Position numbers and translations under genes: made by a program. Shown piece after piece: positions 1-64,000 of a DNA stretch of 64,000 bases (position 1 is the first letter of the stretch; each line of letters begins with the position of its first letter). Location of the stretch: positions 1-64,000 of the forward strand of contig JACDNV010000009.1 of NCBI GenBank assembly GCA_017656425.1, given 5' to 3'. Below the pieces are notes generated by a model that made no database searches, was not told where the DNA came from, and saw nothing but the letters and a program-made list of their open reading frames with translations. Source of the stretch: Candidatus Neomarinimicrobiota bacterium (lineage in GTDB: Bacteria > Fidelibacterota > UBA2242 > B5-G15).

Positions 1-1
1 A

Positions 2-205
2 ACATATCTCTGGGGAAAGTATTATATAATTGACAAAGAAACTGGTGACCTTATACCAATTGAAGACTTCAAGAATAAAAATTCAAAATATCAAAATGTA
101 GATCTAAGAAAAAAATATCATCCATTTTTCGATATAGTAATTAACCCCAGAATAAAAATTGATTATGATGAAAATACAATTTTTATTAAAAGGGGGAAGC
201 AATGA
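2..205 (+). CDS. 3' end of an unidentified protein (partial)
   Basis: An open frame enters from the left edge and ends at a TGA (203-205) that overlaps the ATG of the next gene in an ATGA junction. About 67 residues are visible. They begin TYLWGKYYIID and end FIKRGKQ, are rich in Lys, Asp, Asn and Tyr, and show no membrane segment and no motif I recognise. The tight overlap suggests co-transcription with the peptidase remnant downstream. The rest of the gene lies outside the window. Confidence 0.6.
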   Translation, partial: TYLWGKYYIIDKETGDLIPIEDFKNKNSKYQNVDLRKKYHPFFDIVINPRIKIDYDENTIFIKRGKQ

Positions 206-842
206 AGAGAAAAGTTAAAATAATTGGATTATTTTTAATAATATTCTTTTTTTCATTTAATGCTAAAGCCGGCTATTTCCCCTTAGAAGGAGGTACACCT
301 GATGATTTTTCTTCGTCATTCGGTCCGAGATGTCTCAATAATAGTTACGATTTTCATGAAGGGCTGGATATAGGAAATGTTGATGTCGGAGATTATGTAT
401 ACTGTATTATATATCTGGATATATACCGCCAGATTTGACTGCTCTGGAAGAGTATTTAAAAGATATGATGGAGATGGATAGTCTGGATTATGAGCCTTAT
501 AAGAATATAGAGAAGAAAATTGTTACGATAAATATACCAGTGAAATTTGCCCTAAAGCCTGCCTATCCAAACCCATTTAATCCTGTTACCACAATACCAT
601 TTGAATTACCAGAAGATTCAAAGGTAAGAATGGATGTATATGATATACTTGGTAGAAGAGTGGTTGAACTGATTCCGCAGGAATCCATATGGACAAACGG
701 TATTTATACAGCTGGATATCATAACATAACCTTGAATGAAGCAAATCTTGCAAGTGGTGTATATATCGTAAGAGCTGAGATGATATCGATGAAAGATAAC
801 AGCAGACATAGCTTCATAAGAAAGGTGATGTTGCTGAAGTGA
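202..842 (+). pseudogene. Remnant of secreted M23-type peptidase with C-terminal sorting domain
   Basis: Two frames make one broken gene. The first (202-438) starts with a signal peptide (MKRKVKIIGLFLIIFFFSF...) and then the opening of a LytM/M23 peptidase domain: SSFGPR followed by DFHEGLDIG, where the His is normally a zinc ligand. It then stops after a short frame-shifted tail. The second frame, open upstream of a TTG at 435, ends in a type IX-like sorting domain (AYPNPFNP, then YDILGRRVVEL, then ASGVYIVRA and RKVMLLK). The body of the catalytic domain, with the remaining zinc ligands and the HxH motif, is missing. This suggests an internal deletion with loss of frame. An active M23 enzyme is not possible as it stands. 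SD-like AGGGGGAAG precedes the ATG at 202. Confidence 0.7.
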
Positions 843-861
843 GAGTGGTTCTATAAATGGG

Positions 862-901
862 GGGGATGGTGAGTTTTTACTCAACATCCCCTTTTATTTT
901 A
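862..901 (+). terminator. Rho-independent terminator after the peptidase remnant
   Basis: A 13-base stem (GGGGATGGTGAGT, 862-874, against ACTCAACATCCCC, 879-891, one mismatch) with a TTTT loop is followed by a T-rich tail (CTTTTATTTTATT). It ends the transcript 20-60 bases after the remnant's stop codon and just before the next ATG at 907. Confidence 0.8.
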
Positions 902-906
902 TTACA

Positions 907-2688
907 ATGAGAAATCTATTTAAATATTTTTTTAACATAATAACATTAATTATAATAATTCTAGTAATCCTGGCTATCGATAACTCTGTACACCATCCCT
1001 ACCATACTCCCAAAAACTATATTTTTATATCTATTGTCCCTCTTGTATGTTTAATTTCTTTAATAATCGGTTTCAGAAGAAATAATTCTCAACTGTCATT
1101 CACGATTATAGAAACACTGTTACTTGTTAGAATAACATGGCTATTTATTACAAATCCAACATTATGGAAAAGTACCAGTTTACTCGGTCACTGGATTATT
1201 TTATCCTTAATAGTTCTAACACTACTTATAAGGCAAATAGCCGATATTATCTTTATAAGAGCGTTTATTACATCCCTTTTCCTCCTCGGGACTATTCAAT
1301 CTATTGTTGGTCTATTTCAACATTTTACAATAAGAGAAGTACCTGAAGGTATTATAAAAACAGTAATGATTGGCACGGTTGGTACTGCAAATGGATATGG
1401 CTCATTTTTAGCTATCTCATTAATTGCTGGACTATACTTATTAGTAAAATATAGAAAAAAGACCTTTGTTTTATCTACTATTATTCCAATACAAATCTTA
1501 ATTCTTTTATCACTTATGCTTAATATGAGTAGAGGCGCTATACTAAGTCTATGCGTATGTATCCTTTTAGTCACTGGTTATATTTTATACAAAAAGTTTA
1601 ATATTAACTTAAATTTGATATACCTTATTTTGCCAGGTTTATTTCTTATTTTTATAATAATTCTTTATAGAATCAATCCAGAATCTGCAAAAGGAAGAAT
1701 AATGGAGTGGAGAATATCTCTTCCAATGTTTATTGAAAATCCGATTAAGGGGATTGGATACGGTAGATATGCGGTTGAATATCTTAATTATCAGGGCAGG
1801 TTTTTTGCCAATGGTAAACATAAGCAACTGGAATATAAAGCAACTAATATCAAACAAGCTCACAATGAATATATTCAAGCTTTTTGCGAAGCGGGGTTGA
1901 TTGGTGGAGCTTTGTTTATATCTATATGGGTAATAGCTATATACAATCTGGCTAAGTTTTCTTTCAATAAAAATTTAAATATAGAATATGTAACTACTGG
2001 ACTTATATTACTTGTTTTATTAATTCATTCGTTGGTAGATACACCACTGCATGTTTTGCCACTCTCTGTGGTTGCATATTCCATTCTTGGTACTGTCCCT
2101 GGGAAAAAGTATGTATTTCATATTTCAGGAAAATTAAAATATTTGATCTTAGCAATACTTATAGCATACACAGGGTATACGTCTCATAAACTTATCTACC
2201 AATATCCTGCTTACAAATACTGGCAGAAAGGTGTATACTTTGCAAATATCCAACGCATGAGACTGGCAGAATATGAATATAGAAGGGCATTAAAAATATT
2301 GAAAGACAATGGTGAGCTATTATTTCATCTAGGTTCTTCACTTGTTATTAGTGGAGATTATACAAGAGGTATTTATTATCTTAATAAATCGAGATTAAAT
2401 TTTAACGACAGAAATATATATCTTTCACTTGCCTTAGCTTATACGAGATTAAAAGAGTATGAAAAAGCTATAAAATACGCAGAAATAGCGCACAATATGT
2501 TTCCCGATCACCTTGCACCGTATCTAATTCTCGGGGAGATATATTACTATACCGGGGATTATGAAAAATCAAAGAAATCTTTGATTAAATGCATAAACAG
2601 AGACACCTATATACAATCAACTGATATTACTCAAATTTCCATGGATGCAAGAAATTTATGGGAAAGATTTTATAATCGTGAACACTAA
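907..2688 (+). CDS. O-antigen ligase (Wzy/WaaL)-like membrane protein with C-terminal TPRs
   Basis: The 593-residue protein has about ten hydrophobic segments in residues 1-430. The Wzy_C-type signature HNEYIQAFCEAGLIGG at about residue 319 is where O-antigen ligases and polymerases carry their conserved periplasmic His. A following hydrophilic region (about 440-590) reads as tetratricopeptide repeats (for example EYEKAIKYAEIA and YTGDYEKSKKSLIKC). Family members join or polymerise undecaprenyl-linked glycans at the periplasmic face of the inner membrane; related proteins glycosylate proteins. The substrate cannot be told from sequence. The ATG follows a terminator tail and has no obvious Shine-Dalgarno. 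The end overlaps the next gene by 11 bases, so the two are probably coupled. The family call is good and the exact role is open. Confidence 0.75.
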   Translation: MRNLFKYFFNIITLIIIILVILAIDNSVHHPYHTPKNYIFISIVPLVCLISLIIGFRRNNSQLSFTIIETLLLVRITWLFITNPTLWKSTSLLGHWIILSLIVLTLLIRQIADIIFIRAFITSLFLLGTIQSIVGLFQHFTIREVPEGIIKTVMIGTVGTANGYGSFLAISLIAGLYLLVKYRKKTFVLSTIIPIQILILLSLMLNMSRGAILSLCVCILLVTGYILYKKFNINLNLIYLILPGLFLIFIIILYRINPESAKGRIMEWRISLPMFIENPIKGIGYGRYAVEYLNYQGRFFANGKHKQLEYKATNIKQAHNEYIQAFCEAGLIGGALFISIWVIAIYNLAKFSFNKNLNIEYVTTGLILLVLLIHSLVDTPLHVLPLSVVAYSILGTVPGKKYVFHISGKLKYLILAILIAYTGYTSHKLIYQYPAYKYWQKGVYFANIQRMRLAEYEYRRALKILKDNGELLFHLGSSLVISGDYTRGIYYLNKSRLNFNDRNIYLSLALAYTRLKEYEKAIKYAEIAHNMFPDHLAPYLILGEIYYYTGDYEKSKKSLIKCINRDTYIQSTDITQISMDARNLWERFYNREH

Positions 2689-4477
2689 GGTTACTTTACT
2701 CGTATTAGCATTATTATTAATATTTAACTGTTCAAAAAAGGGAAGTAATGAAATTAGACTAATTATTTCAGAACCCCTTATAAATAGAGTTTCAGATACC
2801 GTCAGTAATAGACATGATTCTGGTTGTGTCGGGTTCTACAAAAAACATTTTCCTCCTGAGATACTGACAGAAAAGTATTTTAATACAGATTCTTTAAAGA
2901 TACTTAAAAAAATAACCGGTATAAATTGGTATCCTCTTGAGACTGAAGACACAATAATAAACTTTGTAAATATATTCCCTCCTGAAGATGACACAAATAG
3001 AGTTGTATATGTTGCAGAAATAGTAGAATCTAAATCTGATAAAGAAAAAATCTTATCCCTTGGTTCTGATGACGGTTTTATACTTTATGTCAATGGAGAC
3101 TCTGTTGCCAGCTGGCATACAGGGCGGCAGGTACTACCTAACGATGATTTCATCCGTTTCAAACTAAGAAGAGGTAAAAATATACTTTTATATAAAATTG
3201 ATCAGGGGACAGGCTACTGGGGTTTATACAGAAAATTTGTTTCTCAAAATTTAATTAAAAAGACTGCCTACTCCCGTGTAGCCTACTACTTTGGAGACCT
3301 ACCCGAATCCTGTATCCTACCTGATACATCAAAATTCCTACAGCTAAAGTTTAAAAATAAATGGTTCTACGATAAGTTTTTTCATGTAGTAATTGGATTT
3401 AGAGAAATGAATAAAAATGGCAACTACCTTTCAAGAAAAAATTTTATACCTTCCAGGATTCCAGAATGGATAAGATTGCCTGATAAATTTAAGGGAAAAG
3501 TTATTTATGAAATAGAAGTATATGATGTAAATGACAGTTTACTTTATAAAGAGGAAATTCCTATCTTTTATGAAAAAACGGTTAATTATATAATAAAAAA
3601 TATTTTGAATCATAAATTAAATATCGATGATCCAGTGTATATAGCAAGATATAATGCAGTTATGACAATGTTTGATATAATGGATGATTCATATGAAGTT
3701 CAATTTTCAACCAGGATGAAAGCCCATGCTCTATTTGATCTGTATAGATACTACATAGGTTTAAATCCATATACTGGTCTATTTAGTTCAGGGCCTCGAG
3801 TATGGGGATATAGATCCCGGATCGATAGCACAGTTCAACCATATAGAGTATTTATACCTTATAAATTACCATGTAATAAATATGGAAAATTCAATCTCAT
3901 TATAATAATCAGGTGGGCACTACAAAAGGACATAAACTACTGGAAAACGCAAATGATCAGGTCACACTGGCGGACAGCAAAGCGGGTTGAGCTTAGCACG
4001 CAATATCAAACAATACTTGTAGTACCCGGTGGAAGAGGTAAAGAAAACTATACAGGAAAATCAGAGGAAGAGATACCGATAATAATAGATGATATTTCAT
4101 CTATTTTTAGTATTAAAAAAGACAATATATCATTTTATGCTGATAGTGATGCACCAATGCTATTAATTAGTTTGATGAAAAGAGTAAGACTACCCGCTTC
4201 AAACATTGGCTTTTCAAAGCCGATTTTCCCAGATAAAGATAAATACATGATCTCAACTCTGAGATGGATAAAAAAGTTATATCCAGAAGTAAAATGGTAT
4301 ATATGGCAGGCTGGCGAAGATAAGAAAGCGCCAATAAACGTTACTGTGAAATGGATAGATTATATGAAAAAACTGGACTTTGATCTAAGATATTTCATCG
4401 AACCACATTCAAACCATGATGTCTATATAGGTGATCAAGAAAAAGCATTTTATGAAATCATAAATAGATGGGAATAG
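2678..4477 (+). CDS. Lipoprotein with jelly-roll-like domain and alpha/beta-hydrolase domain
   Basis: I choose the GTG at 2678 because it gives a clean lipoprotein signal (VNTKVTLLVLALLLIFNC, with C as lipobox cysteine). An ATG at 2645 would give a longer start without a signal. Residues about 127-180 (SDDGFILYVNGDSVASW, then RRGKNILLYKID) look like a PA14/GH2-type jelly-roll module. From about residue 450 the protein reads as an alpha/beta hydrolase: VVPGGRG (oxyanion strand), YADSDAP with candidate nucleophile Ser near 490, GEDKKAP with the acid, and HSNHD with the histidine. The nucleophile elbow lacks both usual glycines of GxSxG. Its place before a glucuronoxylan locus suggests an esterase or peptidase acting on glycans or glycopeptides outside the inner membrane, but that is inference. 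Confidence 0.6.
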   Translation: MNTKVTLLVLALLLIFNCSKKGSNEIRLIISEPLINRVSDTVSNRHDSGCVGFYKKHFPPEILTEKYFNTDSLKILKKITGINWYPLETEDTIINFVNIFPPEDDTNRVVYVAEIVESKSDKEKILSLGSDDGFILYVNGDSVASWHTGRQVLPNDDFIRFKLRRGKNILLYKIDQGTGYWGLYRKFVSQNLIKKTAYSRVAYYFGDLPESCILPDTSKFLQLKFKNKWFYDKFFHVVIGFREMNKNGNYLSRKNFIPSRIPEWIRLPDKFKGKVIYEIEVYDVNDSLLYKEEIPIFYEKTVNYIIKNILNHKLNIDDPVYIARYNAVMTMFDIMDDSYEVQFSTRMKAHALFDLYRYYIGLNPYTGLFSSGPRVWGYRSRIDSTVQPYRVFIPYKLPCNKYGKFNLIIIIRWALQKDINYWKTQMIRSHWRTAKRVELSTQYQTILVVPGGRGKENYTGKSEEEIPIIIDDISSIFSIKKDNISFYADSDAPMLLISLMKRVRLPASNIGFSKPIFPDKDKYMISTLRWIKKLYPEVKWYIWQAGEDKKAPINVTVKWIDYMKKLDFDLRYFIEPHSNHDVYIGDQEKAFYEIINRWE

Positions 4478-4479
4478 GT

Positions 4480-5519
4480 ATGAAGGCAAAGTTGTATTTT
4501 CCTATGTTAATTACTTCGATTTTTATCCTAATGTGCACACGTAATGTAGAAAAAAATTGTATTTATGTGGATATGAGTAATGAGCATGATAAAAGTAATT
4601 TCATGCCAGAGAAAGGTGACAGTGTATTTATAAAAGTTTATTTTGATAATAAAAAATACAAAATCTTACCAATGTTAGATATTAATAATGATTGGATTTA
4701 TAGCATCCCGATAAGAAAAGTAACAAAGCTATTCACAGAACCAGTTGATACATTAAAATTTACTTTTAAAATAAAACCCGGAAGTTTGCGCTATCTATCC
4801 AACAAGGGAGAAGAAATCATAAGCACCGAAAAGTTTTCCTCAATGACCTTTATGAATACAAACCGGTCTTTGTTTTTAATCAAGCCTACACAAGACTGAA
4901 AGAAGCTGAGATTACATTCACCGTTGGTACCTTTAACCAGCAGATTCTTGGACTATTTAAGCCCGAGGAAGGAGATATTATAGTTGTAAGTGGCAACTTT
5001 TGTGACTGGAGTGAAGAGGGTATTCCTATGGAAGATCCAGACGGTGATAGTATATACACTGCGAAAATTTTAGTCAAATATGATCCAGAAGTACCCGTCG
5101 AATATAAATTCAAAATCTTACCAAATAGAAACATTTCACTTCCAAACAATGGATGGGAAAGTGTTCAGAATAGGATACTGGATGTCAATGGTAGAAAGAA
5201 AATAAAAGCACCATACATTGAATTCGGTGATATAAGAAGGGTAGCAAGATTTATTGTTGATGCAAAAAATCTTATCAGTAAAAAAGTTTTCCTACCCTTA
5301 AAGGGAGACATACTTCAGATAGAACTTAATCTCGATGGCAAATGCACTTTAACTGATGCCTTAACTGCTTCAGAAAATTCAATATATGAGACAGCAGTTA
5401 TGATTCCATTGAAGGTTAAAAAAATAAGATATAGACTTGTAAAAAACATAAATATCCCTTTAACAGACTGGAGAGACATTTTTGTGGGAATCAGGGGTAA
5501 AATTACAAATATAAAATAA
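4480..5519 (+). pseudogene. Lipoprotein with CBM20/48-like domain, broken by a frameshift
   Basis: The first part (4480-4899) begins with a lipoprotein-like signal (MKAKLYFPMLITSIFILMC). The second frame has its first ATG at 5028 but is open and protein-like well upstream (KPVFVFNQAYTRLKEAEITF, then VVSGNFCDWSEEGIPM). The readings join sensibly if one T is missing from the TTTT run at 4834-4837: the text then runs KFFLNDLYEYKPVF without a stop. The middle domain has the pattern of starch/glycogen-binding modules (G-F-x-W...M.D.DGD.IY, then PVEYKFKI). The whole would be about 346 residues. It starts 2 bases after the upstream hydrolase and is likely in its operon. Whether the frameshift is genuine or a homopolymer sequencing error cannot be decided here. 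Confidence 0.65.
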
Positions 5520-5643
5520 AGTCTTCTTATAATAATCCACTTAAAGGATCCACTATTTAACTCGAAACAGAATTCATTAAAAAACTATTTCCATAAATGG
5601 TATATTTATTATAATATTCACTGTTATTTATGGAGAAAAGAAA

Positions 5644-6852
5644 GTGAAAATAACAAATGCAAAGGTAATCGTTACCTCTCCTGGCAGAAATTTCGTCACA
5701 CTAAAAGTATTTACAGATGAGGGAATATATGGGCTGGGAGACGCTACTCTTAATGGCAGAGAAATGGCTGTCGTTTCATACCTTGAAGAACATTGCATAC
5801 CAGCTCTTATCGGAAAGGATCCTATGAGGACAGAAGAAATCTGGCATTATTTTTACAATGGTGCCTATTGGAAACGGGGACCAGTTACTATGACTGCAAT
5901 TGCTGCAATCGATGTAGCCCTATGGGATATAAAAGCTAAAGCTTTGGGAACCCCCCTTTATAATCTTCTTGGAGGAAAAAGCAGGGAAAAAGTATTGGTT
6001 TACACACATGCCTTCGGAAAATCCATTGAAGAAACCATTGAGGATGTTGCACGGAAAAAAGAGGAAGGACTTCTGGCGATCAGAGTACAATCAGGGATAC
6101 CTGGTATCGGAGCAGTATATGGTGTCCCAAAATCAGGCGGAAGATATGAACCGGCAGAGAAAGGATTACCAAAAGAATATACATGGGACTCGACAAAATA
6201 TCTTAATTTTTTACCCACCCTTTTTGAAAAACTAAGGCTTGAGTTCGGCAATGACATACAATTTTTGCACGATGTCCACCACAGACTGACCCCCATCGAA
6301 GCTGCAAGACTTGCAAAAGAACTTGAACCTTATCACCTATTCTGGCTGGAAGACCCTATACCCGGTGAACTTCAGGAAGGATTTCGAATAATCAGACAGC
6401 ACTCGAGAATACCCATCGCCACTGGCGAAGTATTCAATTCAATTTATGATTATACCACATTATTTACTGAACAACTGATCGATTACATACGCATGCCTAT
6501 TACTCACGGCGGTGGAATTACACACCTATTAAAAGTAGCCGCGTTTGCCTCGGTATATCATATCCAAACCGGTTTTCACGGACCCACAGACCTTTCACCA
6601 GTTTCAATTGCAGTGTCAATACACCTTGACCTTGCCATAAATAATTTTGGAATTCAGGAATATATGCCACATGAGGAAATCGTCTTTGATGTATTTAAAG
6701 TAAATTACCATTATAAAAATGGTTACTTTTACATTGGTGATGAACCGGGAATTGGAGTTGATATAGATGAAGAAAAAGCTAAAAAATATCCATATAAAAT
6801 GGCATCTCTTCCAATAAACAGAAGATTTGATGGCACCATAACATATTGGTAA
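5644..6852 (+). CDS. manD: D-mannonate dehydratase, enolase superfamily (ManD type)
   Basis: It dehydrates D-mannonate to 2-keto-3-deoxygluconate in hexuronate breakdown (cytoplasm). The 402-residue length matches the family exactly. Residues line up with characterised ManD enzymes: metal ligands D210, E236 and E262, the catalytic pair Y159 (in AVYGVP) and R147 (AIRVQS), and H212 and H312 (FHGPTDLSP). The N-terminal capping domain (TSPGRNFVTLKV, GRGP-like WKRGPVTM) is also typical. The start is a GTG at 5644 with GGAGAAAAG upstream. Some family members are low-activity gluconate/mannonate dehydratases, so specificity should be treated as probable. It is followed 17 bases later by a GH115 glucuronidase, which fits supply of glucuronate-derived substrate. 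Confidence 0.9.
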   Translation: MKITNAKVIVTSPGRNFVTLKVFTDEGIYGLGDATLNGREMAVVSYLEEHCIPALIGKDPMRTEEIWHYFYNGAYWKRGPVTMTAIAAIDVALWDIKAKALGTPLYNLLGGKSREKVLVYTHAFGKSIEETIEDVARKKEEGLLAIRVQSGIPGIGAVYGVPKSGGRYEPAEKGLPKEYTWDSTKYLNFLPTLFEKLRLEFGNDIQFLHDVHHRLTPIEAARLAKELEPYHLFWLEDPIPGELQEGFRIIRQHSRIPIATGEVFNSIYDYTTLFTEQLIDYIRMPITHGGGITHLLKVAAFASVYHIQTGFHGPTDLSPVSIAVSIHLDLAINNFGIQEYMPHEEIVFDVFKVNYHYKNGYFYIGDEPGIGVDIDEEKAKKYPYKMASLPINRRFDGTITYW

Positions 6853-6869
6853 AAATAAAGAGGAAAACG

Positions 6870-9758
6870 ATGAAAAAGGAAATTTTTTTCACCATTTTCA
6901 TAATCTCAATAATTAATGTCAATACACTTTTATCCGTTGAAAAAAATCCATATATAAAAACTGAGTACAAAAAGGGCTACTTTCCACTAGTAACAAGAAA
7001 ACATGCTACGCCAATTTTAATAAGCCAAAATGATTACAAAAGTATACTAAAAGCAGCTCGTGATCTATCTTTAGATATTGAAAAAGTCACGGATAAAAAA
7101 CCAAAGATTATCTACAATGTAGCAAAAAAAGCAAAAACCTTGATAATTATTGGAAGTTTGGAAAAATCGAACATAATAAAAAGTCTTATTAAATCAAAAA
7201 AAATTGACACCTCTGACATAAAGGATAGATGGGAAACATACAAAATCTGTATTGTTAAAAAGCCTTTTAAAGGTATAAAGGACGCCCTTGTTATTGTTGG
7301 AAGTGACAAGAGAGGGACAATCTTTGGCATTTATGATATATCACTTAATATCGGTGTTTCACCGTGGTATTGGTGGGCAGACGTGCCAATACAACACAAA
7401 GATGAACTATACATACCCTCAGATTTTGTGCGAGTTGATAGTCCAAAAGTTCAATACAGGGGATTATTTATAAACGATGAAGCTCCGGCACTTTCAGGGT
7501 GGGCTTATGAAAAATTTGGCGGTTTTAATCATAAGTTCTATACAAAAGTATTTGAACTTATCCTTAGACTTAAGGGTAACTTTCTTTGGCCAGCAATGTG
7601 GGGAAGATCTTTTTTCGAAGAAGATACATTAAATTTTAAGCTCGCAAACGAATATGGAATTGTCATTTCCACTTCACATCATGAGCCATTAATGAGAGCC
7701 CATGTTGAATGGAGATGGCACGGAGAAGGACCATGGAATTATGAAAAAAATGCAGAAGTTTTAAAAGAATTCTGGAAAGAAGGTGTAGAAAGGAGCAAAA
7801 ATTATGAATGCATTTACACAATCGGTATGCGAGGTGATGGTGATGAGCCTATGACAGAAGGCACAGCCATTAAACTTTTAGAAAGAATAGTAACTGATCA
7901 ACGTAATATAATTCGAGAAGTCACTGGAAAAGACCCCTCAGAAGTTCCACAGGTATGGGCTCTTTATAAAGAGGTTCAGGATTATTATGATAAGGGAATG
8001 AAAGTGCCTGATGATGTGACTCTTTTATTCAGTGACGATAACTGGGGTAATATCCGAAGACTCCCGCCACCCGGTAGCAAACCAAGAAAAGGTGGTTATG
8101 GAATGTATTATCACTTCGATTATTATGGTGGTCCGAGAAGTTATAAATGGCTGAATACAATTCAAATAGAACGAGTCTGGGAGCAGATGCATCTAACCTA
8201 TGTGTATGGTGTTAGAAAAATATGGATTGTAAACATTGGTGATATTAAACCAATGGAATTTCCAATAGAATTTTTTCTCGATTTTGCCTGGGATCCAACA
8301 AGGTGGAATGCCGAAGATCTTCCACAATATTACAAACTGTGGGCAAAAGAACAATTCCCCGATGAATTCGCAGATGATATTGCAAATATTTTAGCAAAAT
8401 ACACAAAATATAATGCCAGAAGAAAACCTGAGCTTCTCTCACCGGAAACCTATAGCTTGTTCAACTACAATGAATTCGAAAGAGTTGTCAATGAATACAA
8501 CGAAGTTGCTAAAAAGGCAGAAGAAATAAACGCCAGACTACCTGAAAAATACAGGGATGCATATTATCAGCTTATTATATATCCAACTCTTGCATGTGCA
8601 AATCTGAACGAGCTCTACTATACAGTAGCAAAAAATAGGTTATATGCTAAACAGACCAGAGCATTAACAAACTATCTTGCGAAAAAAGTAAAAAAGTTAT
8701 TCGAAAAGGATTCTCTGCTTTCATATAAATATAATAAGGAAATCGCTAACAGAAAATGGAATCATATGATGGATCAAACTCACATTGGATATACCAGCTG
8801 GCGAGATCCGGAGAGAAACATTATGCCTGAAGTCTATATGATTGAAAATAAAAATGAACCTGATATAGCAATTATGGTAGAGGGTTCATCAATTCTTCTT
8901 CCTGACAGTGGAAATACAGCTAATCTACCAGAATTCGATAATCTCAATAATCAAACCTACTACATTGAAATATTTAACAGAGGCAAAGAACCTTTCACAT
9001 ATGAAATTGGATATGACAAAAATATTTTAACAGTTTCTGAACCCACAGGAGAAATTACAACAGAAAAAAGGGTTTACCTTTCAATAAACTGGAATAACGT
9101 CCCTGCTGGTAAAAATACTTACAAAATAAAAATAAGAGGTAATGACAAATCTTTTACAATAAATGTTCCAGTGTTCAATTATTCCGGCATCTTACCAGAA
9201 AATTTCGTTGGATATGTTGAATCAAACGGATATATATCGATTGAGGCTCCTCATTATACCAGCAAAGTAGAAAAAGATACAATTAGATGGGTTGTTATTC
9301 CCAATCTGGGCAGAACCAACTTTTCGATAACACCCATGCCGGTAACTGTGTTTAATCTTAATCCAGAAGAAAACTCGCCTCGACTTGAATTTAATTGCTT
9401 TTTTAGGGATTCAGGGAAAGTGGCAGTCTATGTCTATGTATCGCCAACCCAGAATTTCTTTAATACACCTGAGGGGCTGCGATTTGCAATGTCTTTTGAT
9501 AATGAGAGACCACAGGTTGTTTCAATGCATAAAAATGACATAGGACAGGATTGGACTTACCCGATGTGGTGGAATGAATCAGTAGCAAATAACATTAGAA
9601 TTTATAAAACAGAGCATTATCTAGATAGGCCAGGAGTCCATACATTGAAGCTAATAATGGTAGACTCTGGGATTGTATTTCAAAAAATCGTAATTGATAC
9701 AGGCGGTCTGAAAAAAAGCTACCTGGGTCCTCCAGAAAGTTATAGAGTGTGGCAGTAA
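6870..9758 (+). CDS. GH115 family glycoside hydrolase (xylan alpha-1,2-glucuronidase)
   Basis: GH115 enzymes remove (4-O-methyl)-glucuronic acid from xylan backbones. The protein (962 residues from the ATG at 6870, preceded by AGAGGAAAA) has a signal peptide (MKKEIFFTIFIISIINVN). An alpha-glucuronidase N-terminal domain (about 40-190) is followed by the GH115 core, with YRGLFINDEAPAL near residue 197, FLWPAMWG near 237, STSHHEPLMRAH near 270, and YTIGMRGDGDEPM. A C-terminal beta domain (about 770-960, WVVIPNLGRTNFSI and PGVHTLKLIMVD) corresponds to the GH115_C module. A TTG at 6846 would add 8 residues ahead of the signal and is less likely. The secreted product would feed the ManD enzyme encoded just upstream after uronate isomerisation and reduction, but those steps are not in this window. 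Confidence 0.9.
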   Translation: MKKEIFFTIFIISIINVNTLLSVEKNPYIKTEYKKGYFPLVTRKHATPILISQNDYKSILKAARDLSLDIEKVTDKKPKIIYNVAKKAKTLIIIGSLEKSNIIKSLIKSKKIDTSDIKDRWETYKICIVKKPFKGIKDALVIVGSDKRGTIFGIYDISLNIGVSPWYWWADVPIQHKDELYIPSDFVRVDSPKVQYRGLFINDEAPALSGWAYEKFGGFNHKFYTKVFELILRLKGNFLWPAMWGRSFFEEDTLNFKLANEYGIVISTSHHEPLMRAHVEWRWHGEGPWNYEKNAEVLKEFWKEGVERSKNYECIYTIGMRGDGDEPMTEGTAIKLLERIVTDQRNIIREVTGKDPSEVPQVWALYKEVQDYYDKGMKVPDDVTLLFSDDNWGNIRRLPPPGSKPRKGGYGMYYHFDYYGGPRSYKWLNTIQIERVWEQMHLTYVYGVRKIWIVNIGDIKPMEFPIEFFLDFAWDPTRWNAEDLPQYYKLWAKEQFPDEFADDIANILAKYTKYNARRKPELLSPETYSLFNYNEFERVVNEYNEVAKKAEEINARLPEKYRDAYYQLIIYPTLACANLNELYYTVAKNRLYAKQTRALTNYLAKKVKKLFEKDSLLSYKYNKEIANRKWNHMMDQTHIGYTSWRDPERNIMPEVYMIENKNEPDIAIMVEGSSILLPDSGNTANLPEFDNLNNQTYYIEIFNRGKEPFTYEIGYDKNILTVSEPTGEITTEKRVYLSINWNNVPAGKNTYKIKIRGNDKSFTINVPVFNYSGILPENFVGYVESNGYISIEAPHYTSKVEKDTIRWVVIPNLGRTNFSITPMPVTVFNLNPEENSPRLEFNCFFRDSGKVAVYVYVSPTQNFFNTPEGLRFAMSFDNERPQVVSMHKNDIGQDWTYPMWWNESVANNIRIYKTEHYLDRPGVHTLKLIMVDSGIVFQKIVIDTGGLKKSYLGPPESYRVWQ

Positions 9759-9813
9759 TAAACTATTAATTAACACTTTCAAGAAAAATATCATCAGGTA
9801 GTGCCAGTTTCAC

Positions 9814-9915
9814 AAAGCAGATTGCCACGTCGCTCACTGACGTTCGCTGCTCGCAATGACATGGCAGGTGTCCCCCACACCCGTCGTTGCGAGCGTTAGC
9901 GAAGCAATCTGCTTT
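9814..9915. repeat. Palindromic repeat element, copy 1
   Basis: This 102-bp unit is bounded by a perfect 12-base inverted repeat, AAAGCAGATTGC (9814-9825) and GCAATCTGCTTT (9904-9915). The left arm holds CGTCGCTCACTGACGTTCGC and the right arm CGTCGTTGCGAGCG with AGCGAAGC, which pair imperfectly. The GC content is clearly higher than in flanking DNA. The unit recurs at 9966-10080 and 10537-10655. Confidence 0.85.
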
Positions 9916-9965
9916 GAAAAAGCCTACCATACACAGCTATTGGATAGGCTTATCCTACTGTCATC

Positions 9966-10080
9966 GATCTTTCAGATTAGATTGCCACGTCGCTCACTAT
10001 CGTTCGTTCCTCGCAATGACACGGCAGGTGTCGCCCCTTACCCGTCGTTGCGAGCGTTAGCGAAGCAATCTACTTTGAAA
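9966..10080. repeat. Palindromic repeat element, copy 2
   Basis: It begins GATCTTTCAGATTAGATTGC, as copy 4 does, and ends GCAATCTACTTTGAAA. It shares CCACGTCGCTCAC, CTCGCAATGAC, GGCAGGTGT and the right-arm CCCGTCGTTGCGAGCGTTAG with copy 1, with a few substitutions. The spacer from copy 1 is about 50 bases and is not conserved. Confidence 0.85.
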
Positions 10081-10133
10081 GAGCATCAATCAGTCTGAAT
10101 GTAGAAACACAACCCATAATGCCTTCAAACTTA

Positions 10134-10187
10134 GCAGAGCAGATCACTTCGTCGCTCGTATTACTCACTCCTCGTGACGACTGGTAG
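10134..10187. repeat. Palindromic repeat, degenerate half copy (copy 3)
   Basis: GCAGAGCAGATCACTTCGTCGCTCG...CTCACTCCTCGTGACGACTGG resembles the left arm of the neighbouring elements. The right arm is missing and several positions have drifted. It lies 65 bases before the GIY-YIG gene. Confidence 0.6.
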
Positions 10188-10251
10188 GATTAAAATTAAT
10201 ATTGATTATTTTAATAAAATGTAATACAATAATCAAAAAGTATAATAAAAA

Positions 10252-10551
10252 ATGCAAAAGCACTATTATGTATATATAATGACAAATAAGAACAATACGG
10301 TATTATATACAGGTGTTACAAATAATCTAAAAGTTAGAGTTTATGAGCATAAGGTTGGTATTGGAAGCACATTTACGAAAAGATATAATATAAACAAGCT
10401 TGTTTACTATGAGATTTATGAAAATCCGATTGATGCCATTTCAAGGGAGAAGCAGATAAAAGCAGGGTCAAGAAGGAATAAAATAGATCTTATAAATAGC
10501 GTTAATCCTGAGTGGATGGATTTGTATAGTGAGGTTGATCTTTCAGATTAG
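10252..10551 (+). CDS. Small GIY-YIG nuclease domain protein
   Basis: The 99-residue protein is a single GIY-YIG domain: YVYIMTNKN then LYTGVTNN (the two-part signature), the Arg/His helix LKVRVYEHK, and the family's REKQIKAGSRR with the metal-binding Glu. Such stand-alone proteins are thought to cut or nick DNA, but their cellular role is mostly unknown. The last codons (DLSD and stop) lie inside repeat copy 4, and copies 1-3 stand directly upstream, so the gene is embedded in the repeat cluster. This suggests that the nuclease and repeats spread together. No Shine-Dalgarno is visible before the ATG. Confidence 0.85.
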   Translation: MQKHYYVYIMTNKNNTVLYTGVTNNLKVRVYEHKVGIGSTFTKRYNINKLVYYEIYENPIDAISREKQIKAGSRRNKIDLINSVNPEWMDLYSEVDLSD

Positions 10552-10655
10552 ATTGCCACGTCGCTCACTGACGTTCGCTCCTCGCAATGACATGGCAGGT
10601 TCCCCCACACCCGTCGTTGCGAGCGTAAGCGAAGCAATCTGCTTTGAAAAAGCAA
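10537..10655. repeat. Palindromic repeat element, copy 4
   Basis: It opens with GATCTTTCAGATTAGATTGC exactly as copy 2 and ends GCAATCTGCTTTGAAAAAGC like copy 1. The first 15 bases also encode the end of the GIY-YIG protein. The remaining stretch to 10846 has no gene that I can support. Confidence 0.85.
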
Positions 10656-10846
10656 ACCGAGTAAGAATGTAAACCTCCATATCAACCACAGGCTTTAGAA
10701 TACAATTCACTTCATCAACTATTTATGAATGAATAGCTATCGGTTCACTTGCAATGAAAATAAAAAACGCGTTGTATGTGTTTTTACAAACTTGTTATAA
10801 AGAAGAAAGCGGTAAACATACAATCGCATGAACGCTATCAGGAAAG

Positions 10847-12004
10847 CTATGATATGTTCAACTGCTTATCTCTCAATACCCTATCTCTATATTCTGATGG
10901 TGTAACTCCATAATATTTCTTAAAAAATTTATTAAAAGTCGATTTTGAATTAAATCCACAGGCATATGCAATCTCCAGAATATTTCTATTTTTATCAATA
11001 TTTTCTTCAAGAATCTTTCTCACCTCATTAATCCTGTAAAAATTTATGAATTCATAAAAACTCTTTTTCAGTTGTACATTAAGAACCTCCGATAAATAGT
11101 AAGATGGTACCTTAAGTCTGTTTGCCAGCTTCTGTAAATTAAAGCTACTATCTAAAAAAGGTTTTTCGGTATCCATCAACTTCAATAGTTTATTGCAAAT
11201 TTCATTCGCTTTTTCTGGTTCCAGTCCTGACTTCACATACTTTTTCTTTTCTTCACTTTGAAAAATCTTCAATTCATTAAAATCAATACAAAACAATCCA
11301 TCTGCTTTTATCAACCCAAAATAGCCAAAGGAATATATTGATATACCGAATATTACACTGGAAAGGGTAAAATAGTTCGATAAATTTATTCCAAAAGAAA
11401 ATAGTGCATTCTCCGCTCCAAAAACCAATATACCAAATAAAAATACTACTACCAGTATTTTCATCCAATTCGTATTAAACTCATCTACCGACGAGTAATA
11501 TTGAGTAATTTTATTTGAATATTTGTATATATTGTAATAAGCCAAAAATAGGTATATTATAATTTGAAAAACTATCGACCAATTAAAAACGATAGACATA
11601 AATGGTGGATGATCTGTGTAAATTTCTTTAAAAGAATTAATGACGACAATTTCAGGTTTGAAGTAATCGGGAACCGTAATAATTAGGTATATAAGATATG
11701 GTAAATAATGAAGAAAGTCTATTCTCTGAAATCTCTTTAAACCTGCTAAAACATATTTAACATATTGATAAAAAAGTGGACCAGGCAGATATACCAAGCC
11801 ATCTAAAACAAGTGGGATATAGGGGAATTTCATCTCCAGCTTCAAATCAGTATAGAGGAGATTGAATAGTATCAAATTGCAAACTGTGATAAAAAAGAAA
11901 AGAATTTTATTGGGCAGAAATCTTCTATTCTTTTTTAAAATAAACAGACTTAATAGAAAGCCATGAGATATAGCTAAAACCAATACAACATTGGAAAAGT
12001 TCAT
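10847..12004 (-). CDS. AraC-family regulator with membrane-embedded N-terminal domain
   Basis: The 385-residue protein has about seven hydrophobic helices in residues 1-240 (starting VVLVLAISHGFLLSLFIL). A cytoplasmic linker follows, then an AraC/XylS double helix-turn-helix from about residue 285: LANRLKVPSYYLSEVLN, then ILEIAYACGFNSKSTFNKFFKKYYGVTPSEYR. This architecture is widespread in Bacteroidota-like genomes and would sense a membrane or periplasmic signal. The target genes are unknown. It lies 5 bases after the MscS-like gene on the same strand and probably shares its transcript. Confidence 0.85.
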   Translation of the reverse strand: MNFSNVVLVLAISHGFLLSLFILKKNRRFLPNKILFFFITVCNLILFNLLYTDLKLEMKFPYIPLVLDGLVYLPGPLFYQYVKYVLAGLKRFQRIDFLHYLPYLIYLIITVPDYFKPEIVVINSFKEIYTDHPPFMSIVFNWSIVFQIIIYLFLAYYNIYKYSNKITQYYSSVDEFNTNWMKILVVVFLFGILVFGAENALFSFGINLSNYFTLSSVIFGISIYSFGYFGLIKADGLFCIDFNELKIFQSEEKKKYVKSGLEPEKANEICNKLLKLMDTEKPFLDSSFNLQKLANRLKVPSYYLSEVLNVQLKKSFYEFINFYRINEVRKILEENIDKNRNILEIAYACGFNSKSTFNKFFKKYYGVTPSEYRDRVLRDKQLNIS

Positions 12005-12009
12005 ATTTT

Positions 12010-12873
12010 TTATTTATCACCCATATATACTTTTACATGAGGGAAAGGGATTTCTATTTTTTCCTTATCAAAAATCTTTTTAATCCTTCTTCTATACTCT
12101 CCCATTATATCCCACTGCTTCAATGGAGCCGTCTCACCAACAAGTTTAATTATTATACCCGATTCACCAAAATTATCCACTCGTAATATCGTCGGTTTGC
12201 TATCAAGAATGTACTCTTTCCATTCTGATTCTTCTGCCATATCTCCCCATACTTTCTTCATTATTTCCATCACTCTATCTAAATCTTCCTTGTAAGCAAC
12301 GCTTATATTCAAATGTGCTCTGGACTTTTCCTGAGTCAGATTACTTACCATACCGATAATTCCGTTTGATATTATATGCCTTGCGCCATCAAGATCCCGA
12401 ATAATGGTTTTTCTGAGGTTTATTTCCTCAACAATTCCAGAGACGGCACTACCAGTGGAGATGTGAATCTTCACAACATCCCCAACATTAAACTGGTTTT
12501 CCATAAATATGAAAAATCCAGCAAGCCAGTCTTTGATGAGCGATTGAGCGCCCAGTCCAATAGCTATGCCTGCAACGCCAAACCCCGCTAGTGCTGCAGT
12601 AATATTAACACCAAACATATCAAGGATTATCAGCAAATATATCGTCCATGTTACAAACGTCAGAAAATTTATTGCAATTCTGATAAGAGTTTTTGTTCTT
12701 TTCTCTATTTCGACATTAGACTTTTTCTTTACCCGCTTTTCGGTGCCTTTTTTTATTAAAATAGGGATCATCCGACGGATTAAAATATAAGCAACAACAA
12801 AAATAATTGTAATGAGCAATACCTTAAGTCCATGGCTAATAAAAAATTTCTTTAATATTTCCATTATACTCAC
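12010..12873 (-). CDS. MscS-family small-conductance mechanosensitive channel
   Basis: The 287-residue length is that of the minimal MscS fold. There is one N-terminal helix (about 13-33), a second near 70-90, and the pore helix AALAGFGVAGIAIGLGAQSLIKDWLAGFF with its Gly/Ala packing pattern. These are followed by the beta domain (FNVGDVVKI, VEEINLRKTIIRDLDG) and the alpha/beta C-terminal domain. It protects against hypo-osmotic shock in the inner membrane. A strong GAGGTGAG stands upstream of the ATG. The 242-base region between it and the divergent cpn10 gene is very AT-rich and probably holds both promoters. Confidence 0.9.
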   Translation of the reverse strand: MSIMEILKKFFISHGLKVLLITIIFVVAYILIRRMIPILIKKGTEKRVKKKSNVEIEKRTKTLIRIAINFLTFVTWTIYLLIILDMFGVNITAALAGFGVAGIAIGLGAQSLIKDWLAGFFIFMENQFNVGDVVKIHISTGSAVSGIVEEINLRKTIIRDLDGARHIISNGIIGMVSNLTQEKSRAHLNISVAYKEDLDRVMEIMKKVWGDMAEESEWKEYILDSKPTILRVDNFGESGIIIKLVGETAPLKQWDIMGEYRRRIKKIFDKEKIEIPFPHVKVYMGDK

Positions 12874-13115
12874 CTCTTTATCTATTTAAATTTTGACATA
12901 ACTATAAAAATATATTAATAATTTATAAATTTTGAATAAAAATAGTTTTACAATTTAAATTTATAAACTTACGATAAACACAAATAATCCATTGAATAAT
13001 AGGCAATAATAATAGTTATTAACATTCAAGATATTAAATTCGTTCTCACACATAAACTATTTTTTAAAAAAATACTGTCTATATTTTCAAATTTTAATAT
13101 TAAATTTATTACGCC

Positions 13116-13484
13116 ATGAAGAAGAATCGAGAAATAATACTTGTAGGTGACAAAGTATTAATAGATCCTGATCCAGAAAAAGAGAAATCCCCTGCTGGAT
13201 TATATCTTCCTCCTGGAGTAAAGGAAAAAGAAAAAGTTCAGGGTGGATATGTGGTAAAAACCGGTCCTGGTATTCCAATCCCATATCCTGAAGATATAGA
13301 TGATGAAGAACCATGGGAAGAAGAGCAAAAAGATGAACCAAAGTACATTCCTCTTCAGGCCGAAGAAGGTGATTATGCTATCTTTATCAGAAAATCAGCA
13401 ATAGAAATAGAACTCGATCAAAAAAAGTATTTAATCGTTCCCCACAGTGCGATACTTATTTTAATTAGAGAACAATACGTTTAA
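13116..13484 (+). CDS. Cpn10/GroES-like co-chaperonin with acidic insert, no groEL nearby
   Basis: The 122-residue protein matches the Cpn10 fold: GDKVLIDPDP, then SPAGLYLPPG (mobile-loop region), GGYVVKTGPG, and a C-terminal EEGDYAIFIRKSAIEIELDQKKY then VPHSAILILI. Standard GroES has about 95 residues. The extra length is an acidic/proline insert near residues 63-85 (PEDIDDEEPWEEEQKDEP) replacing the roof loop. No groEL is in the window. It could be a second, specialised co-chaperonin or a divergent family member. No Shine-Dalgarno is evident. It converges on the following - strand gene with only 3 bases between them. Confidence 0.75.
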   Translation: MKKNREIILVGDKVLIDPDPEKEKSPAGLYLPPGVKEKEKVQGGYVVKTGPGIPIPYPEDIDDEEPWEEEQKDEPKYIPLQAEEGDYAIFIRKSAIEIELDQKKYLIVPHSAILILIREQYV

Positions 13485-13487
13485 TAT

Positions 13488-14351
13488 TTAATCAATCCAT
13501 TCTATATTTATGCTTCCCAATCCTATTTCAAGATAAAGCCTGATCTTTTTATTGGACTTTTCCCAGTTATCGCTTCTATAAAACCCATCCTCAAATTCAT
13601 AAAATCCATCAATTGATAGAGATGAAAGAAAAGACCTGTCAGCTTTCACCTCAACAGCATATTCTCTAGGTATTTTCACTGTCATACTACCAAGACCAAC
13701 AGTCAAATAACCTCTGACGCTTTTTTGTGCTAAACCTTTTAAATATACCACAGTATTGCCCATACCACAATCGATCTTAAATTCTTCCGCATTTGAGTTA
13801 AGTAAGTTATAAACAGTCACATCTCCCAATCCTGTGGCAAGCTCAAAATTGTTCATAACCTCTTTATTCAAATCATCAAAAATAACATCGACATCACTAA
13901 GCCCTACATTCAAACTGAGTTCTTTTATTTTCAAGTTCGTAAAATCCATTTTCCCTGAACCAAGACCTATATTTATATTAAAGGTATATTTAATTAAAGT
14001 ACTGAAACTCAAATACCAGTTATTCTTAATTCCCCCTTTCCCGCCAGATCTACTACCTAAAAAACTTTTTTTATCAACTTTTTGTGAACGAATTTTCAAT
14101 TTCCCCTTTGGACCAAGCTGTATGTATTCAACAATTGGTCGATATTCTTTATCCCTATAATTAACATATGCCTTCACAATGTAATTTTTATCATCCATCG
14201 AATACAATTCTATATTCCCTAAGCCAATATCCATATTTACATCTACTAAAGCCTCGCCACTATAGTCTATGTTCTTACGATATTCATATTCCCTTGCATG
14301 GATAATCATCGCTACAAATAAAAATATTGATAAAAGTAACATCTTTCTCAT
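13488..14351 (-). CDS. Exported LiaF/toastrack-like beta protein
   Basis: The 287-residue protein has a signal peptide (MRKMLLLSIFLFVAMIIHA). Repeated strand motifs of the type DIGLGNIEL, NIGLGSGKM, ATGLGDVTVYN, GLGSMTVKIP and EIGLGSINIEW mark a toastrack/LiaF-like right-handed beta structure related to the DUF4097 group. It is the last gene of the sigma/anti-sigma operon, 11 bases after the solenoid gene. It is likely periplasmic, and the function is unknown. The start at 14351 agrees with the signal peptide. Confidence 0.65.
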   Translation of the reverse strand: MRKMLLLSIFLFVAMIIHAREYEYRKNIDYSGEALVDVNMDIGLGNIELYSMDDKNYIVKAYVNYRDKEYRPIVEYIQLGPKGKLKIRSQKVDKKSFLGSRSGGKGGIKNNWYLSFSTLIKYTFNINIGLGSGKMDFTNLKIKELSLNVGLSDVDVIFDDLNKEVMNNFELATGLGDVTVYNLLNSNAEEFKIDCGMGNTVVYLKGLAQKSVRGYLTVGLGSMTVKIPREYAVEVKADRSFLSSLSIDGFYEFEDGFYRSDNWEKSNKKIRLYLEIGLGSINIEWID

Positions 14352-14362
14352 ATCAAACTCGC

Positions 14363-15619
14363 TTAAAATTCTTCTATTATAATGTCGCCACCTGTGGTTT
14401 TCAACTCAATAATATTGCCACCACCATTCAGCAATACCGTCCCTCTCTTTACTACATAATCGCCACTACTTTCAACACTCAAATTTATTGGAAAATCCGA
14501 AATAATACCGCAATCATCTCTATATCTTTTTCTAACCTTTACTTCAGCTTTGATTGTAGCCTTACTATTAGGTTTAATCCTGAAAACAATATTACCTCCT
14601 GATGTTGTAATTTTACCTGATTTAATGCTACTATCCTTATCAGGTAACTTTGAAACTTCAACATCGCCACCAGAGGTCATTGCATCGATACTGCCTTCAC
14701 TATTTTTTACCTGTATATCGCCACCGGATGTATGCAAATACAGATCTCCTGAACTATAATTTACAATAATATCACCACCAGAAGCTATTATCTCCCCATA
14801 ATTATTTACAGTATCAACGTATATATCACCACCGGATGTTCTTAACGTAGCACTTTTCAATCTACCATCTATTTTAATATCACCACCTGAGGTTCTGGCT
14901 TCAATTCTTTTTCCCATACAATACCTAAATTTTATATCACCGCCAGAAGTGGAGGCTCTCACATAACCATTTGCTTTTCTACATATAATATCGCCACCAG
15001 AGGTATGCGAAGATATATCACCATCAATATTCTCAATTTCTATATCTCCACCGCTAGTTGATAACTCAACATCTCCGAAAGAATCTTTAACATATATATC
15101 ACCACCTGAGGTTCTTAAAAATATTTCTCCACCTATCTTCTCTGACTCTATATCTCCACCGCTTGTATTAACATCAATTTCACCATCAAGCATTATAAGG
15201 CTTACATCCGATCCAGCAGCCTTCACCTTAATATTGGAAACCTTTGGTAATTTTAAGATATAGCTTATACTAACTTTTCTTATATTATCACGTCCAGTAA
15301 TCTTTATTGTAGAGCCCTTTTTATCAACAACAGCCTTGTACTTACCAACTAATTCCTGTGCTTTAGCTTCAGATAATGTCAATAAACGTATTCTTTGAAG
15401 TAATATAACTTTGTTATAACCGCCGAGAATATTCAAATCCCCCGTTATATTATCTAAAACTACATTTGGAACATCTATTGTCGGAATACTATCTACATTC
15501 GTAATAATAAAGTATCCATCTTCTTTTTCGACATCCATAACCCCAGCATAGGTAAAAGGATTTATTATTAGAAATAAAAAAGAAATCAGCACAGTTGTAT
15601 ATACAATTTTTTTCATCAC
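14363..15619 (-). CDS. Exported DUF4097-type solenoid with TSGGDI repeats
   Basis: The 418-residue protein has an N-terminal signal segment (KKIVYTTVLISFLFLIINPFTYA). From residue 152 to 343 it carries 11 copies of a TSGGD[IV] unit at a strict spacing of 18 residues, apart from one 19 and a final 24, then a last TTGGDIIIEEF at the C-terminus. This regularity predicts a beta-solenoid with one unit per coil turn. DUF4097 proteins commonly follow ECF sigma/anti-sigma pairs, as here (4-base overlap with the anti-sigma gene). It is probably periplasmic or outer-membrane associated. Its biochemical role is unknown. Confidence 0.8.
   Translation of the reverse strand: MMKKIVYTTVLISFLFLIINPFTYAGVMDVEKEDGYFIITNVDSIPTIDVPNVVLDNITGDLNILGGYNKVILLQRIRLLTLSEAKAQELVGKYKAVVDKKGSTIKITGRDNIRKVSISYILKLPKVSNIKVKAAGSDVSLIMLDGEIDVNTSGGDIESEKIGGEIFLRTSGGDIYVKDSFGDVELSTSGGDIEIENIDGDISSHTSGGDIICRKANGYVRASTSGGDIKFRYCMGKRIEARTSGGDIKIDGRLKSATLRTSGGDIYVDTVNNYGEIIASGGDIIVNYSSGDLYLHTSGGDIQVKNSEGSIDAMTSGGDVEVSKLPDKDSSIKSGKITTSGGNIVFRIKPNSKATIKAEVKVRKRYRDDCGIISDFPINLSVESSGDYVVKRGTVLLNGGGNIIELKTTGGDIIIEEF
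14591..15166 (-). repeat. In-gene 54-base repeat array encoding 18-residue TSGGDI units
   Basis: Units begin at residues 152, 170, 188, 206, 224, 243, 261, 279, 297, 315 and 339 of the solenoid protein. On the + strand it is visible as recurring ATATCACCACC/TATATCGCCACC words. The protein motif is much better conserved than the DNA between motifs, so the array is old and under selection for the protein. Confidence 0.85.
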
Positions 15620-16647
15620 TTTCCCCTTTTCGATGATAGCCTATCCAGCCATGCTTTTGCCTCGCTTCTTAGAGAATCATCTGTCTCTCTGTAAGCGACA
15701 AGAGCAAATATCGGTATAAGTGATTGATCCGCAGTATTCGCTAACACCTCAAAAGCCTCTCTTCTTATCAATACATCAGGATCGTTTAGTAGTACCTTTT
15801 TTAACACCTCTTTCACCTCTTTATCTGAAATATATTTTTTCAAATACCGGAACGCTACATATCTCGGTTCATATTCCTTCTCATTTAAAAGCGAAGATAG
15901 AAAAACTTCTTTATTTTCATAAAACCGATCGGAAAGAACTAGCAACCTTAATGCTCTGGCACGTTTATCGGGATCATTATCGTGAAGAGCAGAGTATCTA
16001 AGCATGTTTAAAATCACAGGATCATCCAGACCTCCAGTTAATCCCATCTCTTTTTTAACCTCAAAATTTATTTGGACAGCTCTGCCTGTACCTGTTCGTT
16101 TTTGCTTCTCTCTCGTAATATCCTTTAATTCTTTAACTTCAAGCTCACTAGAACCAAGGAAATAGCTCGCTACCAGCTTCTTTATATACTCCTTTTCTTC
16201 GATTGACATATCCTTCCTGCCCTCGATTACACTCGCTATAATCTTCGGATCTTCAATAATAGCACTGCTCATCCATAGTTTCCCTATTATTATTCCGAGT
16301 ACAAATGTTACTACAAGTGTACTAAAAGTGTATGCTGGCCTCGAAAAAGGGAAGTAAACTATATCTCTTAATATACTGACCAAATTCTTTTTTTCTCGAA
16401 TCGGAGATGCTTTTTCATCTTCGATCCTTTCCATTATCTTCTTATTTAATCTTTCAAGAATAAGAGGAGAATATTCTGGAATTGAATGTTTATCTATAAA
16501 TTTCTCCATCTGATTATATTCCCTCAAAAAATCCATACAATGTTCACAGTAATGCAAATGATTTTCTATTTCTACTCTTAGATATTCATCATGCTCCCCA
16601 TAGATATACAAAATAAGATCCTCTTTTTTGTACTTTTTGCAACTCAT
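15616..16647 (-). CDS. Anti-sigma factor with zinc finger, one membrane helix and HEAT repeats
   Basis: The 343-residue protein has the ZAS zinc-binding signature H30-x3-C34-x2-C37, typical of cytoplasmic anti-sigma domains. One transmembrane helix follows at about residues 105-130 (FSTLVVTFVLGIIIGKLWM). The extracytoplasmic part (about 210-340) reads as HEAT-type repeats (DPDKRARALRLLVLSD, DPDVLIRREAFEVLAN, DDSLRSEAKAWLDRL). It should bind and hold the ECF sigma encoded just upstream (ATGA overlap) until an envelope signal reaches the HEAT domain. It also overlaps the solenoid gene by 4 bases. Confidence 0.85.
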   Translation of the reverse strand: MSCKKYKKEDLILYIYGEHDEYLRVEIENHLHYCEHCMDFLREYNQMEKFIDKHSIPEYSPLILERLNKKIMERIEDEKASPIREKKNLVSILRDIVYFPFSRPAYTFSTLVVTFVLGIIIGKLWMSSAIIEDPKIIASVIEGRKDMSIEEKEYIKKLVASYFLGSSELEVKELKDITREKQKRTGTGRAVQINFEVKKEMGLTGGLDDPVILNMLRYSALHDNDPDKRARALRLLVLSDRFYENKEVFLSSLLNEKEYEPRYVAFRYLKKYISDKEVKEVLKKVLLNDPDVLIRREAFEVLANTADQSLIPIFALVAYRETDDSLRSEAKAWLDRLSSKRGK

Positions 16648-17213
16648 ATTAGCCCCTCTTTGTAGTAGGGTTTCAAAATGTTTTGAAGCTTTCCTATTGC
16701 CCTGAATAAATATCTCTTAACTGTTCCTTCGCCACAATCCAGTATTTCTGCTATTTCTTTTATTTTCTTACCCTCATAATGCTTCATTATAAAGACCGTT
16801 CTTTGTTGCTTTGACAGCTTACTTAAAGCAACATAAATAATTTCATTGACATTTTGATCTTCTGTTTGCTCATATGATAAAGACGTATTCGCTTGTGCTT
16901 TGTCCCTGGGATTCATATCGTCTATTGGTTCTACATACCCATATCTCTTCTTCATCTTAAATTGGCTAAATGCAATATTTGCCATAATTCTATATAACCA
17001 AGTAAAAAACTCGCTTTCGAACCGAAAACTCTTAATATTTTTATATATTTTCAGGAATGTTTCCTGATATAAATCTTCTGCGTCATTAAAATTTCTGGTA
17101 AAACGCAAAGCCTGATTCATCGCCCTCTCACCATAGCGATTCATTATCTCAGCAAAAGCCATTTTGTCTCCATTTTGAGCTTTTAAAATTAGTTCCCTTT
17201 CAGATTCTTCCAT
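16644..17213 (-). CDS. ECF-type RNA polymerase sigma factor
   Basis: The 189-residue protein has sigma region 2 (about 20-90: RYGERAMNQALRFTRNFNDAEDLYQETFLKIYK with the DAEDLYQ core) and region 4 (about 128-180: LSKQQRTVFIMKHYEGKKIKEIAEIL then EGTVKRYLFRAIGKL). It redirects RNA polymerase to a small regulon, normally including its own operon. First gene of the sigma, anti-sigma, solenoid, toastrack-like operon. AGGA lies a few bases before the ATG. Confidence 0.95.
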   Translation of the reverse strand: MEESERELILKAQNGDKMAFAEIMNRYGERAMNQALRFTRNFNDAEDLYQETFLKIYKNIKSFRFESEFFTWLYRIMANIAFSQFKMKKRYGYVEPIDDMNPRDKAQANTSLSYEQTEDQNVNEIIYVALSKLSKQQRTVFIMKHYEGKKIKEIAEILDCGEGTVKRYLFRAIGKLQNILKPYYKEGLI

Positions 17214-17270
17214 TCCTATCCATTTTACTAAGCAATAGGTTAGACATATACCTAAAATAAAGGTTGTCTT

Positions 17271-18929
17271 TTATCTTTTAAAAAATGTGAACTTGCCACT
17301 TCCGATAACTTTATTATCAATTTTCACCCTATATAAATATATTCCCGCTGGTATATCCAATTCTAAACCAGATAAGTTGTAATAACCCCCTACTGGATAT
17401 ATTTCCTGCTTATTTTCCCAGACAAGTTGACCCAGTATATTATAAATATTTATGCTTAATATGCTTTTATCTATTTTAACGTTGTCAATTTCTACAGCGA
17501 AGTTTATTAATTCCTTAGCTGGATTGGGATACGGGATAATCTCTGATTTGACCTTTGATAAATTATTCAATACCAAAGCTCTTTCTACAGCCTCACTTAT
17601 ATCGGGAATACCCCATCCATAGAGGTTATCAGGAGAAAAAGCTCTATCACCTGAAGACCTCAAAATATTTAGAACATCACATGGCTTTAAATTAGGATTT
17701 GCCTGAAGAATAAGCGCGCAGCCTCCTGCAATCAAAGGAGTAGCTAAAGAAGTTCCACTACCCCAGCCATAAAAGACGCCATCATCTATTGCCCCAAAAG
17801 TATATACACCCATTGCACAGACATCGGGTTTAACCCTCCCATCAAAAGTGGGACCATGGGAGCTAAAATAAGCGATATTGCCCAATGAATCTACTGCTCC
17901 AACCGTTATTGCTCCAAAAGCGTCTCCTGGCGTTAAAATCCCTCCATCCCTATACTTACAAGCCTCATTACCAGCGGCTGTAACAATTATTATGCCTCTC
18001 TTGAAGGCTTCGTTTACTGCGATCGATATAGGAGCTGTTTTACCATCAATAATTTCAAAAGAATAGGTAGTATCATCAAAATCACGATACCCGAGTGAGG
18101 TAGAAATTATATCAGCTCCAAGTGAATCTGCCCATTCTATTGCGAAAATATAATTATCTTCTTCAATGGTCGTTTCTGAACGCACATCTTCTGTCTTAGC
18201 CAGAATAATTTCGGAATCATAACTAGCTCCTATTAAAACACCCGGGACATACCCGGATATCAAGCTTAATACCATCGTTCCGTGCCACTGTTGAGGATAT
18301 TCTCCTGGCTCATCTTCAACTTCTGTGTCTTTGTAAATAAAATCTCTTTCAGCTAATAACAATTCATTATTTATCAATCTGTTGAACGCTTCGTGAGATT
18401 TCATAAATCCCGTATCAAAAAGTGCTATCCTTATTCCTTTCCCAGTTAATCCTCTAGAATGTAGCTGAGGTATATTCAACATTTCAAGCTGCCAGTAGGA
18501 ATAACCATATACATTGGCAGACTTACGAAGTCCAATATTCACTGGAATGTAGCTACCACAAGTACTTTTATATTTTCCGACCGGGATTATTTTTTTAACA
18601 AACGATAGCTTTTGTAATTCACCTATTCTATCTTTATTAATTCTACAGCTAAAAGCACCGAGAAACCTCGAATAACCCTCTATTCTATTAACATATAACT
18701 CGAGCTTATTGTAAATTCTTTTATCTGGATAAAAATCTTTCCATGAGGTTATGTAACCAGCTTTAACATGCCTTATTTCAGCTTTCTCATCATATAAGAC
18801 CTGCTTGCCCAGGAATCTATTCAAACTCTCTTCAGAAATAAAAACCCAGTACTTATCACTGGGAAGCAGCGTACCCTCATAAAAAAGCAGAAAGATAACA
18901 ATAAAAGCTCTTAATTGAAGCCTAATCAC
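17271..18929 (-). CDS. Secreted subtilisin-like (S8) protease with type IX-like sorting domain
   Basis: The 552-residue protein has a signal peptide (about 1-23), an inhibitor-like pro-region (about 25-125) and a peptidase S8 domain with the full triad: D172 (ALFDTGF), H216 (WHGTMV) and S394 (SGTSLATP), plus the oxyanion Asn in TAAGNE. The C-terminal 85 residues form a sorting domain (IPYPNPAKELINF, YNILGQLVWE, IPAGIYLYRVK, GSGKFTFFKR), predicting secretion and cell-surface attachment by a type IX-like system. It overlaps the gene upstream on the same strand by 8 bases. Confidence 0.92.
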   Translation of the reverse strand: MIRLQLRAFIVIFLLFYEGTLLPSDKYWVFISEESLNRFLGKQVLYDEKAEIRHVKAGYITSWKDFYPDKRIYNKLELYVNRIEGYSRFLGAFSCRINKDRIGELQKLSFVKKIIPVGKYKSTCGSYIPVNIGLRKSANVYGYSYWQLEMLNIPQLHSRGLTGKGIRIALFDTGFMKSHEAFNRLINNELLLAERDFIYKDTEVEDEPGEYPQQWHGTMVLSLISGYVPGVLIGASYDSEIILAKTEDVRSETTIEEDNYIFAIEWADSLGADIISTSLGYRDFDDTTYSFEIIDGKTAPISIAVNEAFKRGIIIVTAAGNEACKYRDGGILTPGDAFGAITVGAVDSLGNIAYFSSHGPTFDGRVKPDVCAMGVYTFGAIDDGVFYGWGSGTSLATPLIAGGCALILQANPNLKPCDVLNILRSSGDRAFSPDNLYGWGIPDISEAVERALVLNNLSKVKSEIIPYPNPAKELINFAVEIDNVKIDKSILSINIYNILGQLVWENKQEIYPVGGYYNLSGLELDIPAGIYLYRVKIDNKVIGSGKFTFFKR

Positions 18930-19602
18930 TTTCCTTGATAAAAAATTTTATCAGATTATATAGAGTATATTCAAGATTATTTAAGCTCCTCGCTAAAATA
19001 GTGCCGATGACTTTTTTCAATCCGGTATACCTAGCTAAAACTGCATATGGAAATATATCTTTTGTGTACGCAATTACTGGAAATACCTCTTTCGCCTTTT
19101 TCTCAATTTCTGTCAACATATTAATATTTTTGGGTATCAATGCAATACCTTTGTTTAATATAACTTCTGATGACAGGTAACTCTTTAATGCTTTTAAGCA
19201 AGAAATATCGTATAAATTGCTAATATCAGGAAAAACAATCCCTGTTTTATCCGAATTTATCCCTATAAGTGGATTTGTACCAGAAAGATTTATATGATCC
19301 TCAACAAGAACTATCTCTGTGTTATCGCTACTATCAACTATATTACCGGAACCAATTAGAACCAATCTTTTAACACCCATTTGTACTACATTCCTTATTA
19401 TACCTGACTGAACCTGAGGTTCATTTACTTCCACACAGAATAGAAGATTTTTGGGTTTTAGCTTATAAACATTTATATTGGGAAGCGAAAAAATTTGCTC
19501 AAAACCTCCCGTCACAGGGATAGCTTGTATTATAACAGTGTCTAAGGGAATTTTAAGCTTTGAAGAAAGTAGATCGTAATAATTTATATGGCTAAGTTTC
19601 AT
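18922..19602 (-). CDS. Purine nucleoside phosphorylase-like protein, reduced
   Basis: The 226-residue protein resembles trimeric purine nucleoside phosphorylases (about 270 residues). It has GVKRLVLIGSGNIV (like the MGVKxLILTNAAGGI region) and the hallmark EDHINLSGTNPLIGINSDKTG...FPDISNLYD. The phosphate-binding start (GSGLG), the GP-x-YET segment and the M-S-T-x-PE segment are absent or unrecognisable, so activity is doubtful. It overlaps divIVA by 4 bases. It may be a degenerate enzyme or a binding protein that has taken on a role in the division operon. Confidence 0.6.
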   Translation of the reverse strand: MKLSHINYYDLLSSKLKIPLDTVIIQAIPVTGGFEQIFSLPNINVYKLKPKNLLFCVEVNEPQVQSGIIRNVVQMGVKRLVLIGSGNIVDSSDNTEIVLVEDHINLSGTNPLIGINSDKTGIVFPDISNLYDISCLKALKSYLSSEVILNKGIALIPKNINMLTEIEKKAKEVFPVIAYTKDIFPYAVLARYTGLKKVIGTILARSLNNLEYTLYNLIKFFIKESD

Positions 19603-20003
19603 TCATTTTTATCTTCAAACTCATCCAATCTTACACTTATTTCTACAAACTCTCTCAGTTTATCTATTAACTCCTCTATCTCCTTTATTATTCTCATCTT
19701 CTCAATTTTTAATTCACTAAGTTCCGCATATGCTTTCTCTTTTTCTCTCTCCGCTTGATTGATAATATCCCCAGCTTTTGCTTTTGCCTCCCTTAGAATA
19801 TTTTCTGCCTCCACATTCGCCTCTTTTATTATTTCTTCCGGAGACTTACCATCAAGACCCGGAACTCTATACTCCTCCAATTTATTATGTAAATTTTCAA
19901 TCTCGCTGGCTACAGCTTCAAGAAAATACTTTACTTCAACAGTATCGAAACCCCACAGACTTTTATTGAACGTTTTATTTCTGACATCTTCAGGGTTTAT
20001 CAT
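19599..20003 (-). CDS. divIVA: DivIVA-domain coiled-coil protein
   Basis: The 134-residue protein opens with the DivIVA membrane-binding and dimerisation motif (INPEDVRNKTFNKSLWGFDTVEVKYFLEAV). A long coiled coil rich in Glu, Lys and Ala follows. Family members mark poles or septa and recruit cell-wall and segregation factors. It lies in the common yggS-yggT-divIVA order, overlapping yggT by 4 bases. Confidence 0.88.
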   Translation of the reverse strand: MINPEDVRNKTFNKSLWGFDTVEVKYFLEAVASEIENLHNKLEEYRVPGLDGKSPEEIIKEANVEAENILREAKAKAGDIINQAEREKEKAYAELSELKIEKMRIIKEIEELIDKLREFVEISVRLDEFEDKNE

Positions 20004-20293
20004 AAAAATAACTCTCCCAGTCTAATCAAAGTACGAACAAGAAATTCATTAAGAAAATAAAAAATTAAAATAGCTATAAATGGCGCAAGGTCAACATGTT
20101 TAATATGAATCTTTTTTCTTATCTGAATGAGTACAGGTTCAACGACAATTCGTAGAAAATTTCTCATGGGGTTGTTGTGTAGGGCAGGTATCCAGAATAA
20201 AATAGCATCGACAATTATTAAAAAAATATAGATATTTATTAAAATCGATATCACCTTTGCTATTGCAATTAAAAAATAACCGATTAGAAACAT
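20000..20293 (-). CDS. yggT: YggT family integral membrane protein
   Basis: The 97-residue protein has two hydrophobic segments separated by the conserved LRIVVEPVLIQIRKKI stretch, followed by VDLAPFIAILIFYFLN. The length and motif are typical of YggT, a membrane protein linked to division-gene clusters and osmotic stress. The ATG overlaps the last base of yggS, and the end overlaps divIVA. Confidence 0.88.
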   Translation of the reverse strand: MFLIGYFLIAIAKVISILINIYIFLIIVDAILFWIPALHNNPMRNFLRIVVEPVLIQIRKKIHIKHVDLAPFIAILIFYFLNEFLVRTLIRLGELFL

Positions 20294-20982
20294 CAGTTCC
20301 TCTCCCCAAATAAAGCTCTACCAATTCTAACCATGTTAGAACCTTCTTCAACGGCGATCTCAAAATCATCGCTCATACCCATCGATAAAGTATCTATTTC
20401 TGTTTTAGGTATCTTCGATTCTTTTACATTGTTATAAATCTTATACATCAAACGAAAAGCCTGCCTAATTTTTCTTTTATTATCAGTAAGTGGTCCAATA
20501 GTCATTAGTCCCTTTACTACTATCCCATCGAGCTCTGATATCTTATATATAAAATCAATTACCTCTTCGGGATCTATTCCAAATTTTGTACTCTCACCTG
20601 AAATGTTAACCTCTACCAACACAGGCAATCTCTTATTTAATTCTTTGCTATATTCTGATACTTTTTTAGCAATTTTCAGTGAATCGATTGATTGTATAAT
20701 ATCGAAATATTGCACAGTTTTCTTTGCTTTATTGGACTGCAAATGGCCAACTAAATGCCATATGATTTTCCCCCTTCCAAGCTGTTCAATCTTTGGTATT
20801 GCTTCCTGCACTCTATTTTCGCCAATATCATAAATACCACATGATATAGCCTCTTGTATTACACTGACAGGTTTCATTTTAGAGACCGCAACAATTCTAA
20901 CACTTTCCTTACTTCCTGATCTTTCAAGAGCATCTCTAATTTTCTCTCTTATTTGCTGTAATCTGCTCTTAATATCAATCAT
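20293..20982 (-). CDS. yggS: PLP homeostasis protein (YggS/PLPBP family)
   Basis: The 229-residue fold-type III PLP-binding protein has the Schiff-base lysine K35 in VAVSKMKPV. Other family motifs are IGENRVQEA, WHLVGHLQSNKAK, VNISGESTKFGI, GLMTIG and TLSMGMSDDFEIAVEEGSNMVRIGRALFG. It buffers pyridoxal phosphate in the cytoplasm and has no known catalytic reaction. First gene of the yggS-yggT-divIVA-PNP-like-subtilase run, 17 bases after gyrA on the same strand. Confidence 0.95.
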   Translation of the reverse strand: MIDIKSRLQQIREKIRDALERSGSKESVRIVAVSKMKPVSVIQEAISCGIYDIGENRVQEAIPKIEQLGRGKIIWHLVGHLQSNKAKKTVQYFDIIQSIDSLKIAKKVSEYSKELNKRLPVLVEVNISGESTKFGIDPEEVIDFIYKISELDGIVVKGLMTIGPLTDNKRKIRQAFRLMYKIYNNVKESKIPKTEIDTLSMGMSDDFEIAVEEGSNMVRIGRALFGERN

Positions 20983-20999
20983 AATAGGATAAATAATTA

Positions 21000-23480
21000 T
21001 TATTCACTTTGCCCTTCATCAACCACAAAATCCTCTTCCGATTCCATTACTCTTGTTACAGCTGATATTTTATCATTTTCGTCGAGTTTTATCAAACGCA
21101 CTCCTTGAGTAATCCTGCCAATAACTCTTATATCAGAAACAGAGAGTCTTATCAACACACCTTTTCCGGTGATAATCATTAAGTCATCACTGTCAACGAC
21201 TTCAAGCATAGCAATCATTTTTCCATTTCTTACTGTCGTCTTCATTGTAATCACTCCTACACCACAACGACGTTGAATAGGATAGTCACTTATTTTTGTC
21301 CTCTTGCCATAGCCATTCTCTGTAACAACGAGGAGAGTCCCTTCTCTTCTTACTACGACCACACCTACTACTCGATTTCCATCACCTGGGAGTTTTACTC
21401 CAAGAACACCCGAAGCATTTCTACCCATGGGCCTAACATCCTTTTCATTGAATCTTATTGCTTTCCCATAAGCCGTACCTAAGATAATATCCTGATTACC
21501 GTTTGTAAGCTGTACATCAATAAGGTCATCATCATCCTGAAGAACAATTGCTCTAATACCGGTTCTCCTAGGTCTACTGAAGCTCTCAAGTGGTGTCTTT
21601 TTAACAAGCCCATTTTTCGTAACCATCAAAACATATCTATCACCGTCAAAATTCTTTACATTTAAAACTGCCTTCACCACTTCATCTGGCTCAGTATCTA
21701 TTAAATTAACGATTGCTGTACCCCTTGATGCTCTACCAGCCTGAGGGATTTCATGTACTTTTAACCAGTAACATTTTCCTTTATCTGTAAATATAAGAAG
21801 ATAATCGTGAGTCGAAGCTATAAATAGATTGCTTACAAAATCTTCTCCTTTTGCTTTAGCACCTGTACTTCCTCTTCCACCCCTATTTTGCCTTCTGTAG
21901 GCAGAAACGGGAAACCTTTTAATATATCCATTATTTGTTATTGTTATGACCATATCTTCTTCTGCTATCATATCCTCAATCTTAAACTCTCCAACATCAT
22001 CGATAATCTCTGTCCTCCTGCCATCTCCATAAGTATTTTTTATTTCAAATAGCTCTTGCTTAAGTATTTCCATCCTTAAAGACCTGTTGCCCAATATCTC
22101 TTTTAATTTTGCTATAAGCTTTAATGTCTCCTTATATTCTTTAACAACTTTTTCCGTCTCCAGACTGGTCAATTTCTGCAATCTCATATCCAGTATAGCC
22201 TGTGACTGCCTTTCAGACAGTCCAAATCTTGACATCAATTTATTTCTTGCATCCTCGACAGTCTTTGAAGATTTTATAATTGCTATAACCTCGTCAATAT
22301 TATCAAGTGCTATTTTTAACCCTTCAAGGATGTGAGCTTTTTCCTCTGCAGCATTCAGGTCATATCGTGTTCTTTTTACTATTATTTCATGCCTGAAATC
22401 TATAAAGTGCTGCAGTACCTCTTTAAGGTTCAACAATTTTGGTACACCATCAACAAGAGCCAACATATTAATTCCAAAGCTATCCTGCAGCTGGGTATGG
22501 GAGTAAAGTCTATTGAGTATGACCTCAGGTACTGCGTCTTTCTTTAATTCAATAACGACCCTTATTCCATCCCTATCTGATTCATCTCTTATATCAGTTA
22601 TACCCTCGATGGTCTTCGACTGAACAAGTTTTGCAATTTTTTCAATTAGTGAGGCCTTATTTACCTGAAAAGGTAGCTCCGTTATTATTATACTTTCTTT
22701 TCCTCCCTTTGATTTTTCAATATTTGTTCTCGCCCTTATTTTAATTACACCTTTGCCTGTCCTGTAAGCCTCCTTTATTCCTTCAATACCCATAATGAAG
22801 CCACCTGTCGGAAAATCCGGTCCTTTAACAAAATTCATAAGGTCATCAATAGTACAATCGGGTCTATCCACAAGATAAACTATTGCATCCACAATCTCAT
22901 CTAGAGAATGTGGTGGTATATTTGTCATCATTCCAACTGCGATACCACTACAGCCATTCATCAGCAAGTTGGGTATTGCAGCAGGTAGCACAGATGGTTC
23001 TTTCAGAGATTCATCAAAGTTAGGTACAAATTCAACCGTATTTTTATCAATATCCCTCAATAACTCGCCAGCAATTCTGGTTAGTCTCGCCTCAGTATAA
23101 CGCATCGCGGCCGGACTATCTCCATCGATGGAGCCAAAATTACCCTGCCCATCCACAAGAGGATATCTCATTGTAAAGTCCTGAGCCATTCTTACTAAAG
23201 CATCATATACCGCACTATCACCATGTGGATGATATTTACCAAGGACTTCACCAACAATCCTTGCACATTTTCTTGTAGGTCTATTATATGTTAGCCCAAG
23301 CTCACTCATACCGTAAAGTATTCTTCTCTGGACAGGCTTCAGTCCGTCTCGAACGTCTGGAAGGGCCCTAGCAACAATTACAGACATAGAATAATCAAGA
23401 TAGGAGCCCTTCATCTCCTCTTCGATACTTACAGGTACAATCTTTTCTCTTTTGAAGTCAATGTTTAATTTATCATTCAT
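21000..23480 (-). CDS. gyrA: DNA gyrase subunit A
   Basis: The 826-residue protein has the catalytic tyrosine Y128 ([10 protein letters not shown]) and the quinolone region [13 protein letters not shown] with the sensitive-type Ser (S89) and Asp (D93). Six C-terminal beta-pinwheel blades begin after the GyrA-box-like QNRGGRG. It works with GyrB to introduce negative supercoils. The start [23 protein letters not shown] is standard. It is transcribed after gyrB with a 3-base gap. Confidence 0.98.
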
Positions 23481-23483
23481 AGC

Positions 23484-25681
<2,198 letters not shown>

Positions 25682-25697
25682 AAAACCTTATATTTTT

Positions 25698-26798
25698 TTA
25701 AACCTCTATCAATTTGACATTGTTGATATGAGATTTTTCAAACCTATTATAATTAGAGATATCAGTAGTTGTAATTAAAAACTGGAAATCCGGAAAAAGC
25801 ATATCACAAACTTTTGACATATGTTCATAATCCAGATAGGCAAATAAATCATCGAGCAGAGTAATCGGTGGTTCACTTAACTTCCTTTTTATAAATTCAG
25901 CTTCTGCAAGTTTTATTAAGATCAGTGCGGATTTCTGCTCACCTTGAGAACCAATATCTTTTATTTCCTTATCTCCATAGAGAATATTTATTCTATCAAT
26001 ATGCACCCCAGTTGTCGTTCTTGTTAAAATAATATCTTTTCTGAAATTATCCCTTAACGAATTAAAAAAATCATGATAAGTAATAAGTCCATTTGATGTA
26101 TTTACTGATTGTTTATAAATGAACTTAAGTGATTTAGAATCGCAACCGCTATGTAATCCTATATCCGCTAATAGCACATTGAAACTTTTGAAAAAATTTT
26201 TTCTCTTTTCGTAGATAAGGAAATTCTCTTTTGATAAATTCTCATCCAGTAAACTAAGATAATCGTCATAATCAAAATCGCCTTTTTCCCTTTTACCTTT
26301 AAGTATTTTATTTCTCTCTAAAATATTTTTTCGGTAAGAAATAATCGTCTGAAAATATTTATTATCAACAATAGAAAGAAGTCTATCAACAAACTTTCTT
26401 CTCAAAGAAGGTGTCCCAGAACATATATTTTCATGTTCTGGTGATAATATTACCAAAGGAATTTTTCCTACTATATCTCTCAATCTCTCCAGTTCTTCTC
26501 CATTTACAAAAGCTTTTTTCCCCATACTCTCATGGCAGTTAAAATTTACCAAAATTTTTTGATTTTTCGAATTGTAAAAATGCCCAAATATCTGGAAAAA
26601 ATCGGAGGAAAAATTTATTAATTCTTTATCATTTGAAACTCTAAAACTTTTATTTATACCAAGATAGTAGACCGCTTCCAGGATACTGGTCTTACCTGCT
26701 CCGTTTTTACCAATGATAATATTTACACCGTTGGTAAATACAAATTCCTTATTTAAGTAGTTTCTAAAATTTATAAGCTTTAATGTCTCTATATACAT
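25698..26798 (-). CDS. recF: DNA replication and repair protein RecF
   Basis: The 366-residue SMC-like ATPase has Walker A GKNGAGKTS at residues 30-38, the signature motif SQGEQKSALI, and Walker B TLLDDLFAYLD. It opens MYIETLKLINFRNY as the family does. It acts in gap repair with RecO and RecR. The gap from dnaN upstream is 19 bases, so the genes are co-transcribed. Confidence 0.97.
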   Translation of the reverse strand: MYIETLKLINFRNYLNKEFVFTNGVNIIIGKNGAGKTSILEAVYYLGINKSFRVSNDKELINFSSDFFQIFGHFYNSKNQKILVNFNCHESMGKKAFVNGEELERLRDIVGKIPLVILSPEHENICSGTPSLRRKFVDRLLSIVDNKYFQTIISYRKNILERNKILKGKREKGDFDYDDYLSLLDENLSKENFLIYEKRKNFFKSFNVLLADIGLHSGCDSKSLKFIYKQSVNTSNGLITYHDFFNSLRDNFRKDIILTRTTTGVHIDRINILYGDKEIKDIGSQGEQKSALILIKLAEAEFIKRKLSEPPITLLDDLFAYLDYEHMSKVCDMLFPDFQFLITTTDISNYNRFEKSHINNVKLIEV

Positions 26799-26817
26799 TA
26801 AAAATTAACAGAGGAAG

Positions 26818-27939
26818 TCAATCTTCAACCAGTCGGATGGGCATCAATAACATGAACAATTCCTCTCCATCAGTATTTTCATCAGGCTCAAGAATAGTCG
26901 CAGATGTAGGAGTTTTGAACTTAAAATTGAATTTGGGTGAATCTATGTTTCTAAGTAACTCTTTGAGATATTCAGAATTAAAACCAATATTTATTGGATC
27001 TCCTGAGTACTCTCCATCAAATTCCTCCTCTGCAGAGCTTCTATTTTCTTCATCGTACGCTTTCATCTTAAGAGAAACATCTGGATTTAGGTTTAAAACA
27101 ACCTGATGGGTGGTCTTATTGGAAAAAATAGAAACTCTCTTAATTGTAGAATAAAATTCTTCAACACTGGTCTTGAGAACTTTGTCATTATCTACTGGTA
27201 CTACACTTTCGTAATCAGGAAAGTGTTCATTGATAAGCCTAGAAAAAATTATTGCATTGTCAATGGAAGCTTTTACATGATTGTCTCCTATAGACAGTAC
27301 TATTTTTTCGCCATCTTTTAAATAGCTTTGAAGTACGTTTAAAAACTTCTTCGGAATAATAATATCCTTTTCGAAATCCTCTTTATTTATGTCAAATCTT
27401 TTAAGACAGATTAACCTATGTCCATCTGTAGATACAGTTCTTAACTCTTTATTCTTAAACTGAAATAAAACCCCAATAAGTGCAGGCTTTAATTCATCCC
27501 TTGCAACAGCAAATATGGTCTTTCTTATTATTCTGTTTAAAATTTCACTATCAAATTCTATCTCATGCAGTATATTCACATTTGGCAAAGATGGAAATTC
27601 ATCGGGAGACCTTCCCATAATCTCATACTTACCACGTTCAGTAGTTATCTTAACCAATCCTTCATAATCGGCTTTTATGGATAGAATACCAGGTTCAAGT
27701 TCACCAACTATTTCTGTAAAGAGTCTTGATGGTACTGCAACACTACCATCTTCGATACCATTGACTTCCATATCAACGTTCATTGTAATTTCTATATCTG
27801 ATGATCTAAGGGAAAGTGTATTTCCTTTTAGTGTCATTAATATACAGTTTAAAATAGGCATTGAAGTACGAACGGGTGAAACCTTAGAAACTTTTAATAT
27901 TTGTTCATACAATTCATATTTATCAGCTTTTAGATACAT
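26818..27939 (-). CDS. dnaN: DNA polymerase III beta sliding clamp
   Basis: The 373-residue protein has three clamp folds. Family motifs are MPILNCILMTL, SSDIEITMNVDM, ATDGHRL-like STDGHRLICL, and the C-terminal hydrophobic pocket end LMLLMPIRL. A strong AAAAGGGGG Shine-Dalgarno stands at 27947-27955 (complement). First gene of the dnaN-recF-dciA-gyrB-gyrA set. It is about 11.6 kb from dnaA and transcribed away from it, not directly after it as in many bacteria. Confidence 0.97.
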   Translation of the reverse strand: MYLKADKYELYEQILKVSKVSPVRTSMPILNCILMTLKGNTLSLRSSDIEITMNVDMEVNGIEDGSVAVPSRLFTEIVGELEPGILSIKADYEGLVKITTERGKYEIMGRSPDEFPSLPNVNILHEIEFDSEILNRIIRKTIFAVARDELKPALIGVLFQFKNKELRTVSTDGHRLICLKRFDINKEDFEKDIIIPKKFLNVLQSYLKDGEKIVLSIGDNHVKASIDNAIIFSRLINEHFPDYESVVPVDNDKVLKTSVEEFYSTIKRVSIFSNKTTHQVVLNLNPDVSLKMKAYDEENRSSAEEEFDGEYSGDPINIGFNSEYLKELLRNIDSPKFNFKFKTPTSATILEPDENTDGEELFMLLMPIRLVED

Positions 27940-28179
27940 AAATTAACCCCCTTTTGTTATATAAATATAACTCTAAAAAGTAAATTATATCAAGTTATTT
28001 ATTATATACATTGTTGAATTGTTGATTTCTGAATTAATCGCTAAAAGATAATTAATTGAGAGTTTTTTATTTGTTAATTTGATGTTAATTAAATGTGAAT
28101 ATGGCATGTATGAATAAAATTTACTCGAAAAATAAAAAAAGAGAATAAATATAAACATATTATTAACAATCTTTTTGTG
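27940..28179. promoter_or_regulatory. dnaN upstream region
   Basis: This 240-base, very AT-rich gap lies between surA and dnaN. On the - strand a TATAAT (complement of 27984-27989) is a plausible -10 for dnaN, but I see no good -35. A TTATTAACA at 28160-28168 is a two-mismatch DnaA-box-like word. Nothing else is recognisable. Confidence 0.4.
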
Positions 28180-29430
28180 TTATTTCAATTTGATTTCAAT
28201 ATAAAAGTTTTTTTTCAGTTCCTCGATCCATTTAAGGTAAAGATTCATCTGCTTTAATTGGAGAGCGTATTGTTCCAGAGTTATCCACATATCGTTGTAT
28301 ACGCCATTTAGCTTTAATATATGAAAACCCATCTCTGTTCTAAATGGTTCACTAATCTCATCGACTTTGAGAGTATCCAAAATTGTAATAAACTCTTTTT
28401 GTTTGATTTGATTTTTGGGGATTCTTTCAATTCTGCCGAAATTTATTTTTGCGTCAGGATCATCGCTATATTTATATGCAGCCGAATCGAAAGAAATCTC
28501 TTTATTCTCGACCATCTTTTTGATTTTGTATATTTTCATTCTTGCTTGTTCTATATTTTCCTGAGATATTTTAGGCTTAATTAGAATATGTCTAACCCTT
28601 ATTTTTTCTCCTTTTCTATCTACTAACTGTATTATGTGGTATCCAAGCTCTGTTTTTATAATGTCACTTACTTCATCAGGTTCTAAAGAGAAAGCGGCTT
28701 CTTCGAAGGAAGTTATAAAATCACCTCTTTGAATAAATCCAAGATCACCACCATATGGTGCTGTTGCAGGATCGTCAGAATATTTCTTTGCAAGCTCTGA
28801 AAAATCATGCCCATTAAGTATAAGTTCCCTGAGAGAGTCAATAAGAGACAAAGCTTCCTGATTCTCCTTGTTCCCAGGCCTGATCTCAATTAATATATGG
28901 CTGAAATCTAACGTCGGGGGTATTTCTGGGATGCTATCTTTATATGTTTCATAAAACTTTTCCACTTCTTGTCTTGTTAACGTAATGTTTTGAAACTTTT
29001 TACTCTTGAGTTTTTGCACGAGTATCATATTTTTAATAATCGGTCTATAATCCCTTTTAATTTTATTAAGCGGTCCTCCAAGCAAATTCTCAGCTTTCTG
29101 CTGGGAACCTGCCTGTTTTATTATTTGTTCAATTTTTTGATTTAACATTTCTTCAACTTCTCGGTCGGATACTTCGATACTTTCAATTTTCGCCTGCTCG
29201 ACAAGAATTTTATCCTCAATAAGAGCATTCAGGGCAAGTTCTCTTAACTTTTGATATTTTTCTTTGTTGACTTCTGGGTTAATACCCATTTGGGAAGCAT
29301 TAAGTCTTGCTAATTGTTCAACTTCACTGTATAAAATTATGTTATCATCAACAATTGCAGCGATTCCATCAATAAGTTCCTGTGAGTATATTGTAATGAA
29401 GGTTAAAAGCAGAAAGACGTACCTCTTCAT
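28180..29430 (-). CDS. surA: SurA-like periplasmic peptidyl-prolyl isomerase/chaperone
   Basis: The 416-residue protein has a signal peptide (MKRYVFLLLTFITIYSQ) and a SurA N-terminal domain (about 20-150: DGIAAIVDDNIILYSEVE). Two parvulin domains follow (about 170-265 and 275-375: FSHILIEIRPG...DLGFIQRGDF, then VRHILIKPK...DPDAKINFGRI). A short C-terminal helix region closes it. It escorts outer-membrane proteins across the periplasm. It stands 24 bases after a second parvulin gene. Confidence 0.9.
   Translation of the reverse strand: MKRYVFLLLTFITIYSQELIDGIAAIVDDNIILYSEVEQLARLNASQMGINPEVNKEKYQKLRELALNALIEDKILVEQAKIESIEVSDREVEEMLNQKIEQIIKQAGSQQKAENLLGGPLNKIKRDYRPIIKNMILVQKLKSKKFQNITLTRQEVEKFYETYKDSIPEIPPTLDFSHILIEIRPGNKENQEALSLIDSLRELILNGHDFSELAKKYSDDPATAPYGGDLGFIQRGDFITSFEEAAFSLEPDEVSDIIKTELGYHIIQLVDRKGEKIRVRHILIKPKISQENIEQARMKIYKIKKMVENKEISFDSAAYKYSDDPDAKINFGRIERIPKNQIKQKEFITILDTLKVDEISEPFRTEMGFHILKLNGVYNDMWITLEQYALQLKQMNLYLKWIEELKKNFYIEIKLK
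28281..28289 (+). other. Perfect 9-base DnaA-box sequence inside surA
   Basis: TTATCCACA, the consensus DnaA box, lies in the 3' part of surA. It is the only perfect copy I noticed. A single 9-mer in coding DNA can be chance, so its use as a titration or regulatory site for dnaN is only a possibility. Confidence 0.3.
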
Positions 29431-29454
29431 TTCTCCCCTTATGATTTTGAATGA

Positions 29455-30234
29455 TTATTCAATTCTGATTTCATATTTATACTTTTTTAAAATGCTATCA
29501 ACTAACATGCTATATGATTCTTGTATTTTAATTTGGGTCAATCTTTGAATAATCTCATCTCTGACTTCATCAATAGGTATGATAGAACCTTTTCTGTTGC
29601 GTTCAAGAACTTTGATAACATGATACCCATAATCTGTTGCAATCGGACCAAGGACTCTTCTGGGAGGCGTATCAAAAATTGTTTTATCAATTTCTATTAT
29701 GGGTTGTCCTCGCTTAATAACTTTTGTTTCGAATTTATATTGATTATATAATTTCTCAAGTTCTTTTTGATTGTTCGATAAAAATGCAGATTTTATTGTT
29801 TTAGCTTCACTATATGTTTTTACAACAACATGTATAACTTTAGCCTCATCAAAGTTACGTACAAAGAGTTTGTTTCTATTTTCAAGATAGTATTTTCGAA
29901 TATCATTCTCGCTAATCTTAATCCTGGAGTTAACAAAATATTTTATAAATTCGTCTATTACTAGACTTTTTTTATAATTCTCGACCTTTTGGAGTAGTCT
30001 TTCATCTTTATCAAAATGATATTTTTTTGCTTCCAAATATAGAGCTTCTTTTATAATCCAATCCGTGACATATTTCTTCAAGGATTCCTTATCTTTTGAA
30101 ATGCTATTAGGTATGTCATCATCAGTGATATAACTTTTATTTATTCTTGCTATAAAATATTTTGGGACGCTATCCTTAGAACAATTAAATATAGTAAGAA
30201 AAAGAAGAAGTAATATAATGAAATTGACTCGCAT
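29455..30234 (-). CDS. Parvulin-type peptidyl-prolyl isomerase lipoprotein
   Basis: The 259-residue protein from the ATG at 30234 (an ATG at 30240 adds two residues) has a lipoprotein signal (MRVNFIILLLLFLTIFNCS). A SurA_N-like helical part (about 25-130) precedes one PpiC/rotamase domain (about 130-235: AKVIHVVVKTYSEA, then GPIATDYGYHVIKVLER). The rotamase part is short and lacks some usual active-site residues, so it may act mainly as a chaperone. It is co-transcribed with surA and mfd (9-15 bases). Confidence 0.85.
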   Translation of the reverse strand: MRVNFIILLLLFLTIFNCSKDSVPKYFIARINKSYITDDDIPNSISKDKESLKKYVTDWIIKEALYLEAKKYHFDKDERLLQKVENYKKSLVIDEFIKYFVNSRIKISENDIRKYYLENRNKLFVRNFDEAKVIHVVVKTYSEAKTIKSAFLSNNQKELEKLYNQYKFETKVIKRGQPIIEIDKTIFDTPPRRVLGPIATDYGYHVIKVLERNRKGSIIPIDEVRDEIIQRLTQIKIQESYSMLVDSILKKYKYEIRIE

Positions 30235-30249
30235 GCTCACCCTCGCAAT

Positions 30250-33200
30250 TCATTGTAAATTAAGTTTATTATGAAGTTTTAACAAGAAATCTATTAATAA
30301 ATTAACAATTTCTTTTTTACTATAAATAATAAAGGTATGATTTTCATTCATGCTAAATTTATAAGTAAAATGCAGTTCATTAGTTAGATTATATAAAATA
30401 TTATTAATATCAAAATTAAATAATATGGAATTGGGAGATAATGTAATTGTGGCAGTGTTTTTATTTATTAATATCTTACTTATATTAAGAGATGTGGACA
30501 AACACTTGATTTTAAATAAGTTAGAAAGGTTTTTTACTTCCCTACGAGGATTGCCATATTTATCTTTTATATCATTAAATAGCATATCAACCTCAACTAG
30601 CGAGTTTGCATTGGAAAATTTTTTATAATAATATATTCTGTAGGCTTCATTTTCTATATAATCATCAGGTATGTAAGCGGGGTATGGAAAAATTACTTCT
30701 GTATGGGCATTTGAAGTTTTATTATCGATCAAATTTTCGTTAAATGATTTTGAATCCTGGAATTCATTAATGCAACTTTTTAGAATCCTTATGTATAATT
30801 CATATCCTACAGCGTTGATAAAACCACTTTGTTCTACACCGAATACATTCCCGGCACCCCTTACCTCCATATCCTTTAATGCAATTTGGTATCCTGAGCC
30901 AAGTGATGTAAATTTTTTTAACGTAAGGAGTCGTTTCATAGCTGAATCTGTAAGGCGTGCAGGATTATTAACGATAAGATAGGCATATGCCTTTCTTGTA
31001 CCTCTACCGACACGGCCACGCAATTGGTACAATTGAGCTAAACCGAAATTATGAGCGCGGTTAATAAAAATAGTATTGACATTTGGTAGATCAATACCAC
31101 TTTCAATAATAGGAGTTGTTATTAGGATATCTATTTTTTTATTTATAAAATCAAGCATTGTTTGTTCAATTTTTCTTGCAGGCAACTTACTATGGATAAA
31201 ATCGATCCTGACATTTGGGAGTATCATTTTCAATTTTGAAAATAGAGGATCAATTGTAATTATTTTATCGGTTACGAAATAAACCTGACCTCCTCTATCG
31301 ATTTCCCTTCGTATTGCCTCTTTTATTATACTTGAATCAAATGTTATTATTTCGGTGTGGATTGGGTATCTATATTTTGGTGGAGTATTTATGACTGATA
31401 TATTCTTTGCTCCAATTAGAGATAAGTATAGTGTCCTAGGTATTGGAGTTGCCGATAATGAAAGGACATCGACATTGAGCCTTATTTTTTTAAAATGTTC
31501 CTTTTGTTTTACTCCAAAGAGATGTTCTTCATCTATAATGACCAATCCGAGGTCCTTAAACAACACATCTTTGGAGAGTAACCTATGTGTGCCGATTACA
31601 ATATCGATTGTACCCGATGACAAACCAGAAAGAATTCTCTTTTGTTCTTTAGATGGTGTAAATCGAGAAAGTACCGCAATATTAATAGGATAATTTTTTA
31701 ATCTTTCGCTGAAGGTTCTATAATGCTGCTCAGCAAGAATAGTAGTTGGCACTATTACAGCAACTTGTTTAGAATCCATAACTGCTTTAAAAGCTGCTCG
31801 TATAGCTACTTCTGTTTTTCCAAAACCCACATCCCCGCATAGTAGTCTATCCATGGGATATGATTTTTCCATATCTTTTTTTACATCCACAATAGCTTTC
31901 GTCTGGTCGGGTGTTTCCTCGAATGGGAATTCGGATTCGAGCTGGATTTGTAAATCGGAATCGGGGGAAAAAGGAAAACCCTTTGAGTTGAGCCTTCTAG
32001 AGTAAAGCTCCAATAGCTCTTTTACAAATTTTTCTGCTGATTTTTTTGTTGTACTTTTGATTCGTTCCCATTCGCCACTACCAAGTTTAGTAAGAGTGGG
32101 TTTAAAATTACCAGAAGCATAATATTTGGTAATAAGGTTAAGTTGGTCTATTGGAACAAATAGCTTATCACCACCTTTGTATTTTAATACCAAGCATTCA
32201 GTCTCGGTCCCGAAAGCATTAATTTTTTCTAAACATTCGAACTTTCCGATTCCGTAATTCATATGTACAATATAGTCTCCATATTCAATAGAATCCAAAT
32301 CAATAGGAGATAAATGTTCGTTCTCTATGAAAGAGGGCAATTTCCTGTGTGTTGTACTCTTTCTTTTAAAGAAAATGGAGGAAGAAGAATAGAAATAAAT
32401 GTCTTTATGGGGTATAAAAAAACAATCACTAATTGGTTTTCTTATAAATGTTATTCTGTCAAAAAATTGGTAATTTTTCAAATTATTTGAGATAGAATTA
32501 TAGAGTGTGTCAGAGTCCACGAAGATAAAAACACTTGATTTAGAATTTTTTTTAAAAATCCGTGAAAGATTGTCTAGGAATTTATTAAATCCTAAAGGTT
32601 CGTCTGGATAATCAAAAGGAAAGATAATGTCGCCATCGGATAGATCGTTAATAAAAAGCAAAGTACTAAATTTCTTTAATAACTCAGATAAATTTTTGTT
32701 ATATAGTCTCTCTTTGTGATTTATAATCGGGAGTGAAATTTTAGGTAGCAATTCGAAAAAAGGTTTGTGTTTTTTATCAGATTTTATTTGGGGATAAATA
32801 GTAATAAGATTAAGAGATTTAAAGGTTTTCTGGTTTTCAGGAGAAAAGAATCTGATGCTCACAATCTCATCTCCGAAATATTCTATTCTTACAGGGAAAT
32901 CGTAATGTGGAGGATATATGTCTAAAATATACCCTCTTTTTGAGAAAGAAAATGGCATTTCAACAAAATCAACTTCTTTATAACCAAAGTTTTTCAGATG
33001 GGATATTAAACGATCTCTTGGAAAAATGTCATTAATTGAGATTTTTATAGAATTTGTTATAAAATAACTATTATCAGGGAGGAGTAGATTTAAATTTTCA
33101 ACGTGTGAAAAAAGAAAAAAATTGTATTTACTATAAAGAAAAGAGATAAATCTATATAAGTTTAAAATATCTGCCTGGTCATAGAAAAAGGCATCCAAAT

Positions 33201-33483
33201 TAAAATTAAGATTTATCTTCGGGAGGAAAAATACTGGAGAATTATCATCTAAAAAATTAAGGGTGTCGTTATATAATTTTTCAAGCTCATCATTATTATC
33301 AGATAAGAATATAATTGGTTTTTTTAAAATAGGTATCAGCATACTTATGGTGAGAGCTAATGCTGAACCTTGTAGATTAGAAACTGAAATTGATTTGTTT
33401 GAATAGACAGCATCAAAAATATCTCTTATGTATGGTTCTTTTTTTAGTGAATCGATAAGAGATGATAGTTTACAGTCTTTCAT
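30250..33483 (-). CDS. mfd: Transcription-repair coupling factor Mfd
   Basis: The 1077-residue protein has a degenerate UvrB-like N-terminus (about 1-340) and a CarD-like RNA-polymerase interaction domain (about 385-480: GDYIVHMNYGIGKF, YKGGDKLFVPIDQLNLI). A RecG-like helicase follows with Walker A GDVGFGKTE and the DEEH box (IIDEEHLFGVKQKEH), then RGRVGRGTRKAYAYL and a C-terminal TRCF domain. It pushes stalled polymerase off lesions and recruits UvrA. The ATG shares bases with the mnmG stop (ATGA) and with a parS site. Confidence 0.97.
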   Translation of the reverse strand: MKDCKLSSLIDSLKKEPYIRDIFDAVYSNKSISVSNLQGSALALTISMLIPILKKPIIFLSDNNDELEKLYNDTLNFLDDNSPVFFLPKINLNFNLDAFFYDQADILNLYRFISFLYSKYNFFLFSHVENLNLLLPDNSYFITNSIKISINDIFPRDRLISHLKNFGYKEVDFVEMPFSFSKRGYILDIYPPHYDFPVRIEYFGDEIVSIRFFSPENQKTFKSLNLITIYPQIKSDKKHKPFFELLPKISLPIINHKERLYNKNLSELLKKFSTLLFINDLSDGDIIFPFDYPDEPLGFNKFLDNLSRIFKKNSKSSVFIFVDSDTLYNSISNNLKNYQFFDRITFIRKPISDCFFIPHKDIYFYSSSSIFFKRKSTTHRKLPSFIENEHLSPIDLDSIEYGDYIVHMNYGIGKFECLEKINAFGTETECLVLKYKGGDKLFVPIDQLNLITKYYASGNFKPTLTKLGSGEWERIKSTTKKSAEKFVKELLELYSRRLNSKGFPFSPDSDLQIQLESEFPFEETPDQTKAIVDVKKDMEKSYPMDRLLCGDVGFGKTEVAIRAAFKAVMDSKQVAVIVPTTILAEQHYRTFSERLKNYPINIAVLSRFTPSKEQKRILSGLSSGTIDIVIGTHRLLSKDVLFKDLGLVIIDEEHLFGVKQKEHFKKIRLNVDVLSLSATPIPRTLYLSLIGAKNISVINTPPKYRYPIHTEIITFDSSIIKEAIRREIDRGGQVYFVTDKIITIDPLFSKLKMILPNVRIDFIHSKLPARKIEQTMLDFINKKIDILITTPIIESGIDLPNVNTIFINRAHNFGLAQLYQLRGRVGRGTRKAYAYLIVNNPARLTDSAMKRLLTLKKFTSLGSGYQIALKDMEVRGAGNVFGVEQSGFINAVGYELYIRILKSCINEFQDSKSFNENLIDNKTSNAHTEVIFPYPAYIPDDYIENEAYRIYYYKKFSNANSLVEVDMLFNDIKDKYGNPRREVKNLSNLFKIKCLSTSLNISKILINKNTATITLSPNSILFNFDINNILYNLTNELHFTYKFSMNENHTFIIYSKKEIVNLLIDFLLKLHNKLNLQ

Positions 33484-35393
33484 GTTTCACGTGAAACAAT
33501 GAGCTTTCCCATCTTTTTAAGGTAGATCATAAGGGAAGTTATGTCAGAGGGAAGAATACCTGGTATTCTAGAAGCTTGGCTAAGGGTTTCTGGCTTTATT
33601 TTATTTAATTTTTCACGTGCTTCTTTTCTTATTATATTTATGCTGTTGTAATTCAGATTCTGGGGGATAAGAGCGTTTTCACACTCTTTCATGCTATTTA
33701 TTATTTCATAGCTCCTATTAATGTATCCCTCGTACTTTATTTCTGTTTCAATATGAAAGTCCAGCATTTGAAATTTAAAAATTCTATCTAGGAGATTTTG
33801 AGGGATGAAAGTTTTGATATGGTCAAAAGATATTTCGGGTCTTTTTAAAACCTTATGAATAGATAACCCAGGTGTATATTTTGTATTTCTACCCGCTCTT
33901 GGAATAATTTGGTAAAATTCTTCCTCATTTAAAAAGCGACGTTTTAAGAATGCTATTGTTTCAGAAGCAACTTGCATCTTTTCTTTTGTTATCTCTATGA
34001 ATTTATTAGGAAGTAAACCAATTCTTTCAGCTTTTTCAACCAATCTCTGGTCGGCATTATCAAACCGTAGAAGTAATCGATACTCTGCGCTAGAAGTAAA
34101 CATTCGGTAAGGTTCCGTTGGACTTTTTAGTATTAGATCATCTATAAGTACTCCAATATAAGCTTCGGATCGATCAAGAATTAAGGGTTCCTCACCTTTT
34201 AGACTGAGAGATGCATTTATTCCGGCAATTAATCCCTGAGCAGCAGCCTCCTCATATCCGGAAGTACCGTTAACCTGTCCAGCAAAATACAATCCTTTAA
34301 TGATTTTTGATTCAAGTGTTCTGTAAAGTTGAAATGCCGGGAAAAAGTCATACTCGATGGCATAACCAGGTTTAATAATTTCTGCTTTCTCAAGACCAGG
34401 TATTGTTCGTAATCCCCTTATCTGGACATCGATAGGGAGGCTTGTGCTAAAACCGTTAACATAAATTTCGTTTGAATTTTCCCATTCTGGTTCGAGAAAA
34501 ATTTGGTGAGAATCTTTGTCTTTAAAACGTACTATTTTATCTTCAATGCTTGGACAGTAGCGTGGTCCGACAGATTTGATTACTCCAGTATATAGTGGTG
34601 AACGATCAAGAGATTCGAAAAGAATCTGATGTGTTGTTTTATTTGTATATGTTATAAAGCAAGGAATATTTTTTGGTTTGAAATTAGTGGTTTGAAATGA
34701 GAAAAGGATTGGATTTTCATCACCATATTGCGGAGTTGTTTTTGAAAAATCAATAGAATCGCGATTTATACGTGGTGGTGTGCCAGTTTTAAGCCTGCCT
34801 GCTTTTATTCCAAGAGATATTAGCGATTCAGTTAATCCGGTTACTGCCCTTTCTCCTATTCTACCACCTTCAAAATGAGTAAGGCCAATATGTATTAAGC
34901 CATTTAGAAACGTTCCTGCAGTTATTATCAATCTGTTGCATGTTATATCGCCATGCTTTTCGGTAGTAATTCCAATTACTCTTTTATCTTCAGTTAATAC
35001 CCTTACTGCCATATCTTCCATTAGATCTAGATTTTCCTGCTCTAACAGCCTTTTAATCATCTCGAGGGAATACTGGATCTTATCTGCCTGTGCTCTCAAT
35101 GACCATACAGCCCTACCTTTTGATTTATTAAGAACACGGAATTGCAAGCCAGTTTTATCTATTACTTTCGCCATTTCACCACCAAGTGCATCAATTTCAG
35201 AAACAAGATGCCCTTTGGCTAGTCCCCCAATTGCAGGATTACATGACATTCTCGCAATCGCGCTTATGTCGATTGTAACTAATAGAGTCTTTAGCCCAAG
35301 ACGTGCCGATGCCAATGCTGCCTCTATACCAGCATGACCACCGCCTAGCACTATTATTTCGTAATCTGCATTTCTCCGTTTCACGTGAAACAT
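33480..35393 (-). CDS. mnmG: tRNA uridine 5-carboxymethylaminomethyl modification enzyme MnmG (GidA)
   Basis: The 637-residue flavoprotein has the dinucleotide fold VLGGGHAGIEAALASARLG near the N-terminus, the family block SCNPAIGGLAKGHLVSEIDALGGEM, and GTPPRINRDSIDF. The C-terminal helical domain ends ASRIPGILPSDITSLMIYLKKMGK. With MnmE it makes cmnm5U34 in tRNAs. The N-terminus MFHVKRR and C-terminus SRET are encoded by the two parS palindromes. It starts 2 bases after mnmE. Confidence 0.97.
   Translation of the reverse strand: MFHVKRRNADYEIIVLGGGHAGIEAALASARLGLKTLLVTIDISAIARMSCNPAIGGLAKGHLVSEIDALGGEMAKVIDKTGLQFRVLNKSKGRAVWSLRAQADKIQYSLEMIKRLLEQENLDLMEDMAVRVLTEDKRVIGITTEKHGDITCNRLIITAGTFLNGLIHIGLTHFEGGRIGERAVTGLTESLISLGIKAGRLKTGTPPRINRDSIDFSKTTPQYGDENPILFSFQTTNFKPKNIPCFITYTNKTTHQILFESLDRSPLYTGVIKSVGPRYCPSIEDKIVRFKDKDSHQIFLEPEWENSNEIYVNGFSTSLPIDVQIRGLRTIPGLEKAEIIKPGYAIEYDFFPAFQLYRTLESKIIKGLYFAGQVNGTSGYEEAAAQGLIAGINASLSLKGEEPLILDRSEAYIGVLIDDLILKSPTEPYRMFTSSAEYRLLLRFDNADQRLVEKAERIGLLPNKFIEITKEKMQVASETIAFLKRRFLNEEEFYQIIPRAGRNTKYTPGLSIHKVLKRPEISFDHIKTFIPQNLLDRIFKFQMLDFHIETEIKYEGYINRSYEIINSMKECENALIPQNLNYNSINIIRKEAREKLNKIKPETLSQASRIPGILPSDITSLMIYLKKMGKLIVSRET
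33483..33498. other. parS: parS chromosome-segregation site, perfect palindrome
   Basis: TGTTTCACGTGAAACA is identical to the consensus 16-base ParB-binding site. It spans the mnmG stop/mfd start junction; on the - strand it encodes the mnmG C-terminal SRET. Its place near dnaA is the usual one for parS. Confidence 0.93.
35377..35392. other. parS: parS-like site at the start of mnmG
   Basis: CGTTTCACGTGAAACA contains the perfect 14-base core GTTTCACGTGAAAC (35378-35391) and differs from the 16-base consensus only at its first base. It covers mnmG codons 2-6 (FHVKR) on the - strand, 1.9 kb from the second site. Confidence 0.9.
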
Positions 35394-35395
35394 TC

Positions 35396-36766
35396 CTATT
35401 TTCCTATACAGAATTTGCTAAAAATATTATTTAAAATATCATCGCTGGTGGTTTTACCCGTTATTCTATCTATATGTTCCAGACAGAACCTCAATTCCGA
35501 TGAAATCAGTTCCGCTGGCATATTATCTTTTATTAGACGTAATGCGGATTTAAGCGACTTTCTTGCATTTTTTAATTCTTTATAATGTCTTTGATTGGTT
35601 ATTATAATGTCGGCCTGTGGTTTCTTTTTTGTTTCTATGCTCTCGATTATCTTTACTCCTAATTCGTGTACTCCCTTACCGGTTTTTGCCGATATAAGAG
35701 CATAGGTTTTACCATTAAAAAATTTCTCTATGTCGCAAATTTTATCCTTTTTGACTTTATCTGTTTTATTTAGAACAAATATCACATTATCAATTTTTAT
35801 GTTCTTTTCTTCTATAGCAAACCTTATATCACCAGGATTTGTTATGTCTACCACAAATAATACAGTGTCAGATGAGTTAGCTATTTTGTAGCTTTGCTCG
35901 ATACCAGCCTTTTCTATGTCATCATGTGTCTGGCGAATTCCGGCGGTATCTATGAGCTTCAGAAGATATCCTTTTATTGATATTGATTCTTCAATATAAT
36001 CTCTTGTTGTACCAGGTATTGGAGAAGTAATTGCTCTTTCTTTTTTTAAGAACGAGTTTAAAAGTGTGGATTTTCCACTATTTGGGGGTCCTACGATAGC
36101 TACAGTGATTCCATGTTGTGCTATTTTACCGTATTCATAGCTTTCTGTTAATCGTTCGATTTCTCTCTTTGTTTCTGATATTTTCTTTAACAATTCCTTT
36201 CTCGATATAGTTTCTATATTCTCTTCTTGGAAATCAAGTTCTATTTCTATAAGAGAAATTAAATCTATAAGTTTTTTCTTAATATTTTCGAGCTTATTCC
36301 CCAACTTCCCCTCGAGTATTTTGAGGCTTGTCTCGTTTGAGATTTTTGTAAGGGAATTTATTAAGTCAGCCACAGCTTCAGCCTGTGTTAGTTCCAATTT
36401 TCCATTTAAAAAAGCCCTTTTTGTGAATTCACCAGGCTCAGCTAGCCTTGCACCATTCTTGGTGCATAATTCAATTATTCTGTTGGCAATATAAGGGTTA
36501 CCATGACAGTTTATTTCGACCATATCCTCGCCGGTATAGGAATGTGGAGCTTTATAAAATATCACGATAACATCATCAATTGGTTGTCCGTTATCTGTAA
36601 CTCTTCCAAAAGTAGCCACCCTTGGATAGATAGGATCTTTTTTTGCCTTAAATATTTTTTTTACTATGTGATGAGAGAGACTTCCTGAAAGTCTAACTAT
36701 GGAAATTGCGCCTATACCCGGTGGCGTAGATATTGCGATAATTGTATCTTTATAGCCTTGGTACAT
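35396..36766 (-). CDS. mnmE: tRNA modification GTPase MnmE (TrmE)
   Basis: The 456-residue protein has an N-terminal folate-binding domain (DTIIAISTPPGIGAISIVRLSG, SYTGEDMVEINCHGNPYIA, PGEFTKRAFLNGKLELTQAEAVADLI), quoted here as separate blocks. A G domain is inserted with P-loop GPPNSGKST, DTAGIR and NKTDK. It ends with the invariant CIGK that supplies the catalytic cysteine region. It is the partner of MnmG, encoded 2 bases downstream. Confidence 0.97.
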   Translation of the reverse strand: MYQGYKDTIIAISTPPGIGAISIVRLSGSLSHHIVKKIFKAKKDPIYPRVATFGRVTDNGQPIDDVIVIFYKAPHSYTGEDMVEINCHGNPYIANRIIELCTKNGARLAEPGEFTKRAFLNGKLELTQAEAVADLINSLTKISNETSLKILEGKLGNKLENIKKKLIDLISLIEIELDFQEENIETISRKELLKKISETKREIERLTESYEYGKIAQHGITVAIVGPPNSGKSTLLNSFLKKERAITSPIPGTTRDYIEESISIKGYLLKLIDTAGIRQTHDDIEKAGIEQSYKIANSSDTVLFVVDITNPGDIRFAIEEKNIKIDNVIFVLNKTDKVKKDKICDIEKFFNGKTYALISAKTGKGVHELGVKIIESIETKKKPQADIIITNQRHYKELKNARKSLKSALRLIKDNMPAELISSELRFCLEHIDRITGKTTSDDILNNIFSKFCIGK

Positions 36767-36769
36767 AGT

Positions 36770-38485
36770 TTATTTAGGTCTGTCTGTAATAAGTTTTTGC
36801 TGGATTATAGTAAAAATGTTGAATAGTGTATAATAAAGGTTCAAACCCGAAGGAAATTGGTTGAAAATGAAGAAGAAGACTATAGCAAATAGATATGTTT
36901 GTAATCTCTGTTGTTTATTCGCTGAAATAGTAGAGAGCTTTTGCTGAAAAATCGTTGTAATAAGCATAATTATTGGTAAAATGTTAACACTGTTTCCATA
37001 CAGAGGTATTGAAAAAGGTAAAGTGAGAATCGTATCTGGATTAGAAAGATCTTTTATCCATAGTACGAATGGTGCCTGTCTGAGTTCTATTGTTGTCCTG
37101 AATATAATAAAAAGAGCCCATAGGATTGGCATTTGAAGCAGGATTGGGAGGCATCCACCAGCGGGATTTATTTTATGTTCCTTATAAAGTTTCATTGTTT
37201 CTGCTTGTAGGCGCTGAGGGTCATTTTTATATTTTTCTCTTAATGCGTTTATCTTAGGCTGCAACTCTTGCATTTGCTTCATAGACTTTTGCCATTTATT
37301 GGTAAGCGGATAAAAAATAATTTTGATAAAAATTGAAAATAGTATCAGCACAACGCCATAGTTTGGAATTAAACTGTGGAGTTTTATAAACAGCACAAGT
37401 ATTGCTTTGCTTATCGGTCTAATGGGAGAAAATCCAAAATTCATAATTCTTTCAAGTTTGACATTCAGAGATCTAATAGTGTAGTAGTCAAGTGGACCGA
37501 TGTAAATGTTTACTGTAGACTCTTTATCAGCAGGAAACATTATTTGCATTTGATATTTTTTCCAGATTTCTGTCCTTCCCTTAGTGTAGCTTTTACCATA
37601 TAGAGAATATCCATAAGTCCCTGGATATACGGGTATTATCGCTGTTGAGAAATATTTTGATCTTATAGCAGCCCAGTCTATGTAGCCTCGAAAAGAGCTT
37701 CTTTTCTCTTTACCTGATTTTACAGTTAGTTTATCAAGTTCTCCACCGGAGAATGCGTATGAACCGGAGTAATATAAATCGTCTTTGACAAGTTTTTCTG
37801 TTATAGGCAAACCACAGTCCCAGTTTAAGCTGTAAAATTCGCTTCCAATGACTTCCCTTATATCTTTCAGGTTTTGTTTTATACGGAATAAATAGTTATC
37901 AGCGAAGAAGGTAAGTTTTTTAATTACTTTACCATAGTCGGTTGTTAATTCATACGTAATTTCGATACTATCTTTATCTTTTAAATAGATATGTTTATCT
38001 TCGTCAAATTTTTTTGATATCTTTTTTAAGTCAAAGGGTTCTAACAGTCTAAGAGTATCTCCATTTATATCTATGAATGAGATGTATAGAGCGGAACCTT
38101 TTCCTTCAGGGATAAGATTAACCAGTGTTGTGTCATTATTGATAGTACTTTTGTATTTTTTAAGAACAAAACTTTTAATAATGCCACCACCAAGATTTGA
38201 AAGTTTTGCTATGAATAGGTCGTTTTCAATTATAAGAGAGTCTTCTTTGATATTTTTTGTTGTGGCTGGTTGTATTATTGTTATTTCCTTTTTCGCCTCG
38301 GGCGTAGTTCTTTTAGTAGTAGTTTCTTGTGGTATTTTTTCTTCTCTCTGGTTGGGAATTACTCCTGTTGTGTCTGCAATTTTTGCAGGTGTTTTTTGAG
38401 TTCTTCCAATCCATTGATAATAATAGGGTATAAGCAGGATTATAATAAATACGAGTATAAATCCAATAATGCTTCTTCTATCCAT
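36770..38485 (-). CDS. yidC: Membrane protein insertase YidC
   Basis: From MDRRSIIGF at 38485 the protein has 571 residues; an upstream ATG at 38524 is inside yidD and unlikely. It has one N-terminal membrane helix, a large periplasmic P1 beta domain (about 80-340), then the five-helix insertase core (PNYGVVLILFSIFIKIIFYP, NPAGGCLPILLQMPILWALF). It inserts and folds inner-membrane proteins with or without Sec. The start overlaps the yidD end by 8 bases. Confidence 0.96.
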   Translation of the reverse strand: MDRRSIIGFILVFIIILLIPYYYQWIGRTQKTPAKIADTTGVIPNQREEKIPQETTTKRTTPEAKKEITIIQPATTKNIKEDSLIIENDLFIAKLSNLGGGIIKSFVLKKYKSTINNDTTLVNLIPEGKGSALYISFIDINGDTLRLLEPFDLKKISKKFDEDKHIYLKDKDSIEITYELTTDYGKVIKKLTFFADNYLFRIKQNLKDIREVIGSEFYSLNWDCGLPITEKLVKDDLYYSGSYAFSGGELDKLTVKSGKEKRSSFRGYIDWAAIRSKYFSTAIIPVYPGTYGYSLYGKSYTKGRTEIWKKYQMQIMFPADKESTVNIYIGPLDYYTIRSLNVKLERIMNFGFSPIRPISKAILVLFIKLHSLIPNYGVVLILFSIFIKIIFYPLTNKWQKSMKQMQELQPKINALREKYKNDPQRLQAETMKLYKEHKINPAGGCLPILLQMPILWALFIIFRTTIELRQAPFVLWIKDLSNPDTILTLPFSIPLYGNSVNILPIIMLITTIFQQKLSTISANKQQRLQTYLFAIVFFFIFNQFPSGLNLYYTLFNIFTIIQQKLITDRPK

Positions 38486-38720
38486 TCTTTTTGTTCTCCT
38501 TTTTTGGTAGAGGGTCATACCCACCTGGATGAAAGGGGTTACATTTTATTATTCTTGTCAATGATAGATAAACTGCCCTGAAAAAGTTTAATTGTTTAAA
38601 TGCTTGAATTGTATAATTTGAACATGTTGGATAAAACCTGCATGAATGGGGTAAAATTAGAGACAGGGAGTTTTGATAGGTTTTAATTAATAAAATTATT
38701 AAATGATTAAAAATCTTCAT
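38478..38720 (-). CDS. yidD: Membrane protein insertion efficiency factor YidD
   Basis: The 80-residue protein has the family core CRFYPTCSNYTIQAF and RIIKCNPFHPGGYDPLP. It is a small membrane-associated helper of YidC, always found between rnpA and yidC as here. It overlaps rnpA by 14 bases and yidC by 8. Confidence 0.95.
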   Translation of the reverse strand: MKIFNHLIILLIKTYQNSLSLILPHSCRFYPTCSNYTIQAFKQLNFFRAVYLSLTRIIKCNPFHPGGYDPLPKKENKKNG

Positions 38721-39120
38721 TTATTAACCTTTGCCGAATAATTTTACTAAAATAAGAAAAGCTGTAATTATTATTGAACTTTCTAATAAGAAAAATGATT
38801 TGTTTGGGCTTTTTTATTTCGTATTTGTTAACACGATATGCTTCTTTTATTAACCTTTTTATTCTATTTCTAACCACAGCACCTTTTACTTTTTTAGATA
38901 TTAATACTCCAATTTTATTTCTCTCTGAATTTTTATAATATATTATTAAATGTCCAAGATTGATTCTTTTTCCAGAATGTAGAATCTCGCTGATTAATTT
39001 CTTACCCCGGATTCTCTCAGATTTTGATAGCCTATGCCGAAATGGCTTTTCTCCCCTTTTTCCTTCGCCTTGATAAAATTTTTCTTCCCGCTCTGGTTTC
39101 CATTCTGGCTCTGAAGCCAT
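38707..39120 (-). CDS. rnpA: Ribonuclease P protein component, starting inside rpmH
   Basis: The core from about residue 28 ([13 protein letters not shown]) is standard RnpA, with the RNA-binding motif [13 protein letters not shown] and LIRKFN. It assists RNase P RNA in tRNA 5' maturation. The only ATG, GTG or TTG in frame before the core is the ATG at 39120. This adds a 27-residue charged N-terminal extension ([15 protein letters not shown]...) read in the +1 frame of rpmH. The overlap is 89 bases (39032-39120), so the start is set by lack of alternatives. Translation is probably coupled to rpmH. Confidence 0.9.
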
Positions 39121-39166
39121 GTTTATTCTTTCTTTTTCTGATGCTTGGTTGGTATGTCCTTTTCAT
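39032..39166 (-). CDS. rpmH: 50S ribosomal protein L34
   Basis: This 44-residue gene is missed by length cut-offs. Read from ATG 39166 to TAG 39032-39034 it gives [20 protein letters not shown], then [20 protein letters not shown] and AISA, an unmistakable L34. A GGAG (TTTTGGAGTGATAA) lies before the ATG. It is the first gene of the rpmH-rnpA-yidD-yidC-mnmE-mnmG-mfd run, divergent from dnaA as in most bacteria. Its 3' two-thirds is shared out of frame with rnpA. Confidence 0.97.
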
Positions 39167-39554
39167 TTATCACTCCAAAATGATATTGTACAAAAAACAG
39201 ATATAAATTTATGTAAAAAAATTTTTAAAAAATAGCCTTAATAACTGAAAACTATTGCTTTTTAATTTTATCCTGTTAGCTTAGTAATGAGGTGGATGGA
39301 AGTAGTGTTGATAAGTTGTTAATAACAGAAAAGTATGATGGAAAATGGTTAAGTGTTATTTCAATTAGATATGATTTCTATAAATTTTTTATAAAAATAT
39401 TCTTAGGGAGTTTGGGTATGTTGTTGATGTATCGTTTGTTATGGGTGTTTTAAAAATGTAAGTGATTTTATGAATTTTTTAATTTATATTTTGCTCGTTT
39501 TCATGGCCATTTTTGGTGTTTATGTGTTAATGTTGATAACTTTGTGGCGGGAAT
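39167..39554. other. Probable replication origin region (oriC) between rpmH and dnaA
   Basis: This 388-base gap separates divergent gene sets. It holds two adjacent DnaA-box-like words on the - strand, TGTTGATAA (39306-39314) and TGTTAATAA (39317-39325). A third, TGTTGATAA, lies at 39531-39539 just before dnaA, preceded by partial TGTTTAT/TGTTAAT words. TTATCAACA has one mismatch to consensus. Two AT-only tracts (about 39195-39232 and 39375-39400) could be unwinding elements. Promoters for both rpmH and dnaA must also lie here. No perfect DnaA box is present, so the assignment rests on context. Confidence 0.6.
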
Positions 39555-40937
39555 ATGGAAAAAACTTCTGATATTAAGGAATTTTGGGGAAATGTGCTTG
39601 GATATGTCAAAAATTATGTATCAGAACAAACTTTCAATACATGGTTCGTACCTATAAAACCAATTGCTGTAAATGATAACACCATATACCTAGAGGTACC
39701 TAATAAATTTTTCTATGAATGGATTGATACTCATTTCAAGGATATTCTGGACAGAGCGATAAAATCTGTTTTCGGTAGAACATACAAACTTAATTTTACG
39801 ATTATCCTTGATGAAAATGTAGAAGACGTCGATAGTTTTAATGAAAAAAGTTACAAAAAGAAAAAGAATTATAGCAGTATCGCAACATCCGGATATTTTG
39901 AAAATTTTTCTAGGATTAATGAATATTATACCTTTGATAACTTTGTTGAAGGAAGTAGTAACCAGTTTGCAAAAGCTGCCTCCATTGCTGTTGCCAATTC
40001 TCCCGGGAAAAACTCATTTAATCCCTTAGTGATATATGGTGGTACAGGTCTTGGAAAAACCCACCTTTTACAGGCAATTGGAAATGAGGTATTGAGTAAC
40101 AATAGGGTTAAGAAGGTTGTGTATATTTCAAGTGATGCTTTTACATTAGATTTTATTACTGCCGTGCAGAAAAATAAGGTTAACGAATTCTCACAGCACT
40201 ACAGAAGCGTTGATCTTCTTCTTTTAGATGATATACAGTTTTTTCAGAATAAAGAACAAACGCAGGAGCAGTTTTTCCATATTTTCAATGACCTATATCA
40301 TCACGGTAAGCAAATTGTTTTGACATCCGATAGGCAACCTTCGGAACTAGATGGATTACATGACAGGATGCTCTCTCGTTTTCAATCGGGTTTGGTTGTT
40401 GATATCCAGCCACCAGACCTGGAAACAAGAATTGCCATTTTACAAAAGAAGGCAGAGGAAGATGGACTGGAGATATCCTTTGAGGTAATTGAATATATAG
40501 CTACAAATATAAAGTCGAATGTTAGGGAGTTAGAAGGGGCTTTAATTAGGTTGCTTGCTTATTCATCTCTTTTAAGGGTTGATATAGATATGGAATTGAC
40601 AAAACGGGTTTTACAGGAGATCCTTGGATCAAAAATCAATACGTCAATATCTATAGAGCAGATTCAAAACATCGTTTGTAGCGTGTATAACGTTACCCTT
40701 GATTCTCTTATTGGAAAAATTAGAACAAAAGAAGTAGCAGAAGCAAGAATGATAGCCATGTATTTGACCAGAGAATATACTGATCTATCTCTGAAGACAA
40801 TTGGTTTATATTTTGGTGGTCGTGACCATTCGACAGTAGTTCATGCAATAAAATGGGTAGAAAATAATATTAAAAGAGATAAAAATTTTGCTCATCGAAT
40901 ATTATCTTTTAGAAACAAGCTGGAAAGTTCAATATAA
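39555..40937 (+). CDS. dnaA: Chromosomal replication initiator DnaA
   Basis: The 460-residue protein has domain I (about 1-85: WFVPIKPIAV), a short linker, and AAA+ domain III with Walker A GGTGLGKTHLLQAIGN at about 161 and Walker B LLLLDDIQFF near 222. Domain IV carries the DNA-binding signature GGRDHSTVVHA at about 421. It binds DnaA boxes and melts the origin. The gene is divergent from rpmH and is followed by ssb, not by dnaN. Confidence 0.98.
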   Translation: MEKTSDIKEFWGNVLGYVKNYVSEQTFNTWFVPIKPIAVNDNTIYLEVPNKFFYEWIDTHFKDILDRAIKSVFGRTYKLNFTIILDENVEDVDSFNEKSYKKKKNYSSIATSGYFENFSRINEYYTFDNFVEGSSNQFAKAASIAVANSPGKNSFNPLVIYGGTGLGKTHLLQAIGNEVLSNNRVKKVVYISSDAFTLDFITAVQKNKVNEFSQHYRSVDLLLLDDIQFFQNKEQTQEQFFHIFNDLYHHGKQIVLTSDRQPSELDGLHDRMLSRFQSGLVVDIQPPDLETRIAILQKKAEEDGLEISFEVIEYIATNIKSNVRELEGALIRLLAYSSLLRVDIDMELTKRVLQEILGSKINTSISIEQIQNIVCSVYNVTLDSLIGKIRTKEVAEARMIAMYLTREYTDLSLKTIGLYFGGRDHSTVVHAIKWVENNIKRDKNFAHRILSFRNKLESSI

Positions 40938-41020
40938 AATGAATGTTTTTTATAAAATAGTTGCATTTCATTTATTTTATTAATATTATTTTCATAACTA
41001 TATAACAAATGGAGGGAGAA

Positions 41021-41458
41021 ATGGCACAGAGAGGCACTATTAACAAAGTTATTCTAGTTGGTTATCTGGGCAAGGATCCAGAGCTGAGGTATATGCCAAG
41101 TGGAGATGCTGTTGCTGAAATAAGGATAGCTACCACGGAGGTTTTTAAAAACAAAGAAGGAGAAAGGGTAGAAAAAACTGAATGGCACAGCGTGGTGTTA
41201 TGGAGAAAGACGGCAGAATGGGCTGCTGAATGGCTAAAAAAAGGTCAGCTTGTTTATGTTGAAGGAAAGCTTTTAACGAGGCAATGGGAAGATAGAGACG
41301 GTCTAAAAAGATACAAGACTGAAATACAGGCTGATCAGGTTACGGTACTTGGTGGTCTTGTGGGAAAAGAAAAGGCAATTGAAGAAGAAGAGATTATTGA
41401 TGAAGCAGAATCTTCCCCCTCAATTGAAGATGAAGGAGATGAAGATCTTCCATTTTAG
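41021..41458 (+). CDS. ssb: Single-stranded DNA-binding protein
   Basis: The 145-residue protein from the ATG at 41021 has a perfect GGAGGGAG 3 bases upstream; the ATG at 41009 lies before this site. The OB fold reads [21 protein letters not shown], then [33 protein letters not shown] (two blocks). The acidic tail ends EDLPF, the variant of the DDIPF partner-binding tip. It converges with the next gene and shares 4 bases at the stops. Confidence 0.97.
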
Positions 41459-43104
41459 TATTTAAAAGAACTTCCGCCAATGAACTCCCTTAAGATTGAG
41501 TTTGATGGAACTGGCTTTTCGTTTATTGTAAGAAAGCATTTTAATATATCCATTAATCTCCTCGCCTCAGGGTAGACACTGCTTGTTTTAGGAATTTTTT
41601 TTAAATAATTCACGGCATATCTCTTTAAAGCAGCCAGTTCATAAACCAGCGATGAGTTAAACATTACATCAGCTTCTTCCTGAAAAGGGAAGATAAAGTT
41701 TTTTTCGCCCTCAATTACCTTTGCCCAGGTATGTATAGTCTCCTCTGCATCATGATTTCTAAATTTTGAGTCTCTTACAATCCTTCTTATTAAACGTAGT
41801 TCATGGGTTGGTATTCGGTTGGCATTGTCAAAATTTAGATGTGTTAAAGCGCTTATATAAATCTTATATACGTTTTTATTATTCACTACCGATGTGATTT
41901 TTGGATTTAACCCGTGTATCCCCTCAATGAGAATTACACAATTGTTTGAGGCTTTCACCTCATTGGTATACTCTTTAATTCCAAGCTTAAAATTGAATTT
42001 TGGTAATTTTACCTTTTCACCTGTTATCAGAGCTTTGATGTGTTTTTTAAGTAGATCAAGATCGAGGGCTTCAGGGATTTCAAAGTTTAGGTTTTTTCCC
42101 TGTTCTTTTATAAGTTGTTTTCTATCTTTGTAATAGTTATCAAGAGATATAGTTATTATATTGTGTCCTAAGACCCGTAGTTGTATATAAAGTCTCTTCA
42201 TAAATGTGGTTTTACCCGATGATGATGGGCCTGATATAAAAGCAACCCTTTTCTCTTCATTTATCCTATTTATCTCTTCTGCTATGAATACAATTTTTCT
42301 TTCATGGAGAGCTTCAGAAATTTTAATTATCTCATCAATAGTACCATTTTTTATTGCCCTATTTATATGGCTAACATCGGATAAGTTTAATATTTCTCCC
42401 CATTGTTCGTGTTCGTTGAAAATTTCGAAAAGTTTTTCCTGTGGCGTAAATTCAGGGATAATGTTTATATCTCCCTCTATTGGATACCGTATTATAAAAC
42501 CTCTTTTGTATGATTTTAAATCAACTTTCCTAATACATGAAGTGGACGATAGTAGTGGAGTAGGAGCCCAGTACAAAACGGACTCAATTTCATATAATTT
42601 TATTTCATTTTCCGGGTAATATTTTAATAATTCTGCGGTGTCTTTTCTGCCTATTTTTGTGAAGTATTTTAATGCGTCCCTCTTTGAAACCTTTATGGGG
42701 TTTATTTTTATGTTCTTAGCAATGGTCTCGGTTAATTCTCTGTACAATGCTTCAATATATTTTTCGATATTGGTTGTCTCCGAGTTGATCTTACAGTATA
42801 GACCATTTGACATACTGTGAGCGATGACCAGTTTTTTATCCGGAAGAATTTTGGATGCTACATGATATAATAAGGTTGCGCAGGTATTTTCATAAATTCT
42901 CTTTGCAGTCGAATTATACTCTTCAACAGTTTGTATCACGTCTCCATTTTCTGGATATTCGTTATATGAACAATATTCTCCATTTTTTATTATAAAAAGT
43001 ACGTTATCGGGCAATATGCTGGATTCTTTTACTATATCATAGATTGTCTTATTTTTGTTTGTACTGATTTTTATTCCGTTTACATATATAATTATATTTT
43101 CCAC
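41455..43104 (-). CDS. Uridine-kinase-like P-loop protein with ThrRS-like N-terminus
   Basis: The 549-residue protein starts with a TGS-like domain (about 1-65) and a threonyl-tRNA-synthetase-like second domain (about 65-200, including a [20 protein letters not shown] stretch). It ends with a uridine/phosphoribulokinase-like kinase (about 285-490) with P-loop [11 protein letters not shown] and SLDNYYKDR. The fusion is known from Thermotogae, spirochaetes and others as a nucleoside-kinase family. The phosphorylated substrate is probably a pyrimidine nucleoside, but this is not certain. Confidence 0.85.
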
Positions 43105-43618
43105 ACAATAAATTATTTTGTTTTATGAATTATAAAAAGGCTTTCCTTGCAAACATAAATGGGATTCACCTGTTGAAAGGCTATGTCTTTTGAGTGAAAA
43201 AGGACTGAAAGCTATTCTAAATTATGATAGAAACAATAGCGTGTTAATAGTGTCTTATGGTTGTAAGTATCCTATTGATTATGGGTGGGTTACAACTATC
43301 TTTCCAATAAGATTATATAAAGTGAATCTAATATTCTATTTGTGGGTCACTGGGAGAAAACAATAAGTGTTTTTATCTGGAAAAAACTTCAAAGCGGGCG
43401 AGGGCATGGGCTAATTGGTGAGAAACTAAGGAAATTGTATTAAGAGGCCAAACTTGAGGTTTTCTCTGGTAATAGAAATTATTGTGTTTGTAAGAAATAT
43501 TAAGCTTACTTTTGTGTTATTTCATAAAGAACCAGACAACACAAATAGATATTGTGAATTTTCTAAGGTTTTTGAGAGGCATTTTAATGGAATTAGTATA
43601 TTACATGGAGAAATAGTT
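43105..43618 (+). other. Gene-free stretch with possible broken coding remnants
   Basis: No intact gene is visible. On the + strand 43136-43366 is open without a start codon (it includes LCLLSEKGLKAILNY, VSYGCKYPIDYGWV). The next frame continues a plausible protein text (VGHWEKTISVFIWKKLQSGR) to a stop at 43443. A third piece (LFHKEPDNTNRYCEFSKVF) lies at about 43500-43580. This looks like one gene decayed by frameshifts and stops. I do not recognise the family. Confidence 0.35.
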
Positions 43619-44047
43619 TTACAAATTATGTGTAGTTTCCTTTATAAATTTCGAGATTTTATTTTTAAGAATATCTCTTGTAATTCTAAAAGCGTTTAAT
43701 TTTCTTTCATCGTCTCCCAGAATTCTTATTGGATCTTCAATGAACCAGCTTAAAGTATTTACTTTTCCTTTTAGGTTAGAACAACTCATAGCAGCAACCT
43801 CACAAAGGTTAATTACATAATCAAATTCTATATTTTCCACTTCACTTATATGTTTTGATCTATGACCATCCATACTGATACCAATTTCTTTCATAACCTG
43901 TATTGTAAATGGGTGAACATAAGCCGGGCTTATACCTGCACTATAAGCCTCGAATTTGTCACCAGCCATTTTTTTTATTAGTGCTTCTGCCATCTGACTT
44001 CTTACAGAGTTACCTGTGCATATAAAAAGGACCTTCAATTTTCCCAT
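43619..44047 (-). CDS. Thioredoxin-type arsenate reductase / low-molecular-weight phosphatase
   Basis: The 142-residue protein has the phosphatase loop C10-TGNSVR-S with CX5R. C82 and C89 (LCEVAAMSC), together with D105 (EDPI), lie at the same positions as in the staphylococcal ArsC. This cysteine triad is what separates arsenate reductases from tyrosine phosphatases. It would reduce arsenate to arsenite using thioredoxin. There is no arsR, arsB or acr3 gene beside it, so regulation and export are not explained here. Confidence 0.85.
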   Translation of the reverse strand: MGKLKVLFICTGNSVRSQMAEALIKKMAGDKFEAYSAGISPAYVHPFTIQVMKEIGISMDGHRSKHISEVENIEFDYVINLCEVAAMSCSNLKGKVNTLSWFIEDPIRILGDDERKLNAFRITRDILKNKISKFIKETTHNL

Positions 44048-44096
44048 AAATATTTGTTCCTACTTCAGTTATTGTAAACAAAACGGATTTATCTTA

Positions 44097-44999
44097 TTAA
44101 TCATTGACAAAAAATCCAAGTTTTTTTGCATACTGGATTACTCTATTGTATTCCCAATCTGTTATAGGTCTACTTATTTCAGGATATTTATTAGCAAGGT
44201 ATTCAGGTCTATATTGACTCATTAAATTTAAGTAGGTCTTTTGAGGTAAATTTTTTGCCAAAAATTCTATTATTTTTAATGACTCGTCTGTATGTCCAGG
44301 CATTATAAGATGTCTGATTAATAATCCTCTTTGAGCAATACCCATACTATCAGAAATAAGAGGTCCTACTTGCCTGTACATTTCCAAAATTGCAACCTTT
44401 GCGTGCTTTGCATAGTCATGTGCATTTGTGTATTTTTGTGCTACTTTATCTGTAAAGAATTTGAAGTCAGGCATATAAATATCTATAAATCCATCTATTA
44501 TTTCTAGAGTTTCTTTTTTCTCGTAACCGCTGGTGTTATAAACTATAGGGATAGTCAGTCCCTTGTGACGTGCAATTGATATTGCTTCTATTATCTGTGG
44601 AAGAAAATGAGTTGGTGTCACAAGATTTACATTGTGGCATTTTAATTTTTGAAGGTAGTTCATTATTTCTGAAAGCTCCTCAGTAGAACATTCTGAGCCA
44701 GTTTCATAAGCGCTTAGTTCGTAATTCTGACAAAAGATGCATTTCAAATTGCATGAAGAGAAAAATATAGTTCCTGATCCGTAGATACCTGATATGGGTG
44801 GTTCCTCCCCATGATGAGGAAAATAACTTGAAATCTTGATTTTCAGTCCACTGTTGCATATACCCTTTTCGCCTTTTATTCTATTCACGCCACAATTGTG
44901 TGGACAGATATCGCATTTTTCCAGCTTTTTATAGAGGGTTTCTATAATTTTTTTCTCTTTTCCTTTGTTTACCACTTTATGATAAAAAGATGTTTCCAT
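44097..44999 (-). CDS. Radical SAM protein, PflA-like activating-enzyme family
   Basis: The 300-residue protein has the radical SAM cluster C83-x3-C87-x2-C90 (SSCNLKCIFCQNYE). An N-terminal Cys-rich part (CDICPHNCGVNR...GICNSG) is typical of the 'putative pyruvate formate-lyase activating enzyme' group. SAM-binding features include LVTPTHFLPQII. No glycyl-radical enzyme or AmmeMemoRadiSam partner is in the window, so its substrate is unknown. It is 49 bases from the arsC-like gene on the same strand. Confidence 0.85.
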   Translation of the reverse strand: METSFYHKVVNKGKEKKIIETLYKKLEKCDICPHNCGVNRIKGEKGICNSGLKIKISSYFPHHGEEPPISGIYGSGTIFFSSCNLKCIFCQNYELSAYETGSECSTEELSEIMNYLQKLKCHNVNLVTPTHFLPQIIEAISIARHKGLTIPIVYNTSGYEKKETLEIIDGFIDIYMPDFKFFTDKVAQKYTNAHDYAKHAKVAILEMYRQVGPLISDSMGIAQRGLLIRHLIMPGHTDESLKIIEFLAKNLPQKTYLNLMSQYRPEYLANKYPEISRPITDWEYNRVIQYAKKLGFFVND

Positions 45000-45045
45000 A
45001 TCGCTTAAAATTTAATTATTTTACCATAGAAGTATATGGTTTAAT

Positions 45046-45966
45046 GTGTTAGATTTTAAAGACCTGGATTTGTTATCAAAGAAATATAATTTTTATAAAG
45101 TAGGCGTATCTCGACCTTTTTTAAATTCATTTTTTAAGGAAAAATTTGTTGAAGCTATTAATAGTGGTTTATATGACGGATTGAAATGGTTATTAAATAG
45201 AAAAGATATAAGATTGAATCCAGCTAAATATTTCCCATGGGTTAAGTCGATTCTGGTATTTGTTGATAATTATTTCTACCCATTTGTTGGAGTCACTCCA
45301 ACAATATCAAAATATGCTTTAGGTCTTGATTATCATAATATAATTAGGGTAGGGATACAATCAGTAATGGAAGATCTAAAGAAAAAGTATAATGAGCTTA
45401 TCTATAAAGTTTATGTGGATCATGGTCCCTTTTTGGAGAAGGTATATGCGGTACAGGCGGGTATTGGTTCATATGGAAAAAATTCTGTTGTGTATTTTAA
45501 TAACATAGGGTCGTATTGTTTTATTGGTATTGCGTTAATTAATATGGAAGTAGTAGGTTTTCCAAATAGGGAGAATAGGACAGATATATGTGGTGATTGC
45601 GACATTTGCATAAAGTCGTGCCCAGCAGGAGCTATTATTAAACCATATGTTGTAGATCCCTCGAAGTGTATTTCATATTTAACAATTGAAAAGAAGGGGG
45701 CATTTTCTATTGAAGAAAAGAGTAATATAAAAAAGAGTGGCTATTTTTATGGTTGTGATATATGTCAGGATGTATGTCCTTTGAACAAGCAATTTGCGCG
45801 TGATACAGTAAAAGCAGAGTATTTCAAAAATAAGTACCTATTTGAAGGTGGCGTAGATAAATTGTTCTCTTTGGATTCTGCGGAATTTATGAAAATTTTC
45901 AACTCCACCGCTATAGAACGAATAGGTTTTGATAGATTTAAAAGAAACCTTGAAATCTTTAGATAG
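45046..45966 (+). CDS. queG: Epoxyqueuosine reductase
   Basis: The 306-residue protein does the last step of queuosine biosynthesis on tRNA, using cobalamin and two 4Fe-4S clusters. It has the family core VDHGPFLEKVYAVQAGIG and two ferredoxin-type motifs: CGDCDICIKSCPAGAI (about 183) and CDICQDVCPLN (about 239). It is the short form without C-terminal HEAT repeats. The start is taken as GTG 45046; no clear Shine-Dalgarno is visible, so the N-terminus is uncertain by a few residues. Confidence 0.92.
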   Translation: MLDFKDLDLLSKKYNFYKVGVSRPFLNSFFKEKFVEAINSGLYDGLKWLLNRKDIRLNPAKYFPWVKSILVFVDNYFYPFVGVTPTISKYALGLDYHNIIRVGIQSVMEDLKKKYNELIYKVYVDHGPFLEKVYAVQAGIGSYGKNSVVYFNNIGSYCFIGIALINMEVVGFPNRENRTDICGDCDICIKSCPAGAIIKPYVVDPSKCISYLTIEKKGAFSIEEKSNIKKSGYFYGCDICQDVCPLNKQFARDTVKAEYFKNKYLFEGGVDKLFSLDSAEFMKIFNSTAIERIGFDRFKRNLEIFR

Positions 45967-46012
45967 ACGGTTTATTTTTTTACATGTGTAAAATTTTAAA
46001 TTGAGGAAAGAG

Positions 46013-46528
46013 ATGACATATATAGAGATTATTATCTTGGGGATTATTAAAAAAGAACCAACTCATGCATACGACATAGAGAAAAAGATCGACAAGTTGA
46101 GATTGAGAGAAAGATTCCAGATTGGTTTTTCTACAATTTACAATCTCCTTGGAAAGCTTGAAAGAAAGAAAATAATAGAGAGTAAAATTGTACCACAAGA
46201 AAAATTGCCTGCAAAAAAAATTTATCATATTTCAGAAAATGGTGATAGAATATTAAAAGATGAGATTAAGAAGCTCCTATCTCAACCGAAGATGGATTTT
46301 GCAGGTGTGGAGCTCGGCTTGATATTTTCATATGTTCTTGATAAAAGAGAGGTTAAGGAGGCTTTAAATATTTACATTGGCGAATTGAATAGGTTGATTC
46401 AGGATTCCTTCAGAATGCTAACTGAATTGGAATCTTCAAATAAGATAGAAAGGATACTTCTTAATAGAAGATTGGCTTTCTGGCAGACAGAGAGAAAATG
46501 GGTTCGAGAAGTATTAACTTTGTTATAG
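46013..46528 (+). CDS. PadR-family transcriptional regulator
   Basis: The 171-residue protein from the ATG at 46013 has GAGGAAAG directly upstream; the TTG at 46001 is at the edge of that site. A winged helix (EIIILGIIKKEPTHAYDIEKKI, then STIYNLLGKLERKKIIES, two blocks) is followed by a C-terminal dimerisation helix. PadR proteins repress nearby transport or stress genes on ligand binding. The following hexosaminidase gene is the obvious candidate partner, though ligand and targets are unknown. Confidence 0.88.
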   Translation: MTYIEIIILGIIKKEPTHAYDIEKKIDKLRLRERFQIGFSTIYNLLGKLERKKIIESKIVPQEKLPAKKIYHISENGDRILKDEIKKLLSQPKMDFAGVELGLIFSYVLDKREVKEALNIYIGELNRLIQDSFRMLTELESSNKIERILLNRRLAFWQTERKWVREVLTLL

Positions 46529-46557
46529 ATATAGGTTTTATATATAGGCGTATTGTG

Positions 46558-49041
46558 TTGAAACATTTTATAGTTATAAAAATACTTTTGGTGGGTGTAC
46601 TTATGGCTGGAAATTTTAATATATTCCCTATTCCCCAAAAAATTGATATTGCAGAAGGATATTTTAAACTGGAAAAACAGCTTAATATTTATCTTAGGAA
46701 TACCTCTAGGGATGAAAATATTGGTCTTGAAATACTGGAAGAAACTCTGAGAAATGTGGGAGTTAAAGAAGTGAACTATGTTGGTTTTAATGACAGTCCA
46801 GAGATACTTATAATTATTGATAATACCAATAATAAGAAGCTAAATATTGGAAATGTTGAATTTGCGTTTTCTTCCAAGATGTTGGGCGAAGGTTATTTTA
46901 TTAATGTAGAACCTGATAGAATTATAGTATTGTCTAAGACCCAGAGAGGTTTATATTACAGTTTATTAACGTTGTCGCAGATTATAGGACAGTTTAAAGA
47001 TAAAATAATATGTTGCCGAATAGAAGATTTTCCTGACTTTCCATGGAGAGCGAACTCTGATGATATCAGTCGTGGGCAGGTATCAACTATTGAAAATTTT
47101 AAAAAAATAATTAGGCAATTATCCTTCATGAAATACAATAAATATATGCTGTATATAGAAGATGTATTTACATTTAAAAATTTTCCAGACATAGGACAAG
47201 GCAGAGGTGTTCTGACTCCAGATGAAGTAGATGAGCTTGAAACATATGCAAAAAGATATTTTATTGACATAGTTCCTATTTTTCAGACTCTCGGGCATTA
47301 TGAAAACATACTCACGCAAGAAAAATATGTGCATTATGCAGAATATCCAGGGGCTGCTTCAATAAAAATTTCTAGTAAAAAGGCACATAATTTTGTTTTT
47401 AAGCTACTTGATGAGGTAACAGATGCATTTGATTCAGAATATTTTCATATGGGTGCTGATGAATCCTGGGATGTTGGATTGGGGGAAAGTAAAGAATACA
47501 TTGATAAGGTTGGACTCGAAAGAGCATATGGTGAGTACTATACCAAGGTATATAAATATTTAAAGAATAGAGGAAAAAAAGTGCTGATGTATGGAGATGT
47601 GCTGATCCACCATCCTGAGATTTTCAAATATTTACCTGAAGATATCATTATAGTTGACTGGAACTACAGCCTCATCGATAGATATTATTCTCTAGATGTG
47701 TTGAACGAAAATAATCGAAAGTATATAGTATGTGCAGGTCTTTATAACTGGGTTAATCCTGTTCCAAATTTCTATTTTGCATGGCTTAACATATCCAACT
47801 ATTTCAGACAAGCACATCGGAAAGGGGCTATGGGTGCTATAGTTTCCAGCTGGGGTGATTATGGTGCCCCTAATTTAAGGGAACAAAATTATCTTGGATA
47901 TTATTATGGTGCGCAGATCATGTGGAATGAGAAAGAAGCTAAATTTTTTAAAGTTAATAGACAATTTGCGAACCATTTTCTTGGGATTTATAATTATGAT
48001 AATGAGTTCAACCACCTGATATTATTTCTTTCCCAGATTCCACAGCTTTCAAATTTCCTGTATACTTGGTCTTATCCATTCTACGAGTCTGAGCCTGATT
48101 TGTATCTCAAGTCTGAGATTTTAAAAACAATTTCAGAAATCTCAACCCAGATTATTGATTCTTTGAAAAAAGAATGTGCTTTAAATGAGGATTACATAGA
48201 ATATCTGAAAATGGGCTGTGATTTTGCTGAGTATTCTATAAAAAAAATGAGGGTTAGTATCGGTGTAGATAATATTTTAAGAATAGCCGTAGGTGGAAAA
48301 AAACCTGATGCTGAATTAATTAAATCTGTGTTAAATGATATTGATGAAGCGGTCAGTTGTCTTCAAAAGGTAAAAGATAAATTTGTATCCTTATGGATAA
48401 AAAATAATAGAAGAGATAATCTGAATTTAGTAACCAATCTTTTCGACAGACAAAAAGCATATATGGAATATGCAAAGGATGAACTAAAGAGCGGTGAATT
48501 AAACATTAGGAGAGAGATTGAATCTAAATGGATAACAGGCGATACAACCAGAATCAAGGATCCTCAATCAGAAATTATATTTTTAAAGGAATTTTATGTT
48601 GAAAATTTTGATAATGTCGAAAGAGTTGATTTGCAGATAATGGCAAATACATATGGCGAAGCATTCATCAATTTCAAGAAAGTAGCAACTGTTTTCGCTA
48701 CGAAATCCCTATCTTTAAAAGTGGAAAATATGAGAGTATGGTGGAACGATGTTAAAAGACATATCAAAAGAGGTAATAATACGATAGTTATAAAAGCAAA
48801 AAGTTATAAACCTGAGTTTCCCTCGTCTGTTAATGTATTTATACGTGTCAAATATACAAATGGTAAAGAAAAAGTTATCCTCTCTGATGAGACATGGAAG
48901 TGCACTGATGATTTAATAAAAGAGATTAAAGATATTGATAATGTTGAAACTATGCATAATGTTACAATATATAGAGAATATCCGTGGAGAATATCTCCTC
49001 CAATTTTCGATTATGGTTTTCCTTCTATGATTGAATTTTAA
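46558..49041 (+). CDS. GH20 beta-N-acetylhexosaminidase-like protein
   Basis: From a TTG at 46558 the product has a signal-like start (LKHFIVIKILLVGVLMAG). ATG 46603 or ATG 46498 are alternatives, so the start is uncertain. A GH20b-type alpha/beta domain (about 20-150) is followed by the GH20 barrel with the catalytic pair in HMGADESW (D301-E302) and the substrate-binding SSWGDYG. A long C-terminal part (about 500-827) adds helical and jelly-roll-like segments. It probably removes terminal GlcNAc or GalNAc from glycans or peptidoglycan fragments outside the inner membrane. Confidence 0.85.
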   Translation: MKHFIVIKILLVGVLMAGNFNIFPIPQKIDIAEGYFKLEKQLNIYLRNTSRDENIGLEILEETLRNVGVKEVNYVGFNDSPEILIIIDNTNNKKLNIGNVEFAFSSKMLGEGYFINVEPDRIIVLSKTQRGLYYSLLTLSQIIGQFKDKIICCRIEDFPDFPWRANSDDISRGQVSTIENFKKIIRQLSFMKYNKYMLYIEDVFTFKNFPDIGQGRGVLTPDEVDELETYAKRYFIDIVPIFQTLGHYENILTQEKYVHYAEYPGAASIKISSKKAHNFVFKLLDEVTDAFDSEYFHMGADESWDVGLGESKEYIDKVGLERAYGEYYTKVYKYLKNRGKKVLMYGDVLIHHPEIFKYLPEDIIIVDWNYSLIDRYYSLDVLNENNRKYIVCAGLYNWVNPVPNFYFAWLNISNYFRQAHRKGAMGAIVSSWGDYGAPNLREQNYLGYYYGAQIMWNEKEAKFFKVNRQFANHFLGIYNYDNEFNHLILFLSQIPQLSNFLYTWSYPFYESEPDLYLKSEILKTISEISTQIIDSLKKECALNEDYIEYLKMGCDFAEYSIKKMRVSIGVDNILRIAVGGKKPDAELIKSVLNDIDEAVSCLQKVKDKFVSLWIKNNRRDNLNLVTNLFDRQKAYMEYAKDELKSGELNIRREIESKWITGDTTRIKDPQSEIIFLKEFYVENFDNVERVDLQIMANTYGEAFINFKKVATVFATKSLSLKVENMRVWWNDVKRHIKRGNNTIVIKAKSYKPEFPSSVNVFIRVKYTNGKEKVILSDETWKCTDDLIKEIKDIDNVETMHNVTIYREYPWRISPPIFDYGFPSMIEF

Positions 49042-49751
49042 TTTTTCTTTTTTATTTCAAGCAGTTCCTTTAAAGTATTCCCTGTAATTTCTTTCAATTG
49101 ATATTGTTCTGGGACAATGTCAATTGTAACTGGACCATAACGTATCCTTTTTAAATAGATCACTCTATTTCCTATTCTTTTAAATATTCTTTTTATTTCC
49201 CTTTTTTTCCCTTGCTTCATTATTATTCTAACTTTAGAATAGGTATCATTTTGCTCTATAATATGGATATCCTCACACTTTAGTATTTCATTTCCAATCT
49301 TAATTCCTTTTTTAATTTTCTCTATCTTTTTTGGTGATAGTTTTCCGACTATTGTTGTAATATATTCCCTTTCGACTCCATATTTCGGGTGGGTTAGTTT
49401 ATAAATAAGTTCTCCATCATTTGTAAGTATTAATAAACCTGATACATCTTTGTCCAAACGTCCCACAGGTTTTAATTTTTTGTTTTTAATTATCTCTCCA
49501 ATATGGTGCTCTTTGGGGTCGTTAAGTGAAGTTACATATCCACTTGGCTTATGAAATGCGTAGTAAAGAAATTCTTCAGTATCACTCCATTTTATTTTTT
49601 TTCCATCAATGCTAATTTCTTGGTTTTCTGTTACTTCATGCCATGGCTGTATAACCTTCTTGCTATCAACTGTTACCTTTCCCTCTAGTATAAGTTGTGA
49701 TGCCTTTCTTCTGGAGATCCCAGATTTTTGAATTGCTTTGAATAGTTTCAT
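49038..49751 (-). CDS. rluB: RsuA/RluB-family pseudouridine synthase
   Basis: The 237-residue protein from ATG 49751 (ATG 49784 would add 11 residues without family similarity) has an S4 RNA-binding domain (MKLFKAIQKSGISRRKASQ). The catalytic block is GRLDKDVSGLLILTNDGEL with the active-site Asp, followed by KREIKRIFKRIGNRVIYLKRIRYGP (two blocks). It converts a uridine in rRNA, probably 23S, to pseudouridine. RluB versus RluE/RsuA specificity is not certain. Its stop overlaps that of the convergent GH20 gene. Confidence 0.88.
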   Translation of the reverse strand: MKLFKAIQKSGISRRKASQLILEGKVTVDSKKVIQPWHEVTENQEISIDGKKIKWSDTEEFLYYAFHKPSGYVTSLNDPKEHHIGEIIKNKKLKPVGRLDKDVSGLLILTNDGELIYKLTHPKYGVEREYITTIVGKLSPKKIEKIKKGIKIGNEILKCEDIHIIEQNDTYSKVRIIMKQGKKREIKRIFKRIGNRVIYLKRIRYGPVTIDIVPEQYQLKEITGNTLKELLEIKKKN

Positions 49752-49892
49752 TTGACAATCTACAGATAAATCAAAACTATGCATATTAAAAATAATAATT
49801 TTTTTGAAAAATCTTTATATTTTAACCCTTTTTTCTTGATTTTTTGAAGGGATAAAGATATATTAATTTAGTTTAGGTTAATGGGTTTAGAG

Positions 49893-52800
49893 ATGAAAAA
49901 GTTTCTTTTATTATTAATTGCTACAATGTTTGTAATAAACTTATTTGGTGAAGAAAATTTCAAGTATTTCTTCTTTGGAGATAAAAATATCTTAATTGAT
50001 AAATTAGGGACTGGTTTTTTTTATAACGACGTACTCTATATTCAGGGTATTGGGAGTGTTTCTGATGCTTCTGGAGAAATAGTTCCGGGGAGTAGCTTTT
50101 TATTCTGGGCATCAGCCCAACCTGATACAGATAATCTTGAGATTATATGGCGTTATGGAGTCTCTCAATTTTATGACGGTATATTCTCTGACGAGATAAT
50201 TGCTGATATTGATGGAGATGGGAATGGTGAATTCTGTGCAGTATTAAATATTCTTGAAATTATGGGTAACTTGCCGTGGAAGTGGCTATATATATTTAAA
50301 TCTGATAATTTGACATTTAATCAGGAACCTTTAATTGTAGAAGACTTTAGTAGTGTATTTCAAGTAAGACCACGTCCTGCACAATTAATTTCATCGGATT
50401 TGGATAACGATGGTAATATGGAGTTAATCGTATCATTTTTTAGCCCAAATAAGGGACTTGCTGTTATCGATTCTCATATAAGTGATACTACTTTTAGCAT
50501 GAAAGTAGAAAGGGTCATTACAGAACTGGATCAGTTTAAGAGCATTTTGCCCTTTAAAACCTTGTCAGGAATTTTACCTTTTAATGTGAACAAAATGTCT
50601 TTAATAGTAATTGGCGGCAGACAGGCATTAGAGATAACGGTTTTGGACCCTACAAGTGGTGAGGTTATCTCGAATTTTGAATATCCTGATGTTTCTGTCT
50701 CTGATGTGGATCTGGAAAATGTAAGTGATGGAGATATTAATGGTGATGGAATAAGTGAAATCTTTGTCCCTGTTAAGGATGGTGGAATACTGCTTTTTTA
50801 CTTTGATGGAGAAAAAATCAGTTATAAAGAATTTATTCCCGATGTGGTAAAGGTAAAATCTTTATGTCTCTCAGATTTTAATATCAATGGAATGGATGAA
50901 TTAATAATCAACTATGGTGAAGTATCAAAACTATTGAGATACGAATATGATGAGATTGGAGACCCATATGAGCTTACATCATATAGAAAGATACTTTACA
51001 GTGACGAGATGTTCTTGAATTTTAGTTTTGGTCAAATAAAGCCAGTGATTTATGCCTCTGGAGAAAATAGTGGTAATGCAATAGTTTCTTTTCAAAGTCC
51101 TGTGATTGAGCGAAGTGGTGTTTTCCTTTTCAATTTTGAGGGAATCTCTTTTGGAAAAAGTATAGAGGATACCACGTTAATGGTGGGTAAAAGGGTTGAA
51201 ATTTCACAAAAAGCTTCTACTGCGGCGAAAAAGAAAAGGAGGAGAGAGGTTAGAAAACCCGATATATTATTACATCCTGGTGAAAGTATGGAGTACGAAC
51301 TGGAAATACCTGGCTTCAACTTTAATAATCTAAAGAACTTACAGATAAAGATTGATTCTCCGAGTGGAATGTATTTTGACCTTTCTACTCAGACCTTTTA
51401 TTGGACTCCAGCTGATACACAACTGGGTTGGTATGAAGTGAATGCATTTTTTAGCTGGGATAATGGTACCTTGGAGAAGCATTTTACCATATATGTAAAT
51501 AGTCCACCTGAAATCAAAACGTTTATTCCTAAAGCTGATATTGTTCAGAAAGGGGAAGCTTTCCAGAAAAAAATTGAAGTATATGATGATAACTATGATG
51601 CCCAAATATTTTTCGATCTTATAAAATATCCTGAGGGTGCAAGTGTTGATGATTATGGGAACCTTTTATGGAAACCCAAGGAAGATCAAAGAGATTGGCA
51701 AGATTTTGTTCTTCAGATTACAGATGGGTATGATACAACTTTTATCGATTTTAGCCTATTTGTTAACTATCCAGTCAGAATAGTATCAGAGCCACAGGAG
51801 GTTGCGTTTGTTGATAAGTTGTATGAATATTCAATTGAATTTATAGATAAAAATAGAGGATTCTTCTATGGGGGATTAGATGAGATTCCGAAGATAGAGA
51901 ACACAGATAGTACTGTTGTGTATGAAATCCCAATATCAACCCCTGAGTTTATAGCGAAGCTTCCTCAGTATGCAAGAGGTTTTAGAGATATTTTAAAGAA
52001 CAACCAGTTCCAGAGTAATTATCAAAGGAGGTTAGTTGAAGGTATACAGAACGTTTTAGTAGATAATGACCGTCTAATTTTCCTTGTAAATAAAAAGTAC
52101 ATTGAGAATTATGATTCCAGTAAGCTGATATCAAGATTTTGTAGGATATTAAACATACCAAAACCGGAGCATTTAAGAGGTCTTGTAAGGTTATTGCATC
52201 GTTTCACTTTAAAAGGTGCTCCTGAAGGAATGACAATTGATGGAATGGGTAGAATAACCTGGATACCAAAAAGTTTCCAGGCTGGGACTCATAACTTTTC
52301 TGCTATTGTCTCAGACGGTTATTTCGCAGATGAACAACCAGTGAGAGTTTATGTTAATAGCAAACCTGTTATAGTGTCGAAACCTGATACAATTGCATTT
52401 GTTAATAAGCAATGGGTTTATATGGTAAAAGTTAGAGATTTAAATAAAGATGCTGTTTTAAAATATTCTTTACTCAATGCCCCAGAAGGAATGAGTATTA
52501 CAGAAGATGGTGTTATTAATTGGATACCAACTATTAGCCAATTAAACTATAATAGTTTCTCTGTTGAAGTTTCTGATGGGTATCAATCTGATATTCAGCA
52601 TATAAAAGTTTATGTTAACAGTCCACCGGTAGTGCTTTCAAAACCAGATCCGGTGGCAATAGTGGGTATAAAATATCAATATAAGCTTGATGTGGAAGAC
52701 CCTAACGGTAATCCGATGACATATCGAGTAATAAGAATACCGAAGTATGCAGAATTTGATCCTTTGACAGGTTTGCTTACGTGGACTCCTAGATCAACAC

Positions 52801-52976
52801 AGAGAGGAAATAACTTCATAATATTTGAGATTCAGGATAACTATAACGGTATTACCAAGCATGAATTTATGGTTACTGTTTTTAAAAATCCGACAAATAA
52901 AGCCTTATCATATTTAACATATGTTGCATTGATATTTACAACTTTCGGTATGTTATACTTTGCTATTTATAAATGA
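49893..52976 (+). CDS. Large exported protein with VCBS/FG-GAP-like and Ig-like repeats, C-terminal anchor
   Basis: The 1027-residue protein has a signal peptide (MKKFLLLLIATMFVINLFG; ATG 49881 would add four residues). Residues about 90-400 contain FG-GAP/VCBS-type repeats with DxDGDGxGE loops (ADIDGDGNGEF, SDLDNDGNMELIV, GDINGDGISEIFVP). From about 470 come several putative-Ig (He_PIG) units ending in VYVNSPP-type junctions with the core APEGM-x-I...WIP. A single hydrophobic helix (about 1003-1022) follows near the C-terminus, so the protein is membrane-anchored rather than type IX sorted. It is likely a surface or periplasmic binding/adhesion protein with an unknown ligand. Confidence 0.75.
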   Translation: MKKFLLLLIATMFVINLFGEENFKYFFFGDKNILIDKLGTGFFYNDVLYIQGIGSVSDASGEIVPGSSFLFWASAQPDTDNLEIIWRYGVSQFYDGIFSDEIIADIDGDGNGEFCAVLNILEIMGNLPWKWLYIFKSDNLTFNQEPLIVEDFSSVFQVRPRPAQLISSDLDNDGNMELIVSFFSPNKGLAVIDSHISDTTFSMKVERVITELDQFKSILPFKTLSGILPFNVNKMSLIVIGGRQALEITVLDPTSGEVISNFEYPDVSVSDVDLENVSDGDINGDGISEIFVPVKDGGILLFYFDGEKISYKEFIPDVVKVKSLCLSDFNINGMDELIINYGEVSKLLRYEYDEIGDPYELTSYRKILYSDEMFLNFSFGQIKPVIYASGENSGNAIVSFQSPVIERSGVFLFNFEGISFGKSIEDTTLMVGKRVEISQKASTAAKKKRRREVRKPDILLHPGESMEYELEIPGFNFNNLKNLQIKIDSPSGMYFDLSTQTFYWTPADTQLGWYEVNAFFSWDNGTLEKHFTIYVNSPPEIKTFIPKADIVQKGEAFQKKIEVYDDNYDAQIFFDLIKYPEGASVDDYGNLLWKPKEDQRDWQDFVLQITDGYDTTFIDFSLFVNYPVRIVSEPQEVAFVDKLYEYSIEFIDKNRGFFYGGLDEIPKIENTDSTVVYEIPISTPEFIAKLPQYARGFRDILKNNQFQSNYQRRLVEGIQNVLVDNDRLIFLVNKKYIENYDSSKLISRFCRILNIPKPEHLRGLVRLLHRFTLKGAPEGMTIDGMGRITWIPKSFQAGTHNFSAIVSDGYFADEQPVRVYVNSKPVIVSKPDTIAFVNKQWVYMVKVRDLNKDAVLKYSLLNAPEGMSITEDGVINWIPTISQLNYNSFSVEVSDGYQSDIQHIKVYVNSPPVVLSKPDPVAIVGIKYQYKLDVEDPNGNPMTYRVIRIPKYAEFDPLTGLLTWTPRSTQRGNNFIIFEIQDNYNGITKHEFMVTVFKNPTNKALSYLTYVALIFTTFGMLYFAIYK

Positions 52977-54023
52977 TAATTGAGCGAGGACAAATTTTAT
53001 AAATTCTTCCTGGATTTTTAATTGTAATTTGGCTACAAGCAGATTTGATAAAGAATTGTAATTTTTAATATTTATTAAGTCCTTTTCTGTTGTGATCATA
53101 TAGTTTATCCTATGTTCATTATAGATTCTATTTAAAGTGTCTATATCTCGTCTTTTATACTTATAGTGATCGGGAAAAACTCTCTTAACAATTTTTGATG
53201 GTTTTAGAGTTTTTTCAAGCATATTGAAAAATTGATACGGATTTCCAAGTCCGCAGAAAGCCAATATAGATTTGCCAAGGAGCTTACTTTGTTCGATCAA
53301 TCTGCCTGTGTCTACCTCTACAAATTGAGTAATATTTTTAGTAGCCCAGTAAACTTCAGTTGAATCGTCAATCCTTTTAAAAATCTTTTTTATTTCATCG
53401 AAATTATTATTTATTAAAATAAGAATGTCTGCTCTTTTAATTGAGTAGATAGGCTCTCTCAGTTTACCCAAGGGGAAAATTTTTTCTTTTACCGGATTTA
53501 GCATTGTGTCCCATAATACAATATCTATATCCCTATAAATTTTTCGATGCTGGAAGCAATCATCGGCTATTAAAATATCACATGGGTATTTTTCTATTAA
53601 TTTTTGACCACAGGTTAGTCTATTTTTATATATACCAATAGGAACCTGTAGTGTATTTTTAGCTATCAGGTATGGTTCATCGCCGATGTATTCTGGTGCG
53701 GGAAGATTTTCCATTGGATCTGCTATAATTAAATCTCTATTCCGTCTTTTGTATCCTCTTGTAATAACACCAACTTTGTAACCCTGCTTTTGTAGTATTT
53801 TTGCAAGTTCAATTACCAGAGGAGTTTTACCTGTACCTCCCATTGTCAGGTTTCCAACTGAAATTACTGTAACAGATAATTTTTTTGTCTTTAATATAAA
53901 CTGCCTGTCATACAAGTAATTTCGTATGTTAATAATTGGTAAGTAAATAAATTTTGACAGTAGAAGAGCTACAATTTTTAATAACTTTCTAACACAATTT
54001 TTCTGCATGGTGCTGAACTTCAT
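52953..54023 (-). CDS. lpxK: Tetraacyldisaccharide 4'-kinase
   Basis: The 356-residue protein phosphorylates the 4' position of the lipid A disaccharide at the inner membrane. It has an N-terminal membrane helix and the P-loop VGNLTMGGTGKTPLV, GVITRGYKR, GDEPYLIAKN and DDCFQHR. It is the last gene of a five-gene - strand cluster. It overlaps the acyltransferase gene (by 35 bases from ATG 54023, or 20 from ATG 54008) and the convergent surface-protein gene by 24. Confidence 0.95.
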   Translation of the reverse strand: MKFSTMQKNCVRKLLKIVALLLSKFIYLPIINIRNYLYDRQFILKTKKLSVTVISVGNLTMGGTGKTPLVIELAKILQKQGYKVGVITRGYKRRNRDLIIADPMENLPAPEYIGDEPYLIAKNTLQVPIGIYKNRLTCGQKLIEKYPCDILIADDCFQHRKIYRDIDIVLWDTMLNPVKEKIFPLGKLREPIYSIKRADILILINNNFDEIKKIFKRIDDSTEVYWATKNITQFVEVDTGRLIEQSKLLGKSILAFCGLGNPYQFFNMLEKTLKPSKIVKRVFPDHYKYKRRDIDTLNRIYNEHRINYMITTEKDLINIKNYNSLSNLLVAKLQLKIQEEFIKFVLAQLSFINSKV

Positions 54024-54624
54024 TTATTTTTGATTTGATAAATTTGCATATTTTTTCTGGGCTGTCCTCATTTTTTATTCTGAATGGTTTACCGATTATG
54101 ATTGATATTGTCGAAAATGGTAATGGAAATTCGAACTTATCCCACGTTCTCAATACCACTTTTTTCGATGATGAGGATCCAATTGGTATGATTACTGGAT
54201 TTACCTTTTTTATAATTTTTGCAGTGCCCATTTTTATTTCTCTTCTAGGACCTCTTGGTCCATCAGGCGTTATAGCTACTACATTTTTTCTTATTTCCTT
54301 TACAAGATCCAAGATGGCTCCAATGGGTCTCTTATTGCTTGAACCTCTAATTGATGGATAGCCAAGAAAACTTGTAAAGGTATTTAATAACTCTGCGTCG
54401 GAGTGAAGTCCAACAAGGAGAGAGTACCTGCCTTTGCGAAGTGCGTAAATAGGTATGAGCATATTACCATGCCATACAAGGATAATAGAATTCTTTCTCA
54501 ATCTGCTTTTCTCTGGAAGGTATTTTTTTCCAATTATATTAATCCTTGAGGAATAAAAAATAAACTTTATTAGTAGATATAATATTCTGACTATAATTCT
54601 ATGATTTTTAAATTTAATTTTCAT
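53989..54624 (-). CDS. DUF374 lysophospholipid-acyltransferase-like protein
   Basis: The 211-residue protein from ATG 54624 (a longer frame to 54729 runs inside lpxB and is unlikely) has one membrane helix and the acyltransferase-like core SIILVWHGNMLIPIYALR (replacing HX4D). VAITPDGPRGPRREIKMGTAKI is the DUF374 hallmark. In this setting between lpxB and lpxK it is a good candidate for a late lipid A acyltransferase, but the family's reaction is not settled. Confidence 0.82.
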   Translation of the reverse strand: MKIKFKNHRIIVRILYLLIKFIFYSSRINIIGKKYLPEKSRLRKNSIILVWHGNMLIPIYALRKGRYSLLVGLHSDAELLNTFTSFLGYPSIRGSSNKRPIGAILDLVKEIRKNVVAITPDGPRGPRREIKMGTAKIIKKVNPVIIPIGSSSSKKVVLRTWDKFEFPLPFSTISIIIGKPFRIKNEDSPEKICKFIKSKINEVQHHAEKLC

Positions 54625-55729
54625 GTATGTATTTAGCAATAATATGTGCTGCCGCCTTGCTTGGATTACTTTTTTGAAGGGTTTTAGATATTTCCTGCAG
54701 TCTCCTTGTGACTGATTCACGATATGCAATGTTGGTTATATATTTATCAACTTCATTGTAGATGTTTTCGGGTGTTAGCTTATACTGAATAAGCTCAGGG
54801 ACAATTTTTTCTCCTGCGATTAGGTTTGGTATGGCGATATGTTTTACATTTACTATTATTCTACCAATTAAATAAGAAAGGAAAGAAAGTTTATAGCATA
54901 CTACCATTGGCTTATGAAAGAGAGTAGTTTCCAGTGTAGCTGTTCCCGAGGAAAGTAATACTATATTCGAGTCATTAATAACTTTATATGTTTGATCTTC
55001 TACCCATTTTATTCCGGGATCCTTATGTACTTTTTGAAGATTGCGAGCATCTATTCCGGGTGCAAGAGCAACTGTCGTTTTCAGATTTTGATATTTATTC
55101 TTTAACAATTTGATTGCTCTGAGCATAACTGGTAGGTGCTTTTTAATCTCCTGATCCCTACTACCGGGAAGTATTGCAATAGATATTTTGCCATTTTGTT
55201 TATTTTCCTTTGCTTTTTCTGGCCTTAGATGAGTTACTATCGGATGTCCTACATAGGTGGCATCGATACCGAAGCTTTTTAACCAATCTTGTTCAAAAGG
55301 TAATATACAAATTACTTTATCAATATATTTCTTTATCGTTTTAACTCGGTTTTTCCCCCATGCCCACACTTGTGGAACAATGTAATAGATCACCTTTATC
55401 CCTGCTTTTTTACAAAAACGTGCTAATTTTAGATTAAATCCAGGGTAGTCGATGAGTATAACAATATCAGGGTTTAGTTTTTTTATCGTATCCGTAGCAT
55501 ACTTCCACATATTTTTAATATTTTTGTATTTTTTTATCACTTCTATAAATCCCATAACTGATACGTCTTTGATATGAAGTATTAATTTAGCTCCTGTGTT
55601 TGAAAGGTTATCTCCTCCTATAGCATATGCCTCTAAATCAGGTATTATATTTCTTAATTCTTTTAAGAGATTAGAGGCATGTATATCACCAGATAGTTCA
55701 CCGGTTGAAATGAATATTTTTTTAGGCAT
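54614..55729 (-). CDS. lpxB: Lipid-A-disaccharide synthase
   Basis: The 371-residue GT19 protein has the opening IFISTGELSGDIHASNLLKEL, then AIGGDNL, VILIDYPGFNLKLA and YYIVPQVWAWG. The UDP-sugar region is ILPGSRDQEIKKHLPVML...SSGTATLET. It joins UDP-diacylglucosamine and lipid X. It overlaps the methyltransferase gene upstream by 8 bases and the acyltransferase gene downstream by 11. Confidence 0.97.
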   Translation of the reverse strand: MPKKIFISTGELSGDIHASNLLKELRNIIPDLEAYAIGGDNLSNTGAKLILHIKDVSVMGFIEVIKKYKNIKNMWKYATDTIKKLNPDIVILIDYPGFNLKLARFCKKAGIKVIYYIVPQVWAWGKNRVKTIKKYIDKVICILPFEQDWLKSFGIDATYVGHPIVTHLRPEKAKENKQNGKISIAILPGSRDQEIKKHLPVMLRAIKLLKNKYQNLKTTVALAPGIDARNLQKVHKDPGIKWVEDQTYKVINDSNIVLLSSGTATLETTLFHKPMVVCYKLSFLSYLIGRIIVNVKHIAIPNLIAGEKIVPELIQYKLTPENIYNEVDKYITNIAYRESVTRRLQEISKTLQKSNPSKAAAHIIAKYIHEN

Positions 55730-56312
55730 TGCTTATTGTATTTATAATTAGTTCTTTTAATAATAATACTGTGATTAATAATATAATGACAAAAATAGTA
55801 CTTTTTTCTGCTTTAAGTACATTTTTCCAGCTGTAGTATGATGGTGTGATCTTTTTCCATTGTTTTAATCTTGGAATAAAAGCTGGTACATTTTTTTTAT
55901 AATCCAAGTATTCTTCATGAAATATTTTCTCAAGAGTCTCTTCTTCCAGTTTAATTATTGAATAATATTGAGTAAAAATGTAAAGAATTCCTATTATAAA
56001 TATTGGAATTATATATTTACCATCTGCAAACAGTATGAAACCAATATAAATAATTGTATTGCCGATATATAGTGGATTTCTGACATAAGCGTAAGGTCCC
56101 CATGTACAGAGGGTGTTAGCACCAACTTTTCTTGTCCTTGTCCTCCCACCTGCGGAGCGTACTGCCCAAATTCGGAGTGCTTCGCCAAGAATTATAAGTA
56201 TTGATCCTTTTATAACACTACTTAATGTTAAGTTAGATTGTAATATTAAAATTAAAGCAATAGGTATAGGTAAATATCCTCTATATCTGAAGAAAAAGTT
56301 TCTGATGTCCAT
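55722..56312 (-). CDS. Isoprenylcysteine methyltransferase-like membrane protein
   Basis: The 196-residue protein has four or five hydrophobic helices and the ICMT/PEMT-type SAM-binding signature GPYAYVRNPLYIGNTIIYIG, then EEETLEKIFHEEYLDYKKNVPAFIP. Bacterial members methylate small lipids or other membrane substrates, mostly unknown. It is directly next to a Gfo/Idh oxidoreductase gene (0-base gap) and overlaps lpxB, which suggests envelope-lipid modification. This is inference. Confidence 0.8.
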   Translation of the reverse strand: MDIRNFFFRYRGYLPIPIALILILQSNLTLSSVIKGSILIILGEALRIWAVRSAGGRTRTRKVGANTLCTWGPYAYVRNPLYIGNTIIYIGFILFADGKYIIPIFIIGILYIFTQYYSIIKLEEETLEKIFHEEYLDYKKNVPAFIPRLKQWKKITPSYYSWKNVLKAEKSTIFVIILLITVLLLKELIINTISNA

Positions 56313-57305
56313 TTAAAGTATCCTTTCCAGTTTTCTTTTTATCTGTTCCTCTATTATAATTGCTATCTCCAGCGCATTCCTGCCCTCTTCTGCAGTGACT
56401 GGAGGTGTTTCACCGTTTACTATTGAATTTATAAAAGAAAGCAATTCTTCCTTAAGAGGATTGTATTCTGGGAAGGAGAATTTTTTATAATTAAGGATTT
56501 TTTGTATACCATCGCTTTCTATTTGTGCTAAGGTCTTTATATCATCATCTTGATTTATTGATTTGCTTATCCAATATAGTTCAGCTTCTCTTTGAAGAAA
56601 GTTTATGGAAATGTATTGATTAATTTGAAAAATACGAAGTTTCCTCAACCTTTTATTAGATACACGACTTGCTGTAATATTAGCAATGCAGCCATTTTTA
56701 AATTCCAGCCTTGCATTGGCTATGTCAATGTTATTAGTAAGTATCGGAGCCCCAGAGGCTTTTATGTCTATGAGATCACTGTCAACGATGTTCAAAACAA
56801 TGTCTATATCGTGAATCATTAAATCAAGTATTACGGCTACGTCAGTCCCTCGTGGATTGAAAGGTGATATCCTGTGGCATTCTATAAACAGAGGATTTTT
56901 AATTTCATTTTGAAGAAACTTTAATGCCGGGTTAAATCTTTCTATGTGACCTATTTGGATGATGACACTTTTTTCTTTCGCAAGTTTTATAATTTCCTCG
57001 GCTTCTTCAATTGAAGCCATAAAGGGTTTTTCGCAAAAGATATGTATGCCATGTTTAATTGCGGATTTTGCAACAGAGTAATGAGATTTGGTTGGTACTA
57101 CAATGGAGATCGCATCACAGTGGTCCAGTAACTCTTCAAAGGAATCATATCCCTTTATACCTGTTTTTTCCTCTACGAATTTTTTTCTATCTTTATCGAT
57201 TTCATAAAAACCGGTTATTTCAACACTCGGGATATCTTTAAGATTTAATAAATGAATATATCCAAGATGACCAGCCCCTACGACTGCATACTTAACTTTT
57301 TTCAT
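56313..57305 (-). CDS. Gfo/Idh/MocA-family oxidoreductase in the lpx cluster
   Basis: The 330-residue protein has an N-terminal Rossmann fold (YAVVGAGHLGYIHLLNL), SIVVPTKSHYSVAKSAI, the CEKPF motif with the family lysine, GHIERFNP and DLMIHDIDIVL. It should oxidise or reduce a sugar or nucleotide sugar with NAD(P). At the head of an lpx cluster it could be a GnnA-like UDP-GlcNAc 3-dehydrogenase, but no aminotransferase partner (GnnB) is here. The 98-base gap to the divergent 5'-nucleotidase gene is likely a two-way promoter. Confidence 0.85.
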   Translation of the reverse strand: MKKVKYAVVGAGHLGYIHLLNLKDIPSVEITGFYEIDKDRKKFVEEKTGIKGYDSFEELLDHCDAISIVVPTKSHYSVAKSAIKHGIHIFCEKPFMASIEEAEEIIKLAKEKSVIIQIGHIERFNPALKFLQNEIKNPLFIECHRISPFNPRGTDVAVILDLMIHDIDIVLNIVDSDLIDIKASGAPILTNNIDIANARLEFKNGCIANITASRVSNKRLRKLRIFQINQYISINFLQREAELYWISKSINQDDDIKTLAQIESDGIQKILNYKKFSFPEYNPLKEELLSFINSIVNGETPPVTAEEGRNALEIAIIIEEQIKRKLERIL

Positions 57306-57403
57306 AACGCTTTAATTTAATTCTATATCATAAATTTTCAAATTCGGTTATCTATTATAGATATTTTATAATAATTTATACTGCTTTTTATGAGAGGTGG
57401 TAG

Positions 57404-58867
57404 ATGAAAAAGTTTGGGCTGGTTTTCTTATTATTGATATATGCTTTTGTTTATTCCCAGAGTTTACATATTGCTCACTGGAATGATTTTCATAGTGCAA
57501 ATATACCATACATCATGAGCTATAATGGATGTAAGAAACTTGTTGGTGGATATGCCTATCTTGCCGGGATTGTTGATTCTTTAAGAGGGATTTACCATGA
57601 TTTAATAGTGCTTGATGCCGGAGACGAATTTTTGGGATCCCCTATTTCATCAATAATAAAAGGGTACTCTCAGTTTATAATACTAAATATGCTGTTACCA
57701 ACTGCATTTTGTATTGGTAATCATGAGTTTGATTATGGTGTAAGTAATCTTGTGGAGAATATAAAAAAGGCAAAATTTGATATTATTACGTCAAATATTA
57801 AGTATAAAGGAAAATATCTCGGTCTACCGTTAAAAAGGATGGTTATAGATGGAGTGAAAGTTTGTATAATTGGGATTATATATGATAACCTTGAAAGTAG
57901 TACCCTGCCGGAAAATATAAGGGGGGTTGAGATACTAAACCCCACAAAGGTTGTAAAGAGTATTGTTGATAGTTTGAAAGAAGATGTCGATATTTTTATT
58001 TTGCTATCCCACTGGGGTGTGGATAATGACAAAAATATTGCAAATGAAATTGGTGATTTGGATATAATAATTGGAGGACATAGCCATACGGTATTGAATA
58101 CGCCTATAACAATTGGTAATACCATTATATGCCAGGCTGGGTCAAAAGGTAGTTTTGTTGGATTTTTGGAAGCCGACGTTGATACAATAAAAAATGTGAT
58201 TAAAAAATTTACCTATGAACTGATAGATGTATACCCTGAAGAAATAAAACCTAACGAATTAGTAAAAAATATCGTGGACTCGCTTGAGAATACCGTAAGC
58301 CAGGAGATGAATAAGGTAATTGGCATTTTAAAGACTCCCTGGGAAAGGCGATTTAATGGTGAGTCTAATATTGGTAACTGGATAACAGATGTGATGAGAA
58401 AGAAATTTAAGACTGACATTGCCTTACAAAACAGTGGAGGTATAAGAAAAAATATGCCTGCAGGAGAAATTAGGGTTAGGGATATCTGGGAGATAGTTCC
58501 CTTTGAAAATGAAGTGGTTATTATAAAGGTTACCGGAAAACAACTATTAAATATTTTTATGCATTATCCAGAAAATAAAATGGACCTTTTGCAAATTTCG
58601 GGAGCAAAATTAAAAATTAATATGAATACTGGCAGGTTGTATTATGTTCGAGTCAATGGTAAGAAAATCAGGAGAAAAAGAAATTATACGATTGCTACCA
58701 ATTCATATGTAGCAAGCCATGCAGAAAGATTTTTAGGGATTATGGCAGAAGATCTCCATGTGATTCGTACGGGGGTACTATTAAGAGATTTATTAATTGA
58801 AGAGATAAAGAAGGAAAAAGAAGTTTATAGCTATGTAAACGGTAGGATAATTATTGTAGAAAGGTAG
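57404..58867 (+). CDS. Secreted 5'-nucleotidase/UshA-family metallophosphoesterase
   Basis: The 487-residue protein has a signal peptide (MKKFGLVFLLLIYAFVYSQS). The calcineurin-like domain carries metal motifs HWNDFH, LDAGDEFLGS, GNHEFDYG, LLSHWGVD and GGHSHT. The C-terminal 5'-nucleotidase domain has NWITDVMRKKFKTDIALQNSGGIR and the substrate-binding NEVVIIKVTGKQL. It would strip phosphate from nucleotides in the periplasm. GAGAGGTGG stands before the ATG. The next gene, 8 bases later, is a predicted outer-membrane channel. Confidence 0.92.
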   Translation: MKKFGLVFLLLIYAFVYSQSLHIAHWNDFHSANIPYIMSYNGCKKLVGGYAYLAGIVDSLRGIYHDLIVLDAGDEFLGSPISSIIKGYSQFIILNMLLPTAFCIGNHEFDYGVSNLVENIKKAKFDIITSNIKYKGKYLGLPLKRMVIDGVKVCIIGIIYDNLESSTLPENIRGVEILNPTKVVKSIVDSLKEDVDIFILLSHWGVDNDKNIANEIGDLDIIIGGHSHTVLNTPITIGNTIICQAGSKGSFVGFLEADVDTIKNVIKKFTYELIDVYPEEIKPNELVKNIVDSLENTVSQEMNKVIGILKTPWERRFNGESNIGNWITDVMRKKFKTDIALQNSGGIRKNMPAGEIRVRDIWEIVPFENEVVIIKVTGKQLLNIFMHYPENKMDLLQISGAKLKINMNTGRLYYVRVNGKKIRRKRNYTIATNSYVASHAERFLGIMAEDLHVIRTGVLLRDLLIEEIKKEKEVYSYVNGRIIIVER

Positions 58868-58875
58868 AGAGTTAA

Positions 58876-59538
58876 ATGAAAATCAAAAATTTGTCTGTCA
58901 CACTGTTAATTCCGATACTTTTATTTTCACAGAATATTCAAATTCACTATGATCTTTTAAGAGAACATTTTACCACTACCTTTGAAGGGATTTTTTTTGA
59001 TAACTATGGTTATACTTTTGGTTTTGTAGACATTGATTATAATAACAGAGTAGATAGGTTTAAAAATGCTTCCCTTGCCTATTATGAAATAGCAAGATAC
59101 TTCTTAGTCAAAGGTGGGGATGACCTGTACTTTACATTTCAATATAATGATGGGCTTACAAATAGATTTTCATTTAACCCTGTCTGGCTGACCGGACTGC
59201 AGTATAAAGTAATGGGTTTGCCAATGGATTTCCTTTTCCGTAAGGAAATTGGAACAGATGGGTTAACTATACAGCTGACAGTTGTCTGGTTTTATGAAAT
59301 TAAGAGGTTTAATATATCTGGCTATATTGATATTTGGAACACTGGGAATGGTTACCCTAAGGGTAGAATAGCCTTTATGTCCGAGCCACAATTCTGGTAC
59401 AAGTTAACACCTAACATTTATATAGGTGGCGAGATTGAAATTAGTGTGAACTTCTCGGGGGCATGGTCTGTTAAAAGAGAATTTAAGGAGGGTGAAATTT
59501 TCCTTTTGCCTACCTTTGGTATAAAGTGGAATTTGTAA
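58876..59538 (+). CDS. DUF5020/Tsx-like outer-membrane beta-barrel protein
   Basis: The 220-residue protein has a signal peptide (MKIKNLSVTLLIPILLFSQ). The rest is aromatic-rich alternating strands (LYFTFQYNDGLTNRFSF, LTVVWFYEIKRFNISGYIDIW, FWYKLTPNIYIGGEIEISV) ending in LPTFGIKWNL, a C-terminal aromatic-ended strand. It resembles DUF5020/nucleoside-channel (Tsx) barrels. Coupling with the 5'-nucleotidase supports nucleoside uptake, but this is inference from context and fold pattern. Confidence 0.7.
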   Translation: MKIKNLSVTLLIPILLFSQNIQIHYDLLREHFTTTFEGIFFDNYGYTFGFVDIDYNNRVDRFKNASLAYYEIARYFLVKGGDDLYFTFQYNDGLTNRFSFNPVWLTGLQYKVMGLPMDFLFRKEIGTDGLTIQLTVVWFYEIKRFNISGYIDIWNTGNGYPKGRIAFMSEPQFWYKLTPNIYIGGEIEISVNFSGAWSVKREFKEGEIFLLPTFGIKWNL

Positions 59539-59540
59539 CC

Positions 59541-61085
59541 TTACATCCATAGGTTTCTATCCAGACTTCTGTATTGTATTGCCTCACTTATATGATGTGG
59601 AAGTATTTTTTCTGATGAATCAAGATCAGCTATTGTTCTCGAGACTTTTATAATCCTATCATATGCTCTTGCACTTAGGCCTAGTTTTATAATGGCATTT
59701 TTAAGTAATTCTTCACATTTTGAATCGATTGGACAAAATTCTCTTATCATTGAGGACTCCATATGAGCATTGCAGTATACCCCTTTTATATTTTTGAATC
59801 TTTTGAGTTGTATTTCCCGTGCCTTTTGAACTCTTTTTCTTATTTCCTTTGAGGTTTCTCCGTCTTCTTTGGATGATAATTCCTCAAATTTTACAGCTGG
59901 GACATCTATATGAATGTCAATTCTATCAAGTAGTGGTCCAGAGATTCTACTCATATATTTTTGTATCTGGGAAGGTGTACAGGTACATTCATTATTTGGA
60001 TCCGTAACATATCCACATGGACATGGATTCATAGCAGCTATTAACATGAAAGATGCTGGGTAGGTTATAGATGTCTGTGCTCTTGATATTGTAACCTTTC
60101 CATCTTCCAGAGGTTGTCTTAGTACCTCAAGAACATTTTTTTTAAATTCAGGTAACTCATCCAGAAATAATACACCGTTATGACTGAGGCTAACCTCTCC
60201 AGGTCGAGGTATTCTTCCTCCTCCTACAAGAGCTGCATCGGATATAGTATGATGAGGTGAGCGAAATGGTCTTGTAGCAATTATGCCTTTATTTCCGGGG
60301 ATAACGCCTGCGACTGAGTGTATTTTAGTTGTCTCAAGTGCTTCGTCAAGAGTCATCTCTGGTAATATTGTAGGGAATCTTCTTGCAAGCATTGTTTTTC
60401 CTGAGCCAGGTGGACCTATCATGATAATATTATGTCCACCTGCTGCAGCTACTTCCAGAGCTCTCTTTGCATGTGCCTGCCCTTTTACATCCGAATAGTC
60501 TAATTTATATTTTCTATTTTTCTCAAGTAGTGTACTAAGTTCTATACTATAAGGCTCAATTTTCATTTCGTTATTTAAAAATTTAATGGCATCTGTTAGT
60601 GATTTTACACCTATAACCTTTTTATTTTTAGCAATTGCCGCTTCTTTCTTGTTAATATCAGGTAAAATTATTCCTTCGATTTCTGCATTTTTAATAGATG
60701 ATGATATCGGTAGTGCTCCTCTTATGGCTCTTACATTGCCATCCAATGCCAGTTCTCCAAGAATTATGAACTTATTCAGGTTATCCTTTTTTACATAACC
60801 GGATGCTGCGAGTAATCCAATTGCTATGGGTAAATCATAAGAGCTACCTTCTTTTTTAATGTCAGCGGGAGCTAAGTTAATAACGATTTTGTTGGATGGT
60901 ATTATAAATCCAGTATTTTTAATAGCCGACAAAACCCTTTCTTTACTTTCTTTGACAGCACCCTCAGGTAGTCCAACTGTTGTATATTGTGGAAGATGGG
61001 AACGAAAAAGGTTGCACTCCACATTGACAATATATGCCTCTATACCTAAAACGGCAGCACTTTTAACAATTGCAAGTCTTTCCAT
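59541..61085 (-). CDS. yifB: YifB/ComM-type Mg-chelatase-like AAA ATPase
   Basis: The 514-residue protein has an N-terminal ChlI domain ([36 protein letters not shown]). An AAA core follows with Walker [18 protein letters not shown] and Walker B FLDELPEF, and [10 protein letters not shown]. The C-terminal domain reads [19 protein letters not shown]. ComM is a branch-migration helicase that helps integrate single-stranded DNA during transformation. It converges on the DUF5020 gene with 2 bases between them. Confidence 0.95.
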
Positions 61086-61168
61086 TTTTAACCTAAATTT
61101 TATTGCCTTAATTTAAATATATTGGTAAATTAATCAACAAAAAATTTTTGATTGTAGGGGGTATTTCC

Positions 61169-61684
61169 ATGGAAAAAGCAATTTTTATTGTTCTGATTGG
61201 AATATTATTTATAAGCTGCTCATCTTTGAGTTTTATTCCTACTCCGCCAACTATGACAGTTGCCACAACTGATTATGTTGATAAAGCTGTGCTTCAGCAG
61301 ACGACGAAATCAAGGAAAGTGATTCTGGAGGAAACAAAAAAGGCTCTCTCAGAAGTTTTAGATAAGGAGAGAGCTCGTATTGATTCATTAGAGACAATTG
61401 TTAAGAGACATGACGATTTGCTTAAGGTTACGTCCAGTAGATTAAAGGAAATTGTTCTTATAAATGAGCAGTTAAAGATGGCTGATACAAAGTTAAGCAA
61501 GAATCTGCAATCATTTACAGATTCATTGAGATTGATAAACAATAAGCTTACTAAAATTATGGAAGATAATGCTGCCGTAATGGAGAATATACAGAAGTTG
61601 CGTCAGGAGTATAAAAATCTTTCCCGCCAGACGCTGAAAGAACTTGTTGATGCAATAAATAAATATTACGAAGCAACTGAATAA
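61169..61684 (+). CDS. Coiled-coil lipoprotein
   Basis: The 171-residue protein from ATG 61169 has AGGGGG nearby at 61155-61160; a TTG at 61148 lies upstream of that site and is unlikely. It has a lipobox (MEKAIFIVLIGILFISC) and then a proline/threonine tail. A continuous heptad-pattern coiled coil (about 45-170: KALSEVLDKERARIDSLETIV, two further Lys/Leu-rich blocks) follows. It probably reaches from the membrane into the periplasm. I do not recognise a family. It converges with the next gene (4-base gap). Confidence 0.75.
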   Translation: MEKAIFIVLIGILFISCSSLSFIPTPPTMTVATTDYVDKAVLQQTTKSRKVILEETKKALSEVLDKERARIDSLETIVKRHDDLLKVTSSRLKEIVLINEQLKMADTKLSKNLQSFTDSLRLINNKLTKIMEDNAAVMENIQKLRQEYKNLSRQTLKELVDAINKYYEATE

Positions 61685-61688
61685 AATT

Positions 61689-64000
61689 TTACGATATTTT
61701 TGATAGGTAATAATCAACGATGATTGTTATATAATTTTGATTGTCCTGAAGGATTTTTATGATTTTGTTATATAATTTTGTTCTGTTAAGTTTTTTTATT
61801 GAATAGGACTTCTGCAAAGGTTCAATTATATATTCCAGGTCATCTTTATAAATAATGTCGGTATCTGCTACCATAAGATGATATAAGTCTCTTATATGCT
61901 TTAAATACTTATAATTTAATATAAGTTTTAAAGAATATTTTTTTAATTCAGGTGCAATCGAGTCAATGTTTGAAAAAAGCTCTTCGGAAATTGGCTCAGT
62001 GATTTCGTGGTATGCCTTTATAATAAAGAAGGTGTTTTCAAAGTCCCTTAGTCCACCCGGGTGTTCTTTTATATTTATTTCACTATTAGTTGAATTATAA
62101 TATTCATGGCATGCCTTTATCTCTTTATATATATTTTCGATAAATTCTTTCTTCCTATTAAATATATAAGGTTTTAGAATTTCTTTATGATATGTTTCTT
62201 TAAAAATTGGACTACCTGTTATTATCCTTGCCCCTAATAGCTGAGTCTGTTCGATAAAACAACTTTCAGATGGTTTATTAAAATATTTTTTCAGATCAGA
62301 AAAGCTGACAACCCAGCTTTTAAAAATGTCGGCAAACCTATTGTGTGCAATAATTGATCTTTTAATTATGTGTTTGTTCATTTTTATTACAACTTTATTC
62401 AGGAATGATTTTATTTCTCGATCGTCGGATCTTAATAATACAATTATATCGTAATCATCATCAAAAGCCTGCATCCTTGCATGTCCACCAGAGGCAAGTA
62501 TTGCAGCGAGGTCTTTTGTGATATATTCTCGCCTTTTTTGTTCCATTACATATTGTTTTGTAAGCTCAAATAGCATACTTATATAGTTGTCTGAAAATGT
62601 GGTAAATTCGTCATTAATCTTTTCAAACGATGCTCCATTTAAAGCATCTATACCAACACGTAAAAATTCAAAATCATAGTATTCTCCAAGTTTTTCGATC
62701 TTTTTTTCCGTTGTAGTGAAATTATCTATATTTTTTAATAAACCCTCAGCAAATATTTTTAATTTTTCTGGCCTGTTAAAATTGACAATGAATTCAGGGT
62801 ATAGAGTTGAAATTTTTGTAATAAATCTTTTAAAATAATGGCTACTTACGTAGTATAAACGACAGATATCGAAGAGTTTTTTTCTGTATTTATCAGTATC
62901 CGGGTCGAAGAAAGGCTTTTTTAGTGTATTAATTAAAGTAAATAGCAATTTTTTGTCTAAGGAATTGAGAAACTGGTTCATTATCTCAGGGTGCTTGATA
63001 AAAGTAATGCTTAAATTTTTTATTATAATTTCAGATAAAGTTATTCTACTTATAAAAGACTTAATCAGTTGTCTGATTATTTGTTCTTGTAATAGCTTTT
63101 CATCGTAAGATGCAATAATTACAATTAGAGATACCAAATTATGTGGGTAATTTATACCGCATTTAATGAAAGATTCGATTATTACGCTCCTTTTCCTCTC
63201 ATTAATGTTTAGTAAATCTTTGATAAATCTTTTCAAAAGTGACTCATTTGTTTTTAAAGAATGTAGTAGGTCTTCCCAGAAATTTGATGCTCTAAAGAAA
63301 CGTAATTGATTATTAAAATACTCCACAATGTTCATATTATCTGGCAAAGACTGGGGCTTCTTTAGATAGGTTGAAAATACCGATACCTTTCTAAGATGAT
63401 TGGAAATAAAATTTATTAGGTTTTGAATTTCTATTTTGGCGGTTTTGATATATTCCTGATATTGAATTAATAATTGTGAATATGCTGGCGCATATGGTTT
63501 ATCTTCGAACCCCATGTGTAATGCAACTTTCTGAAGATAATCGCTTGTGACACTATCATTCAGGTATATTTCATCCTCCTGGGCTATCAAAATCTGATAT
63601 AAAAACCTGAAAGTTTCGATGAATGTAAAAGCTCGATAAAGCTGTATATAGTTGTCTATATTTACTTTTTCTGTCTCCTTTAAAAGGGCAAGGACTTCAA
63701 GTAATGTATTTCTTTCAACATTTTTTATAACTTTAAAAATAGATATTAGAGCTTTTATCATTCGTAACCCATCTTCTTTAGGATTGATTATGTCATCACG
63801 TATGTCCTTTAATGTTCTATCGCTTACTTCTCCAAGAAGTCCTCTTATAAATCCCTCGTGGTAGCGGTTGTCCTGTCCCCCTTTATAATAATATCTTTCT
63901 ATGATCTCTTTTTTGAATCTGTTAAATAGATTTAATTTACCGAAAATTGGAACAGCAATCAGCATTTCACTAATAACAACATAATTGCTTATTTGTTTAT
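61689..64000 (-). CDS. GlnD-like nucleotidyltransferase with long helical N-terminus (5' end beyond window)
   Basis: A frame from the - strand runs to the right edge; an ATG at 63965 gives 758 residues, but the frame is open upstream of it, so the true start may lie outside. The first about 470 visible residues are helical with no known domain. Near residue 480 comes a nucleotidyltransferase motif (AAILASGGHARMQAFDDDYDIIVLL), quoted in part, resembling the GS-x10-D-x-D pattern of PII-uridylyltransferase. Later IKEHPGGLRDFENTFFIIKA matches the GlnD GGLRD block. No HD or ACT domain follows, unlike true GlnD. It may be a signalling nucleotidyltransferase of another kind. Confidence 0.7.
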   Translation of the reverse strand, partial: KQISNYVVISEMLIAVPIFGKLNLFNRFKKEIIERYYYKGGQDNRYHEGFIRGLLGEVSDRTLKDIRDDIINPKEDGLRMIKALISIFKVIKNVERNTLLEVLALLKETEKVNIDNYIQLYRAFTFIETFRFLYQILIAQEDEIYLNDSVTSDYLQKVALHMGFEDKPYAPAYSQLLIQYQEYIKTAKIEIQNLINFISNHLRKVSVFSTYLKKPQSLPDNMNIVEYFNNQLRFFRASNFWEDLLHSLKTNESLLKRFIKDLLNINERKRSVIIESFIKCGINYPHNLVSLIVIIASYDEKLLQEQIIRQLIKSFISRITLSEIIIKNLSITFIKHPEIMNQFLNSLDKKLLFTLINTLKKPFFDPDTDKYRKKLFDICRLYYVSSHYFKRFITKISTLYPEFIVNFNRPEKLKIFAEGLLKNIDNFTTTEKKIEKLGEYYDFEFLRVGIDALNGASFEKINDEFTTFSDNYISMLFELTKQYVMEQKRREYITKDLAAILASGGHARMQAFDDDYDIIVLLRSDDREIKSFLNKVVIKMNKHIIKRSIIAHNRFADIFKSWVVSFSDLKKYFNKPSESCFIEQTQLLGARIITGSPIFKETYHKEILKPYIFNRKKEFIENIYKEIKACHEYYNSTNSEINIKEHPGGLRDFENTFFIIKAYHEITEPISEELFSNIDSIAPELKKYSLKLILNYKYLKHIRDLYHLMVADTDIIYKDDLEYIIEPLQKSYSIKKLNRTKLYNKIIKILQDNQNYITIIVDYYLSKIS

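Follow-up and report, generated by a model that had tools for sequence, protein, structure and literature searches.

A Toastrack/DUF4097-type β-solenoid protein in a conserved, apparently self-regulated ECF sigma factor operon of Neomarinimicrobiota

The locus and its genes

The window, the whole 64,000-nucleotide stretch of Candidatus Neomarinimicrobiota DNA analysed here, carries on its minus strand four genes in the order ECF sigma factor, anti-sigma factor, solenoid protein and second toastrack-like protein (Table 1). The stop of the sigma gene overlaps the start of the anti-sigma gene by four bases (ATGA) and the anti-sigma and solenoid genes share one base (TGATG), and because of these overlaps the four genes are taken as an operon. 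The solenoid gene probably starts at ATG 15616, one codon after GTG 15619; this ATG forms the overlap with the anti-sigma stop and is accompanied by a GGGG Shine-Dalgarno-like run. The protein has 417 residues from the ATG and 418 from the GTG. Residues are numbered here from the GTG, and the ATG start would lower every number by one. With 21 stops on the plus strand, it is the minus strand that encodes the protein.

Table 1. Features at the solenoid locus, in positions of the window
Feature	Positions	Strand	Basis
Second exported toastrack-like protein (LiaF-like_C / Toast_rack_N)	13488..14351	minus	Pfam, sub-threshold
Toastrack/DUF4097-type beta-solenoid protein	14363..15616	minus	ORF, AlphaFold2, Foldseek, PF13349 homologues
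C-terminal cap (residues 345-418; final degenerate GGD turn at 408)	14366..14587	minus	model DSSP
Eleven TSGGD[IV] coils, residues 152-344	14588..15166	minus	motif positions; spacing kept in orthologues
N-terminal cap, residues 27-133, mixed strands and one helix	15221..15541	minus	model DSSP
Predicted Sec signal peptide (MMKKIVYTTVLISFLFLIINPFTYA-G), without lipobox Cys	15545..15619	minus	sequence; homologues' N-termini
Anti-sigma factor: HxxxCxxC, one transmembrane segment, C-terminal HEAT repeats	15616..16647	minus	HEAT_2 E=9.9e-9
ECF sigma factor	16644..17213	minus	Sigma70_r2, Sigma70_r4_2; sigma70-ECF above cut-off
Predicted ECF-type promoter GACAACCTT...GTCTAA	17240..17268	minus	equivalent sites in relatives; strict-pattern genome search
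Subtilase (S8) with type IX secretion tail	17271..18929	minus	Peptidase_S8 E=4e-40, Por_Secre_tail

Where in the cell would the solenoid protein act? Its residues 1-25 form a signal-peptide-like segment (modelled as a helix at 6-17, with low confidence), and most of its homologues have a hydrophobic N-terminus. Neither the protein nor its relatives carry another membrane domain or a SHOCT domain, and a domain search of the protein found no anchor, sorting domain, lipobox or type IX tail. From these sequence features the protein is probably exported to the periplasm, in agreement with a preliminary description of this DNA that had called it exported.

The sigma factor has Sigma70 regions 2 and 4 only and lies next to a membrane anti-sigma factor with a zinc-finger motif, as in pairs of an ECF sigma and a class I anti-sigma. 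The N-terminus of the anti-sigma is RsrA-like (E=0.001); this zinc-finger-type domain is probably cytoplasmic and the HEAT domain periplasmic, and the sigma factor would be held by its partner and freed on a signal. The second toastrack-like protein scores below the Pfam gathering scores (E=3e-4 to 5e-4). It also begins with a signal-peptide-like segment and is kept beside the solenoid gene in Neomarinimicrobiota. Convergent with it on the plus strand (13116-13484) is a Cpn10/GroES-like protein (PF00166, in two stretches) with an acidic proline-rich insertion. At the other end, the subtilase neighbour is preserved in ten Neomarinimicrobiota-type loci; it probably does not belong to the regulated unit, since it lies upstream of the predicted promoter.

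Repeat and fold of the solenoid protein

The central part of the protein contains eleven [TA]SGG[DN][IV] motifs starting at residues 152, 170, 188, 206, 224, 243, 261, 279, 297, 315 and 339, with successive spacings of 18, 18, 18, 18, 19, 18, 18, 18, 18 and 24. These positions, and the period of 18 with one 19 and one 24, match the preliminary description residue for residue. Ten of the eleven motifs read [TA]SGGD[IV] (ASGGDI at 279, TSGGDV at 315) and one, at 339, TSGGNI; a degenerate zeroth coil (AAGSDV) starts at 134 and a degenerate twelfth motif (TTGGDI) at 408. Shuffling the protein 20,000 times never gave more than one motif (none in 19,975 shuffles, one in 25). At the DNA level the 54-nt units are on average just 50% identical (39-70%), and the ten TSGGD copies are written with eight different codon sets; the repeats are therefore old and selected. 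A recent tandem duplication of DNA was rejected on the same unit identity.

An AlphaFold2 model from a 45-sequence alignment (mean pLDDT 92.3, pTM 0.85) shows a β-solenoid capped at both ends by folded segments, which bears out the solenoid proposed from the repeat alone. An earlier single-sequence model had the solenoid core, but with poor caps and meaningless PDB matches, and was superseded. Regular solenoid spans residues 134-344 of the final model, where strands and turns recur every 18 residues. The register is the same in each coil: Thr ends a strand, Ser-Gly-Gly-Asp makes the turn and [IV]-x-V-x forms the next strand. A looser turn, which as a rule has Gly at position 13, then leads into a second strand that carries [IV]-x-[LV]. 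Within the coil, positions 1-6 hardly vary, hydrophobic residues predominate at 6, 8, 15 and 17, and the other positions are variable. As the period corresponds to one coil per repeat, equivalent residues should stack above each other. In the C-terminal cap, the motifs SDFP and INGGG are conserved among relatives.

Does this fold belong to a known family? Sequence and profile searches of the PDB with the solenoid protein gave no match. The best Foldseek matches of the model in the PDB were 4QRK (E=3.5e-6), 3LYC, 3PET and 4OPW (E=2.7e-4), with probabilities of 0.97-1.0 (0.99-1.0 for 4QRK and 4OPW) and low global TM-scores (0.15-0.28), the latter because the proteins differ in length. These are crystal structures of the Toastrack/DUF2807 type, and 4QRK and 4OPW are the two PDB entries named as Toastrack examples in PMC11237479. 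The solenoid protein alone has no Pfam match, none to PF13349 (DUF4097) even at E<=10, and its NCBIfam match to LiaG is weak (E=8e-6); PF13349 finds nothing in its genome either. Of the 45 aligned homologues, which are 26-45% identical to it, 30 match PF13349 (best 4e-27), and in relatives the genes that occupy the same place in the operon, at orthologous loci, score above the cut-off. By fold and homology the protein is of the Toastrack/DUF4097 kind, in a corner of that family which the Pfam profile misses.

Is the strict spacing peculiar to this protein? Of the 41 genomes searched, ranging from its own taxonomic family up to the phylum, 33 gave a match. Solenoid length and spacing are equal in L003 and L031 (a same-family relative and Neomarinimicrobiota isolate B5_G15), and order-level orthologues are spaced alike, down to the one 19, which follows coil five or six, and the 24 close to the end. 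Neomarinimicrobiota in general preserve the 18-residue coil and its two exceptions, and the motifs are similarly spaced in KSB1, Calditrichota, Latescibacterota and Bacteroidota. Orthologues often have two or three extra coils, and alignment gaps measure 18 or 36 columns; solenoid length thus differs by whole coils, as expected if coils are the structural units. Scanning contigs with the single protein returned no relative, and a scan with alignment A2 found 80 loci on other contigs, where 533 of 762 motif spacings are exactly 18; these loci were picked by a pattern containing TSGGDI/TGGGDI, which biases the motif letters and leaves the spacing between copies unbiased. On a Gemmatimonadetes contig (L052:4608-6795) the 18-residue coil occurs in a different setting: the solenoid gene comes after another gene for an exported DUF4097-like protein, and no sigma gene lies close by. 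Among 34 DUF4097 genes found through the Pfam profile, a lag of 18 is commonest in 19, a few have 19 or 20 and others no clear period. The DUF4097 protein of L111 (G043:C307) has a period of 20 rather than 18, so coil length varies between subfamilies. The preliminary description had named motif loss in orthologues as one outcome that would count against it and had proposed looking for the period in other genomes: the motif is retained and the period recurs. Its remark that DUF4097 proteins are usually less regular is not supported, because the relatives, usually with more coils, and the Pfam-found genes make strict spacing a common trait of the family.

Conservation of the operon and a candidate promoter

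Since repeats of this kind are usual in the family, more interest attaches to the operon, which is conserved and apparently self-regulated. Among the 76 related-solenoid loci with enough flanking sequence, 43 have a homologous sigma gene on the same strand, no more than 1.5 kb upstream. By their contig titles, these sigma-solenoid loci come from Neomarinimicrobiota, KSB1, Calditrichota, Ignavibacteria/Bacteroidota, Latescibacterota, Krumholzibacteria, Acidobacteria and others. The protein encoded between the two genes was scanned in ten cases from about seven phylum-level groups; all ten have HEAT_2 and nine have zf-HC2 at E<=0.001. The remaining 33 of the 76 loci have no such sigma gene alongside, so the solenoid works in other contexts too. 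On an Ignavibacteria contig (L061:6897-8251), open reading frames that by their sequence resemble a second sigma/anti-sigma pair lie 1 kb downstream of the solenoid gene.

ECF promoters carry AAC in the -35 and GTC in the -10 element. A site of this form (GACAACCTTTATTTTAGGTATATGTCTAA) lies within the 57 bases that separate the subtilase and sigma genes. Sites of this form precede 26 of 44 sigma genes, mostly 31-65 bases upstream, and they occur in several phyla; 200 shuffles, which ignore common descent, gave 1.7 on average and never more than 7. The fixed pattern has no match at the other 18 of the 44 loci; L034 and L035 show near matches with ATCTAA. In the 2.8-Mb genome the strict pattern occurs once, at this operon. 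Relaxed patterns match genome-wide only at the rate of a reversed-pattern control, and a wide regulon is thus unsupported. Because the promoter-like site recurs in 26 of the 44 loci and its strict form is found once in the genome, the operon looks self-activating: it is probably switched on by its own sigma factor, of which it would probably be the main or only target.

A possible role at the cell envelope

How could a periplasmic solenoid serve an operon headed by a sigma factor? The explanation that we favour, with about even confidence, is a self-activating envelope-stress operon. The ECF sigma factor would be kept inactive by the membrane-spanning anti-sigma, with its zinc-finger-type domain in the cytoplasm and its HEAT domain in the periplasm. 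Each 18-residue turn of the solenoid would contribute two short strands with inward Ile, Val and Leu, closed along one edge by the TSGGD turn, and the variable positions would form two long flat sheets serving as docking surfaces. Their partners would most likely be envelope-stress ligands and/or the anti-sigma HEAT domain, with which the solenoid is perhaps in contact. Docking could tune the release of sigma, in the way that the DUF4097 domain of LiaX restrains LiaFSR, and the freed sigma factor would fire its own promoter and raise all four proteins.

The main rival is that the solenoid is an effector only, made in the stress response to shield or scaffold the envelope by binding lipids, lipoproteins or peptides, with no part in sensing. 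We consider this quite possible, although we lean against it. With the strict promoter pattern solely at this operon, the operon's own products must be the main output, as the rival would have it, and solenoid relatives do occur without a sigma gene. Translational coupling to the anti-sigma gene and the conservation of the trio across phyla suggest instead a functional link to the anti-sigma.

Could the Thr-Ser-Gly-Gly-Asp turns themselves be the active element? The preliminary description envisaged a rigid rod whose ladder binds ions or sugars, or which polymerises into a fibre or adhesin. In favour of this, the confirmed solenoid places the turn in an identical register in every coil, and the PDB relatives are labelled 'putative adhesins', although these labels are annotation only. 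The Asp of the turn is not invariant. In 29 relatives taken from the whole-protein search, which avoids the bias of the pattern-selected loci, the turn position holds Asp in 270 cases, Ser in 49 and Asn in 29, and across one sub-lineage (L024, L025, L029, L030) Ser replaces Asp in 9-11 coils, which speaks against an ion-binding ladder. With this substitution a metal site would be expected to be lost, whereas a turn-capping, hydrogen-bonding role would persist. Most probably the motif is mainly architectural, Gly-Gly allowing the tight turn and Ser or Asp capping it and hydrogen-bonding between stacked turns. The fibre fares no better, as the model caps both ends and the protein lacks an anchor or sorting domain, lipobox or type IX tail. 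With a regulatory operon context in addition, the rod as a whole is improbable. A sub-membrane scaffold inside the cell, the role proposed where a Toastrack domain is joined to PspC or a LiaF-type transmembrane segment, would follow from the fold membership and the general model of PMC11237479, but is very unlikely for a protein that, like its relatives and the adjacent second toastrack protein, starts with a signal-peptide-like segment, and that has no other membrane domain or SHOCT.

The self-activating envelope-stress operon can be stated in a bolder form, in which the periplasmic Toastrack solenoid senses ligands as the direct partner of the HEAT anti-sigma and the operon represents a widespread, undescribed module of FCB-type and neighbouring phyla whose regulon is the operon itself. 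This form is tentative and on the unlikely side. In the open-access literature no description was found of a HEAT anti-sigma paired with a toastrack/DUF4097 protein (subscription literature lay outside the search).

How does the locus compare with known systems? Toastrack/PF13349 proteins (LiaG, the LiaX C-terminus, Bacillus YvlB) share the predicted fold, as the matches to 4QRK and 4OPW indicate; PF13349 recognises most of the homologues found at this place in the operon, and the protein itself has the weak LiaG match. The protein described here differs in its own lack of a PF13349 match, in being an isolated secreted solenoid unfused to PspC, LiaF-TM or SHOCT, and in having about 11-14 coils of near-exact length. 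The sheets of Toastrack domains have been proposed to assemble signalling complexes beneath the membrane, mainly inside the cell, and an operonically linked sigma factor is mentioned in some of their contexts (PMC11237479). The proposed setting, intracellular and C-terminal to transmembrane or SHOCT segments, is not a strict criterion and is not that of the solenoid protein; the docking idea would fit here, at a different location given the export signals. The DUF2807/GIN-type putative adhesins of Bacteroidota (3LYC, 3PET, 3LJY, 4OPW) share the β-helix fold and export, but are shorter, and the PDB profile search detected no sequence similarity to them. With ECF sigma factors and their class I zinc-binding anti-sigmas, the pair found here shares Sigma70 regions 2 and 4, the N-terminal zinc-finger-type domain, one transmembrane segment and a predicted autoregulated promoter, to which the anti-sigma adds a HEAT-repeat domain predicted to be periplasmic.

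The closest tested parallel is enterococcal LiaX-LiaFSR, where a DUF4097 domain is likewise joined with an envelope-stress regulator that chiefly targets its own gene cluster. LiaFSR is inhibited by the PF13349 domain at the C-terminus of LiaX (PMC10269926), and the liaXYZ cluster is the main LiaFSR target (PMC11601895). LiaX also carries a helical N-terminal domain that binds antimicrobials, and it signals through a histidine kinase; the solenoid protein has no such binding domain and the operon no histidine kinase, whose place is taken by the ECF sigma/anti-sigma pair. As a protein, the solenoid is typical of its family, for which structures have been solved while little is known of function. 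What the locus adds is the context, a conserved trio of sigma factor, HEAT anti-sigma and solenoid with a matching predicted promoter in uncultured and little-studied phyla. This context suggests for exported DUF4097 proteins a specific role that can be tested, and it is relevant to the question of which side of the membrane Toastrack domains work on. If the bolder form were true, the ligand-sensing module would be the counterpart of LiaX-LiaFSR in bacteria with an outer membrane, and Toastrack domains would be functional outside the cytoplasm.
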